From the NCBI GenBank assembly GCA_017550535.1, contig JAFZOS010000012.1, positions 1-51,072 of the forward strand: DNA of 51,072 nt, written 5' to 3'. Of this stretch, positions 1 to 51,072 are shown in pieces; position 1 is the stretch's first letter; each line of letters opens with the position of its first letter. The notes beneath the pieces were generated by a model, which was given only the letters and a program-made list of their open reading frames with translations, made no database searches and was not told where the DNA came from. The position numbers were made by a program, and so were the translations under genes. The stretch is from Lachnospiraceae bacterium (GTDB taxonomy: Bacteria > Bacillota > Clostridia > Lachnospirales > Lachnospiraceae).

Positions 1-2277
1 ATAAAGCAGGATGCCATACCATATCTGTTTGATGCATTTCAGAGGCTTGATGAGGAAAACAACTCAAGGATAGAGGGTACGGGACTGGGCCTGTCCATTG
101 TAAAACAGCTTGTTGAACTTATGGACGGCAAGGTGACGGTCAACAGTGTTTATACACAGGGATCGACTTTTGCCGTAACGCTGTGGCAGAAGATATCAAG
201 GTATGATCCCGTGGGTAATATAAGTATAGAAAGCCTGAATAAAGGTACCTCAGACAGTGCATATGAACCTTCCTTTAAGGCAAAGGATGTAAGGATTCTC
301 ATCGTAGATGATAACGAGATGAACCTTGAGGTCGAAAGGAAGCTCTTAAGCGGGACCGGGGTGATCACGGATACGGTTTTGAGCGGTGAAGAGGCACTGA
401 CAAGGACCCTGTCAGTCCGTTATGACATGATACTTATGGACCATATCATGCCCCGGATGGATGGTATAGAGTGCCTGCAGCTTATCAGGAAGCAGACCGG
501 CGGCCTTAATAATCATGTTCCCGTTATAGTTCTTACCGCCAACGCAGGAGGAGAGAACAGGGAACTTTACGTTAACGCAGGATTTGACGGATATCTTATC
601 AAGCCCGTAACCGGGTATCAGCTGGAGGAATCCATTTTACTTCATGTGCCCGGATCAAAACTTGTAAAAAATAAAGACCGAAGCGATGTTATGGTACGAA
701 TGAACACTGCGGGAGGTTACAGCCGTAAGATACCGGTGCTTATCAGTGCGAGCTCTACATGCGATATCCCGCCTGAGATCATGAAGGCTCAGCAGATGAA
801 CGTGATACCCTACAATATTACGATAGACGGTAAGGTTTATTACGATGCCGAGGAAGCCGGTACCGACGAACTGCTGCGGTACATGAAAGCAGGCAGGGAG
901 TTCAGTGCCGAGGCACCTTCGATTGAAGAGTATGAAGCTTTCTTCGGACGGGAACTTAAGAAAGCCCACAATATCATATATGTATCCGTTACTTCTCCCA
1001 TGAACACCGAATATGAGAGGGCAAGTAAGGCAGCCGGGTCGTATGGGAATGTTTTTGTTTTCGATTCCGGGCTGGCATCAGGCGGCGCAGGCCTTTTGGT
1101 CCTTGCGGCAAAAAGGATGAGTATGCAGGGCAAGGCACCCGAGAAGATAATAGAAGAGCTTGAGAAGCTAAAGGGGAAGATAATAAGCTATTTCGTAACC
1201 AACGGTATATATTTTCAGAGCCGGAAGGGCTTGCTTGCTCAGGGAATATATAGCATTATACAGCTCCTGGGTATACATCCTTTTTTAAGGTTCTCTTTCG
1301 GGAAGTTGTCCGTCAGGAAAGCATCCGTTGGGGATGACAAAACGAGATGCTATGAAAAGTTCGTGGATTACGCCCTTCCGAGATCGATTGATCCCGACCG
1401 GGATATCCTTATGGTGACATATTCGGACCTGTCGGCAGAAGAACTTGAACTGATAAAAACCAGAATAAAGAACAGGTTTGATTTTAAAAAGATCGTGTTT
1501 GTGAAGGGGTCTGCAACGCTTATTCTGACCTCGGGTTCCGGATCCTTCGGAATAACCTATTTTAATAAGAAGACCGATCTGGAACTGGGCCTTAATTCCC
1601 TCTTTGGAGAAGATGATGATATTTGGGGACCTGTCGATGAAATCGAGGATACTGATCTTGAGGAAACAGTCGATGGCGAGGCGGATACTGATCTTGAGGA
1701 GGCCGTAAAGGAGAGTAAGTGGTATGATGAACTGCCCGGCATAGATGCGAAGAAGGCTCTTGAATACAACGGTTCGGAAGATACTCTTAAGAATATGATG
1801 AAGATGTTCTATGAGTCCGTTGATCAAAAAAATGATGAGCTTAAGAGGCTCTTTGAAGATGAGAACTGGAAGGATTATACCGTAAAGGTACATGCACTTA
1901 AATCATCGGCAAGGCTTATAGGAGCCGAAAAGCTTGCAGATGATGCACAGAAGCTTGAGGATGCGGGGAAAAGGGAAGACGCAGAATATATCAAGAGTCA
2001 TAACGGGGACTTTTTGGACCGCTTTGTAAAATATAGGGAAGTACTTGGCCTGTTATTTGAAAGAAAAGAAGCAAAAAAGGCAGACGGGTATCTTATCGAG
2101 ATAACCTATGATACTATCCGCAGTGCGCTGAAGGACAGGGATGAGGATATTCTTAAAGAAACCTTTGATGAAATCATGGACTATGAACTTCCCCGGGAGG
2201 ATGCTCTTAAGATAGAACAGCTTAAGGACCTCTTTATAGAGGGTGATTATGAAACGATGGAAGCACTGATGGATTAA
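1..2277 (+). CDS. Hybrid histidine kinase, 3' part: HATPase end, REC, DegV-like and Hpt domains (5' truncated)
   Basis: The frame is open from base 1, so the gene begins before the window. Bases 1-200 encode the end of a histidine kinase ATPase domain, including the G2 box GTGLGLSIVKQ. A receiver domain follows (about 285-640) with the acidic pair DD at 307, phospho-acceptor Asp at 439 (ILMDHIMP) and Lys at 601. From about 724 to 1560 the protein resembles the DegV/EDD fatty-acid-binding family: an opening SASSTCDIP strand, a target-like IDGKVYYD segment, a conserved DSG turn and a family-like layout throughout. After an acidic linker, an Hpt domain carries the phospho-His in HALKSSARL (His codon 1891). 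A roughly 65-residue helical tail ends the protein. REC and Hpt are clear; DegV is recognised by pattern and is a little less certain. The gene 18 bases downstream is probably co-transcribed. A DegV domain inside a phosphorelay protein is unusual; a lipid-sensing role is inference. Confidence 0.85.
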   Translation: MKQDAIPYLFDAFQRLDEENNSRIEGTGLGLSIVKQLVELMDGKVTVNSVYTQGSTFAVTLWQKISRYDPVGNISIESLNKGTSDSAYEPSFKAKDVRILIVDDNEMNLEVERKLLSGTGVITDTVLSGEEALTRTLSVRYDMILMDHIMPRMDGIECLQLIRKQTGGLNNHVPVIVLTANAGGENRELYVNAGFDGYLIKPVTGYQLEESILLHVPGSKLVKNKDRSDVMVRMNTAGGYSRKIPVLISASSTCDIPPEIMKAQQMNVIPYNITIDGKVYYDAEEAGTDELLRYMKAGREFSAEAPSIEEYEAFFGRELKKAHNIIYVSVTSPMNTEYERASKAAGSYGNVFVFDSGLASGGAGLLVLAAKRMSMQGKAPEKIIEELEKLKGKIISYFVTNGIYFQSRKGLLAQGIYSIIQLLGIHPFLRFSFGKLSVRKASVGDDKTRCYEKFVDYALPRSIDPDRDILMVTYSDLSAEELELIKTRIKNRFDFKKIVFVKGSATLILTSGSGSFGITYFNKKTDLELGLNSLFGEDDDIWGPVDEIEDTDLEETVDGEADTDLEEAVKESKWYDELPGIDAKKALEYNGSEDTLKNMMKMFYESVDQKNDELKRLFEDENWKDYTVKVHALKSSARLIGAEKLADDAQKLEDAGKREDAEYIKSHNGDFLDRFVKYREVLGLLFERKEAKKADGYLIEITYDTIRSALKDRDEDILKETFDEIMDYELPREDALKIEQLKDLFIEGDYETMEALMD

Positions 2278-2295
2278 AAGCATGAAGGGAAGACA

Positions 2296-4383
2296 ATGAG
2301 GAAAATCTATACTACGCTGTTTGTTCTGGCTATATTAATACTGGTTATATATATTTTCGTTGAATCCGGCCGTATTTCCTCAACGAATGAAGAAAAGCTG
2401 CGGCCGTTTTCCGATGGCTGGTCGGCAGGGGCGGGTGAGCCCCTTATGCTTAATGAGGCCAGACCCGGGAAGTTCGGAGGAACGGTTAAGATAGAGAAAA
2501 GGCTTCCGGATGATATAGAGGATAATGACTGCTTCTGTTTTGAGTCAAGAAACGGCTATATATATATCTACGTGGACAACAGGAAGGTTTATACATATGA
2601 GCCGGTAGCTAATTTTACCGGTATCGGTTATGGTACTTATTTCCATGAGGTCCCGCTTAACCCCGAGGATTCCGGTCATCTGATAAAAATAGAATTAAAG
2701 GGAATGTATAAGAGGTACGGCAGGGTGATCAGTGCATATATAGGACCTGCAGGAGATTATATACACATGAGCATCGTAAAGAGAACCCTGCCTGCATTTG
2801 TTTCGGGCCTTATCGTTTTTCTGGGTTTTGTTATGATAGTCATATATATATCAATCCCGGATAAAGAGAGCATGCCCTTTAATATACTAGCCCTGGGAGC
2901 AGCGGGGATGATCCTCGGAACCTGGCTTCTGTTGGATACCAGTATAATGCAGCTTATGACCGGTAAAGTTTACTTATGGCGTGGTCTTAACAGGTTGTCG
3001 ATCCTCTTTTCCGCATATCCGTGTGTGGTTTTTATAAATTCACTTACCAGATTGAAAAGACCGGTTTATACGCATATTGGCTTCTGGTACAATTTTGTCG
3101 TTGTGGCGGTAACGATCACGGCAAGGTTTGCATTCGGATATGATATGATCAAGTCTTTGGCCATAGCAGCCGGTTTTTTGGTCGCCGGCATTCTGGTCCT
3201 TATGACTGTTGCTTTTTGGGATAATGCTGTCTTCTGTAAAAAACAGGGATTTGATATAGGGATAAGGAAATACTATCCCGGTATGGCTGCATTTGTAATC
3301 TGCGCTGTTTTGGATGTGGTCCTGTACGGATGTGGTATTATGGTCGGCGATTCGTACGGATCTTTTTCAAGGATTGGTTTCGCAATTTTTATGATCCTGT
3401 CGATGCTGCAGTTCCTTGGCTGGTGGACAAGAGACAGGGCAGATATTGAAAGGGAGCGCTTTATCAACAGGACCCTTCAGTATGCCATGTCATCCGATTC
3501 TCCCCAGGAAGGTATCGAGTCAATGCTTGACTATATGGGAAGGACGCTTAAGGCAAGGAGGGTATGCATATTTGAAGAGCAGGGTAACGGCAAATATCAT
3601 GGCACCTACGAATGGTTTGAAGAGGGTCAGGTATCTGCCGATACAGGTCTTATCTACCTGCCTTATGAAGGATTTATTGATGATCTTTATAAGTCTTTTA
3701 AAGCAAACGGAGATAAGTTTATCGTTGATTCACCCGAAACATATAAGACGGCAAATCCCGCTTTTTATAATTTCAGTCAGCAGTACTCAATAAGTAACCT
3801 TGTTGCCGGACCGCTTGAAAAGGGAGGCTCTCTTACGGGATTTTTGGCCTTTATAGATACTCCCGATACTTTCCTTGAGGAAACGTCAAACATAATAAAT
3901 ATAGTATCTTATTTCGTCAATCAGCTGATAACCCAGAGGGAAGAAAAGAAGAGGTTAAGATATTACAGCTATAACGATGCCATGACGGGAGCGCAGAACC
4001 GGCGCGCATTTAACGATTATCTCAGGGATGGGTTCGATCCTGCATCTGCTTTCGGTTTTCTTATATGTCACGCAAACGGAGTTGATGAAGCCAACCGTTC
4101 GGAAGGGTATGAGGCCGGTGACAGGCTTATCCTAAAAACATTCCGGGCTTTATCGGATGTCTTTTCAAAAGAGAATATTTATAAGCTCGGAGGCGCCGAA
4201 TTCGCAGTGTTCGGATACGAATCGGATGAGATACTGTTCAATACGGATGTGGACCGTGCAAGGAGCCTTATGGATGAGCTTAAAATAAGCGTTTCAATAG
4301 GTGCTGTTTACTGTGCCTTTGGGACAATGGATATAAAAAAGGTAATAAAACACGTAAATAAACTGCTAAGAGATGGTATGTAG
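2296..4383 (+). CDS. 7TM membrane sensor with GAF-like region and degenerate GGDEF domain
   Basis: 695 residues. An N-terminal membrane segment (about 5-22) leads into an extracytoplasmic beta-rich domain (about 25-155), then about seven hydrophobic segments (about 158-370), an arrangement like the 7TMR-DISM receptor class. A GAF-like cytoplasmic region (about 385-545) precedes a GGDEF-fold domain (about 550-695). The signature is GGAEF (residues 632-636), so the metal-binding acid at the third position is Ala. The upstream metal-ligand motif (usually D.DhFK) is also lost, reading ICHANG. By family knowledge such a domain is unlikely to make cyclic di-GMP, although it could still bind a nucleotide or a partner. 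It starts 18 bases after the hybrid kinase gene and probably acts with it. The stop is followed by a terminator. Confidence 0.8.
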   Translation: MRKIYTTLFVLAILILVIYIFVESGRISSTNEEKLRPFSDGWSAGAGEPLMLNEARPGKFGGTVKIEKRLPDDIEDNDCFCFESRNGYIYIYVDNRKVYTYEPVANFTGIGYGTYFHEVPLNPEDSGHLIKIELKGMYKRYGRVISAYIGPAGDYIHMSIVKRTLPAFVSGLIVFLGFVMIVIYISIPDKESMPFNILALGAAGMILGTWLLLDTSIMQLMTGKVYLWRGLNRLSILFSAYPCVVFINSLTRLKRPVYTHIGFWYNFVVVAVTITARFAFGYDMIKSLAIAAGFLVAGILVLMTVAFWDNAVFCKKQGFDIGIRKYYPGMAAFVICAVLDVVLYGCGIMVGDSYGSFSRIGFAIFMILSMLQFLGWWTRDRADIERERFINRTLQYAMSSDSPQEGIESMLDYMGRTLKARRVCIFEEQGNGKYHGTYEWFEEGQVSADTGLIYLPYEGFIDDLYKSFKANGDKFIVDSPETYKTANPAFYNFSQQYSISNLVAGPLEKGGSLTGFLAFIDTPDTFLEETSNIINIVSYFVNQLITQREEKKRLRYYSYNDAMTGAQNRRAFNDYLRDGFDPASAFGFLICHANGVDEANRSEGYEAGDRLILKTFRALSDVFSKENIYKLGGAEFAVFGYESDEILFNTDVDRARSLMDELKISVSIGAVYCAFGTMDIKKVIKHVNKLLRDGM

Positions 4384-4437
4384 ACCGTACGCGCCGAGAA
4401 GCCCCTGAACCCAGCATTATTAATTTGAAAGTGAAAA

Positions 4438-4474
4438 ACCCGTGCCATTGATGAGGCGCGGGTGTTTTGTTGTA
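4438..4474 (+). terminator. Rho-independent terminator after the sensor pair
   Basis: A 9-bp stem (ACCCGTGCC at 4438-4446 with GGCGCGGGT at 4455-4463, one G-T pair) has an 8-nt loop and is followed by GTTTTGTTGT. It ends the transcript of the two sensor genes. Confidence 0.85.
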
Positions 4475-4497
4475 AAAAAATGTAATTCCAGTATAAT
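4470..4497 (+). promoter_or_regulatory. Sigma-70 type promoter for bioY-copA
   Basis: A -35 TTGTAA (4470-4475), a 16-base spacer and a perfect -10 TATAAT (4492-4497) lie just behind the terminator, overlapping its T-tract. The bioY start codon is 35 bases downstream of the -10. I see no clear BirA, CsoR or CopY operator. Confidence 0.6.
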
Positions 4498-4532
4498 TAG
4501 ATAGAAGGTAAATTAATAAGAGGGATGTAAGA

Positions 4533-5072
4533 ATGGAAAAGAAAATAAAAACACTTGATCTTGTATATGTAGCAATAGGAGCGACCCTTATAACGGCGTG
4601 CTCCTGGATCAGTATACCGATGACCGTTCCCTTTACGCTTCAGACATTTGCCGTCTTTGCGGTATTGCTTGTTTTGGGCGGAAAACGGGGAACGATAGCT
4701 ACGCTTGTATATGTTTTGATGGGAACGATCGGTCTTCCTGTGTTTTCGGGTTTTTCAGGTGGCCTGGGAAAGATCCTGGGGAATACCGGGGGTTATATCG
4801 TAGGTTTTATATTGATGGGTCTCATATATGCAGCCGCAATAAGGTTCTTCGGCGAGAAGATATATGTTGAGATAGCTGCACTTCTTATAGGACTGGTTGT
4901 CTGCTATGCATTTGGAACGGCATGGTTTATGTATGTTTACATGAAAGACACGGGAACGGTAGGCCTGATGACAGTTTTGTCATTGTGCGTATTCCCCTTT
5001 ATCATTCCTGATCTTGTCAAGATGGCGGTAGCATTTACAATATCAAGACGTGTAAAAACGGTCATTAAATGA
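4533..5072 (+). CDS. bioY: Biotin transporter substrate-binding subunit BioY
   Basis: 179 residues with about six hydrophobic segments. BioY features include an N-terminal [15 protein letters not shown] segment, a GGKRGT turn, [15 protein letters not shown] and a following [17 protein letters not shown] stretch. BioY is the S-component of the energy-coupling-factor biotin importer in the cytoplasmic membrane. No EcfA/EcfT genes are adjacent, so it probably shares a general ECF module, as in other Firmicutes (inference). GAGGGAT lies upstream of the ATG. The copper ATPase gene begins 16 bases after the stop and is probably co-transcribed, an unexpected pairing with no evident functional link. 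Confidence 0.92.
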
Positions 5073-5088
5073 TTTAGGTGGGAGATCA

Positions 5089-7545
5089 ATGGAACAGTAT
5101 ACTGTAACAGGGATGAGCTGCGCGGCATGCCAGGTGAGGGTAGAAAAGGCGGTAAGCGCTGTTGAAGGCGTTGACAGCTGCGCGGTGAGTCTTCTTACAA
5201 ATTCAATGGGTGTTGAGGGCCCGGCCCGCCCGGAAGAGATAATCGCTGCGGTTGAAGCGGCAGGTTATGGCGCTGTCAAAAAAGAAGACAGTAAGGTCGA
5301 GGATACGGAAACGCCGAAGATGAAAAAAAGGCTGACAGCATCAGTCTTTCTTTTGGTGCCGCTTCTATATGTTTCTATGGGACATATGCTTTGGAAATGG
5401 CCGCTGCCGGGATTTCTTGACGGTGATCACCTGGCCATGAAGTTGTATCAGCTTCTCCTTTCGGGAATGGTCATGGTCATAAACCGGAAGTTTTTCATAA
5501 GCGGCTTCAGGGGATTGATCCACAGATCACCCAACATGGATACCCTGGTGGCGCTTGGCGCTGCGGCATCCTTTGGCTACAGCGTATTTGCGCGGCAGTA
5601 TTATTTTGAAACCGCGGCAATGATCCTGACCCTTATAACCGTTGGGAAAATGCTTGAAGCAAGGTCAAAGGGAAAGACAACAAATGCGCTTAAGGGTTTG
5701 ATGGATCTTTCTCCCAAAACCGCAGTGGTGCTCCGTGATAACGCGGAGGTCACAGTTCCCGCTTCGGAAGTAAAAGTCGGAGACAGGTTCGTGGTACGTC
5801 CCGGGGACAGCATCCCCGTGGATGGTATTGTCGTTAAGGGCGAGAGTGCAGTAAACGAATCCGCTCTTACGGGCGAGAGCGTACCGGTAAACAAGGCGGT
5901 GGGCGACAGCGTATCCACTGCTACCATCAACACATCCGGATATCTGGTCTGCGAAGCCACGCGGGTCGGCGAGGATACGACGTTTTCCGCGATAATCAAA
6001 ATGGTAAGTGATGCCGCAGCCACAAAGGCGCCCGTTGCCAAGATCGCTGACAGGGTATCGGGTGTATTTGTTCCCGTTGTTATAGGGATCGCACTTGTAA
6101 CATTTTTCGCCTGGCTGCTTGCGGGAAAAAGCGTTGGCTATGCCATGGCAAGGGGTGTATGCGTGCTGGTCATAAGCTGCCCCTGCGCACTTGGACTGGC
6201 AACTCCCGTTGCGATAATGGTCGGAAACGGAGTCGCCGCTAAGACAGGGATCCTTTTTAAAACAGCTGCTTCACTGGAACAGGCCGGCAAGACCCGGATC
6301 GTTGCCCTTGATAAAACAGGGACCATAACGACCGGTGAGATGAAGGTCACGGATACAGAAGCTGCAGAAGGAGTGTCTGATAACGAACTCATAAGAGTCG
6401 CTTATGCACTGGAATCAAAGAGTGAGCACCCGATCTCAAAGGCCGTGACCGAATATGCCGCCGGGATGAATATACCGCTTGCAGAGACTGAAGGATTTGA
6501 GGCGCTTTCCGGAAACGGGCTTAAAGCAAGGCTTGGCGGTGAAGCGGTTTACGGCGGTAATCTTAAGTTTATCGAGGGTGTTACAGGAAAGGTATCCGTG
6601 GAGGTCCGGGATAGCATAGAGCGGCTTTCCGGTGAAGGAAAAACGCCGGTCCTCATTGCAAAGGAGAATCAGCTTCTGGGGGTCATCGGCGTGTCTGATG
6701 TTATAAAGGATGATTCTCCTTACGCGATCAATGAGTTAAGGAATCTTGGCATCCACGTTGTGATGCTTACGGGCGACAATGAGATAACTGCGGCTGCTAT
6801 AGCAAAACAGGCAGGCGTAGATGAAGTGGTTGCATCGGTAAAGCCGGACGGCAAGGAAGCGATAATAAAGGAGCTTAAGGAACACGGCCCGGTAACAATG
6901 GTCGGAGACGGGATAAATGATGCACCCGCTCTCACATCAGCCGATCTTGGGATAGCTATCGGAGCTGGAACAGACGTTGCGATAGATGCTGCGGATATTG
7001 TTCTTATGAAGAACAGTTTAAGGGATGTTGCGGCAGCGATAAGGATCTCGAGGAGCACACTTTTGAATATCCATGAGAATCTCTTCTGGGCATTCTTTTA
7101 TAATGTCCTTGGGATACCGCTTGCGGCAGGCTGCTATGCAGCGGCTTTCGGGTGGGAATTAAATCCCATATTCGGAGCGGCGGCAATGGGTCTTTCAAGC
7201 TTTTGCGTAGTATCAAATGCGCTGAGGCTTAACCTGATAAAGCCGTATGATGCGAAAAGAGATAAGCCTGTTAAAAATGCCGTTACGGGCAGTCTGATAC
7301 AGGGACAGTACAAAAACGAAATGGGAAAGGAAGGCAGTCAAATGAAGATCACGGTAAACGGTATGATGTGCGCACATTGCGAGGCTCATGTTAAGAAGGC
7401 CCTTGAGGCGATCGACGGTATCGATAACGTCATGGCTTCACATGAGGATAATCTTGTTACATTCACAAATTCTAAGGATGTGGACGAGGCAGCGATTAAG
7501 GCTGCAGTAGAGGGTGCGGGCTACGAGTACGGGGGCAGCATTTAA
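5089..7545 (+). CDS. copA: Copper-translocating P-type ATPase with C-terminal CopZ-like domain
   Basis: 818 residues. A P1B-type ATPase with an N-terminal heavy-metal-associated domain (GMSCAAC, residues 8-14), then membrane helices, the actuator motif TGES, the transmembrane metal site CPC (364-366), phosphorylated Asp408 in DKTGT, the SEHP nucleotide-binding motif and GDGIND (606-611). The CPC site with this layout indicates Cu(I) export from the cytoplasm. Unusually, after the last membrane helices and a roughly 25-residue linker there is a second complete HMA domain (752-818, motif GMMCAHC) of the size of a free CopZ chaperone. Its first residue is Met752, preceded in the DNA by a good Shine-Dalgarno sequence. 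The next gene begins one base after the stop. No copper repressor gene is visible nearby. Confidence 0.95.
7323..7344 (+). promoter_or_regulatory. Apparent internal ribosome binding site and ATG for a free CopZ-like domain
   Basis: GGAAAGGAAGG at 7323-7333 is followed, after 8 bases, by an in-frame ATG at 7342 inside copA. Initiation here would give a 67-residue protein starting [13 protein letters not shown], the usual size of a CopZ copper chaperone. The spacing and purine run match the genuine starts in this window. Use of the site is inference. Confidence 0.45.
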
Positions 7546-7546
7546 T

Positions 7547-8425
7547 ATGCATTTTGTAGATGCAAAAGGAATACTTACCGGGAGCGGCGGTCATTTCGGC
7601 ATGAATATATACAGGGGATGTTCGCACGGATGCATTTACTGCGACAGCCGCAGCAAGTGTTACCGCTTCACGCATCCGTTTGAAGACATAGAAGTCAAGC
7701 AGAATGCGCCCGAACTGTTGGAGGCCGCGCTCCGTTCCAAACGCAAAAAGTGCATGATAGGCACCGGGGCAATGTCCGATCCGTACATGCACTGCGAGGA
7801 AAGCTTAAGGCTTACACGTAAGTGCCTTGAGATAATATTAAAATACGGCTTTGGAGCGGCTATCCAGACAAAATCCGACCGGATACTTGAGGACATCGAT
7901 CTGCTCGAAAAGATAAATGAGAATGCAAAATGCGTGGTGCAGGTTACTCTTACAACCTATGATGATGACCTTTGCGGTATCATTGAACCAAACGTCTGCA
8001 GCACAAAAAGGCGTATAGAAGTACTTGAGGAAATGCAGAAAAGGGGGATCCCCACCGTGGTGTGGCTTTGCCCGATCCTTCCCTTTATAAATGATACAAC
8101 GGAAAATGTGGGAAAGATCCTCGATGAATGTGTCCGCACGGGAGTAAAAGGGATCATCTGCTTCGGCATGGGCATGACTCTCAGGGAAGGTGACAGGGAG
8201 TACTACTATGCGGCGCTTGATAAGCATTTCCCGGGACTTAAGAAAAGATATATCGATACATACGGCAATGCCTATGAACTGTCGAGCCCGAACGATAAGG
8301 AGCTTTGGTCGCTCCTTAACAGGGTCTGCGGTAAGAATCACATGCTCTGCACTCCGGATTCCTGTTTTGATTATCTATATGAGTTTCCGGATAAGTATGA
8401 GCAGATGAGTATCTTTGATTTATAA
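7547..8425 (+). CDS. SPL-like radical SAM protein
   Basis: 292 residues from the ATG at 7547, one base after the copA stop; a longer GTG form overlapping copA is less likely. The cluster motif CSHGCIYC (Cys25, Cys29, Cys32) has the CxxxCxxC spacing of radical SAM enzymes, and the NIYRGCSHGCIYCDSR context resembles the spore photoproduct lyase-like/Rv2578c group. GTGAMSDPYMHCE and the strand QTKSDRIL fit a SAM-binding TIM barrel. It probably binds a 4Fe-4S cluster and cleaves S-adenosylmethionine in the cytoplasm. The substrate is unknown: members of this group are often named after DNA repair enzymes without proof. It is probably translated with copA. Confidence 0.85.
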   Translation: MHFVDAKGILTGSGGHFGMNIYRGCSHGCIYCDSRSKCYRFTHPFEDIEVKQNAPELLEAALRSKRKKCMIGTGAMSDPYMHCEESLRLTRKCLEIILKYGFGAAIQTKSDRILEDIDLLEKINENAKCVVQVTLTTYDDDLCGIIEPNVCSTKRRIEVLEEMQKRGIPTVVWLCPILPFINDTTENVGKILDECVRTGVKGIICFGMGMTLREGDREYYYAALDKHFPGLKKRYIDTYGNAYELSSPNDKELWSLLNRVCGKNHMLCTPDSCFDYLYEFPDKYEQMSIFDL

Positions 8426-8444
8426 GTTCCGTATATGTTATACT
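8415..8444 (+). promoter_or_regulatory. Probable promoter of the GH10-queT-acyltransferase-Memo run
   Basis: TTGATT (8415-8420), an 18-base spacer and TATACT (8439-8444) lie 34 bases before the GH10 start, the -35 overlapping the end of the previous gene. Just downstream, TTTTG-GT-CAAAA (8455-8466) is a small palindrome that could be an operator. Both are read by eye. Confidence 0.45.
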
Positions 8445-8478
8445 GTGAAAGTAGTTTTGGTCAAAACGGGAGAATCGG

Positions 8479-9693
8479 ATGGATATATCACACAGGAAAG
8501 TAAGTAAGCGCATAAGGTTTACGGATGAGAATGGTATTCCCGCGGCAGGTAAGGAAATAAGGATAAAGCAGACAAACCACAGCTTCTTATTCGGCTGCGG
8601 TGCTTTTGAATTTTTACAATATGCCGGCAAGGGCGACGAGGATTATAAGGAGGCAGCGAAACGTTTCCTTGATGTGTTCAATTACGGTACGATCCCTGTT
8701 TACTGGGGTGCATATGAGCCTGAGGAAGGGCATACGGATCAGGATCTGATATTAAAGACGGCCCGCTATCTTACGGACAGGAATGTAAAGGTCAAGGGCC
8801 ATCCGCTGTGCTGGCATACGGTGTGTGCCGACTGGCTGTTAAAATACGATAACGATACGATCCTTAATAAACAGCTTGGCAGGATAAAACGCGAGGTCAC
8901 AACATTTAAGGGCGTGATAGATATATGGGATGTGATCAACGAGGTAGTGATCATGCCCGTATTTGACAAGTATGACAATGCGATAACGAGGATATGTAAG
9001 GAAAAAGGCAGGGTAGGGCTCGTACGCGAGGTGTTTGCGATGGCACATGAATGCAATCCCGATGCCATGCTCCTGATCAATGATTTCAACACATCAAAGG
9101 ATTATGAAATGCTTATAGATGACTGCTTAAGCGCGGACATTCCGATAAGCGCGATAGGCATCCAGTCGCATCAGCATCAGGGTTACTGGGGCCGGGAAAA
9201 GCTTGAGCAGGTACTTAAGCGCTATGAACGTTTCGGTCTTCCGATCCACTTCACGGAGAACACGCTCATATCGGGCGAGCTTATGCCCGGACATATCGTC
9301 GACCTTAATGACTGGCAGGTTGATAAGTGGCCGAGCACTCCCGAAGGTGAGGAACGCCAGGCAAGGGAGATCGAGGAAATGTATAGCATCCTGTTCTCGC
9401 ATCCGCTTGTCGAAGCGATCACGGCATGGGATTTAAGGGACGGCGGCTGGCTTAAGGCGCCGAGCGGGCTTATCAGGAAGGATTCCTCGGTAAAACCCGC
9501 ATATGAGGTCCTGAAGGATCTTATAACACGTAAGTGGCATACGGACGAAACGGTAACGGCCGATGAAAACGGATATGTACTTGTAAGTGCCTTTAAGGGC
9601 GAATATGAAATGAGCATGGGCGATAAAACGGCGCGGATGAGCCTTTTGGATGATGAGCCTGCTTCGGTTGTTCTTAAAACGGATAAACAGTGA
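8479..9693 (+). CDS. GH10 family glycoside hydrolase (xylanase-like), no signal peptide
   Basis: 404 residues. Family 10 hallmarks are visible: HPLCWH (108-113), WDVINEV with the acid/base Glu155, INDFN (200-204), GIQSHQH (227-233) and HFTEN with the nucleophile Glu260. GH10 enzymes cleave beta-1,4-xylan chains by a retaining mechanism. There is no signal peptide or membrane segment, so the enzyme should be cytoplasmic and act on imported xylo-oligosaccharides, as known for intracellular GH10 enzymes of fibre degraders (inference). Residues about 360-404 form a beta-rich tail outside the barrel. A queT-type transporter gene starts 14 bases later. No xylose regulator or sugar transporter is adjacent. 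Confidence 0.88.
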   Translation: MDISHRKVSKRIRFTDENGIPAAGKEIRIKQTNHSFLFGCGAFEFLQYAGKGDEDYKEAAKRFLDVFNYGTIPVYWGAYEPEEGHTDQDLILKTARYLTDRNVKVKGHPLCWHTVCADWLLKYDNDTILNKQLGRIKREVTTFKGVIDIWDVINEVVIMPVFDKYDNAITRICKEKGRVGLVREVFAMAHECNPDAMLLINDFNTSKDYEMLIDDCLSADIPISAIGIQSHQHQGYWGREKLEQVLKRYERFGLPIHFTENTLISGELMPGHIVDLNDWQVDKWPSTPEGEERQAREIEEMYSILFSHPLVEAITAWDLRDGGWLKAPSGLIRKDSSVKPAYEVLKDLITRKWHTDETVTADENGYVLVSAFKGEYEMSMGDKTARMSLLDDEPASVVLKTDKQ

Positions 9694-9707
9694 TAAAGGA
9701 GATATAA

Positions 9708-10205
9708 ATGGGACAGGATACAAATCTTTATAACAACAGTAAGGCTGCAAGGTATGTTACGCAGGGCGCACTCATAGCGGCGCTGTACGTTGCACTGACT
9801 CTTGTATTTGCACCGATATCGTTCGGAGCCATGCAGGTAAGGATCGCTGAAGCACTGACCATCCTGCCGCTGTTTACACCGGCTGCGATACCGGGCCTGT
9901 TTGTCGGGTGCCTGATCGCGAATATCATGGGCGGTGCCGTTATATGGGACGTCATCTTCGGTAGCCTTGCAACGCTCATCGGAGCGGTCGTTGGTTACTT
10001 TTTAAGGAAAAACCGCTGGCTGGTCCCCATACCGGCAGTTGTATCCAATTCGGTCATAGTACCGCTGGTACTTAAATATGCATATGGGATGGATATGCCC
10101 ATATATCTGCTTGTTATCTATATCGCTGCGGGCGAGATCGCAGGCTGCTACCTTTTGGGTGAGCTGCTTGCCGCGGCTTTGTTAAAACGGGGTGTTAAAT
10201 TCTAA
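9708..10205 (+). CDS. queT: QueT-type transporter (ECF S-component for a queuosine precursor)
   Basis: 165 residues, about five hydrophobic segments. The block ISFGAMQVRIAEALTILP followed by TPAAIPGLFVGCLIAN is typical of the QueT/DUF988 family, the proposed S-component importing queuosine precursors. AAAGGAGATATAA precedes the ATG. QueT genes are often controlled by preQ1 riboswitches; only 14 bases separate this gene from the glycosidase and no riboswitch is possible there. The family assignment is firm. The substrate rests on family knowledge. Confidence 0.85.
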   Translation: MGQDTNLYNNSKAARYVTQGALIAALYVALTLVFAPISFGAMQVRIAEALTILPLFTPAAIPGLFVGCLIANIMGGAVIWDVIFGSLATLIGAVVGYFLRKNRWLVPIPAVVSNSVIVPLVLKYAYGMDMPIYLLVIYIAAGEIAGCYLLGELLAAALLKRGVKF

Positions 10206-10216
10206 GGGGGAAATAA

Positions 10217-11473
10217 ATGTACATCACTGTGGCAGTATATCTGCTTGTTTTCGCTCTTATTATATGGGGCGGCAGGTTTGCGGGATTTAAGGACGGCTTT
10301 GTCGATGATTTTATGAGCGTTTCATCCACGAAGGCCGTAAGGGGTCTTGCCGCCGTGTGCATAATACTGCATCATATCTCACAGGAAACGGCCTTTAAGG
10401 AAGCCGGAGTTATACAGGCATTCTTAAACATGGGTCCCGTCCTTGTCGCGATATTCTTTTTCTGCTCGGGCTTCGGGCTTATCAAAAACCTTGACTCCAA
10501 GCCGGATTACTTAAACGGCTTTCTTAAAAACCGGCTGGTTTTCGGTATTGCGATCCCATTTTATGTAAACGTAATCATTTACGGGATATTCCATATCATA
10601 TACGGAACACATTTTGAACCGCTTCAGTGGGTAACGAACCTTCTGGGGCTTACCATGATGAATAAATACGCATGGTTTCCCATAGTACTTATGATCATGT
10701 ATCTTGCCTTTTATATCATTTTCGGAAAGGTTAAGAACAGGAGGCTTGCATTCTTCCTTATGTTCCTTGTTATCATCCTGCAGGGCATCTACTTCAGTAT
10801 CTGGGGGCATTTTGCATGGTGGGCAGGTCCGAAGAACTGGTGGCTTAGGCCAAACGGTTTCCTTACGGCGAAGTGGTGGATGCAGGAATTTACCACCTGG
10901 TTTTTCGGTCAGTGGTGGGTCAATGCAACGATCGGCTTCTTTATTGGCATGCTGTATGCCGCGCATGAGGAAAGCGTAACGGCGTGGTTTAAGAAGCACT
11001 ACTGGCTTAAGCTTGCCGGTGTGTTGATCCTTGCCCTGCTGTTCCAGGCTCTTTCGTCTTTCACGCAGTATAAGTTCGGCTATTATACCGAGTATTCGGG
11101 ACAAGGCCCCGGGATAGGGGACAAGTTCATTACATACTTATCCCAGCTTCCGCAGATCGGTATGATAGTGATCTTCATCTTTCTTATAAAAATGAAATAC
11201 AGGGCCGATAATCCGGTACTTAAGTTCTTCGGGAAGTATTCGCTTGATACTTACCTTATGAACCTTATACCGCTCATGGTCTTTCGTCCCATGATACAGA
11301 GGGGCAAGGCATTTCCCGTTCCGATCGTCAAACCGGGTAATTATAACCTTGCGGTATATGCGGTATTGGCCATCGCATGTACCGTTATTCTGGCACTTGG
11401 CGAACGGGCGGTTACGGACATGATAATAAAAGCGCTTAAACAGGTGCAGGCAAAGAAAGCAAAGGAGGATTGA
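10217..11473 (+). CDS. Acyltransferase 3 family membrane protein
   Basis: 418 residues with about ten hydrophobic segments. The segment KAVRGLAAVCIILHHIS matches the entry motif of acyltransferase-3 proteins, with His-His in the first cytoplasmic region, followed by FFFCSGFGLIKNL and an ordered series of helices. These enzymes transfer acetyl or other acyl groups to surface glycans or peptidoglycan across the membrane. A Trp-rich segment (about 195-245) is notable. AAGGGGGAAATAA precedes the ATG. The stop is one base from the next gene, indicating one transcript. The acceptor cannot be told from sequence. Confidence 0.8.
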   Translation: MYITVAVYLLVFALIIWGGRFAGFKDGFVDDFMSVSSTKAVRGLAAVCIILHHISQETAFKEAGVIQAFLNMGPVLVAIFFFCSGFGLIKNLDSKPDYLNGFLKNRLVFGIAIPFYVNVIIYGIFHIIYGTHFEPLQWVTNLLGLTMMNKYAWFPIVLMIMYLAFYIIFGKVKNRRLAFFLMFLVIILQGIYFSIWGHFAWWAGPKNWWLRPNGFLTAKWWMQEFTTWFFGQWWVNATIGFFIGMLYAAHEESVTAWFKKHYWLKLAGVLILALLFQALSSFTQYKFGYYTEYSGQGPGIGDKFITYLSQLPQIGMIVIFIFLIKMKYRADNPVLKFFGKYSLDTYLMNLIPLMVFRPMIQRGKAFPVPIVKPGNYNLAVYAVLAIACTVILALGERAVTDMIIKALKQVQAKKAKED

Positions 11474-11474
11474 T

Positions 11475-12878
11475 ATGTCAATAGTTGGTGCGATCATGGT
11501 CCCCCATCCGCCGATCATACTCCCCGAGGTGGGAAACGGTGAAGAAAAAAAGATCGAGGCGACAACAAATGCATATATGGAAGCTGCGCAGTTTGTGGCT
11601 TCTCTAAAGCCCGAAACGATAATACTGACTTCGCCTCACAGCGTTATGTACAGCGATTATTTTCATGTATCGCCGGGGCGTGGCGCCAAGGGTGACATGG
11701 GCGGCTTCCGTGCCCCGCAGGTTAAGTTTGATGTTACATATGACATAGAGATGACCGACAGGATCGCAAGGAAGGCTGAACACGATGATTTTCCGGCAGG
11801 GGTCATGGGTGAAAAAAACGCTTCCCTTGATCACGGTACGATGGTACCGCTGTATTTCATAAATAAATACTACACTGACTATAAGCTCGTAAGGATAGGC
11901 CTTTCGGGGCTGACTCTTCCCGACCATTACCGTTTCGGACAGCTTTTACAGCACGTGGTAAATCAACTTGACCGCAGGGTCGTTTTTGTCGGCAGCGGCG
12001 ATCTGTCGCATAAGCTCCTGGCTGAAGGCCCTTACGGTTATGTCCCCGAGGGACCGCAGTATGATGAGAGGATCATGGATGTCATGGGCAGGGCTGCGTT
12101 TGACGAGCTGCTTGACTTTGACAATAACTTCTGTGAGAAGGCGGCCGAATGCGGCCACAGGAGCTTCTGCATAATGGCGGGAGCACTTGACGGATATGAA
12201 GTTGAGGCAAAGGAGCTTTCACACGAGGGTACCTTCGGTGTGGGCTACGGCATTTGCACTTATAAAGTAGAACCGGCCGGGGCGGCAGGCATAAAGACGG
12301 GCCGCGACTTCTTATCGATATGGGAGGAGCAGAGGAAAAAGGTGCTTTATGAAAAGCGTGCAAAAGAGGATCCGTATGTTAAGCTTGCGCGAAAGACGAT
12401 AGAATCATACATAAATGACGGGAAAAAGATCGATGTGCCGGATGATATCCCCGACGACATGAGGTCGCGAAAGGCCGGTGTATTTGTATCGATACATAAG
12501 GAAGGTTTGTTGCGGGGATGCATCGGAACGATCTCGTCGGTTTATGAAAACATCGGCCGCGAGATAATAGAAAACGCGATATCGGCATCCACAAGGGACC
12601 CGAGGTTTGATCCGATAAGGCCGAACGAGCTTGATGCGCTTGAGATAAACGTCGACGTACTCTCGGATGCCGAGGACATAAAGAGCAAGGACGAGCTTGA
12701 TGTCAAACGCTACGGGGTGATAGTGACCAAGGGATATAAACGGGGGCTGCTGCTCCCTAACCTTGACGGAGTGGATACGATAGATGAGCAGGTTTCAATA
12801 GCCTTAAGGAAGGCCGGCTTAAGTGAACATGAGAAGGGATATAAGCTGCAGCGCTTTGAGGTGGTAAGGCATGTATGA
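11475..12878 (+). CDS. Fused Memo-like (LigB family) and AMMECR1 protein
   Basis: 467 residues. Residues 1 to about 270 resemble the class III extradiol dioxygenase B/Memo family: VPHPPIILPEV at the start, TSPHS, DHGTMVPLYF and VGSGDLSHKL carry the conserved His/Asp positions. Residues about 285-465 form an AMMECR1 domain with GVFVSIHKEGLLRGCIGT, STRDPRF and VTKGYKRGLLLP. In many prokaryotes these two proteins occur as separate genes beside a radical SAM gene (the AmmeMemoRadiSam system); here they are fused and the radical SAM gene follows with an 8-base overlap. AAAGGAGGATTGAT precedes the ATG. The biochemical role of the system is not established as far as I know. Confidence 0.88.
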   Translation: MSIVGAIMVPHPPIILPEVGNGEEKKIEATTNAYMEAAQFVASLKPETIILTSPHSVMYSDYFHVSPGRGAKGDMGGFRAPQVKFDVTYDIEMTDRIARKAEHDDFPAGVMGEKNASLDHGTMVPLYFINKYYTDYKLVRIGLSGLTLPDHYRFGQLLQHVVNQLDRRVVFVGSGDLSHKLLAEGPYGYVPEGPQYDERIMDVMGRAAFDELLDFDNNFCEKAAECGHRSFCIMAGALDGYEVEAKELSHEGTFGVGYGICTYKVEPAGAAGIKTGRDFLSIWEEQRKKVLYEKRAKEDPYVKLARKTIESYINDGKKIDVPDDIPDDMRSRKAGVFVSIHKEGLLRGCIGTISSVYENIGREIIENAISASTRDPRFDPIRPNELDALEINVDVLSDAEDIKSKDELDVKRYGVIVTKGYKRGLLLPNLDGVDTIDEQVSIALRKAGLSEHEKGYKLQRFEVVRHV

Positions 12879-13752
12879 TGAAAAACTCACCTGTCCCGTA
12901 TGTCCGCACGGATGCACCCTTGCGCCCGGAGCGACCGGAAGGTGCAGGGCAAGGCAGCATATAATAAAGGACGGAGAGGGAAGCATAGTTCCGATAAATT
13001 ACGGTATCGTAACTTCGATAGCGCTCGATCCGATCGAAAAGAAACCGCTTGCAAGGTTCCGTCCGGGCAGCTTTATCTTATCTGTCGGGAGCTTTGGCTG
13101 CAATTTAAACTGCCCCTTCTGTCAGAATCACGGGATCTCCATGAAAGGCGCGGATGACTATCCTGTATCGGAACCGCTTTCTGATGCCGAGAATTATCTT
13201 TCGCCGAAAGAGCTTGCACAGTTAGCCGACAATACAAAAAAACGCGGCAATATCGGAGTCGCATTTACATATAACGAGCCCCTTATCGGATATGAATATG
13301 TCATTGATACGGCAAAGCTCTTAAAGGAGAGGGGACTTAAAACGGTACTCGTTACGAACGGCTGCGTAAATGAAGAGATCGCGGATAAGGTGCTTCCTTA
13401 TACGGATGCATTGAACATAGACTTAAAGAGCTTTGATGAGAAGGTTTACAGGGACACCCTGGGCGGTGACCTTGAAACGGTAAAGGCATTTATAAAGAAG
13501 GCAAACGACCGATGCCATGTCGAGCTTACGACACTTATCGTACCCGGGATGAACGATACGGAGGATGAGATAAAAAAGATCGCGGGCTGGATCGCATCGC
13601 TTCCGATGGGCGATTCCATACCGCTCCATATAACGCGGTATTTCCCCAGGTATAAGATGTCTGCGGGGCAGCCGACGGACGTAAAGCTTATCTACCGCCT
13701 TGCCGATATTGCCGGACAGTACTTAAAATACGTATATCCGGGCAATGTGTAG
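12871..13752 (+). CDS. amrS: AmmeMemoRadiSam system radical SAM enzyme
   Basis: 293 residues, overlapping the Memo/AMMECR1 gene by 8 bases and so probably translationally coupled. The radical SAM cluster motif is CNLNCPFC (Cys77, Cys81, Cys84). An N-terminal cysteine set, CPVCPHGC and a further Cys25 in GRCRARQ, is typical of this pyruvate-formate-lyase-activase-like subgroup. FTYNEPLIGYEY, VTNGCVNEE and DLKSFDEKVYR are family strands of the barrel. It is expected to be a cytoplasmic 4Fe-4S enzyme using S-adenosylmethionine. Its substrate and its relation to Memo and AMMECR1 are unknown. A terminator follows about 65 bases after the stop. Confidence 0.9.
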   Translation: MYDEKLTCPVCPHGCTLAPGATGRCRARQHIIKDGEGSIVPINYGIVTSIALDPIEKKPLARFRPGSFILSVGSFGCNLNCPFCQNHGISMKGADDYPVSEPLSDAENYLSPKELAQLADNTKKRGNIGVAFTYNEPLIGYEYVIDTAKLLKERGLKTVLVTNGCVNEEIADKVLPYTDALNIDLKSFDEKVYRDTLGGDLETVKAFIKKANDRCHVELTTLIVPGMNDTEDEIKKIAGWIASLPMGDSIPLHITRYFPRYKMSAGQPTDVKLIYRLADIAGQYLKYVYPGNV

Positions 13753-13816
13753 CGAAAAACATGCTTGCATTTTTAATTGATTGATGTTAAAGTTGTTTTG
13801 TTGTTATTGTTTGATT

Positions 13817-13845
13817 AAGTGGACTTGCAGGAGTCCACTTTTATT
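13817..13845 (+). terminator. Terminator between the AmmeMemoRadiSam genes and rimP
   Basis: A perfect 9-bp stem (AAGTGGACT at 13817-13825 with AGTCCACTT at 13832-13840) has a 6-nt loop and runs into TTATT. The T-tract is short, so read-through into the rimP operon is possible. Confidence 0.7.
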
Positions 13846-13962
13846 GTGTAAAGCACTTGGTGAGGTCTTGTCGAACCTAGTGCGCACCACATCCGTGCAC
13901 TTAACGAGGTATTGTCGAGTTTAGTGCAGCGGATGGTGTAAATCCTTTGGCGAGGTCTATAT
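13846..13962 (+). promoter_or_regulatory. Structured rimP leader with tandem hairpins that mimic the ribosome binding site
   Basis: Two hairpins of the same design lie before rimP. The first pairs GCACTTGGT (13853-13861) with ACCTAGTGC (13875-13883). The second pairs TGCACTTAAC (13896-13905) with GTTTAGTGCA (13919-13928) and is enclosed by a further stem of CATCCG (13890-13895) with CGGATG (13930-13935). Both have the same internal T-T mismatch and almost the same loop, GAGGTCTTGTCGA and GAGGTATTGTCGA. A third partial copy, beginning GTGTAAAT at 13936, supplies the real ribosome binding site GAGG (13952-13955) seven bases before the rimP ATG. The leader seems to have arisen by repeated duplication of the rimP start region. 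Control of the operon through it is inference. Confidence 0.55.
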
Positions 13963-14430
13963 ATGTCAAAGCGCGAAACCATTGAAGTGCAAACTGAAAC
14001 TATGATACAGCCCATCCTTGACAGGTACGGCTTCATCCTTTGGAGTGTCGAATATGTTAAGGAGGGAGCCGACTATTATCTGCGGGCGTATATCGATAAG
14101 GAAGGCGGCATTACGATCGACGACTGCGTAAACGTAAGCCGTGAACTTTCGGATGAGCTCGACAGGGAGGATTTCATTGAGGATGCATATATCCTGGAGG
14201 TCAGCTCTCCCGGGCTCGGAAGGATACTTAAGAAGGACCGCGAGCTTGACTTAAGTATAGGCAGGAAGGTCGATCTTAAGACCTATAAGCCGGTCGGTTC
14301 TTCAAAGGAATTTTCCGGCACGCTTAAGGCTTTTGACGGTGAGAAGATAAGCATCGCATCCGATGACGGCAGTGAGCTTGAATTTTTAAGGAGCGACATT
14401 GCCAAGCTTGCACTTAGTATTGAGCTATAG
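13963..14430 (+). CDS. rimP: Ribosome maturation factor RimP
   Basis: 155 residues, usual for RimP. ILWSVEYVKEGADYYLRAYID and EGGITIDDCVNVSRELSDELD are the conserved N-terminal block, and YILEVSSPGLGR(I)L marks the junction to the SH3-like C-terminal domain (about 85-155). RimP assists maturation of the 30S ribosomal subunit in the cytoplasm. First gene of the classical rimP-nusA-ylxR-ylxQ-infB-rbfA operon. The ATG is preceded by GAGG at seven bases, which is also the third copy of the leader repeat. Confidence 0.95.
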   Translation: MSKRETIEVQTETMIQPILDRYGFILWSVEYVKEGADYYLRAYIDKEGGITIDDCVNVSRELSDELDREDFIEDAYILEVSSPGLGRILKKDRELDLSIGRKVDLKTYKPVGSSKEFSGTLKAFDGEKISIASDDGSELEFLRSDIAKLALSIEL

Positions 14431-14474
14431 AAAGAAGTACTTAACAATAAAACGTTTTCTTCAGGAGGAATGAA

Positions 14475-15704
14475 ATGAACAAGGAATTATTGGAAGCGCT
14501 CGATTCGCTGGAAAAGGAAAAGGAGATAAGCAAGGAGTCGATATTTGACGCCATCGAGAATTCCCTTATCCAGGCATGTAAGAATCACTTCGGCAAGGCC
14601 GACAACGCAAAGGTCGAGATCGATCGCGAGACGGGCGACTTCAGGGTGTATGCCGAGAAGACTGTGGTTGAGAGCAAGGACGATATTACGGATCCCGTTC
14701 TTGAGATCGCATTATGTGATGCGGTCCTCATCGATGAAGATGCAAAGCCGGGGGATGTCGTACAGGTTGAGATAAAGAGCAAGGAGTTCGGACGTATCGC
14801 GGCTACCAACGCCAAGAACGTTATCCTCCAGAAGATACGTGAGGAGGAGCGTGCGGTACTTTATAACCAGTTCTACGGCAAGGAAAGGGATGTCGTTACC
14901 GGTATCGTTCAGCGTTATGTCGGCAGGAACATAAGCATCGACCTTGGCAAGGCCGACGCACTTCTTTCCGAGAACGAGCAGGTAAAGTCGGAGCACCTGC
15001 GTCCTACCGACCGCGTAAAGGTATATATCTACGAGGTTAAGGATACGACCAAGGGTCCCAAGATCCTTGTAAGCCGTACCCATCCCGAGCTTGTTAAGAA
15101 GCTCTTTGAATCTGAGGTTACTGAAGTACGTGACGGTACCGTTGAGATAAAGGCCATCGCCCGTGAGGCAGGAAGCCGTACCAAGATCGCGGTATGGAGC
15201 AATAATCCCGATGTCGATCCCGTGGGTGCCTGCGTCGGAATGAACGGTTCACGTGTCAATGCGGTAGTTGATGAACTCCGCGGTGAGAAGATAGATATCA
15301 TCTGCTGGGATGAGAATCCCGGTATCCTTATAGAAAATGCTCTTTCACCCGCCAAGGTGGTATTCGTTATCGCCGACGGCGATGAAAAGACGGCCAAGGT
15401 TGTCGTTCCCGATACGCAGCTGTCGCTTGCGATCGGTAAGGAAGGGCAGAATGCAAGGCTCGCAGCGCGTCTTACAGGCTTTAAGATCGACATCAAGTCC
15501 GAGACCCAGGCCAAGGATGCACCCGGCTTCCGTCTTGAGGACTACTACGATGACGAGGAAGAATACTACGAGGATGATTATGACGGTGAATATCCCGAGG
15601 ATGAATACCTTGATCCCGATGATGTCGAGGAGCAGTACGCTGAGGATGAGGGCGAAGAGGAGGTTGAATACCTCGAGGTTGATGATACGCCCGAAGGTGA
15701 GTGA
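14475..15704 (+). CDS. nusA: Transcription termination/antitermination factor NusA
   Basis: 409 residues: N-terminal RNA-polymerase-binding domain (about 1-120), S1 domain (about 135-200), and two KH domains (about 230-345) including DPVGACVGMNGSRV and LAIGKEGQNARLAARLTG. NusA modulates pausing, termination and rRNA antitermination. The last 50 residues (about 358-409) are almost purely acidic, rich in Asp, Glu and Tyr, an extension beyond the core Firmicute protein. TTCAGGAGGAATGAA gives a strong ribosome binding site. The next start lies three bases after the stop. Confidence 0.96.
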   Translation: MNKELLEALDSLEKEKEISKESIFDAIENSLIQACKNHFGKADNAKVEIDRETGDFRVYAEKTVVESKDDITDPVLEIALCDAVLIDEDAKPGDVVQVEIKSKEFGRIAATNAKNVILQKIREEERAVLYNQFYGKERDVVTGIVQRYVGRNISIDLGKADALLSENEQVKSEHLRPTDRVKVYIYEVKDTTKGPKILVSRTHPELVKKLFESEVTEVRDGTVEIKAIAREAGSRTKIAVWSNNPDVDPVGACVGMNGSRVNAVVDELRGEKIDIICWDENPGILIENALSPAKVVFVIADGDEKTAKVVVPDTQLSLAIGKEGQNARLAARLTGFKIDIKSETQAKDAPGFRLEDYYDDEEEYYEDDYDGEYPEDEYLDPDDVEEQYAEDEGEEEVEYLEVDDTPEGE

Positions 15705-15707
15705 TAT

Positions 15708-16001
15708 TTGAAGCCGGATGTTGAACATAAGGATAAGCGGATCCCTATGAGGACCTGTATAGGCTGTAACGGTATAAGGCCAAAGCAGGAGCTTTTAAGG
15801 ATAGTAAGGCAGGAGGACGGAACCGTTTCTTTGGATCCTCCTGGTACCTTAAACGGCAGGGGAGCTTATCTTTGCAGGAACTTAAACTGTTTTGATCTTG
15901 CCGTAAAAAGGAAGGGCTTTGCCAGGACTTTCAAAGCCGCGATACCGGGTGATGAAACGGCAGGGCTGCGTGACGGATTTGAAAGGGCGATAAGCTCATA
16001 A
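15708..16001 (+). CDS. ylxR: YlxR family RNA-binding protein (DUF448)
   Basis: 97 residues with the family marks MRTCIGCNGIRPKQELLRIVR and LNGRGAYLCRNLNC; the GRGAYLC segment is the YlxR signature. YlxR proteins are small nucleic-acid-binding proteins, reported to affect transcription in Bacillus and RnpA/RNase P activity in some species. The start is TTG at 15708, three bases after nusA, with AAGGTGAG upstream in the nusA end. Part of the infB operon. Confidence 0.92.
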   Translation: MKPDVEHKDKRIPMRTCIGCNGIRPKQELLRIVRQEDGTVSLDPPGTLNGRGAYLCRNLNCFDLAVKRKGFARTFKAAIPGDETAGLRDGFERAISS

Positions 16002-16007
16002 GGAGAT

Positions 16008-16337
16008 ATGATGAAGCCCGATAAGGCATTGCAGATGCTTGGCATGGCACAACGTGCGGGAGCTGTTAAAAGCGGTGAGTTCATGACCGAAAACAGCGTC
16101 AAAGACGGGAGTGCATACCTGGTAGTCGTTGCATCCGATTCGTCGGATAATACGAGGAAACAGTTTACAAATATGTGTGAATACTATGATGTCCCCTTAA
16201 GGTTCTATTCGGATAAGGAGGCACTGGGACATTGTATAGGCAAGGAATTTCGGGCGTCCCTTGCGGTAACGAACGAAGGACTTGCGGATAAGATAATGAG
16301 TATCATGGACCAAGGTCAGAAAGACGAGGTGTTATAG
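16008..16337 (+). CDS. ylxQ: L7Ae-family ribosomal protein YlxQ
   Basis: About 108 residues. [17 protein letters not shown] and [16 protein letters not shown] fit the L7Ae/L30e fold that binds kink-turn RNA. Two ATG codons are adjacent at 16008 and 16011; AGGAG at 16001-16005 suits the second better (5-base spacing). It sits between ylxR and infB as in Bacillus subtilis, where the product (RplGA) is ribosome-associated. Function here is by homology. Confidence 0.9.
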
Positions 16338-16338
16338 G

Positions 16339-19218
16339 TTGGCTAAAATGAGGATATACGAATTTGCGAAAGAACTTGATGTGACGGGAAAGGATATAGT
16401 TGCCGCACTCGAGGAACTGGGCGAGGGTACCAAAACGGCATCGTCGTCTATTGATGATGACCTGCAGGAAAAGGTAAGGGCAAAGATAAAGGGCGGAGCC
16501 GTTAAGGAAAAGAAACCCGCAGCCGCAAAGTCAGGGGCCGTAAAAGCCAAGGCCGAAAAAGCGGAAGCCGAACCTGAAAGAGCCGAAAAAAAGCCGGCCG
16601 AGAAGAAAGCAGGTGAAACAAAGGAAGCAAAAGCCGCAGCACCCGCAAAAGCAGCTCCGGCAAAAGCAGCACCGGCAGCCAGGAGTGCGGAGGAGAAGGC
16701 TCCGGAAGAAGCACCCGTCAGGAAAAAGAAACCTAACATCATCATCGTTAACAGGCATAACACCCAGGGAGGTACTGCAGCAAGGCCCGGTCAGCCTCAG
16801 GGTCAGCGCGGCGGCGCGCAGGGTCAGGGCAGGCCGCAGGGTTCAAGGCCCGGCAGCAATACGTTTGTCCGTCCGGCACAGCGGCTCATAAAGCCCAATG
16901 TTCCAAGGACCGCCAATGTTATGATGAACCGTGATGATGACGTGATCGTAAAGCCGGCGGAAGAAAAGAAGGTCGAGCGTAAAGCAGCAGCGGCACCGGA
17001 ACCGGTAACACAGGTCGGAGGAGATAATGAGCAGGCAGCAGTTAACACTGATAGAGAAAACGTTCAAAAAACTCAGGAAAGCGTACAAGGCGGTACTCGT
17101 CCTAACAGGGCTGGTGGCAATAGTGCTGACCGTACTGGAAGAACTTTCGAACGTCGGGAAAAGACGGGCGAAACAGGACGTCCTTCCTATGGACGCGACG
17201 GACAGGGAAGGGACAGCCGACAGGGAGCAGGCCGAGGCGGACGAGACAACTTAAGGAGCGGTATAAGCATTGCCTTCGGTTCTGATCAGAAGGGCGCAGG
17301 CAAGGACAACCGCCGCGATGATTCCAAGAAGAGCAGGGATAAGAACCGTAAGGATCAAAGCTACCAGAATGAGGACGGCTTCAGGGGCGGCAAACAGGTA
17401 AGGGGCAGCAAGGCCGGCAAGTTCATAAAGCCCGAAAAGCCTGCTGAGGTTAAGGAAGAGGAGAAGATCAAGGTAATAACCCTTCCTGAAAGCCTTACCA
17501 TAAAGGAGCTGGCCGAGAAGATGAAGGTCCAGCCCGCAGTCATAATAAAGAAACTGTTCCTTCAGGGCAAGGTTGTTACCGTTAATCAGGAGATAACCTA
17601 CGAGCAGGCCGAGGAGATCGCGGTCGAGTTCGAGATACTTTGCGAGAAGGAAGTAGTAGTAGACGTAATAGAGGAACTGTTAAAGGAAGAGGAAGAAGAT
17701 ACAAGCAAGATGGTTAAGCGTCCGCCCGTTATCTGCGTAATGGGACACGTTGACCACGGTAAAACCTCGCTGCTTGATTCTATAAGGAAGACTCATGTGA
17801 TCGACCGCGAAGCCGGCGGTATCACACAGCACATCGGTGCTTATGTGGTTAAGGTCGGAGACCAGAAGATCACCTTCCTCGATACGCCGGGTCATGAGGC
17901 GTTCACGGCTATGCGTATGCGAGGCGCCAATTCGACGGATATCGCCATCCTTGTTGTTGCTGCGGATGACGGTGTTATGCCGCAGACCATCGAGGCTATA
18001 AACCATGCGAAGGCAGCAGGCATCGAGATCATCGTTGCCGTAAACAAGATAGATAAACCGAGTGCCAACATAGACAGGGTTAAGCAGGAGCTTTCCGAAT
18101 ACGAACTGATCCCCGAGGACTGGGGCGGAAGTACTGTATTTGCTCCGGTTTCCGCAAAGACAGGCGAAGGCATCGACAACCTGCTTGAAATGATCCTGCT
18201 TACGGCCGATATTCTCGAGCTTAAGGCAGATCCCAAGCGTAAGGCCCGTGGTCTTGTCATCGAGGCACAGCTTGATAAGGGACGCGGTCCCGTTGCCACC
18301 GTGCTCGTTCAGAAGGGTACACTTAAGGTGGGTGACTTTATCGCCGCAGGCGCATGCTACGGTAAGGTCCGCGCCATGATAGACGACAAGGGAAGGCGCG
18401 TCAAGGAGGCAGGTCCTTCGACACCCGTTGAGATACTCGGACTTAACGATGTTCCGAATGCAGGTGAGATATTCGTATCTCCCGATAATGATAAGGAAGC
18501 CAAGAATTTCGCACAGACCTTCATCTCACAGAACAAGGTCAAGCTGCTTGACGATACCAAGAACAAGATGTCTCTTGATGATCTGTTCACCCAGATCCAG
18601 GAAGGCAACCTTAAGGAATTGAACCTTATCATCAAGGCCGACGTTCAGGGTTCTGTCGAGGCTGTCAAGGAAAGCCTTGTCAAGCTTACGAACGAGGAAG
18701 TTGTTGTCAAGGTCATCCACGGCGGCGTAGGTGCGATAAACGAATCGGATGTTGTTCTTGCTTCGGCTTCGAATGCGATAATCATAGGCTTCAATGTCCG
18801 CCCCGATGCAACGGCCAAGAACATAGCCGAGACCGAAGGCGTGGATATAAGGCTTTACAATGTCATCTACAAGGCTATCGAGGATGTGGAAGCCGCAATG
18901 AAGGGAATGCTCGATCCGGTATTCGAGGAGAAGGTGATCGGTCATGCGGAGATAAGGCAGATATTCAAGGCTTCGGGCATAGGCAATATCGCCGGTTCCT
19001 ATGTGCTTGACGGTACATTCGAGCGCGGCTGCCAGGTACGCATCACCCATGAGGGCGAGCAGATCTTCGAAGGCAACCTTGCATCCCTTAAGAGGTTTAA
19101 GGACGATGTCAAGGAAGTAAAGGCAGGCTTCGAGTGCGGTCTCGTATTTGAGGATTTCAATGACTTTGCCGAGCTTGACATAGTTGAAGCATACAAGATG
19201 GTAGAGGTACCCAGATAG
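16339..19218 (+). CDS. infB: Translation initiation factor IF-2
   Basis: 959 residues, starting with TTG one base after ylxQ ([13 protein letters not shown]). An N-terminal IF2-N domain (about 1-55) is followed by a very long Ala/Lys/Pro- and Gly/Arg-rich linker (about 56-375), a second IF2-N domain (about 378-430), the G domain with GHVDHGKTS at 469-477, DTPGHEAF and NKID, and the C-terminal beta barrels that bind initiator tRNA. IF-2 joins fMet-tRNA and the ribosomal subunits. The linker between about 230 and 305 has odd codon choice (five ACT, three CGA, two AGA) because an alternative frame overlaps it (17027-17254). Confidence 0.97.
17027..17254 (+). CDS. Candidate overlapping small membrane protein inside infB (+1 frame)
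   Basis: A 75-codon frame, one base out of register with infB, begins at ATG 17027 and ends at TAA 17252. Its ribosome binding site GGAGGAG (17017-17023) is as good as any in the window, with 5 bases between GGAGG and the ATG. The predicted product has a basic N-terminus ([11 protein letters not shown]), one strongly hydrophobic stretch (about 22-40, [15 protein letters not shown]) and an acidic tail, so it would be a one-helix membrane protein. Codons in this frame (AGG, CTG, GTA, ACA, GAG, AAG) look like those of the neighbours, whereas the infB frame here uses otherwise rare ones. It lies in the disordered IF-2 linker, where sequence is least constrained. Expression is unproven; an imported segment that kept infB open is the main alternative. 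Confidence 0.35.
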
Positions 19219-19227
19219 GAAACAACA

Positions 19228-19596
19228 ATGCGAAAGAACAGTATAAAAAACACAAGGATAAACAGCGAGGTCCAGCGTGAACTCGCGAACCTGATAAGGT
19301 CCGAGATCAAGGATCCCAGGGTGGGTCCAATGACCTGCGTTACCGATGTTGAAGTGGCGCCGGACCTTAAAACATGCAAGGTTTGGATATCAACCCTCGG
19401 CGATGACGAAGCCAGGGAGGGTACCCTTAAGGGCCTTAAGAATGCCGAAGGTTTCCTTCGCAGCCAGCTTGCGAAGAACTTAAACCTTCGCAACACTCCG
19501 GAGCTCCGCTTCATTTCCGATACTTCGATCGAATACGGAATGAAGATGAACAAGCTGCTGGATGACGTTAAGGGCCCTGAAGATGAAGAATCATAA
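19228..19596 (+). CDS. rbfA: Ribosome-binding factor A
   Basis: 122 residues, normal for RbfA. RINSEVQRELANLIRSEIKDPR(V)G and ISTLGDDEAREGTLKGL follow the family, and LRNTPELRFISDTSIEYG is the conserved KH-like C-terminal block. RbfA acts in late 16S rRNA 5'-end processing and 30S maturation. It follows infB by 9 bases and precedes nrnA by 12, inside the same operon. Confidence 0.95.
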   Translation: MRKNSIKNTRINSEVQRELANLIRSEIKDPRVGPMTCVTDVEVAPDLKTCKVWISTLGDDEAREGTLKGLKNAEGFLRSQLAKNLNLRNTPELRFISDTSIEYGMKMNKLLDDVKGPEDEES

Positions 19597-19608
19597 AAGG
19601 AAGATCAA

Positions 19609-20568
19609 ATGAATCTGTTAAAAGAAGCAGGCAGTCCGAAGACCATAGGGATCACGGGTCACATAAGGCCTGACGGCGATTGCGTCGGTGCGGTGTTCGG
19701 AACCTATGCCTATCTTAAAAATGTATATAAGGATGCCGATATAAGGTTATTTTTGGAGCAGCCCCCGGCGATATATTCATTCCTTAAGGGTTATGACAAG
19801 GTTGATACGACCTTCGCATATCCCGGGCAGTTCGATGTATTTATAGCGCTTGATTCTGCCGATATAGGACGGATCGGAGATGCGGATAAGCTGTTCCTCG
19901 GAGCGAAAAAGTCGATACTTATAGATCATCATATAAGCAATAACGGGTTTGGTGACGTATTCTGCGTTGAACCCGAGGCGAGCTCGACCTGCGAGATACT
20001 GACACGCCTGTTTGAGGATGAATACATGGACGTTGATGTGGCGAAGGCTCTGTATACCGGCATCGCCCATGACACCGGAGTTTTCCGCTACAGCTGTACG
20101 GGGCCCGATACATTCGCGGCTCTTCAGAAGCTCGTTGCCTATGATTTTGACGGCTCAAAGATAACCGATGAGACGTTTTATCAGAAGACTTATGTGCAGA
20201 ATCAGCTGCTCGGGCGCACCCTCCTTGAGAGCATACTCTTCATGGACGGCAGGTGCATCGCGGGTTACATTGACAGGAAGGCGATGGAATTCTATGAGGC
20301 GGAGTCCTCGGATTTTGAGGGGATCGTGAACCAGCTTCAGATGACCAAGGGTGTTGAAGTCGCGATATTCATGTACGAAACGGGAACTCTTGAATTCAAG
20401 GTGAGCATGCGCAGCAACGGTAAGGTCAACGTGGCCGAGGTCTCATCGTACTTCGGCGGAGGCGGCCATGTACGCGCAGCGGGCTGCAACATGAACGGAA
20501 CCTTCCATGATGTACTGAATAACTTAAGCCTGCACATAGAAAAGCAGTTGGAGTCGTTTGATCAATAA
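19609..20568 (+). CDS. nrnA: DHH-family oligoribonuclease / pAp phosphatase NrnA
   Basis: 319 residues. The DHH domain (about 1-170) has GHIRPDGDCVGA, LDSADIGRIG and ILIDHHISN with the metal ligands. The DHHA1 domain (about 200-319) ends in YFGGGGHVRAAGC. NrnA degrades nanoRNAs of two to five nucleotides and dephosphorylates pAp in Firmicutes lacking Orn. The position between rbfA and truB is the usual one in Clostridia. GGAAGATCAA lies before the ATG. Confidence 0.93.
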   Translation: MNLLKEAGSPKTIGITGHIRPDGDCVGAVFGTYAYLKNVYKDADIRLFLEQPPAIYSFLKGYDKVDTTFAYPGQFDVFIALDSADIGRIGDADKLFLGAKKSILIDHHISNNGFGDVFCVEPEASSTCEILTRLFEDEYMDVDVAKALYTGIAHDTGVFRYSCTGPDTFAALQKLVAYDFDGSKITDETFYQKTYVQNQLLGRTLLESILFMDGRCIAGYIDRKAMEFYEAESSDFEGIVNQLQMTKGVEVAIFMYETGTLEFKVSMRSNGKVNVAEVSSYFGGGGHVRAAGCNMNGTFHDVLNNLSLHIEKQLESFDQ

Positions 20569-20586
20569 AGTTAAATGTTATAGCGC

Positions 20587-21483
20587 ATGAACGGGATCAT
20601 AAACATATACAAGGAACCCGGCTTTACCTCCTTCGATGTGGTAGCAAAGCTTCGGGGAATATGTCATCAGAAGAAGATAGGCCACACGGGCACGCTCGAT
20701 CCGGACGCAACGGGAGTCCTTCCCGTCTGCTTAGGCAATGCGACCAGGGTATGTGATCTGCTCACTGATAAAACAAAGGAGTACGAAACGGTACTCCTTT
20801 TTGGTATCGTAACTGATACACAGGATATATCGGGGAAGGTGCTGGAGGAACATTATGTCAACCTGACAGATGAAGATGTGATCTCGTGCGTTAAGGAATT
20901 TACCGGTGATATCATGCAGATACCGCCAATGTATTCTGCCATAAAGGTCGACGGAAAAAAGCTTTATGAGCTTGCAAGGCAGGGTAAGGAAGTGGAGCGT
21001 AAGCCACGCCCCGTGACGATCCACTCGATAGATATAGTCGATATTTCCCTGCCGCGTGTAACGATGCGCATTTCATGCTCAAAGGGCACCTACATAAGGA
21101 CACTGTGCCATGATATAGGAAACCGCTTAGGCTGCGGAGGAACGATGGAAAGCCTTGTAAGGACGCGTTCGGGTGATTTTACACTGGATACTGCGGTGAC
21201 TCTTTCAAAGGTACAGGAATGGGCGGACGCGGGGGAACTTGAACACCATATCATCCCCGTTGATGAGATTTTTAAGGACTGCGGGAGTGTGATCCTTAAG
21301 GAAAGCGCGGATAAGCTTTTAAAGAACGGGAACGCATTCCGTAAAAGCGACATAGCAAAGGTTACTAAGGGCGCCGTTTATATGGACCGCTTCCGTGTGT
21401 ACAATCATTCGGGGAATTTTACGGCGCTTTACGATCTTGATCCGGGCAGGGGAATTTATAAAGTATTCAAGATGTTTCTTTAA
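20587..21483 (+). CDS. truB: tRNA pseudouridine(55) synthase TruB
   Basis: 298 residues. KIGHTGTLDPDATGVLPVCL contains the catalytic Asp38, and QIPPMYSAIKVDGKKLYELAR and GTYIRTLCHDIG are family blocks. TruB isomerises U55 in the T-loop of tRNAs. It starts 19 bases after nrnA; the ribosome binding site is weak, so expression probably depends on read-through from upstream. ribF follows 16 bases later. Confidence 0.95.
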   Translation: MNGIINIYKEPGFTSFDVVAKLRGICHQKKIGHTGTLDPDATGVLPVCLGNATRVCDLLTDKTKEYETVLLFGIVTDTQDISGKVLEEHYVNLTDEDVISCVKEFTGDIMQIPPMYSAIKVDGKKLYELARQGKEVERKPRPVTIHSIDIVDISLPRVTMRISCSKGTYIRTLCHDIGNRLGCGGTMESLVRTRSGDFTLDTAVTLSKVQEWADAGELEHHIIPVDEIFKDCGSVILKESADKLLKNGNAFRKSDIAKVTKGAVYMDRFRVYNHSGNFTALYDLDPGRGIYKVFKMFL

Positions 21484-21498
21484 GCGTGATGGAGGCTT

Positions 21499-22455
21499 AT
21501 GCCGGCGGATAATGTTATGAAGATAATTTCCAAAACTATTGATTTTAAAATACCGGAAGATACGGTTGTGACCATCGGCAAGTTCGACGGGATACATAAG
21601 GGCCATGCGCTGGTTTTTGACAGGATGCTTAAGTACCGCGCGCAGGGCCTTAAATCCGTTATCTTCACATTCGACATCCCGGTCTCGATGCTCATTGACG
21701 GTACGGACTCAAGGGTTCTTACAACAAACCTTGAGAAGCGCCGCATATTTGAAAAGCTTGGCGCCGATTACCTTGTGGAGTTTCCCTTTAATGAAAAGAC
21801 TGCATCCATAAGTGCGGAAGGGTTTATCGAGGAGTTTCTTCTTGAGCGCCTTAACATGAAGGCGATCGTCATAGGCTCTGACCTTAAGTTCGGACACGGC
21901 GGGCGCGGAACGGCAGATACATTAAGGGAATATGCGAAAGATCACGGCTATGAGGTGACCGTCATTGACAAGCTTATGCATGGTGAGCACGAAATTAGCT
22001 CTACGATCATACGTGAGTGCATCGAGAGGGGAGATATCGAGGCTGCGAATGAAATGCTGCTCCATCCGTATTTCTTCTACGGTGAAGTGGTGCATGGCAG
22101 GCGTATAGGCCGTACTCTTGATTTTCCCACAGTCAACCTTATTCCCAAGGAGGATAAACTGCTGCCGCCAAACGGCGTTTACTTTTCCGTCGTTGAGTAT
22201 GAGGGGACCAAATACAATGCGATAACCAATATCGGACGCAAGCCGACGGTTGAGGGTGAACGCGCTGCGATCGGCATTGAAACATACATTTATGATTTTG
22301 ATTCTCTTATCTACGGACAGGAGCTTACGGTAAGCCTGTTTAAGTTCCTTAGGCCCGAAATGCGTTTTGGATCGCTTGATGAACTTAAAGGTCAGCTCAC
22401 AAAGGATGTCGCCGAAGGTGAAAAATGGCATAAAAATCATCCCCAAATCCCATAG
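21499..22455 (+). CDS. ribF: Bifunctional riboflavin kinase / FAD synthetase RibF
   Basis: 318 residues. The nucleotidyl transferase domain (about 15-170) shows IGKFDGIHKGHALVFD and SSTIIREC. The flavokinase domain (about 190-310) shows GRTLDFPTVNL and PPNGVYFSVVE. The enzyme converts riboflavin to FMN and FAD. GATGGAGGCTT precedes the ATG at 21499. An ATG eleven codons in (21532) would give the shorter start common in the family, but lacks as good a ribosome binding site. It is the last gene of the operon; no clear terminator follows. Confidence 0.93.
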   Translation: MPADNVMKIISKTIDFKIPEDTVVTIGKFDGIHKGHALVFDRMLKYRAQGLKSVIFTFDIPVSMLIDGTDSRVLTTNLEKRRIFEKLGADYLVEFPFNEKTASISAEGFIEEFLLERLNMKAIVIGSDLKFGHGGRGTADTLREYAKDHGYEVTVIDKLMHGEHEISSTIIRECIERGDIEAANEMLLHPYFFYGEVVHGRRIGRTLDFPTVNLIPKEDKLLPPNGVYFSVVEYEGTKYNAITNIGRKPTVEGERAAIGIETYIYDFDSLIYGQELTVSLFKFLRPEMRFGSLDELKGQLTKDVAEGEKWHKNHPQIP

Positions 22456-22507
22456 GCCTTGTCATTTTTTTACAAAAATCAGCTGCTTTTCATAAAGCTC
22501 TTGTTTA

Positions 22508-22536
22508 TTGAAATCCCATATCTTAAAATATTATCT
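22508..22536 (+). promoter_or_regulatory. Probable promoter of the Na/Pi cotransporter gene
   Basis: TTGAAA (22508-22513), a 17-base spacer and TTATCT (22531-22536), about 80 bases before the ATG. The rest of the 159-base gap after ribF shows only AT-rich sequence with weak inverted repeats. Confidence 0.5.
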
Positions 22537-22614
22537 GGTGAATAAGTGATACGGATATGCGAAGCCGCAGGATGATAAAGGTATTTTGGTAAGCGCAGCG
22601 GCTGAAGGAGAATT

Positions 22615-24294
22615 ATGATAGCATCAACTTTGTTGACATTGGCCGGAGGCCTCGGACTGTTCCTGTTCGGTATGACCCTCATGAATTCGGGGATCGAGAA
22701 GGCGGCAGGCGCCAAGCTCCGAAACATCCTTGAATTCTTTACTAAAAACAGGTTCTCGGGTATGCTCGTCGGTATCGTGTTTACGGGTATCACCCAGTCG
22801 TCAAGTGCCTGTACGATGTTAGTCGTCTCCTTTGTTAACTCCGGTATCATGACTCTTTCCCAGGCTGTAGGCGTGATCTTCGGTGCCAATATCGGTACCA
22901 CGGTGACATCGCAGCTCGTTTCTTTTAACCTTTCGGAATACGCCCCCGTTTTCTGTTTCCTGGGCGTTATAATGTTCTGTTTCATAAAAAAGGAAAAGGT
23001 CCAGAAGATCGGCGAGATCCTTACCGGTTTCGGCGTTCTGTTTATGGGACTTGCACTTATGTCGGAGGCTATGAGGTCCGTTAAGGACATTCCGGCCGTT
23101 CCGGCATTTTTTGCGTCGCTTACAAGCCCGCTGCTTGCGATAATCATAGGAACGGTTGTTACGGCCATCATCCAAAGCTCATCCGTAACGGTCAGCATCA
23201 TCCTAGTTATGGTAGCTCAGGGCCTTCTTGATATACGGATCTGTCTGTACATAATCTTGGGATGTACTATCGGCGGTACCGCGGCGGCAATGATATCATC
23301 CCTTTCGGGTAAGAAGAATGCAAAGCGGGCAGCCCTTATACACCTGCTTTTCAATGTATTCGGCGGGATCGTGGTATTTACGATATTCAAGTTCGGTATG
23401 GAATGGATAATCGGACTCCTGCACCGCATGAGCGGCGATAACCTTGGACGTCAGGTGGCAAATGCCCATTCACTTATAAAGATATTCCAGGCTGTCATAT
23501 TATTCCCGTTCTCCGGCCTTCTTGTAAAGCTTACATACAAGCTTGTACCGGGCGAGGACGAGGCGATCGGCTACCGTGCGAAGCTCCAGCTTGAACATAT
23601 CGGAGGCAAAAATATCTTCTCGCCGGCGACCGCGGTATTCGAGGTTACCAAGGAGCTTGAACGAATGGCTCTGCTTGCAAGCGAGAACCTTAATCGAGCA
23701 ATGAACGCGCTCGTGACTCTTGATGAGGAGGATATCGACGAAGTTTACGAGGTCGAGGAAAACATAAACTTCCTTAACCATGAGATAACCAACTATCTTG
23801 TAAAGATAAGCCAGACCAACCTTCCCGTAGATGATGCGAAGAGCATCGGCGGACTGTTCCACGTGGTGAACGATATCGAACGTATCGGAGACCACGCCGA
23901 AAATGTGGCTGATTCTGCAAAACAGAGGAAGGAAAAGGGGATCGACTTCTCGCGTGATGCGATGAAGGAGATGGGTGAGATGCTCGATATGGTTAATACG
24001 ATAATACGTTTTGCGATCGAGATGTTCTCAACCGGTAACGACGACCATCTGCGCGATATACTCTCGCTCGAGGATGCGATAGATGAAAAGGAGCGTGAGC
24101 TCCAGCGCCAGCACATAGCCAGGATGACCAGGAACGAGTGCACGCCCGAGGCAGGAATGCTGTTCTCGGATGTGGTTTCGGGGCTTGAAAGGGTTGCGGA
24201 TCATGCGACCAATATTGCGTTCTCGGTCCTTGACCCCGATCCCGACAATGCAAAGAAGGTTTCCGCATCCGACGTACGCATGGTACAGGCCTGA
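22615..24294 (+). CDS. Na/Pi cotransporter family protein with PhoU-like C-terminus
   Basis: 559 residues. Two QSSS repeats (FTGITQSSSACT near 58-70 and IIQSSSVTVS near 183-195) in hydrophobic surroundings are the hallmark of NptA/PNaS family sodium-phosphate symporters; about nine membrane segments occupy residues 1-320. The C-terminal 210 residues are helical and PhoU-like, with NDIERIGDHAENVADSA and a second GLERVADHATNIAFS repeat. It probably imports phosphate or senses it at the membrane; some homologues are thought to export. GAAGGAGAATT precedes the ATG. No pst or phoU genes are adjacent. Just after the stop a 20-base segment from the gene end is imperfectly repeated (24279-24298 and 24301-24320). 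Confidence 0.88.
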   Translation: MIASTLLTLAGGLGLFLFGMTLMNSGIEKAAGAKLRNILEFFTKNRFSGMLVGIVFTGITQSSSACTMLVVSFVNSGIMTLSQAVGVIFGANIGTTVTSQLVSFNLSEYAPVFCFLGVIMFCFIKKEKVQKIGEILTGFGVLFMGLALMSEAMRSVKDIPAVPAFFASLTSPLLAIIIGTVVTAIIQSSSVTVSIILVMVAQGLLDIRICLYIILGCTIGGTAAAMISSLSGKKNAKRAALIHLLFNVFGGIVVFTIFKFGMEWIIGLLHRMSGDNLGRQVANAHSLIKIFQAVILFPFSGLLVKLTYKLVPGEDEAIGYRAKLQLEHIGGKNIFSPATAVFEVTKELERMALLASENLNRAMNALVTLDEEDIDEVYEVEENINFLNHEITNYLVKISQTNLPVDDAKSIGGLFHVVNDIERIGDHAENVADSAKQRKEKGIDFSRDAMKEMGEMLDMVNTIIRFAIEMFSTGNDDHLRDILSLEDAIDEKERELQRQHIARMTRNECTPEAGMLFSDVVSGLERVADHATNIAFSVLDPDPDNAKKVSASDVRMVQA

Positions 24295-24326
24295 TCTTAA
24301 CATGGTGCAGGCTTGATTTTTCGGGG

Positions 24327-24355
24327 TTTACAAGGTATTTATTATGTGTTAAAAT
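24327..24355 (+). promoter_or_regulatory. rpsO promoter
   Basis: TTTACA (24327-24332), exactly 17 bases, then TAAAAT (24350-24355). Transcription would begin near 24362, giving a leader of about 117 bases before the rpsO ATG. Confidence 0.65.
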
Positions 24356-24361
24356 GTCTAA

Positions 24362-24478
24362 TGTTGTGTGACCCGTGCACGGTTCCGGGAATTCCGACCC
24401 GGTGCTGAGTATAGGGCTGATAGCTGCAAAGCCGCATTTTCACGGCATTTGCAAGCGGATAAACAGGAGGAAAACGAA
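24362..24478 (+). promoter_or_regulatory. rpsO leader RNA, probably structured
   Basis: The leader holds a palindrome CCGTGCACGG, a possible CCGGG...CCCGG stem, and a convincing hairpin at 24426-24452 in which GCAAAGCCG pairs with CGGC-A-TTTGC (nine pairs, one bulge). The hairpin ends 12 bases before the AGGAGG (24465-24470). S15 is known to bind its own leader in several bacteria by unrelated structures. A role here is inference. Confidence 0.45.
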
Positions 24479-24745
24479 ATGATAAGCAAGGAAAAGAAAA
24501 CTGAGATCATCAAAAAGTACGCACGTACCGAAGGCGACACAGGTTCACCGGAAGTTCAGGTAGCAGTCCTTACCGAAAGGATCAAGGAGCTTACCGAGCA
24601 TCTTAAGGCTAATCCGGGTGATCATCATTCAGCAAGGGGTATGTACAAGATGATCGGTCAGAGGCGCGGCCTTCTTGCATACCTTAAAAAGAAGGACATC
24701 GAGCGCTATCGTTCACTTATCGAGAAGTTAGGCCTGAGGAAGTAA
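24479..24745 (+). CDS. rpsO: 30S ribosomal protein S15
   Basis: 88 residues, the standard S15 length. [34 protein letters not shown]... and [22 protein letters not shown] are diagnostic. The frame is open further upstream, but the ATG at 24479 with AGGAGG eight bases before it is the true start. S15 organises the central domain of 16S rRNA. It lies directly before pnp, the classical order. Confidence 0.97.
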
Positions 24746-24767
24746 TCAAACGGGCTTTTGTAAATGG

Positions 24768-24810
24768 ACGCAGTAATGCATGTCATATGCGTGACTGCGT
24801 TCGTTTATTA
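24768..24810 (+). terminator. Hairpin after rpsO, possible weak terminator
   Basis: ACGCAGT (24768-24774) pairs with ACTGCGT (24794-24800), with an inner GCAT/ATGC stem, followed by TCGTTTATTA. The T-tract is poor, so this may be an attenuator or processing hairpin in an rpsO-pnp transcript. Confidence 0.4.
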
Positions 24811-24830
24811 TCTTCGGTAAAGTAACTTAA

Positions 24831-24911
24831 GGCGGAAGTAATACCCGAGACCACTGAACTGCTCATGAATGCTCGTGGTCAGTTCAGTAGTTTCGGTACA
24901 TATCTTCCGTC
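24831..24911 (+). promoter_or_regulatory. Long hairpin in the pnp leader
   Basis: GGCGGAAG (24831-24838) faces CTTCCGTC (24904-24911), and CCACTGAACTG (24851-24861) faces CAGTTCAGTAG (24880-24890), giving one extended stem of about 35 positions with a few mismatches. It ends 34 bases before the pnp ATG. In Escherichia coli a long pnp leader stem is cut by RNase III and then controls PNPase synthesis. The placement here suggests an analogous device (inference). Confidence 0.55.
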
Positions 24912-24945
24912 TTGAAACATATATTCATTAAGGAAGGAGAATCAC

Positions 24946-27030
24946 ATGTACAAGAGTTATTCGATTGAGATCGGCGGACGTACACTTACTGTTGATGTTG
25001 GACGTGTCGCCAAGCAGGCTAACGGTGCAGCGCTTATGCATTACGGTGATACCACCGTTCTGTGTACCGCAACGGCATCCGATAAGCCCCGTGAAGGTAT
25101 TGATTTCTTCCCGCTCTCTGTTGAGTTCGAGGAGAAGATGTATGCAGTAGGTAAGATCCCCGGAGGATTTAACAAGAGGGAAGGCAAGGCATCAGAGAAC
25201 GCAGTGCTTACCGCACGTGTAATCGACCGCCCGATGCGTCCCCTGTTCCCGAAGGATTACAGGAATGACTGTACTCTTAACAACCTCGTATTATCGGTTG
25301 ATCCTGAGTGCCGTCCCGAGTTGGTTGCAATGCTTGGTTCAGCCATCGCAACATCCATTTCGGATATACCTTTCTGCGGCCCCTGCGCAACAACACAGGT
25401 TGGAATGATCGACGGTAAGTTCATCATAAACCCCAGCCAGGAGCAGTGGAAGAGCGGCGACCTTAACCTTACCGTTGCTTCAACGGCCGAGAAGGTCATC
25501 ATGATCGAGGCAGGCGCCAACGAGATCCCCGAGGCCAAGATGATCGAAGCGATCTACATGGCCCATGAGGAGAATCAGAAGATCATCGAGTTCATCAACA
25601 AGATGGTTGCCGAGGTTGGTAAGCCCAAACATGAGTATGAGTCATGCGCTATCCCCGAGGAGCTTTTTGCAAAGATGAAGGAGATCGTTCCTCCCGAGGA
25701 GATGGAAGGCGCAGTATTTACTGACGAGAAGCAGGTACGTGAGGAAAATATCCGTAACATCACCGCTCGTCTTGAAGAAGCATTTGCCGACAATGAGGAA
25801 TGGCTTGCCATCCTTGGCGAAGCGATATATCAGTATGAGAAGAAGACGGTACGTAAGATGATCCTTAAGGATCACAAGCGTCCCGACGGTCGTGAGATAA
25901 CACAGATCCGTCCTTTGGCGGCAGAGGTCGATCTTATTCCCCGTGTTCACGGTTCTGCAATGTTCACGCGCGGACAGACCCAGATCTGCGATATCTGTAC
26001 ACTGGCTCCGCTTTCGGAGATGCAGAGGATCGACGGGCTTGATTCTAACGAAGTAAACAAGCGTTACATGCATCATTATAACTTCCCGAGCTACTCTGTC
26101 GGCGAGACAAAGCCTTCAAGGGGACCGGGACGTCGTGAGATCGGTCACGGAGCACTGGCTGAGAGGGCTCTTATTCCGGTACTTCCTTCGGAAGAGGAAT
26201 TCCCTTACGCTATCCGCTGCGTATCCGAGACATTTGAGTCTAACGGCTCAACATCAATGGCTTCAACATGTGCATCCTGTATGTCCCTTATGGCTGCAGG
26301 TGTTCCGATAAAGAAGATGGTTGCAGGTATAAGCTGCGGTCTTGTTACGGGCGATACCGATGATGATTTCGTACTCCTTACCGATATCCAGGGTCTTGAG
26401 GACTTCTTCGGAGACATGGACTTCAAGGTAACCGGTACTACCGAAGGTATCACGGCCATCCAGATGGATATCAAGATCCACGGCCTTACAAGGCCCATCG
26501 TTGAGGGCGCCATCGCACGCTGCCGTGAGGCAAGGCTGTTCATCATGGACAACTGCATGAAGCCGGCTATTTCGGCACCCAGGGAAAATGTTAACGAATA
26601 CGCACCCAAGATCATCCAGATCAAGATCGATCCCGAGAAGATCGGTGATGTTGTCGGCCAGCGCGGCAAGACGATCAATGCCATCATCGATGAGTGCGGC
26701 GTTAAGATCGATATTACGGATGACGGTTCGGTATCCGTATGCGGCACCGAGAAGGAAGGCATGGACAAGGCCCTTGAATACATCAGGACTATCGTATCCG
26801 AGTTCGAGGAAGGTAAGATGTATTCCGGTAAGGTTGTAAGCATCAAGGAATTCGGCGCATTCATCGAGTTCGCTCCCGGCAAGGAGGGCATGGTCCACAT
26901 CAGTAAGATCGCCAAGGAGAGGATCAACCGCGTTGAGGACGTGCTCACACTCGGTGATGTCGTTAAGTGTAAGTGCTTAGGCAAGGATAAGATGGGAAGG
27001 ATAAGCTTCTCGATCAAGGACGCTCAATAG
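24946..27030 (+). CDS. pnp: Polyribonucleotide nucleotidyltransferase (PNPase)
   Basis: 694 residues, the usual length. Two RNase PH-like cores (about 1-220 and 300-550) carry FFPLSVEFEEKMYAVGKIPGG... and the FTRGQTQ and SYSVGETKPSRGPGRREIGHG blocks. The KH domain has GDVVGQRGKTINAIIDECG and the S1 domain EFGAFIEFAPGKEGMVHISK. PNPase degrades RNA phosphorolytically from the 3' end. AAGGAAGGAGAATCAC precedes the ATG. A long leader hairpin precedes it and a 31-bp inverted repeat follows the stop by 7 bases. Confidence 0.97.
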   Translation: MYKSYSIEIGGRTLTVDVGRVAKQANGAALMHYGDTTVLCTATASDKPREGIDFFPLSVEFEEKMYAVGKIPGGFNKREGKASENAVLTARVIDRPMRPLFPKDYRNDCTLNNLVLSVDPECRPELVAMLGSAIATSISDIPFCGPCATTQVGMIDGKFIINPSQEQWKSGDLNLTVASTAEKVIMIEAGANEIPEAKMIEAIYMAHEENQKIIEFINKMVAEVGKPKHEYESCAIPEELFAKMKEIVPPEEMEGAVFTDEKQVREENIRNITARLEEAFADNEEWLAILGEAIYQYEKKTVRKMILKDHKRPDGREITQIRPLAAEVDLIPRVHGSAMFTRGQTQICDICTLAPLSEMQRIDGLDSNEVNKRYMHHYNFPSYSVGETKPSRGPGRREIGHGALAERALIPVLPSEEEFPYAIRCVSETFESNGSTSMASTCASCMSLMAAGVPIKKMVAGISCGLVTGDTDDDFVLLTDIQGLEDFFGDMDFKVTGTTEGITAIQMDIKIHGLTRPIVEGAIARCREARLFIMDNCMKPAISAPRENVNEYAPKIIQIKIDPEKIGDVVGQRGKTINAIIDECGVKIDITDDGSVSVCGTEKEGMDKALEYIRTIVSEFEEGKMYSGKVVSIKEFGAFIEFAPGKEGMVHISKIAKERINRVEDVLTLGDVVKCKCLGKDKMGRISFSIKDAQ

Positions 27031-27037
27031 ATTTTTC

Positions 27038-27103
27038 GGACACGGGGACGGTTCTTCCGTCTGGTTTTTGCGAAAACCAGACGGAAGAACCGTCCCCGTG
27101 TCC
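27038..27103 (+). repeat. Perfect 31-bp inverted repeat after pnp (REP/MITE-like hairpin)
   Basis: Bases 27038-27068 and 27073-27103 are exact reverse complements with only TGCG between them. The arm begins GGACACGGGGACGG and ends CTGGTTTT. There is no T-tract after it, so it is not a simple terminator, though it would stabilise or end the pnp message. The core GGGGACGG recurs in the two repeats that flank the LacI-type/EAL gene (45272 and 48638), suggesting a dispersed repeat family. Confidence 0.85.
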
Positions 27104-27566
27104 TCAGTTATATGTAAACCTAAATAGTCTGACAATTATATTTAAAATAACACCCCACACATACAAATCTCAAAAAAAGTACTTGACAAACAGAAGTCGC
27201 TTAAAAACTGTATTCACAGACTTATCAACAAGATACGCAAACATTAAAATATGACTTAGCGAATGGCTTGATTATGTAAATTGATGCGTGAAACGTCTAT
27301 AAATGTGCGTTTGACACGCTGTTGACATTGTGGATATCTGTAAAAACGAATGTTTCAAATTTGAAAATATCCGGGATGTGGATAAGTCTGTAAATATAAT
27401 CAGCCTGTATGTTATTGAAACACAATTCGATAAAAAGTCAGACAACGATGACGGAAAACGATGTATGTGACATTTGCCGGTTTGAAGGTAGGAAATGTGG
27501 CAATAATGCCCATCCTGTGGTATCATAAATGCGTTTATAAACATGAAGTTTATGTGGAGGTATGCT
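27104..27566. other. AT-rich intergenic region before deoB with repeated DnaA-box-like motifs
   Basis: No credible gene lies here. A 20-base motif occurs at 27377-27396 (TGTGGATAAGTCTGTAAATA) and inverted at 27211-27230 with 18 of 20 bases the same. A third copy at 27329-27346 lacks two bases. Each contains a DnaA-box-like core: TGTGGATAA (perfect), TTATCAACA and TGTGGATAT (one change each). A perfect 14-bp palindrome TTTCAAATTTGAAA lies at 27353-27366, and GCGTGAAACG (27286-27295) can pair with CGTTT/CACGC up to 27319. The last 150 bases show nothing clear beyond the deoB ribosome binding site. Confidence 0.6.
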
Positions 27567-28697
27567 ATGGCAAAACGGGTGATCCTCATAGTTATGGACA
27601 GTTTCGGGATAGGCGATGCTCCCGATGCGGATAAATTCGGTGATTCAGGGACAAATACGATGAAGTCCTGCTACGGGAGTAAGGAATTCAGGGCGGATAA
27701 CTTAAGGAAGCTCGGGATTTTCAATATAGACGGTATTGATTACGATGCGGGTACCGATGATCCCATCGGCGCGTACGCAAGGCTTATCGAAGCTTCGGCA
27801 GGCAAGGATACGACGATAGGACACTGGGAGATAGCGGGACTGATTTCTCCGGATCCGCTGCCTGTATTTCCCGACGGCTTTCCGCAGGAGGTGCTTGATG
27901 AGGTTAAAAAGGCAACGGGGCGCGGAGTCCTTTGCAACAAGCCGTATTCAGGAACCAAAGTCATAAATGATTACGGAGACGAGCATGTAAAGACAGGCGA
28001 CCTTATCATATATACTTCGGCCGATTCTGTATTTCAGATCGCTGCCCATGAGGACGTAGTGCCCCTTGAGGAGCTTTATGAGATATGCAGGACCTGCCGG
28101 AAGGGGCTTAAGGGTAAATACGGAGTAGGCAGAGTCATAGCCCGTCCGTTTATAGGAACAAGCGGCAATTACACAAGGACGAGCAACAGGCATGATTTCT
28201 CGCTGCTGCCGCCCGATAAGACCATGCTCGATCATATAAAGGATGCCGGTAAAGATGTCCTTGCGGTCGGCAAGATATTCGATATATTTGCGGGAGCCGG
28301 TATAACGGAGCATGTATATACGAGCGGAAACCCCGACGGCATTGAAAAGACGCTTGAATTCATGGACCGCGACTTTGACGGACTTTTGTTCGTAAACCTC
28401 GTCGATTACGATATGCTCTACGGCCACCGCCGTGATATCGACGGTTACGCTAAGGCTGTCGCATATTTTGATGCTAAGCTGCCCGAAATATTTGCAAAAA
28501 TGCGCGATGATGATGTGCTCATGATAACAGCGGACCACGGCTGCGATCCTGCCTTTACAAAAACGACGGATCACACCCGCGAATGCGTGCCGCTTCTAAT
28601 GTATGGCAAAAACATAAAGCCCGGCAGCCTCGGCACCCACGATACATTCGCGTATATTTCAGACACCATTCTTGACTACCTTGGAATAGAAGGATAA
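27567..28697 (+). CDS. deoB: Phosphopentomutase
   Basis: 376 residues from the ATG at 27567, which has TGGAGG seven bases upstream; an earlier in-frame ATG at 27543 lacks a ribosome binding site. The alkaline-phosphatase-superfamily metal ligands are in VMDSFGIGDAPDA, NLVDYDMLYGHRRD, TADHGCDP and DHTRE. DeoB interconverts ribose/deoxyribose 1- and 5-phosphates in nucleoside salvage. No deoC or nucleoside phosphorylase gene is adjacent. It is followed 5 bases later by prfC and preceded by an intergenic region rich in protein-binding-like repeats. Confidence 0.95.
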   Translation: MAKRVILIVMDSFGIGDAPDADKFGDSGTNTMKSCYGSKEFRADNLRKLGIFNIDGIDYDAGTDDPIGAYARLIEASAGKDTTIGHWEIAGLISPDPLPVFPDGFPQEVLDEVKKATGRGVLCNKPYSGTKVINDYGDEHVKTGDLIIYTSADSVFQIAAHEDVVPLEELYEICRTCRKGLKGKYGVGRVIARPFIGTSGNYTRTSNRHDFSLLPPDKTMLDHIKDAGKDVLAVGKIFDIFAGAGITEHVYTSGNPDGIEKTLEFMDRDFDGLLFVNLVDYDMLYGHRRDIDGYAKAVAYFDAKLPEIFAKMRDDDVLMITADHGCDPAFTKTTDHTRECVPLLMYGKNIKPGSLGTHDTFAYISDTILDYLGIEG

Positions 28698-28702
28698 CTA
28701 TC

Positions 28703-30292
28703 ATGTACGAAAACGAGATCAACAAGCGGCGTACGTTTGCGATCATATCGCACCCGGATGCCGGCAAAACAACATTAACCGAGAAATTCCTGTTATACGG
28801 AGGCGCGATAAACCTCGCCGGCTCCGTAAAAGGCAAGGCGACCGCAAGGCATGCCGTGTCCGACTGGATGGAGATCGAGAAGGAGAGGGGTATTTCGGTA
28901 ACCTCATCGGTACTGCAGTTTGAATACGACGGATTCTGCATAAACATCCTGGATACCCCCGGCCACCAGGACTTTTCGGAGGATACCTACAGGACCCTGA
29001 TGGCGGCCGATTCTGCCGTCATGGTAATTGACGCGAGCAAGGGCGTTGAGGCCCAGACAAGGAAGCTTTTCAAAGTATGTGCGATGCGCGGGATCCCGAT
29101 CTTTACGTTCATAAACAAGATGGACCGTGACGCAAACGATACCTTCGAACTCCTTGACGATATCGAAAAGGAGCTCGGCGTGGCAACATGTCCCGTGAAC
29201 TGGCCGATAGGCTCGGGCAAGCGCTTCAAGGGCGTGTATGACAGGAACAAAAAGGCTGTCATGACATTTTCGGATACCGAGAAAGGTACAAAGGAGGGGC
29301 ATACGGATGTGCTCCCGCTTGATGATGAAAAAGGGCTCAGGGAATTCATAGGCGATGAGGCCTGCGATACCCTGCTTGACGAGATAGAGCTTATCGACGG
29401 CGCCAGCGCCGAATTTGACCTTGATGAGGTGCAAAGCGGCAAACTGTCGCCCGTGTTCTTCGGTTCGGCGCTCACAAACTTCGGCGTTGAGATATTCCTT
29501 AAGTACTTTTTGGAGATGACGACAACACCGCTTGCGAGGAAGGCCGACTGCGGCATCATCGATCCTACGGAAAATGACTTTTCCGCATTTGTCTTCAAGA
29601 TCCAGGCCAACATGAACAAGGCCCACCGCGACAGGATAGCCTTCATGAGGATATGTTCGGGAAGGTTCGACGCGGGCATGGAGGTTAAACACGTTCAGGG
29701 CGGCCGCGTGATGAGGCTTTCGCAGCCCCAGCAGATGATGGCGGATTCAAGACATGTGGTTGATGAAGCCTACGCGGGCGATATCATCGGCGTGTTCGAT
29801 CCCGGCGTATTTTCGATAGGCGATACGATATGCATGCCTGATAAGACCTTCGAATATGAGGGCATCCCTACGTTCGCGCCCGAGCATTTTGCAAGAGTCA
29901 CACAGATGGACACTATGAAGCGCAAGCAGTTCGTCAAGGGCATCAACCAGATAGCGCAGGAGGGTGCTATACAGATATTTCAGGAGATAGGCTCCGGAAT
30001 GGAGGAGATAATCGTAGGCGTTGTCGGCGTCCTGCAGTTCGAAGTATTAAAATACAGGCTCGAAAATGAGTACAACGTAGAAATAAAGCTTGAGAACCTG
30101 CCGTATGAGCATATCCGCTGGATCGAGAATAAGGACGAGGTGGACGTCATGAAGCTGACGGGCACTTCCGACATGAAGAGGATACAGGACCTTAAGGGCA
30201 ATCCGCTCCTTCTGTTCGTTAACAGCTGGAGTGTGGGCATGGTCCTTGAAAGGAACGAAGGACTGAAGCTTACCGAATTCGGCCGCAATTAA
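28703..30292 (+). CDS. prfC: Peptide chain release factor 3
   Basis: 529 residues, the RF3 length. GTPase motifs are SHPDAGKTTLTEKFLLYGG, DTPGHQDFSEDTYR and NKMDRDAND. The C-terminal domains include IGVVGVLQFEVLKYRL-like sequence (VGVVGVLQFEVL). RF3 is a GTPase that recycles RF1/RF2 after termination. It starts 5 bases after deoB and is probably expressed from the same message. The start has a poor Shine-Dalgarno sequence (GGATAACTATC), suggesting coupling to deoB. Confidence 0.95.
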   Translation: MYENEINKRRTFAIISHPDAGKTTLTEKFLLYGGAINLAGSVKGKATARHAVSDWMEIEKERGISVTSSVLQFEYDGFCINILDTPGHQDFSEDTYRTLMAADSAVMVIDASKGVEAQTRKLFKVCAMRGIPIFTFINKMDRDANDTFELLDDIEKELGVATCPVNWPIGSGKRFKGVYDRNKKAVMTFSDTEKGTKEGHTDVLPLDDEKGLREFIGDEACDTLLDEIELIDGASAEFDLDEVQSGKLSPVFFGSALTNFGVEIFLKYFLEMTTTPLARKADCGIIDPTENDFSAFVFKIQANMNKAHRDRIAFMRICSGRFDAGMEVKHVQGGRVMRLSQPQQMMADSRHVVDEAYAGDIIGVFDPGVFSIGDTICMPDKTFEYEGIPTFAPEHFARVTQMDTMKRKQFVKGINQIAQEGAIQIFQEIGSGMEEIIVGVVGVLQFEVLKYRLENEYNVEIKLENLPYEHIRWIENKDEVDVMKLTGTSDMKRIQDLKGNPLLLFVNSWSVGMVLERNEGLKLTEFGRN

Positions 30293-30340
30293 GGTATGCA
30301 TAAAACAGAACTATGATATGAAACGCAATTAGGATTATAT

Positions 30341-31714
30341 ATGAAACAAAAAAAGGGGCGTATGAATTTAATTAAGGGCTCTGAAAAGGCAGCCGGATAC
30401 CTTGCGGCACTCTGCCTTACAGCGTTATGCTTAACGGGCTGCAAGCTTCCCGGCTTTCTGTATGACGCCAAGTGCTGGTTCGACGACATCGTTGATGACG
30501 TTAAGTATCTGCTCTCCGATGATGAGGAATACGAACCGGTCGTCATAGCGGACACCGGCCGTAAAGACGGAAACAGCTCGTCGGATAGTATCAATATCGA
30601 TACGGAAGTAAAAGAAGAAGTAATAAAGATAGAAGATGCCGATCCCGATGAAATGCAGGATGGGGATCAGTCGGCCGGCGACGATGTCTTAAAAGAAAAG
30701 CTTAAGGACGAAAGGTACTATGCCTATCATACCTTAAGCGATGGCGAGCAGACGATATACAGGATGCTGTACACATCTTTCTTTGATTTCGGGAAAAAGG
30801 TGAACATGCCGACACGCAATCCCGAGATGATCGATAAGGCCTTCGACTGCGTGATGGCCGACAATCCGGAGCTGTTCTATCTAAAGGGCTACAACCTTAT
30901 AAAATACGAGCGCGGAGGCGTTGTTGAGCAGCTGGCCGTTTCGGGTATGTACACCATGACCCGCGAGGATGCGAGGATGCATCAGGAACGCGCGGATAAA
31001 TATGTCGATGCCTGCCTTGCGGGTGCGCCGTCCGGTCCCGATGACTACGCGAAGGTGAAATACCTCTATGAATACATAATCGACAACACCGAATACGACC
31101 TTGCGGCCCCGAACGGCCAGAATTACCTAAGCGTATTTGAGGACAGGCGCAGCGTATGCCAGGGCTACGCGACCGCGATGCAGTATATGATGAACCGCAT
31201 GGGCCTCTTCTGCACGGTCGTCCGCGGCATAACGCACGGCAGCGAGCGCCACGCCTGGAACCTTGTAAAGGCCGACGGTGATTATTATTACGTTGATGTC
31301 ACGTGGGGCGATATGTCCTATGAACTGTCTGCGGACCGCGATATGTCCGCACTCCCGGCACCGCCGAAGATAAGCTATGATTATCTCTGCCTCACAACTG
31401 AGGAAATAAGTAAGACTCACACGATCGACAGCGCTTTCCCGCTGCCGCAGTGCACATCCATGAATGACTATTATTATGTCAGGGAAGGCAACTATTTTAC
31501 GGCCGTAAACGAGGAACAGCTAAGGAACGTGTTTGACACGGCTTATGCGCGGGGCGATGAGATGGTGACCGTAAAATGCTCTGACGAGGCGGTATTTGCC
31601 GATATGTCATCCTATCTTACCGGTGACAGCCGGATATTCGATTACTTGAGGGGCTCGAAAAATGTCAATTATGTGACTCTCGACAACCTTAACGAACTCA
31701 TTTTTTACCTGTAA
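30341..31714 (+). CDS. Transglutaminase-like lipoprotein
   Basis: 457 residues. The signal sequence ends in the lipobox LCLTGC (Cys34), so the protein should be anchored to the outer face of the membrane. An acidic linker (about 55-120) is followed by a domain ending in a transglutaminase/protease-like core with Cys273 (SVCQGYA), His304 (HAWNLV) and Asp319 (YYYVDVTWGD), an apparently complete triad. Such proteins occur in Clostridia near cell-surface genes; activity could be a peptidase or cross-linker. A start at the ATG 30362, behind AAAGGGGCGT, would give a more usual 27-residue signal and is a good alternative. The C-terminal 120 residues lack a recognised fold. Confidence 0.85.
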   Translation: MKQKKGRMNLIKGSEKAAGYLAALCLTALCLTGCKLPGFLYDAKCWFDDIVDDVKYLLSDDEEYEPVVIADTGRKDGNSSSDSINIDTEVKEEVIKIEDADPDEMQDGDQSAGDDVLKEKLKDERYYAYHTLSDGEQTIYRMLYTSFFDFGKKVNMPTRNPEMIDKAFDCVMADNPELFYLKGYNLIKYERGGVVEQLAVSGMYTMTREDARMHQERADKYVDACLAGAPSGPDDYAKVKYLYEYIIDNTEYDLAAPNGQNYLSVFEDRRSVCQGYATAMQYMMNRMGLFCTVVRGITHGSERHAWNLVKADGDYYYVDVTWGDMSYELSADRDMSALPAPPKISYDYLCLTTEEISKTHTIDSAFPLPQCTSMNDYYYVREGNYFTAVNEEQLRNVFDTAYARGDEMVTVKCSDEAVFADMSSYLTGDSRIFDYLRGSKNVNYVTLDNLNELIFYL

Positions 31715-31833
31715 CATAAGCATCGGAAGTATTGTCTTTAAAGCCGCCGTCATGGTATTCTGAATAAGGGAAATTATCGTTAAAACGGACACATATAAGT
31801 TTATTAAGGATCAAAAGACAGGAGGGTTACACT

Positions 31834-33450
31834 ATGAAGAGAGCTATCGCGATACTCACAGCTGCGATACTGCTTCTTTGCGCACTGCCGACAGGTTTAT
31901 ATGCGGCACCCAAGGATACCGATACAACCGGGGATCCCAAAGCATCCGAAGCAGCCGGGGATTCCGAAACAAAAGAAGAAGCCGATGAGGCTGAAACCGG
32001 GGACGCATCCGACGAATCCGAAACAGCGGAAACGGCCGAAAAACCGGACGAAGCAAGCCCGGAAGACAATATTGTCACGACCAAACACAGCGTAGTTATC
32101 AAGGGACAGACAATTCCCTATACCGCAGAAGCCGGAACGGTGACTCTTGAGAGCGGCGGTGCAACCTGCGAAATGTATTATGCGGCCTATACAAGGGATG
32201 ATGTGGAGGACACCAACGACCGCCCGATAACATTTGCATTCAACGGCGGCCCCGGTTCCAGCAGCTACTGCATCCAGTTCGGATGTCTGGGACCGCGCAA
32301 GGCTCAGATGGATGATACCGGATACGCAATATCTTTACCGGCCAAGATAGTTGACAATGAAAATTCCGTCCTTGATATGACCGATCTTGTCTTTATAGAT
32401 CCCGTAGGCACCGGCTATTCACGCGCCGCGGAGGGATCCGATGCAAATGAGTTCTATGGATATGATAACGACATCCGTTCGGTCGGCGATTTTATACGCC
32501 AGTATCTCAACAGGAACAAGAGATGGGGTTCCAAAAAGTACATTGCGGGAGAATCATACGGCACCACGCGTGCGGTCGGCCTGTGTAAGTATCTTGCGGA
32601 CACGTATACGATACATGTGAACGGATTGATGCTCGTTTCTTCTGCCAACAACTTTTCTGCGATCATTGGCAGCAACGGAAACGAAACGCCTTACCTGCTC
32701 TTTGTTCCCACATATGCCGCAGTTGCCTGGTATCACGGCAAGCTGGCTAAGGAATATCAGGATATGGAGCTTGAGGAGTTTCTTAAGGAAGTGCGGAGCT
32801 TTGTTGAGGAGGAGTATGTTCCGGCAATGTTTTTGGGAAGGCAGCTTTCCAAGGATAAAAAGGACGAAATCGCCGAAAAGCTTTCGGGATATATAGGATT
32901 ATCGAAGGATTTCGTGCTTAAGAAGAACATAAGGATAGACCCGGATGATTTCCGCAGTGAACTCTTAAGTGATGAAAAGCAGTTTGTCGGAAGATATGAC
33001 GGACGTATAAAAGGTCCCGCCACCAATGCGCCGATATATTCGGAAGCAGGCGATCCCTCTTCTTCATCTACCGATATCGCCCTGGTAAACGCTTACCTTG
33101 AATATATCACCGAAGAACTCGGGTATGAGACGGATACACCCTTCTACACGCTTTCCGAGGATGTTAACTATGCATGGAGTTTTACCGATGACGGCGGACT
33201 TATCTCACAGGAAGATATCGTCAGCGACTGCATGGCTCAGAATCCCTTCCTTAAGATATGGGTGCTCTGCAGTTACTTTGACGGTGCAACTCCGTTCTAT
33301 TCGGCTGAATGGACATATAACCATGCTTTCATAAGCGAGGACAGGGAGGATAACTTAAGCTTCACATATTATCCTTCGGGCCACATGTTCTATGTTGATA
33401 AGGAATCTTTCGATAAATTCAGGCAGGATGCCGAAAAGTGGTACGAGTAG
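31834..33450 (+). CDS. Secreted S10 family serine carboxypeptidase
   Basis: 538 residues. A signal peptide (about 1-24, cleavage after GLYA) leads into an acidic low-complexity linker rich in Glu, Asp, Ala and Thr (about 25-80). The alpha/beta hydrolase core shows FNGGPGSSS (136-144), the nucleophile Ser241 in GESYGT, Asp483 in SYFDGATP and His517 in PSGHMFY, the S10 triad. S10 enzymes remove C-terminal residues from peptides, usually at acidic pH; bacterial secreted members are less studied than the fungal and plant ones. ACAGGAGGGTTACACT precedes the ATG. The upstream 120-base gap shows no clear terminator. Confidence 0.9.
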   Translation: MKRAIAILTAAILLLCALPTGLYAAPKDTDTTGDPKASEAAGDSETKEEADEAETGDASDESETAETAEKPDEASPEDNIVTTKHSVVIKGQTIPYTAEAGTVTLESGGATCEMYYAAYTRDDVEDTNDRPITFAFNGGPGSSSYCIQFGCLGPRKAQMDDTGYAISLPAKIVDNENSVLDMTDLVFIDPVGTGYSRAAEGSDANEFYGYDNDIRSVGDFIRQYLNRNKRWGSKKYIAGESYGTTRAVGLCKYLADTYTIHVNGLMLVSSANNFSAIIGSNGNETPYLLFVPTYAAVAWYHGKLAKEYQDMELEEFLKEVRSFVEEEYVPAMFLGRQLSKDKKDEIAEKLSGYIGLSKDFVLKKNIRIDPDDFRSELLSDEKQFVGRYDGRIKGPATNAPIYSEAGDPSSSSTDIALVNAYLEYITEELGYETDTPFYTLSEDVNYAWSFTDDGGLISQEDIVSDCMAQNPFLKIWVLCSYFDGATPFYSAEWTYNHAFISEDREDNLSFTYYPSGHMFYVDKESFDKFRQDAEKWYE

Positions 33451-33458
33451 CAGCGGCA

Positions 33459-33490
33459 CAAATGCTTTTCATTTGAGCCCGATTTTGATA
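33459..33490 (+). terminator. Possible weak terminator after the S10 peptidase gene
   Basis: CAAATG (33459-33464) and CATTTG (33470-33475) form a 6-bp hairpin with loop CTTTT; a short GATTTTG run follows about 5 bases further on. TATACT at 33489-33494 may be the -10 of a promoter for the next operon, but I see no good -35. Confidence 0.25.
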
Positions 33491-33524
33491 TACTATTCTG
33501 TAAGTGTCTTAAGGAGGTATCACA

Positions 33525-33905
33525 GTGTCCAGGGAATCTGATGGAATAAAAAACAATAATCCGGGTGCATACGGTGAGGTACGCATAGCGGACGATGTTG
33601 TCGGAAACATTGCCGCCATCGCAGCGACCGAGATCGACGGCGTCGCAGGTACCGTTTCAAACGCGCCCAAGGAAGTTTTAAAGAAGATGGGTATAAGGTC
33701 AAGGTCAAAGGGAGTCCGCGTAGTCATCGAGGACGGCGCCGTTACCGTGGATCTTGCGCTCATCATGAAGTACGGATTCAACATTCCCGTTACGAGCAAA
33801 CAGGTTCAGGAAAGGGTGAGGACATCGGTCGAAAACATGACCGGACTGACCGTCCTTAATGTCGGGATCAGGATAGTCGGGATCGACATGACAAACGAGG
33901 AGTAA
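33525..33905 (+). CDS. Asp23/Gls24 family protein
   Basis: 126 residues from a GTG start with AAGGAGGT eight bases upstream. GEVRIADDVVGNIAAIAATEIDGVAG and VTVDLALIMKYGFNIPVTSKQVQERV are typical of the family (YqhY-like when placed before nusB). Asp23 proteins are linked to envelope stress; YqhY in Bacillus is connected to control of fatty acid synthesis. The gene directly precedes nusB, as in many Firmicutes, and is probably the first gene of the long operon that runs to recN. Confidence 0.92.
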   Translation: MSRESDGIKNNNPGAYGEVRIADDVVGNIAAIAATEIDGVAGTVSNAPKEVLKKMGIRSRSKGVRVVIEDGAVTVDLALIMKYGFNIPVTSKQVQERVRTSVENMTGLTVLNVGIRIVGIDMTNEE

Positions 33906-33914
33906 CTAAGCGTT

Positions 33915-34385
33915 ATGACGAGGAGTGAGATAAGGGAGCATATCTTCAGGCTTGTGTTCAGGCTTGAGTTCTTAAGTGAAGGAGACGTCAGGTCGCAGCT
34001 TCCACGCTATTTTGAGGATGGCGCGACCTCTCTGTTTCCTGATGGCAGCGATGGCAGCGATGATGTCGGTCCATGGGTATTTGACGAGGAAGATAAGCAA
34101 TATATAAGCGAAAAATACGAAAGGATCGCCGCCGTTTTAAATAAGCTTGATGAAACCATAAATACCCATTCGAGGTCGTGGGATACGAAACGGATGGGCA
34201 AGGTGGATCTTGCAATCCTTCGGCTTGCGGTATTTGAAATGCTGCATGACGATGATATCCCGGTCGGCGTTGCCATTGACGAGGCCGTTGAGCTTGCCAA
34301 AAAATACGGACAGGATGAATCGCCTTCATTTATAAACGGTGTGCTTGCCGGCATTGCGAAGTCCGAAGGAGGCGTCCCCGAATGA
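33915..34385 (+). CDS. nusB: Transcription antitermination protein NusB
   Basis: 156 residues. REHIFRLVFRLEF at the start and IAVLRLAVFE-type sequence (LAILRLAVFEMLHDDDIPVGVAIDEAVELAKKY) with FINGVLAGI at the end define NusB. NusB forms the rRNA antitermination complex with NusE. A Gly/Ser/Asp-rich insertion near residues 38-55 makes the protein slightly longer than usual. The stop overlaps the xseA start in ATGA. Confidence 0.93.
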   Translation: MTRSEIREHIFRLVFRLEFLSEGDVRSQLPRYFEDGATSLFPDGSDGSDDVGPWVFDEEDKQYISEKYERIAAVLNKLDETINTHSRSWDTKRMGKVDLAILRLAVFEMLHDDDIPVGVAIDEAVELAKKYGQDESPSFINGVLAGIAKSEGGVPE

Positions 34386-35581
34386 ATGCATATTCGGTAG
34401 GGCAGGTCAATTCATATATCAGAAATATGTTTGAGCAGGATTTCATGCTGCGCTCAGTCCATGTCAAAGGGGAGGTATCGAACGTCAAATACCACTCCTC
34501 GGGTCACATTTATTTCACCATGAAGGACAATACAGGTACGCTTGCCTGCGTGATGTTTGCCGGAAACCGGAAGGGCCTTGCCTTTACTCTTAAGGAAGGC
34601 CAGCAGATCATCGCCGGCGGCCGCATCGACGTTTACGAACGCGACGGCAAGTACCAGCTGTATGCGGCAAGTATCGTCCTTGACGGACTGGGACAGCTGT
34701 ATGAACGCTTTGAACAGCTTAAAAAGGAATTAGAGGAAATGGGCATGTTTGCCGACGAGTACAAGAAGCCCATTCCAAAGTACATAACAAAGCTCGGTGT
34801 CGTGACCGCCCCGACGGGCGCAGCCGTACGGGATATAATCAATATAACAAAGCGCCGCAACCCCCATGTTTCGATCATTCTTTACCCCGCAAAGGTGCAG
34901 GGCGAAGGCAGCGCCGAAAGCATTGTCGAGGGTATCAGGATGCTTGAGGCTCAGGGGGTCGACGTTATGATAGTAGGCCGGGGCGGCGGCTCCATCGAGG
35001 ATCTGTGGGCCTTTAATGAAGAATCAGTAGCAAGGGCCATCTTTGACTGCACCGTACCCGTCATATCCGCGGTTGGTCATGAGACCGATACGACGATAGC
35101 CGATTTTGTCGCTGACTTACGCGCTCCGACACCGTCGGCGGGAGCGGAGCTGGCGGTATTTGATATCATGGCGTTTAGCGATATGTTAAACGGATATAAG
35201 GAGGCTCTTAAGGACTCACTAATCGATGCCGTGGGCAAAAAGCGCGACAGATATGAGAAGCTTGCCCTTAAGCTTCAGGGCTTAAGTCCCGGGCATAAGC
35301 TAAGGGAGCAGAGGATGAGGTATATTTCGCTGCTTGAGCATCTTCAGGATTCCATGAACGGAACGCTTAAGGACAAGCGGCATTTACTGGATATAAGGGT
35401 TGAGCGCCTGGAAGCTCTGTCCCCCCTTAAGCGTTTGAGCAGCGGCTATGCATTCGTACAGGATGATAAAGGACGCGCGCTTAAGAGCGTTAAGGATATA
35501 AATGTTTCGGATGAGCTTAAGTTAAGCCTAAAAGACGGCGAGCTCATAACCGAGGTTAAGAAGGTCATAAGTAACGGTTAA
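34382..35581 (+). CDS. xseA: Exodeoxyribonuclease VII large subunit
   Basis: 399 residues. N-terminal OB domain (about 1-100) with YSVGQVNSYIRNMFEQDFMLRSVHVKGEVSN and SSGHIYFTMKD; catalytic region with TSPTGAAVRDI-like sequence (VTAPTGAAVRDI), GRGGGSIEDLWAFN and SAVGHETDTTIADFVAD; then a helical region and a C-terminal SSGYAFVQDDKG segment. With XseB it degrades single-stranded DNA from both ends. It overlaps nusB by 4 bases and precedes xseB by 18. Confidence 0.95.
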   Translation: MNAYSVGQVNSYIRNMFEQDFMLRSVHVKGEVSNVKYHSSGHIYFTMKDNTGTLACVMFAGNRKGLAFTLKEGQQIIAGGRIDVYERDGKYQLYAASIVLDGLGQLYERFEQLKKELEEMGMFADEYKKPIPKYITKLGVVTAPTGAAVRDIINITKRRNPHVSIILYPAKVQGEGSAESIVEGIRMLEAQGVDVMIVGRGGGSIEDLWAFNEESVARAIFDCTVPVISAVGHETDTTIADFVADLRAPTPSAGAELAVFDIMAFSDMLNGYKEALKDSLIDAVGKKRDRYEKLALKLQGLSPGHKLREQRMRYISLLEHLQDSMNGTLKDKRHLLDIRVERLEALSPLKRLSSGYAFVQDDKGRALKSVKDINVSDELKLSLKDGELITEVKKVISNG

Positions 35582-35599
35582 GCTGAAAGGAAGTGTGGT

Positions 35600-35818
35600 A
35601 TGACTCAGGAGGAAATGGAAGCCCTGACACTCGAGCAGGCGCTTGATAACGTGGATACTACCCTTGAAAAGCTGGCGGAGGATATCCCCCTTGAGCAGTC
35701 ATTTGCGCTTTACAAGGAGGGCATGGAACTGCTCAAGTACTGCGATGAAAAGCTTAAGAAGGTTGAACAGCAGGTCATGGTTTTAAATGAGGAAGGTGAG
35801 CTGAATGAATTTCAATGA
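35600..35818 (+). CDS. xseB: Exodeoxyribonuclease VII small subunit
   Basis: 72 residues. LEQALDNVDTTLEKLAEDIPLEQSFALYKEGMELLKYCDEKL... is the family pattern of two helices that wrap the large subunit. AAAGGAAGTGTGGT precedes the ATG. It overlaps ispA by 14 bases. Confidence 0.93.
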   Translation: MTQEEMEALTLEQALDNVDTTLEKLAEDIPLEQSFALYKEGMELLKYCDEKLKKVEQQVMVLNEEGELNEFQ

Positions 35819-36713
35819 AGAACTTAGGGACCGTGTAAGGACTGCCGAGGAAATGGTAATTAAATACGGAGTATCTGCCGAGGAAGGCTATCAGAAAACG
35901 GTGCTCTCCGCGATGAACTACAGCCTTTTATCGGGCGGCAAGCGCCTGAGGCCTGTGATGATGCGGGAAGCGTGCACTCTGTTTGGCGGCGAACACCCCT
36001 GCCTCGGGGCATTTATGGCCGCCCTTGAGATGATTCATACTTATTCTTTGGTGCATGATGACCTGCCCGCGATGGATAACGATGAATACAGGCGCGGCAA
36101 AAAGACAACGCATATCGTATACGGCGAGGATATGGCCATACTTACGGGCGATGCCCTTCTTAACAAGGCATACGAAACAGTGGCCCATTCGCTCGATCTG
36201 TGTGCGGACGATCCCGAGCTTACAAAAAGGGCACTTACAGCACTTAAGATACTTACGCATAAATCCGGCATTTACGGGATGGTCGGCGGCCAGGTATATG
36301 ACGTTGAAGCCGAGGATAATAACATAACGCTGAGTGAGGACAGCATTCTTTTTATCTTCAGGTTAAAGACAGGCGCACTCATCCAGGCGGCGCTTACGAT
36401 AGGTGCCGTATTAGGCGGCGCGACGCAGGAGGAAGTCGACGTTATGGAGCTTGTCGGCGAAGCCGTCGGGATAGCTTTCCAGATAAAGGACGATATCCTG
36501 GATGTGACCGGAAATCCCAAGATACTCGGTAAGCCCGTGGGTTCCGATGAGAAGAATCACAAGACCACCTATGTAACGATAAAGGGTTTAAAGGTAGCAT
36601 CAGAGGATGTCAATTCCTACTCTAACAGGGCGGTTGAACTTTTGGGAACGCTGGATAAGAAGAATGAATTCCTTGAGGAACTTATAAAGTTCCTTATAAA
36701 CCGTGACAGATGA
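35805..36713 (+). CDS. ispA: Polyprenyl synthetase (farnesyl/geranyl diphosphate synthase)
   Basis: 302 residues. LLSGGKRLRPVM, the first Asp-rich motif HDDLPAMDND and the second motif FQIKDDILD are those of trans-prenyl transferases of the bacterial farnesyl type. It condenses isopentenyl diphosphate with allylic diphosphates to supply undecaprenyl and quinone precursors. It starts inside the xseB end behind GAGGAAGGTGAG, the typical Firmicute arrangement, and is followed by dxs, which begins the same pathway. Chain length is not certain from sequence. Confidence 0.93.
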   Translation: MNFNEELRDRVRTAEEMVIKYGVSAEEGYQKTVLSAMNYSLLSGGKRLRPVMMREACTLFGGEHPCLGAFMAALEMIHTYSLVHDDLPAMDNDEYRRGKKTTHIVYGEDMAILTGDALLNKAYETVAHSLDLCADDPELTKRALTALKILTHKSGIYGMVGGQVYDVEAEDNNITLSEDSILFIFRLKTGALIQAALTIGAVLGGATQEEVDVMELVGEAVGIAFQIKDDILDVTGNPKILGKPVGSDEKNHKTTYVTIKGLKVASEDVNSYSNRAVELLGTLDKKNEFLEELIKFLINRDR

Positions 36714-36732
36714 TCGTTAAGGGGTACGAAAC

Positions 36733-38631
36733 GTGGTACTTGACAGCATAAAGAAACCGAACGACATAAAGGATATCCCGCCCTCGCAGTACGACGAACT
36801 GGCACGTGAGATAAGGGAATTCCTTATAAATAAGATAAGCGTAACAGGCGGGCATCTTGGCTCAAACTTAGGAGCAGTTGAGCTTACAATGGCCCTCCAT
36901 CTTGTTGCGCAGCTTCCCGAGGATAAGATCATATGGGATGTCGGCCATCAGTCCTACACTCACAAGCTGCTTACCGGAAGGCAGGCAGGCTTTGAGAACC
37001 TGCGCAAATACGGCGGTATGAGCGGCTTTCCCAAGCGCAAGGAAAGCCTTTGCGACAGTTTTGATACGGGGCATTCTTCGACATCGGTCTCGGCAGGACT
37101 CGGGCTTGTAAAGGCAAGGGATCTAAGGGGTGAGGACCATGCGGTGTTTGCGGTCATCGGAGACGGCGCGCTCACCGGCGGCATGGCATATGAGGCTCTT
37201 AACAACGCCGCAAGGCTCGATACCAACTATGTGATCATCCTTAACGACAACAATATGTCCATCGCCGAGAATGTCGGCGGTATGTCAAAATACCTTCGGA
37301 AGATCCGTACGGCTGAGGCATACAAGGACTTTAAGATAGTACTTGAAAACAAACTGAATAAATTCCCCAACGGACCGCAGCTCGTAGATACCCTGAAACG
37401 TTATAAGAGCGGTGTTAAGCAACTGGTGGTCCCCGGCATGTTCTTTGAGGATATGGGGATAACATATTTGGGACCTGTCGACGGACATGATGTCGGTGCT
37501 ATGGTCAGGATGCTTAAGGAAGCCCGCAAGCTTCCAAAGTGCGTGCTCGTCCATGTTATAACAAAGAAGGGCAGGGGCTACATGCCCGCGGAACGCCATC
37601 CCGCAAGGTTCCACGGTGCCGAACCCTTTGATATCGAGACCGGCCTTCCCTTAAAGAGGGGCAGGAAGGCCAATTACACGGATATCTTTTCAACTGTCAT
37701 GACCAAGCTCGGGGCAAGGAATGAGGAAGTGGTGGCGATCACTGCGGCGATGCCTGACGGTACCGGGCTTAAACGCTTTGCCAACATGTATCCTGCAAGG
37801 TTTTTCGATGTGGGCATAGCCGAGGAGCATGCCGTTACCTTTGCGGCAGGACTCGCGGCGGGAGGATTAAAACCCATAGTTGCCGTTTATTCTTCCTTCC
37901 TGCAGCGCGCTTATGACCAGATACTTCACGATGTGTGCATACAGAACCTTCCCGTCGTATTCGCGATCGACAGGGCGGGGCTTGTGGGAGCCGACGGCGA
38001 AACGCATCAGGGCATATTTGATATCTCGTATCTGTCGAGCATTCCAAACATGACGATAATGGCGCCCAAGAACAAGTGGGAGCTTTCCGATATGATGAAA
38101 TTTGCGGTAAAATTCTCAAGCCCTATCGCCATACGTTACCCAAGGGGCGAAGCGTATGACGGCCTTCAGCAGTTTCGGGCACCCGTTGAGTACGGTAAGA
38201 GCGAGGTCATATATGAGGAAAATGATATCGCGCTGTTTGCCCTGGGGAGCATGGTCCGCACGGCCGAGGAGGTAAGGACGGAACTTAAAGCGATGGGCTA
38301 TCCCTGCAGCCTTGTAAATGCGCGCTTTGCAAAGCCCATCGATACGGATGCCATTGATCTTATCTGCAAGGGCCATTCCCTCATAGTTACATTGGAGGAA
38401 AATGTACAGAGCGGAGGTTACGGCGAAAAGGTACGGGACTACGTATTTGACAATAAACTCGAGTGCGATGTGTTAACGATAGCCCTTCCCGATGATTATG
38501 TCGAACACGGCAACGTGGACATACTTAAAAAGGAAGTCGGGATAGATAAGGAATCGATAGTAAAACGGATAGTCGCACAATATATAAGCTGGGGCAACAA
38601 ACACCGTAAGGATACGGATCTTACGGCTTAA
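36733..38631 (+). CDS. dxs: 1-deoxy-D-xylulose-5-phosphate synthase
   Basis: 632 residues from a GTG start at 36733 with AAGGGG upstream. TPP-binding GDGALTGGMAYEALNNA, the DVGHQSYTHKLLTGR block, GPVDGHD, and FDVGIAEEHAVTFAAGLA with the catalytic Glu identify DXS. The enzyme condenses pyruvate and glyceraldehyde 3-phosphate, the first step of the non-mevalonate isoprenoid pathway. It lies between ispA and tlyA, the conserved order. No other MEP genes are in the window. Confidence 0.96.
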   Translation: MVLDSIKKPNDIKDIPPSQYDELAREIREFLINKISVTGGHLGSNLGAVELTMALHLVAQLPEDKIIWDVGHQSYTHKLLTGRQAGFENLRKYGGMSGFPKRKESLCDSFDTGHSSTSVSAGLGLVKARDLRGEDHAVFAVIGDGALTGGMAYEALNNAARLDTNYVIILNDNNMSIAENVGGMSKYLRKIRTAEAYKDFKIVLENKLNKFPNGPQLVDTLKRYKSGVKQLVVPGMFFEDMGITYLGPVDGHDVGAMVRMLKEARKLPKCVLVHVITKKGRGYMPAERHPARFHGAEPFDIETGLPLKRGRKANYTDIFSTVMTKLGARNEEVVAITAAMPDGTGLKRFANMYPARFFDVGIAEEHAVTFAAGLAAGGLKPIVAVYSSFLQRAYDQILHDVCIQNLPVVFAIDRAGLVGADGETHQGIFDISYLSSIPNMTIMAPKNKWELSDMMKFAVKFSSPIAIRYPRGEAYDGLQQFRAPVEYGKSEVIYEENDIALFALGSMVRTAEEVRTELKAMGYPCSLVNARFAKPIDTDAIDLICKGHSLIVTLEENVQSGGYGEKVRDYVFDNKLECDVLTIALPDDYVEHGNVDILKKEVGIDKESIVKRIVAQYISWGNKHRKDTDLTA

Positions 38632-38652
38632 CGGTACGGCCGGGTCGATCAT

Positions 38653-39567
38653 ATGAAACAGAGGCTTGATGTTATTCTTGTAAATAAAGGCTTTGCGACT
38701 TCTCGTGAGAAGGCAAAGGCCGTCATAATGGCCGGAAATGTGTTTGTAAAGGGCAACCGCGAGGACAAGCCCGGTGCATCCTTTGAGGAGGAGGGCATTG
38801 AGCTGGAGGTCAGGGGGCCTGCTCTTAAGTATGTGAGCCGCGGCGGGCTTAAGCTCGAAAAGGCGCTTGAGTGCTTCCCGATAGACCTTAAGGATAAGGT
38901 GTGCATGGATATCGGTGCCTCCACAGGCGGGTTTACGGACTGCATGCTTAAAAACGGCGCCGCCAAAGTTTATGCGATAGATGTGGGCTACGGCCAGCTT
39001 GACTGGAAGCTTCGCAATGACGAACGGGTCGTATGCATGGAAAAGACGAACTTTCGTTACATGCAGCCCGGTGGTATAGCCGACGAGCCGGACTTTGCCT
39101 CATGCGATGTATCATTTATCTCGCTGAATAAGATACTTCCTCCCGCATATGCGCTGCTTAAGGATGAGGCATTCATGGTATGCCTTATAAAGCCTCAGTT
39201 TGAGGCAGGCAGGGAAAAGGTTGGAAAGAAGGGTGTTGTAAGGGATAAGGCAGTCCATGAGGAGGTCATCCACAGTGTGATAGGCTTCGCCGAAGATGCC
39301 GGTTTTACGCCGCTCGGCCTTACCTATTCACCGATAAGGGGCCCCGAGGGCAACATCGAATATCTGCTGTATCTTTTAAAGGGCGATGCAGATTATGTCA
39401 ACCAAACTTATGTAAACCATTGCAATACAAACCAAGACAATGCAAGGGTTGACAATAAAATCAATTATGTTAACCTATATAAGAATCAAACATACGATGA
39501 TATAATAACCCGCACAGTTAACGAAGCTGCCACGGAATTAAATAAAACAGAGGCTTCCCATGAATAA
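38653..39567 (+). CDS. tlyA: TlyA family rRNA 2'-O-methyltransferase with AT-rich C-terminal extension
   Basis: 304 residues. An S4 RNA-binding domain (about 1-60, RLDVILVNKGFATSREKAK) is followed by an FtsJ-like methyltransferase (DIGASTGGFTDCMLKNGA, SAM site near 96; VSFISLNKILP; KPQFEAGREKVGKKGVVRD). TlyA methylates ribosomal RNA; its older name hemolysin A is misleading. The core ends near residue 255. The last 50 residues are Asn/Thr/Tyr-rich with a repeated NQTY and YVN motif, encoded by markedly AT-rich DNA (39400-39540) unlike the rest of the gene. It overlaps nadK by 8 bases. Confidence 0.92.
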   Translation: MKQRLDVILVNKGFATSREKAKAVIMAGNVFVKGNREDKPGASFEEEGIELEVRGPALKYVSRGGLKLEKALECFPIDLKDKVCMDIGASTGGFTDCMLKNGAAKVYAIDVGYGQLDWKLRNDERVVCMEKTNFRYMQPGGIADEPDFASCDVSFISLNKILPPAYALLKDEAFMVCLIKPQFEAGREKVGKKGVVRDKAVHEEVIHSVIGFAEDAGFTPLGLTYSPIRGPEGNIEYLLYLLKGDADYVNQTYVNHCNTNQDNARVDNKINYVNLYKNQTYDDIITRTVNEAATELNKTEASHE

Positions 39568-40399
39568 TTTCCTTACAGTCTACAACAAAGACAAAGACCC
39601 CGGCGGTGCAGTCGCCGGTTCCATAAAAGAATACCTGGAAAGCAGGGGCTGTGTATGCAGCACCGTCGCGGTGTCCCATGATGCCATACCGGCTGCGGAC
39701 CTTAATGAGTATGCAAACGGAGTTAACTGCGTTATCGTGCTCGGCGGTGACGGAACCCTTATACAGGTGGCAGGTGCGCTGGCAGACAGGGATATCCCGC
39801 TGCTTGGCATAAACCTGGGAACGCTCGGTTACCTTGCGGAGGTTGAGCGTGACAACATCATGCCGACTCTTGACCGCCTTATAAATGACGATTACGATAT
39901 CGAGGAGCGCATGATGTTAAGTGCAGCAACCGGGGGATCAGGCAGCACCGCACTTAACGATATAGTCATCTCGCGCCTCGGCGACCTTCGGATAGTAAGG
40001 TATATGATATACGTAAACAACAGGTGCTTAAGCATTTACGAGGCAGATGGCATCATCGTATCGACCCCCACGGGATCAACGGGTTACAACTTATCGGCGG
40101 GCGGCCCTATAGTTGAGCCTAATGCGAGCCTTATACTGGTGACGCCTATATGCCCGCATACATTAAATACCAGGGCTGTGGTATTATCGGCGGATGATGA
40201 GATAAGGATCGAAGTATTAAGCAGTAAATACAGCCACGAATATGAGGCATGCCTTTCGTGCGACGGCGCGACGGCGATAAACCTTAAGGCAGGCGACAGG
40301 GTTGAGATAAAGAAGGCAGAAGGTGTGACCAAGGTCATAAAGATGAGCAGGGAAGGCTTCCTTGATGTACTCAGCAGGAAGCTCGGAGCAACGGTATGA
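39560..40399 (+). CDS. nadK: NAD kinase
   Basis: 279 residues. The diagnostic GGDGT motif is in CVIVLGGDGTLIQVAGALA, followed by GINLGTLGYLAEVE, LNDIVISR and TPTGSTGYNLSAGGPIVEP. The enzyme phosphorylates NAD to NADP. It starts within the tlyA end and its stop overlaps the argR start in ATGA. Position between tlyA and argR is conserved in Firmicutes. Confidence 0.96.
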   Translation: MNNFLTVYNKDKDPGGAVAGSIKEYLESRGCVCSTVAVSHDAIPAADLNEYANGVNCVIVLGGDGTLIQVAGALADRDIPLLGINLGTLGYLAEVERDNIMPTLDRLINDDYDIEERMMLSAATGGSGSTALNDIVISRLGDLRIVRYMIYVNNRCLSIYEADGIIVSTPTGSTGYNLSAGGPIVEPNASLILVTPICPHTLNTRAVVLSADDEIRIEVLSSKYSHEYEACLSCDGATAINLKAGDRVEIKKAEGVTKVIKMSREGFLDVLSRKLGATV

Positions 40400-40845
40400 G
40401 CATAGACAGACGGAGTAAGATCCTTGAGATAATATCAAATAACGTGATACAGACACAGGAGGAGCTTAAGGACAGGTTAAATGCCGAGGGCTTCCATGTC
40501 ACTCAGGCTACGGTATCAAGGGATATAAAACAGCTTAACCTTATAAAGATGCCGGCAGGAGACGGACGGCAGAAGTATGCGGTACATTCGGACGTATCGG
40601 GTGATATAGACGATAAATACTCAGGTGTTCTGAAGGCCGGATTTAAATCAATGGATATGGCCCAGAACATACTTGTTGTAAAGACATATTCGGGAATGGC
40701 CATGGCGGTCGCCGCTGCGATAGATGCACTCAAATTTCCCCAGATAGTGGGTTCCATAGCGGGAGATGATACGGTGATGTGTGCCGTGAGGACGACGGAG
40801 GATACCGTAAAGGTCATGAATGAGATAGAAAAGCTTTTGGGATGA
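40396..40845 (+). CDS. argR: Arginine repressor
   Basis: 149 residues. The winged-helix N-terminus (about 1-70) has RRSKILEIISNNVIQTQEEL and TQATVSRDIKQLNLIK, and the C-terminal oligomerisation/arginine-binding domain has GSIAGDDTVMCAVRT. ArgR represses arginine biosynthesis and activates catabolism with arginine as corepressor. No arg genes are in the window; the tlyA-nadK-argR-recN order is a conserved genomic habit rather than a regulon. It overlaps nadK by 4 bases. Confidence 0.95.
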   Translation: MSIDRRSKILEIISNNVIQTQEELKDRLNAEGFHVTQATVSRDIKQLNLIKMPAGDGRQKYAVHSDVSGDIDDKYSGVLKAGFKSMDMAQNILVVKTYSGMAMAVAAAIDALKFPQIVGSIAGDDTVMCAVRTTEDTVKVMNEIEKLLG

Positions 40846-40854
40846 GAGGATAAG

Positions 40855-42531
40855 ATGTTATTAAACCTGCATGTTAAGAATATAGCACTTATCGATGATG
40901 TTGAACTTGATTTCGGTGACGGGCTTAATATCCTGACCGGTGAGACCGGTGCCGGCAAGTCGATCCTCATCGATTCTATTAATTTTGCGCTTGGAAAGCG
41001 GATGCGTTCGGATGTTGTAAGGGATGATAAGGACTACGCATTATGCGAGCTTACGTTCAGCGTTGATTCTAATGAAGTAAGGGATAAGCTTACAGAACTT
41101 GATATCCCCAACGAGGATGATGAAGTCATCATGCAGCGCAGGATACTAAACGGAAGGAACGTGATCCGCATAAACGGTGAGGCCGCATCGGCATCAATGC
41201 TTAAGGAACTGGCCTCGGTGCTCATCGATATACACGGACAGCATGAGCATCAGTCGTTACTCTACACCAAGAAGCACAAGGAGATACTCGACAGCTTCTG
41301 CGGCGATGAGTTAACGCACGTTACCGGCAGGATCGCTTCCGTATACGGAGAATACACAAAAGCCGCTAAAGAACTTGAGGACGCAAAGGATCCTTCAAGG
41401 GATATGGATAAGGAGGTTTCCCTTGCACGGTTTGAGGTTGACGAGATAAACGCAGCCGCGGTCAAACAGGGCGAAGCCGAGGAACTTGAGGCACAGTACC
41501 GCAAGCTGTCAAATTCAAAGAGGATCGCCGAAGCGGTAGGTTTTGCTCATCTTAGCTGCGGATATGATGATGAGGGGGCAGCAGGCGCTTCGGTCGGCAG
41601 GGCGCTTTCAAAGTTAAGCGGCGCAGCCGAGTACGACGAAGGCCTTAAGCCCATCATAGATGAACTTACCGATATCGACGGGCTGCTTAATGATTTTAAC
41701 AGGTCTGTCGCCGCTTATGAGGCGGAGCTTGATTCTTCCCCTGAAAAGTTTAAGGAAGTTGAAGACAGGCTGAATACGGTTAATCACATAAGGGACCGCT
41801 ACGGTGACACGGTTGATGATATAAATGCTTATCTTTTAGAGCGGCAGGACTTCATTGACAGGTATGCGGACAGGGAAGCATATCTTGCCGGGCTTGAAAA
41901 GAAGTGTGAAAGCTTAAGGGATGAGCTTTTAAAGCTTTGCAGCGAGGCTTCAAAGATACGGATAAGGGAAGCCGCGATACTGTCCGAAAAGATACGCGAA
42001 GCGCTCATCGACCTTAATTTCCTCGATGTAAAATTTGAGATAAGCGTTATCCCGGATGAGGATAAGCCGGGGCCTACAGGGTATGACAGCGTTGAATTCC
42101 TTATAAGCACCAATCCGGGCGAGAAGATCCGCCCACTTACCGAGGTTGCATCGGGCGGCGAACTGTCGCGTATCATGCTGGCGCTTAAGACGGTGCTTGC
42201 GGATAAGGACAGTGTGGGCACGCTCATATTCGATGAGATAGATACGGGCATAAGCGGCCGGACCGCGCAAAAGGTTTCGGCAAAGCTTAAGGAGCTTGCG
42301 GGAGCGCATCAGGTCATATGCATCACGCATCTTCCGCAGATAGCGGCCGCCGCCGATACGCATTTCGAGATAAGCAAGACGGTGGAGGAAAACCGTACGG
42401 TAACAAAGGTTGAAGCGCTTGATGAGGAGGCATCCGTTAAGGAACTCGCGAGGATGCTTTCGGGGGCTCAGATAACAGACAATGTTTTAAATAATGCAAG
42501 GGAGTTAAAGATGCTGGCGGGGAGCATCTGA
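40855..42531 (+). CDS. recN: DNA repair protein RecN
   Basis: 558 residues. SMC-like ATPase: Walker A ILTGETGAGKSILID near the start, IDIHGQHEHQSLL, central coiled coil (about 160-370), signature EVASGGELSRIMLALK and Walker B LIFDEIDTGISG, then ICITHLPQIAAAADTHF. RecN acts early in double-strand break repair, holding ends together. GAGAGGATAAG precedes the ATG. It is the last gene of the recognisable housekeeping operon, with a membrane protein gene 12 bases after it. Confidence 0.96.
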   Translation: MLLNLHVKNIALIDDVELDFGDGLNILTGETGAGKSILIDSINFALGKRMRSDVVRDDKDYALCELTFSVDSNEVRDKLTELDIPNEDDEVIMQRRILNGRNVIRINGEAASASMLKELASVLIDIHGQHEHQSLLYTKKHKEILDSFCGDELTHVTGRIASVYGEYTKAAKELEDAKDPSRDMDKEVSLARFEVDEINAAAVKQGEAEELEAQYRKLSNSKRIAEAVGFAHLSCGYDDEGAAGASVGRALSKLSGAAEYDEGLKPIIDELTDIDGLLNDFNRSVAAYEAELDSSPEKFKEVEDRLNTVNHIRDRYGDTVDDINAYLLERQDFIDRYADREAYLAGLEKKCESLRDELLKLCSEASKIRIREAAILSEKIREALIDLNFLDVKFEISVIPDEDKPGPTGYDSVEFLISTNPGEKIRPLTEVASGGELSRIMLALKTVLADKDSVGTLIFDEIDTGISGRTAQKVSAKLKELAGAHQVICITHLPQIAAAADTHFEISKTVEENRTVTKVEALDEEASVKELARMLSGAQITDNVLNNARELKMLAGSI

Positions 42532-42543
42532 TAAGGGGAGATC

Positions 42544-43725
42544 ATGAAAAAATTATGGTTTTTGCTGCTGGTACCGCTGATCGTAGCGATCGGCGGGGCG
42601 GCGGTGTATGTTGCGGTAAATGCGACAGAAAGCGATGCGCTTGAATTAAGCGACTATTTTGAATTAAGCTATGATGGCTACAACGGCAGCGGCAGTGTCA
42701 GCGTAGAGCGGAACGACGATATGCTGCTTAACGATGTAAAGGTCATCATGGCATCAAGGCACGAAGCCGTATTTAAGGATAAAAAGGTCACGGATGATGA
42801 CTTTTTAAGGTTCGCGGCAGGTATCGAGGCGCTGCCCGATAAGGAAGGCGGTCTTAAAAACGGTGATGAGATAATCCTGTCATATCTTTATGATGAGGAG
42901 CTGTCAAGGCGCCTTAAGATAAACATAAACGCGTCCGAGGCGGTATACACGGTAAAGGGCCTGTCAAACGCCGCGCCGCTTTCCGTTGATGACCTGTTTA
43001 AGGACCTGGAAGTAACGTTTGAGGGCACATCGCCCGACATAACGATGACGATAAACAATAATAGCGATAATCCGCTTATAAGTACGCTTGTGTTCGCGCC
43101 CGAAACCGAGCAGGAAAGGTATGCGCTCGGCGATGTTGTCAGGGTAAGGTGTTACTTTGATGAAAAAACGGGACGAAACGACAGGTATTACGTGGATGCC
43201 GCATCCGGGGAATGCGTAAGGGAATACACGGTAAGCGGCTGCGGAAGGTACGTAACGGATGTTTCGGAGATACCGGCCAATGCCATATCTCAGGCTGTTT
43301 CCGAAGGACGCAAGGCCTTTGTTGATGCCAACGAATACGGGGTAAGGATATTCTGCGAAGCCCATCTGGTTCCGGTTTACATAAATCAGCAGGCGACCTT
43401 CAGGTACCTAAGTCCCTCGATCGAGGAGATATACTTTAAATCCGTAAATCCCGGGGAAGCCGGAAAAACCGGAAATGATTATAACGAGCTCGATCTTATA
43501 TATAATGTGCAGATAACGCAGGCTGACGGAGTGACGTGCCCATGCCACGCGGTGGTAAGGTTTTCGAACTTTAAGTTAACGACAGACGGCATCCTCGCAT
43601 ACGATATGTGCGAACCGACGATCATGTCGGCTTCATACAATCACTCATCGATCATCAAGAACGTGATCACAAAATATGAGGATTCATACAGTATTGAAAA
43701 GCTCGATCCGGGTAAATACAGGTAA
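42544..43725 (+). CDS. Membrane-anchored protein of unknown function
   Basis: 393 residues that I do not recognise. A single hydrophobic segment (about 4-26) behind two Lys looks like an uncleaved signal anchor, putting the rest outside the cell. The exterior part is beta-rich with repeated segments of the kind SDYFELSYDGYNGSGSVSV and LSVDDLFKDLEVTFEGTSP, suggesting two or three small sandwich domains. Isolated cysteines occur (CGRY, CEAH, CPCH). The gene follows recN by 12 bases with GGGGAGATC before the ATG, so it may be co-expressed. A TATAAT for glgA lies downstream. Confidence 0.75.
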   Translation: MKKLWFLLLVPLIVAIGGAAVYVAVNATESDALELSDYFELSYDGYNGSGSVSVERNDDMLLNDVKVIMASRHEAVFKDKKVTDDDFLRFAAGIEALPDKEGGLKNGDEIILSYLYDEELSRRLKININASEAVYTVKGLSNAAPLSVDDLFKDLEVTFEGTSPDITMTINNNSDNPLISTLVFAPETEQERYALGDVVRVRCYFDEKTGRNDRYYVDAASGECVREYTVSGCGRYVTDVSEIPANAISQAVSEGRKAFVDANEYGVRIFCEAHLVPVYINQQATFRYLSPSIEEIYFKSVNPGEAGKTGNDYNELDLIYNVQITQADGVTCPCHAVVRFSNFKLTTDGILAYDMCEPTIMSASYNHSSIIKNVITKYEDSYSIEKLDPGKYR

Positions 43726-43767
43726 GCCGTGATACAGATAATTGTAGCAATTTGGTCAGATGTTTAG

Positions 43768-43773
43768 TATAAT
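43768..43773 (+). promoter_or_regulatory. -10 element of a glgA promoter
   Basis: TATAAT at 43768-43773, 43 bases before the glgA start. The only -35 candidate is TTGTAG (43742-43747) at a 20-base spacing, so the promoter is weak or needs an activator. Confidence 0.4.
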
Positions 43774-43816
43774 ATTTACGTATATGTGACGGTTTTCGGA
43801 TATAGTGGAGGACTAT

Positions 43817-45271
43817 ATGAAAAGAGTATTGTTTGTAGCATCCGAATGTGTTCCGTTTGTAAAGACGGGCGGCCTGGCGGACGTTGTGGGATCGCTCCCG
43901 CAGTGCCTTGATAAAAAGTACTTTGACTGCAGGGTGGTGCTTCCCAAATATATGTGCATTGCCCAGGAGTTCAAGGACAAGATGGAGTATGTCGGCCATT
44001 TCTACATGGATATGGACAACAAAACCCTGTATGTCGGCATCATGAAGCTTGTCTATATGGGCATAACCTATTATTTCGTTGATAACGAGCACTACTTTGC
44101 GGGACCCAAGCCCTACGGCGATGTGCTGTGGGATATCGAGAAGTTCTGCTTCTTCTGTAAGGCGGCGCTTTCGATTCTTCCCGTTGTTGATTTTAAGCCC
44201 GATATCGTACACTGTCACGACTGGCAGACGGGCCTTATACCGGTATACCTTAAGGAGCGCTTCCATGAGGGTGACTTTTACAAGGATATGAAGTCCATCA
44301 TGACCATACATAACCTTAAGTTCCAGGGCGTATGGGATGTCAAGACGATAAAGGCATATTCGGGGCTTCCGGACTACTACTTCACGCCCGATAAGCTTGA
44401 GGCTTACAAGGACGGCAATATGTTAAAGGGCGGCATTGTGTTTGCAGATGCTATCACGACCGTGTCCGAAACCTATGCCGAGGAGATAAAGATGCCGTTC
44501 TACGGCGAGGGGCTTGACGGCCTTCTTAAGGCGCGCAGCAATGACCTTCGCGGTATCGTCAACGGTATCGATTATACCGATTATAACCCGACTACGGATA
44601 AATTCATCGAGTATCCTTACGATGCGCGTGATTTCCGCAAGGAAAAGATAAAGAACAAACGCGCCCTCCAGGAGGAGCTTGGCCTTGACAAGGATGACAA
44701 AAAGTTCATGCTCGGCATCGTCTCAAGGCTTACCGACCAGAAGGGTTTCGACCTTATCGCCTATATCATGGACGAGCTGTGCCAGATGGATATACAGATC
44801 GTCATCCTGGGTACCGGCGAGGAACGGTATGAAAACATGTTCAGGCACTTCGACTGGAAGTACGGCAACAAGGTGTCGGCCAACATCTATTACTCCGAAG
44901 GCCTGTCGCACAAGATATATGCAAGTTCCGACGCGTTCCTCATGCCGTCGCTGTTTGAGCCCTGCGGGCTGTCACAGCTCATGGCGCTGCGTTACGGCAC
45001 CATCCCGATCGTCCGCGAGACGGGCGGCCTTAAGGACACGGTAGAATCATACAACCGCTTTGAGAGCACCGGAACCGGCTTCTCGTTCATCAACTATAAC
45101 GCTCACGAGATGCTCGGCACCATCAGGTTTGCATATGATGTTTACACCAATCACAGGCGTGAATGGAACAAGATGATCGACCGCGCGATGGCGGTTGACT
45201 TCTCATGGAAGGTCAGCGCCCTTAAATATCAGGAGATGTATATGTGGCTCTGCCCGGATTATGACGCATAG
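43817..45271 (+). CDS. glgA: Glycogen synthase (GT5)
   Basis: 484 residues from the ATG at 43817, with GGAGG five bases upstream. FVKTGGLADVVGSLP near the N-terminus holds the ADP-glucose-binding KTGG motif; HCHDWQTGLIPVYL, GIVNGIDYTDYNP, SRLTDQKGFDLI and FEPCGLSQLMALRYG are further GT5 blocks. It extends alpha-1,4-glucan from ADP-glucose. No glgB, glgC or glgP genes are adjacent, so it is an orphan in this neighbourhood. The stop codon abuts the repeat at 45272. Confidence 0.96.
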   Translation: MKRVLFVASECVPFVKTGGLADVVGSLPQCLDKKYFDCRVVLPKYMCIAQEFKDKMEYVGHFYMDMDNKTLYVGIMKLVYMGITYYFVDNEHYFAGPKPYGDVLWDIEKFCFFCKAALSILPVVDFKPDIVHCHDWQTGLIPVYLKERFHEGDFYKDMKSIMTIHNLKFQGVWDVKTIKAYSGLPDYYFTPDKLEAYKDGNMLKGGIVFADAITTVSETYAEEIKMPFYGEGLDGLLKARSNDLRGIVNGIDYTDYNPTTDKFIEYPYDARDFRKEKIKNKRALQEELGLDKDDKKFMLGIVSRLTDQKGFDLIAYIMDELCQMDIQIVILGTGEERYENMFRHFDWKYGNKVSANIYYSEGLSHKIYASSDAFLMPSLFEPCGLSQLMALRYGTIPIVRETGGLKDTVESYNRFESTGTGFSFINYNAHEMLGTIRFAYDVYTNHRREWNKMIDRAMAVDFSWKVSALKYQEMYMWLCPDYDA

Positions 45272-45300
45272 TGGACCATGGGGACGGGGTTTGTGGTCCA
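45272..45300. repeat. Repeat copy 1, GGGGACGG-type, with 7-bp terminal inverted repeat
   Basis: TGGACCA (45272-45278) and TGGTCCA (45294-45300) are exact inverted ends around GGGGACGGGGTTTG. It directly follows the glgA stop and shares 20 of 22 bases (from GGGGACGG to GTGGTCCAT) with the copy at 48638-48680. Confidence 0.75.
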
Positions 45301-45312
45301 TATGGTAGGAAT

Positions 45313-48300
45313 ATGGAAAAAAAGTACAGGATAGCGGTTCTTGGCGGCGAAGTCGAAGAAAAGCGACAGAGCCGGTTCATAACAGGTTTTCTAAGGCAGA
45401 CTCATGAGGACAACATCGATGTCTGCATCTTTTCCATGTACAGAAAATATCAGGATACGGTCGAAAGGGAGAGCGGAGATTCAAATATCTTCAGGCTGTT
45501 TAATCCCCTTTCGTTTGACGGTATCGTACTCATAAAGGACAGTATCCAGACCAACGGCCTGTGTCAGGAGATCGAGAACAGGATTGAGGAGGAATTCAAT
45601 GGTCCGGTCCTTGTTATAGACAGGGAAAGTGAATTCTTCCCAAGCGTTTACGAGGATGACCATGCCGGGATGGCTGCCCTTGTCACACATCTTATCGAGG
45701 TTCACGGATACAGGGATATAGCATATATTTCGGGTAAAAGATGGCATCCGCATGCTGTAAAGCGCCTGCAGGGATATCTTGATACCATGAAAAAGTTTAA
45801 TCTGCGCGTGAAGGATGACATGATCTATCACGGTGACTTCTGGTATTCAAGCGGGGAGCAGGCATACCGGAAGTTTAAGGCGGACGGAAGGAAGCTGCCG
45901 GAGGCTGTTGTGTGTGCCAATGACGAGATGGCGATCGGGTTGTGTGAGGCGCTTGAGAAGGACGGCCTGCGCGTTCCCGAGGATATCGCGGTGGTCGGGT
46001 TTGATTCTACCGAAGAAGGAAGGACAGGCCCCAGGGTACTTACAAGTACCATACTTGCGGATGAGGAATGCGGGGTATATGCGGCCGCTTATATAAGGGA
46101 CAGGCTTAACGGTGTTAAGGAGCATCCGTTCATGGAAAAGCCGAAGCTCTTTATCGGTGAAACCTGCGGATGCAAGCTTCATGACAATAATGATCAGGGA
46201 TGCATAAGGCGGACATCCTGGCTGACCGACAGGATGGCTGAAGGCCTTCGGACTGTGGGAAATATGATGCCCGATAACCTGTTGATGCAGCCTAACCTTC
46301 AGGCGTTCCTCGGAACCCTGTATTCCTATGCATATCAGTTGGGCGATGTCGAAAGCCTTTTGATCTGCCTTGCGCCTCAGTGGTGCGATGCGGATAAGGA
46401 TGCATCGGTGCATGTATCCAATACGGGATATCCTGATAAAATGATATGTGCGCTGCGCTACAATAAGTCGGGCCTTAACGGAATGGCCGGGACCGAAGAG
46501 GTGTTTGATTCTCAGCTGCTGATCCCGGAGTTTGCCAAGGAACATGAAGAATCACTCGCCTACTTTTTCACACCGCTGTTTTTCGGACCGGAATGCTTTG
46601 GATACGCTGCCGTAAGCTACGGGGATAAGGCAAGGAGCTATGATGTCGATTACCGTATGTGGCTTTCCGAGGCCCAAAGGGACTTGGAAGGCCTGCGGCG
46701 CAGCATGCTCATAGAGGCGCTTAAGAAACAGCTTGAAAGCGGCAGCCATAATAAGTTCGGTACGGTGGATTCAAGGTATGAGCTTCTATCCGATGAGGAG
46801 AAGGAGGATTTTGCGCTTGTAGGCAGGATACTTGATGAGAACCTGTTGACATATTTCTTCCAGCCGATCGTAAGGGCGTCGGACGGAAGCATATTCTCAT
46901 ATGAGGCCCTGATGCGCTCAACGACCGAGAAAAGGATATCGCCTCTGGATATCATAAAGTATGCCAACCTGCAGGGAAGGCTTATCGATGTTGAGAGGGC
47001 TACTTTTTTCAATGTACTTAAATTTATGGAGGCGGAAAGCTCGAGCTTCGGTGATGCCAAGGTATTTATAAACAGCATACCCGGCGTGAAGCTTAAGGAC
47101 GATGATTTTGAGTCCGTAAAGGAGCTTATTTCACGCAATGCGCACAGGACGGTTGTTGAACTTACCGAAGAAGCGGAACTGGAGGATTCGGAACTCGATG
47201 CGGTCAAGGAACTGTTTGACCGCCTGAACATACAGATCGCGATCGATGATTACGGAACGGGTTATTCAAACATCAGCAATCTTTTACGTTACATGCCGAA
47301 TTACGTTAAGATAGACCGGGCGCTGCTTAGCGGTATAGACAGCAAGCCCCAGAAGCAGCATTTTGTCGGGGAGATCATCAAATTCTGCCGGGATAACGAT
47401 ATCATGTCCCTTGCGGAGGGTATTGAGACGACAGAGGAGCTGCGCAAAGTCATCCACATGGGCGTTGACCTTATACAGGGATATTATACGGCCAAGCCAT
47501 CCGCTGAGATAATCCCGAAGATAAATGACATGATACGGAATGAGATCTGTACATATTATAAGGAGCATATTGACGGTACGGACAACAGGATCTACAGGGC
47601 CGGTAAAGGCAGCCGTGTCTCCCTATCAATGCTTTCCAAGGATGGTTATACGGATATCCTGATAGGCGATGAGAATGCGGTATATAAGGATATTTCCATA
47701 GTCGGTTCACCGAATATGTCCACTGATCTGCATGTGCAGATACTTCCCGGGTATAACGGAGTTATCACACTGGAAAATGCCTCCTTCTCAAATATAAAGG
47801 GAAGGCCGTGCATAGAGATCAGTGAAGGCTGTGATGTAACGATAAAACTTCACGGGGATAATACGCTTAAGGGTAACGGTATCCTGGTTCCCGAGGGCTC
47901 ATGTATTACATTCATAGGCGACGGAAACCTGTCGATAAATATTAATTATTCCGAGTTCTACGGTATAGGAAACAGTGTTGATGCAGGCAACGGCGAGATA
48001 AACTTCGAACAGGACGGGCTGATAAACATAAAGGCAATGGGTCAGGACGGAGTATGTATCGGTTCCGGATTCGGCGGAAGGATCAGGATATTAAAGGGAC
48101 AGTACTCACTTAAAGGAGTCGGTGTCAGGTGCGTTGGCATAGGATCTATAGACGGGGATTTCCGCTTTGAAATAAGCAGCTGCATGATGGGCATAGAGGT
48201 CAATGCGGAACAGGCAGTGGGTATTGGTTCACTTGAAAGCACGTCCGGATTGTATCTTACAAAGACGTCGCTGAATCTGACGGGCAGCGGGGATTTTGTT

Positions 48301-48672
48301 GCAGCGATAGGAACGCTCAATGGAACCGACGCGGATGTGTTCATCGAAAATTCGCGGGTCAATATAAGCCTTCGCTCGGATGATTCTACCTGCATAGGGG
48401 CCCTTAACGGAAGGACCGACCTTGGCATTAACCACACCAGCGCAACGATTGACAATGCAGGCGACAGGGCGCTTATTTACGGCGGCTTTAAGCAGCTTAC
48501 AAGGATAGAGATGAATAAGGCGGATATACGGACAGATGTCCATAATGATCTTGACCTTGATACTTATGCCAAGGATGAGGACTTTATGATAAGGGGCGGC
48601 AGGATACTCAGCATGATAAATGACGAGTCCCGCAAAAGGACCATCGATTTTGGCCCCAGGGGACGGAGTTAG
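45313..48672 (+). CDS. LacI-type sensor, EAL phosphodiesterase and beta-helix fusion protein
   Basis: 1119 residues from the ATG at 45313; the frame is open back to GTG 45271, inside a repeat, which I judge not used. Residues about 5-290 form a LacI-type ligand-binding domain (VVCANDEMAIGLCEAL, VPEDIAVVGFDSTE) without a DNA-binding helix-turn-helix or signal peptide. After a linker an EAL domain (about 510-750) carries Glu531 (YEALMR), INSIPG, ELTEEAE, IDDYGTGYSN, VKIDRALL, LAEGIET and QGYYTAKP, so the catalytic set looks intact for cyclic di-GMP hydrolysis. From about 755 to 1100 runs a repetitive beta-rich region with recurrent IGS/IGT/IGA turns every 25-30 residues, resembling a right-handed beta-helix of surface-protein type. 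The stop codon lies inside repeat copy 2. Cytoplasmic location is expected. Ligand unknown. Confidence 0.82.
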   Translation: MEKKYRIAVLGGEVEEKRQSRFITGFLRQTHEDNIDVCIFSMYRKYQDTVERESGDSNIFRLFNPLSFDGIVLIKDSIQTNGLCQEIENRIEEEFNGPVLVIDRESEFFPSVYEDDHAGMAALVTHLIEVHGYRDIAYISGKRWHPHAVKRLQGYLDTMKKFNLRVKDDMIYHGDFWYSSGEQAYRKFKADGRKLPEAVVCANDEMAIGLCEALEKDGLRVPEDIAVVGFDSTEEGRTGPRVLTSTILADEECGVYAAAYIRDRLNGVKEHPFMEKPKLFIGETCGCKLHDNNDQGCIRRTSWLTDRMAEGLRTVGNMMPDNLLMQPNLQAFLGTLYSYAYQLGDVESLLICLAPQWCDADKDASVHVSNTGYPDKMICALRYNKSGLNGMAGTEEVFDSQLLIPEFAKEHEESLAYFFTPLFFGPECFGYAAVSYGDKARSYDVDYRMWLSEAQRDLEGLRRSMLIEALKKQLESGSHNKFGTVDSRYELLSDEEKEDFALVGRILDENLLTYFFQPIVRASDGSIFSYEALMRSTTEKRISPLDIIKYANLQGRLIDVERATFFNVLKFMEAESSSFGDAKVFINSIPGVKLKDDDFESVKELISRNAHRTVVELTEEAELEDSELDAVKELFDRLNIQIAIDDYGTGYSNISNLLRYMPNYVKIDRALLSGIDSKPQKQHFVGEIIKFCRDNDIMSLAEGIETTEELRKVIHMGVDLIQGYYTAKPSAEIIPKINDMIRNEICTYYKEHIDGTDNRIYRAGKGSRVSLSMLSKDGYTDILIGDENAVYKDISIVGSPNMSTDLHVQILPGYNGVITLENASFSNIKGRPCIEISEGCDVTIKLHGDNTLKGNGILVPEGSCITFIGDGNLSININYSEFYGIGNSVDAGNGEINFEQDGLINIKAMGQDGVCIGSGFGGRIRILKGQYSLKGVGVRCVGIGSIDGDFRFEISSCMMGIEVNAEQAVGIGSLESTSGLYLTKTSLNLTGSGDFVAAIGTLNGTDADVFIENSRVNISLRSDDSTCIGALNGRTDLGINHTSATIDNAGDRALIYGGFKQLTRIEMNKADIRTDVHNDLDLDTYAKDEDFMIRGGRILSMINDESRKRTIDFGPRGRS

Positions 48673-48680
48673 TGGTCCAT
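48638..48680. repeat. Repeat copy 2, GGGGACGG-type
   Basis: GGACCA (48638-48643) and TGGTCC (48673-48678) are inverted ends; the right half (GGGGACGGAGTTAG then TGGTCCAT) matches copy 1 at 20 of 22 bases in the same orientation. It encodes the last residues and the TAG stop of the LacI-type/EAL gene and lies just before the SGNH hydrolase gene. Confidence 0.7.
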
Positions 48681-48710
48681 TACCAATATTCGAAAGGAGT
48701 ACGGCAGCAG

Positions 48711-49352
48711 ATGAAAAAAAGGATTCTATGTTTCGGCGATTCATTAACATGGGGATATGATCCGGATAAGCGCACGCGTTTGCCCGAGGACAGCCGATGG
48801 CCGATGGTGATGCAAAAGCTGCTGGGTGATGATTATTTTGTTATAGAGGAAGGACAGAACGGCCGCACGATCGCGACCGAGGATCCCGCGGAAGGCGAGA
48901 AGAACGGCCTTAAATACATCGGTCCCTGCCTTGAGAGTCACAATCCCCTCGACTATGTCATAATCATGCTCGGTTCCAATGACTGTAAGCGGAAGTTTTC
49001 ATATTCCTCAATGGATATAGCCGGCGAGATGCAGATCATGCTCGAAAAAGTGTCCGCTTATAACCGCTTCAGGTGTTCTGATTCATTTAAGGTTTTGCTG
49101 ATATCCCCTCCGCATGTTGCTGAATCGATAAAGGATTCCTGGCTGGGCGACAGCTTCGGGTTTGAAAATTCGAGAAAGCTGTCAATGGAACTGGCCGGAT
49201 GGTATAAACAGCTTTCCGAAATGTACGGATGCGGTTTTATAGATGCGTCGGAACATGTGAAAGCCAGTGATTCCGACGGCTGCCACCTTGATGCCGAGAA
49301 TCAGAGGATACTCGGCAAAGTCGTGGCCGAATATATAAAGTCAGCAGAATGA
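48711..49352 (+). CDS. SGNH/GDSL hydrolase
   Basis: 213 residues from the ATG at 48711 (MKKRILCFGDSLTWG); the frame is open upstream into the repeat. Block I GDSLTWG has the nucleophile Ser11, block II the Gly of EGQNGRT, block III GSNDCK and block V Asp189/His192 in DGCHLD, so the triad and oxyanion hole are complete. These enzymes are esterases, often deacetylating sugars or acting on acyl thioesters. No signal peptide, hence cytoplasmic. AAAGGAG lies 11 bases before the ATG, slightly far. A terminator follows. Confidence 0.9.
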   Translation: MKKRILCFGDSLTWGYDPDKRTRLPEDSRWPMVMQKLLGDDYFVIEEGQNGRTIATEDPAEGEKNGLKYIGPCLESHNPLDYVIIMLGSNDCKRKFSYSSMDIAGEMQIMLEKVSAYNRFRCSDSFKVLLISPPHVAESIKDSWLGDSFGFENSRKLSMELAGWYKQLSEMYGCGFIDASEHVKASDSDGCHLDAENQRILGKVVAEYIKSAE

Positions 49353-49360
49353 TATGATAC

Positions 49361-49408
49361 TGTAGAATCAATAGCCCGGTTATCTGTGCAAACGGAAACC
49401 GGGCTTTT
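49361..49408 (+). terminator. Terminator of the SGNH hydrolase gene, repeat copy 1
   Basis: AGCCCGGTT (49373-49381) pairs perfectly with AACCGGGCT (49397-49405), loop 15 nt, followed by TTTTGATTTTT. The 48 bases 49361-49408 recur at 50854-50901 with only two changes. Confidence 0.85.
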
Positions 49409-49433
49409 GATTTTTGGGATATGATGAGAATCG

Positions 49434-50717
49434 CTAATTTTTCAAACATCCAATAGGAATAACATATACGCCGTCTTCACGTTTGTAACCAAATGGCGTC
49501 CCGGTAAGAACGATTTTTAAATCAGGCAATCTGAGCGGAGCCTGCTTCTCGTTAGCATTGTATTCCGCTACTAATCTTTCGATTTTATTAAGGTGCGTAG
49601 CTCCTTCTTCAATCTCATTGCTTCCAAGTTTGATCTCTATTAATGCATATCTGCCATCTCTTAAGTGAAGTACTGCATCTGCTTCTAAGCCATATCTGTC
49701 ATGATAGTATGATACAGTTCCTCCCAACCCGGATGAGTAAACACGTAAATCCCTTATGCATAAGGTTTCAAAGATAAATCCGAATGCTTTAAGATCTGTA
49801 TTAAAGTACTCCGGGGCAACTCCGAGAGCAGCAACAGCAATTGAAGGATCTACGAATTCCTTTTTATCAGAGGACTGAATCGCTGTTTTTGATCTTATTG
49901 AGGGACACCAAGCTTCTACATCTTTAATTACATATAATTTTTGCAAAGTCTTCAGATAATCATAAAAAGTGGTTTCGCTCATGGGGAAATTTGCATTGAT
50001 ATCACGAAGGATCGTTCGATTTGATGCAAATGTTGAGATATTTCGGGCATAGGATCTAAGTAGCAATCGTGTTCCCTGCTCATCCCTTTTTACATTATCC
50101 ACATTGCTGATATCATCCCTGCACAAACTATCGAAGTAACTCCCCGAAACCATCAGTTTTGCCTTATCAGTCTTTTTGTTCATAACCGATGGCCATCCGC
50201 CACGACAGGCGGCCATAATAATTCCATCAATTGTTAGGTCGGAGATACAATCATCCGGAAGCTCTTTGTTCTTGAATAATTCTGATAACGAAATCTTTCC
50301 ATTAGACTCACCGGTTTCATAAAGACTCATAGGATACATCTGAAGTGTATCTATTCTGCCGGTACCCGTGTGCATGATTGCTGTTTTATCAATAGAATTC
50401 GATCCTGTAAGAATATAAAGGCCTGATTCATTTCTCTTATCAACAGAAACTCTTACAGCATCCCATAAATTCGGTGCAATCTGCCATTCATCGATAAGCC
50501 TCGGATTCTCACCCGAAAGCAGGTTGGATGGCTTAATCTGTGCAGTATGTATATAAGAATCTCTCATATCCGGATCCTGCATTTCGATAAAGCTTTTGGC
50601 AAACTGCTTGGCTGTGGTGGTTTTACCGCACCATTTAGGTCCAATGATATGCACAGCTCCAAAAGCGTCCAATTTGTCCTGTAATTCAGTGTCACAGACA
50701 CGTTTAATATAGTCCAT
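49434..50717 (-). CDS. AAA/DUF4143 family ATPase
   Basis: 427 residues, the only clear minus-strand gene. A Walker A-like motif GPKWCGKTT opens an AAA_14 domain (about 20-170) with LIDEWQ as Walker B and ILTGSNS. A winged-helix region (about 200-280, SETTFYDYLKTLQKLYVIKDVEAW) follows, then the DUF4143 nuclease-like domain with ADAVLHLRDGRYALIEIKLG (Asp and ExK spacing of PD-(D/E)XK folds). Such ATPases are common accessory genes of unknown role. GGAGG lies five bases before the ATG. The DNA is more AT-rich than the neighbours and the gene is bracketed by copies of one terminator, both signs of recent insertion. Confidence 0.9.
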   Translation of the reverse strand: MDYIKRVCDTELQDKLDAFGAVHIIGPKWCGKTTTAKQFAKSFIEMQDPDMRDSYIHTAQIKPSNLLSGENPRLIDEWQIAPNLWDAVRVSVDKRNESGLYILTGSNSIDKTAIMHTGTGRIDTLQMYPMSLYETGESNGKISLSELFKNKELPDDCISDLTIDGIIMAACRGGWPSVMNKKTDKAKLMVSGSYFDSLCRDDISNVDNVKRDEQGTRLLLRSYARNISTFASNRTILRDINANFPMSETTFYDYLKTLQKLYVIKDVEAWCPSIRSKTAIQSSDKKEFVDPSIAVAALGVAPEYFNTDLKAFGFIFETLCIRDLRVYSSGLGGTVSYYHDRYGLEADAVLHLRDGRYALIEIKLGSNEIEEGATHLNKIERLVAEYNANEKQAPLRLPDLKIVLTGTPFGYKREDGVYVIPIGCLKN

Positions 50718-50753
50718 TTTTACCTCCGATTCATACTAATGTGTCTGTACAAT

Positions 50754-50781
50754 ATTATACGCATTTTACTGGGTTTTGCAA
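50754..50781 (-). promoter_or_regulatory. Promoter of the AAA/DUF4143 gene
   Basis: On the minus strand, TTGCAA (50781-50776), 16 bases, then TATAAT (50759-50754), 36 bases before the ATG. Confidence 0.55.
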
Positions 50782-50787
50782 TAGCTG

Positions 50788-50856
50788 GCGAAGAGATTTG
50801 TGGCGTTTTGGCGAAAAGATTTGTGGCAAATTAATGAAGAGATTTGTGGCAACTGT
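50788..50856. repeat. Three tandem copies of a 23-bp repeat
   Basis: Units begin at 50788, 50811 and 50834. The first 17 bases are nearly constant (GCGAAGAGATTTGTGGC, GCGAAAAGATTTGTGGC, ATGAAGAGATTTGTGGC); the last six vary. It lies between the ATPase promoter and the second terminator copy. Only three units and no spacers of CRISPR size. Confidence 0.85.
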
Positions 50857-50901
50857 AGAATCAAACGCCCGGTTATCTGTGCAAACGGAAACCGGGCTTT
50901 T
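50854..50901 (+). terminator. Orphan second copy of the SGNH-gene terminator
   Basis: 46 of 48 bases match 49361-49408, including the stem (GCCCGGTT 50867-50874 with AACCGGGC 50890-50897) and the T-run. No + strand gene ends just before it, so it is a duplicate, not the terminator of a local gene. Confidence 0.8.
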
Positions 50902-51045
50902 ATCATACCCCCTCCAACCCCCATAAATAGGAACGGAGTAAAGATTTTGTCAGTTGAATAAATAGTTTAAAAGAAAGAGAGTATCACCCTTGAGGTATAA
51001 TGTTTTTGACCAAAAAAACTAAACCAAGAAAGGAAAGATACTCTC
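50902..51045. other. Gap between the duplicated terminator and the last partial gene, with inverted repeat and promoter-like sequence
   Basis: Together with the repeat and terminator above this completes the gene-free stretch 50718-51045. GAGAGTATC (50977-50985) is exactly inverted as GATACTCTC (51037-51045), ending one base before an ATG. A perfect TATAAT lies at 50996-51001 between the arms, without a clear -35. The layout resembles the left end of an insertion sequence, but the other end is outside the window. Confidence 0.4.
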
Positions 51046-51072
51046 ATGGACTTTATTGTACCACTACTTGAA
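51046..51072 (+). CDS. Start of an unidentified gene (3' truncated)
   Basis: Nine codons (MDFIVPLLE) run off the window end. AAGAAAGGAAAG lies before the ATG, with AGGAAAG ending nine bases upstream. The inverted repeat directly before the start could mean a transposase gene of an insertion sequence; nine residues cannot decide it. Confidence 0.4.

Follow-up and report, generated by a model that had tools for sequence, protein, structure and literature searches.

Does the linker of a bacterial translation factor encode a second protein in another reading frame? The locus that raises this question lies in a stretch of 51,072 nucleotides from a member of the Lachnospiraceae, hereafter the window. 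Its infB gene, which encodes translation initiation factor IF-2, occupies positions 16339–19218 of the forward strand (959 codons as listed from a TTG start; full-length in relatives). The TTG sits two bases past the stop of an upstream ylxQ-like open reading frame (ORF) at 16008–16337; an ATG is found three codons downstream (TTG region 16339–16349), and Leu (TTG) at this position is also seen in several relatives.

An earlier, sequence-only reading had proposed a 75-codon ORF shifted by +1 relative to infB. It is present at 17027–17254 (75 residues, ATG to TAA, stop included), beginning at infB codon 229. Lying entirely within infB, on the same strand and in another frame, it has the arrangement of an overprinted gene. 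The same reading placed GGAGGAG five bases before the ATG. That distance fits GGAGG (17017–17021), which ends 5 nt upstream, whereas GGAGGAG itself (17017–17023) ends 3 nt away. The basic-hydrophobic-acidic layout that it described can be seen: a basic helix (residues 10–21, 17054–17089), delimited by alignments and part of a predicted long helix; a hydrophobic, probably membrane-spanning segment (about residues 22–37, 17090–17137) with a hydropathy of 2.52 against a synonymous-null mean of 0.58; and an acidic/polar tail, of which positions 17168–17251 vary within the genus. AlphaFold2 models a single long helix over residues 4–53 of a 76-residue chain (mean pLDDT 78.8, pTM 0.44), and Foldseek returned no match to this model in the PDB at E ≤ 10.

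What does the host frame look like over the same bases? As had been remarked, the infB frame here uses codons that are rare in the rest of the gene: ACT (5/77 against 3/882), CGA (3/77 against 1/882) and AGA (2/77 against 2/882). The further statement that the +1 frame chooses codons like the surrounding genes stands in part. Its mean log codon score of 0.090 exceeds those of the infB frame (−0.223) and the +2 frame (−0.408) in this segment, but falls below that of downstream infB (0.357). Of all 75-codon windows in infB, the one beginning at codon 235 is the least adapted, and it coincides with the nested segment.

Selection on the nested frame

If the +1 frame encodes a protein, is that protein maintained among relatives? 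The window's own genus (the home genus) is represented by 37 genomes in our collection. The infB linker is readable in 33 of them, 32 analysed together plus G028; the other four fall outside the count, G005 and G019 having the 3' part of infB only and G030 and G035 giving no infB match. In all 33 the +1 frame reads as a basic helix and then a hydrophobic one, while the IF-2 linker encoded by the same bases diverges, AGSYSGAAGSAPGSTG being one extreme. The only invariant column is the Glu that follows the helix (Glu39, codon 17141–17143), present in 32/32 aligned sequences; G028 has an Asp near that position. Conservation of the three-part layout is thus partial: the two helices and about ten further residues are kept, but the acidic tail (about residues 48–75) is not. 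The sequence-only reading would have counted stops in relatives against the frame; the core is free of them in 32/32 genomes, but the variable C-terminal tail is shortened by stops in many.

These observations were set against a synonymous null, in which the IF-2 protein is held fixed, synonymous codons are drawn from the same gene and the +1 frame is then read. For the core of the window's genome, none of 2000 shuffles reached the observed +1 hydropathy. Across the home genus, 28 of the 32 cores exceed the null at P ≤ 0.01, P-values of related genomes being non-independent and only those of disjoint pairs independent. The four exceptions, L016 (P = 0.369), L018 (0.0275), L023 (0.0205) and L048 (0.084), have Asn-rich linkers, which are hydrophobic in +1 anyway. 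When the whole gene was scanned in +1 (z > 2.5 and H > 2), 26/32 core windows passed and 0/666 other infB windows did. As controls, the +2 frame gave 0/32 and 0/666; in the three reverse frames, 0/32, 5/32 and 0/32 core windows passed, the five in reverse-strand frame −1, as did 2/666, 0/666 and 4/666 of the windows elsewhere.

Substitution rates between 15 disjoint close pairs carry the imprint of the second frame. At infB codon positions 1, 2 and 3 they are 0.322, 0.263 and 0.247 in the core, against 0.307, 0.298 and 0.558 in the upstream linker, 0.109, 0.116 and 0.421 in the downstream linker and 0.041, 0.017 and 0.415 in the infB domains. The third position of infB doubles as the second position in +1 and is the slowest in the core only; the first position, third in +1, is the fastest class there. 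At identical IF-2 residues, synonymously changed codons number 51/332 (15%) in the core and 38–47% elsewhere: 493/1057 in the upstream linker, 351/936 in the downstream linker and 3154/7587 in the domains (Fisher p = 2e-26, 1e-14 and 7e-24, respectively). Synonymous variability, whose normality would have spoken against the frame, is therefore cut in the core.

Does the same hold in another genus? We examined g151, the genus of G190, which has 31 genomes. The analysis covers 28 infB loci that include the linker; it is missing from one locus (L213), and two genomes gave no match. The +1 ORF is visible by eye in 28/28. Of the 26 loci that could be anchored automatically, none has a stop, 25 exceed the null at the 0.05 level and 21 do so at 0.01. 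In 13 disjoint pairs, synonymous changes amount to 65/456 in the core against 502/1709, 317/1188 and 1775/5987 elsewhere, that is, 14% against 27–30% (p = 1e-11, 4e-8 and 1e-13). In 24/32 home-genus and 21/27 g151 genomes, the lowest codon adaptation of the infB frame falls exactly on the core. Purifying selection on the nested frame, beyond the constraint exerted by the host frame, was thus found in the home genus and replicated in g151, and the proposal of overprinting in the IF-2 linker is favoured by comparative tests in both. From these comparisons, the nested frame is very probably coding and under selection.

The putative start site

How would such a frame be translated? We scanned for GGAGG 4–10 nt ahead of a start codon and took the expectation from synonymous shuffles. 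With ATG, GTG and TTG as starts, a pair is found in 7/32 home-genus genomes against 0.9 expected, GGAGG in these seven lying 5–6 nt ahead of ATG. When AT[CA] is allowed, the count rises to 25/32 against 3.8 expected: 18 of the 32 genomes have ATC (12) or ATA (6) instead of ATG, all exactly 8 nt after GGAGG. In g151 the ATG is conserved and stands exactly 8 nt after GGAGG in 24/27 loci (7.0 expected), the very spacing of the home-genus ATC and ATA. From this fixed spacing and the enrichment over shuffles we infer, with good reason, initiation at AUC or AUA in those 18 home-genus genomes. A recent E. coli study accepted seven start codons, AUA and AUC among them, according to the accessible part of that paper (PMC12350097).

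Loss of the ATG or of its Shine-Dalgarno sequence in close relatives had also been named as evidence against the nested frame. The ATG is indeed lost even in close relatives (L012–L014), but ATC stands there 8 nt after GGAGG. In a 13-genome sub-clade (within L025–L038), synonymous variation of infB ends abruptly at CAG GGA GGC, the Shine-Dalgarno core; over the infB codons for QGGDKDRLR, AT[CA] follows that core at a fixed spacing. A ribosome-binding site and start of its own accompany the nested frame except in 7/32 home-genus and 3/27 g151 genomes. In those seven home-genus genomes the scan found no GGAGG-linked start; weaker candidates there are ATG (L015, L016, L018, L021 and L023) or GTG (L017 and L024). 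A +1-frame stop lies directly ahead of the ATG in three g151 loci (L189, L198 and L212) and one codon ahead of it in L015, which argues for independent initiation. It is quite probable, on this evidence, that the product is made by internal initiation on the infB mRNA.

Are there other ways to account for the locus? Programmed +1 frameshifting out of infB would fuse the IF-2 N-terminal domain to the membrane helix. The frame is invariably +1, as this would require, the frameshift of prfB likewise has a Shine-Dalgarno-like site ahead of its shift site, and in some of the ATC/ATA genomes re-pairing on AAA|G would be feasible. Yet the stops in L015, L189, L198 and L212 intervene just ahead of the start, the distance from GGAGG to the start is fixed at 8 nt in 18/18 ATC/ATA cases and in 24/24 scan-positive g151 genomes, and no re-pairing codon is common to the ATC/ATA group, which has AAA, CGA or AGA there. 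Neither a conserved slippery codon nor a +1 frame continuous from a shift site was found, and we consider frameshifting very unlikely. The GGAGG might instead serve an in-frame, shorter IF-2, for which there is precedent in E. coli infB (PMC12350097 and PMC11005335, in the parts accessible), but in the window no in-frame ATG, GTG or TTG occurs within 15 infB codons after GGAGG. With no in-frame start soon after the Shine-Dalgarno site there, such an isoform is an exceedingly improbable explanation.

Synonymous constraint alone does not separate selection on RNA from selection on protein, so that a structure or a regulatory or processing site in the RNA might be what is conserved, the open +1 frame being a side effect. 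Against this, the first positions of infB, the silent thirds of the +1 frame, still form the fastest class in the core; the hydropathy of the +1 peptide is kept across fully diverged DNA; and no Rfam match occurs in 15700–19700 at E ≤ 1. We judge an RNA element highly unlikely. Could the ORF be an accident of Gly/Asn/Ser-rich IF-2 linkers, which read hydrophobic in +1? Asn-rich linkers do have a high null mean (2.18 in L016, 1.56 in L018), and many +1 maxima in other genera are ordinary (e.g. L118, H = 3.67, P = 0.217). But the majority of genomes exceed the null by far, and two genera show a two- to threefold reduction in synonymous change, which makes chance extremely unlikely. The reading that we prefer, and hold to be very probable from the comparison of these sequences, is a functional gene in the infB linker, nested there in the +1 frame and expressed via internal initiation as a small membrane protein.

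Distribution and origin

How far does the nested gene extend? A profile of the home-genus proteins, run against 299 genomes of the family, matched the infB +1 frame of G314, from another genus (E = 2.7e-8), with weak infB +1 matches in G115 (E = 0.0945) and G153 (0.0138). A broader profile gave 15 matches at E < 1e-3 among 160 genera of the family. Fourteen fall in the +1 frame of infB. Of the genera concerned, ten had contributed rows to the profile; the other four (G042, G111, G058 and G134) had none there, although they had been noticed before the search. The fifteenth match (G053) lies outside infB. In an order-level profile search, 12/295 genomes matched at E ≤ 0.01. Six of these are infB +1 cases from the same family (G000, G534, G630, G600, G058 and G134), of which G534, G630 and G600 were new, and the six other loci are without the infB motif. 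No infB case outside the family appeared among these 295 genomes, and phage records gave no match.

Are the proteins of different genera homologous? The home-genus and other-genus proteins align in hhalign with a probability of 69%, a moderate link. A profile built without home-genus rows scores at least 8 bits in 13/32 home-genus +1 frames against 6/960 shuffles, with no +2 frame above 5 bits. In other genera, a motif-centred test gave P ≤ 0.05 in 11/33 loci for +1 against 1/33 for +2, with the motif picked after looking and 68/101 loci lacking it by pattern. A whole-linker test gave P ≤ 0.01 in 7/101 against 1/101, L051 being clipped at masked bases so that G314 was not fairly tested. In the genus of G105 (three genomes) third-position counts are mixed, one pair being without third-position suppression; the genera of G039 and G314 have one genome each in the collection. 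Homology of the home-genus and other-genus proteins is, from these alignments, supported but not proven.

A local HMM built from ten +1 ORFs of other genera was set aside, since synonymous shuffles of its own seeds reach 33 bits; conserved infB residues account in part for the MEGR-like C-terminal motif of other genera. In L086, L093, L181–L183 and others, an infB linker-end motif (about NGG-D/G-N-K/R-F) overlaps an EAMEGRTI-like +1 motif. Asn-rich linkers such as that of L118 (G156) give long +1 runs of Ile, Thr and Val with a hydropathy within the null, and are a trap for ORF-based searches for nested membrane proteins.

When did the nested gene arise? A tree of 69 infB domains (24 positive and 45 negative by label) explains the labels with 7 changes, where shuffles take 20 and none of 500 is as low; near-copies and shared linkers inflate this clustering. 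The negatives are the 45 of 85 whose infB is most like that of the window, 60 of the 80 intended regions being included. The labels are partly rough: G174 (E = 0.052, infB +1) and G160 (local P = 0.029 only, its genome-wide profile match lying elsewhere) count as positive. Thirty-eight negatives form one clade (support 100/98); the other seven, among the positives (G040, G194, G181, G230, G154, G161 and G186), may be losses or misses. The simplest reading of the tree would be one early origin in the family followed by losses. The disordered linker would have been overprinted once, early in the family, with later loss in a large sub-clade, and the nested gene is best read as old.

The predicted product and its meaning

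What might the protein be? We could match it to no known family. Pfam, NCBIfam and PHROGs gave no consistent match above curated cut-offs, only scattered weak ones: PgaD in 1/32 members (best E 1.1e-4 in NCBIfam, 3.5e-4 in Pfam), LapA_dom in 4/32 (0.0065), DUF4231 in 6/32 (0.048), a PHROG holin in 1/32 (0.043) and TIGR04570 at 15.6 bits against a cut-off of 50, the cut-off comparison resting on the first member. What it shares with these families is short hydrophobic helices.

Ribosomes would initiate within the infB message at the GGAGG site and produce a small single-pass membrane protein whose basic N-terminal helix leads into a single hydrophobic helix and then a short polar tail. By the positive-inside rule a basic N-terminus should stay inside, which predicts a cytoplasmic N-terminus and a polar tail outside. 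Output of the protein would be tied to the infB mRNA. We infer membrane insertion, like the single origin, from the sequences. As for its role, the likeliest guess is a small regulatory protein or an accessory subunit of a membrane complex, its dose tracking the capacity for translation initiation. IF-3 normally rejects starts of the AUC/AUA type. One tentative idea, which we think unlikely, is that the nested genes form an ancient family in Lachnospiraceae and that in one genus the start shifted from AUG to AUC/AUA, the 8-nt distance to a perfect Shine-Dalgarno core being kept, so that the product would report the state of initiation, as a sensor linking this capacity to the membrane.

How does this locus compare with those already described? 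Bacterial genes nested on the same strand are considered rare in the available part of PMC12350097, which presents comS within srfA of Bacillus subtilis as a well-documented case. There too a small protein is encoded in another frame on the same strand inside a larger gene. Unlike srfA, the host here is an essential translation factor and the product a predicted membrane protein; the nested infB frame is moreover followed through two genera by tests and, with the profile, through at least 14 of the 160 genera sampled. E. coli infB has internal in-frame starts that yield IF-2 isoforms (PMC12350097 and PMC11005335, as far as accessible). Initiation inside infB, here predicted from sequence, is common to both, but the nested start is +1 and its peptide unrelated, whereas the E. 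coli isoforms are in-frame, shorter forms of IF-2. The PIRT-Seq translation-reporter screen yielded 125 intragenic nested candidates in E. coli (PMC12350097, in its accessible part), which is expression evidence from one species; the nested infB ORF has comparative evidence of selection. Our literature search, largely confined to freely accessible papers, turned up none that describes an out-of-frame gene within infB.

The nested gene sits in an essential and intensively studied gene, with support for selection from two separate genera; annotation pipelines that discard genes inside genes would drop it. Its natural AUG and AUC/AUA starts, at a fixed spacing, offer a test set for non-AUG initiation in bacteria. 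The hypervariable linker of IF-2 can double as a coding region, which may account for some of its unusual codon choice.
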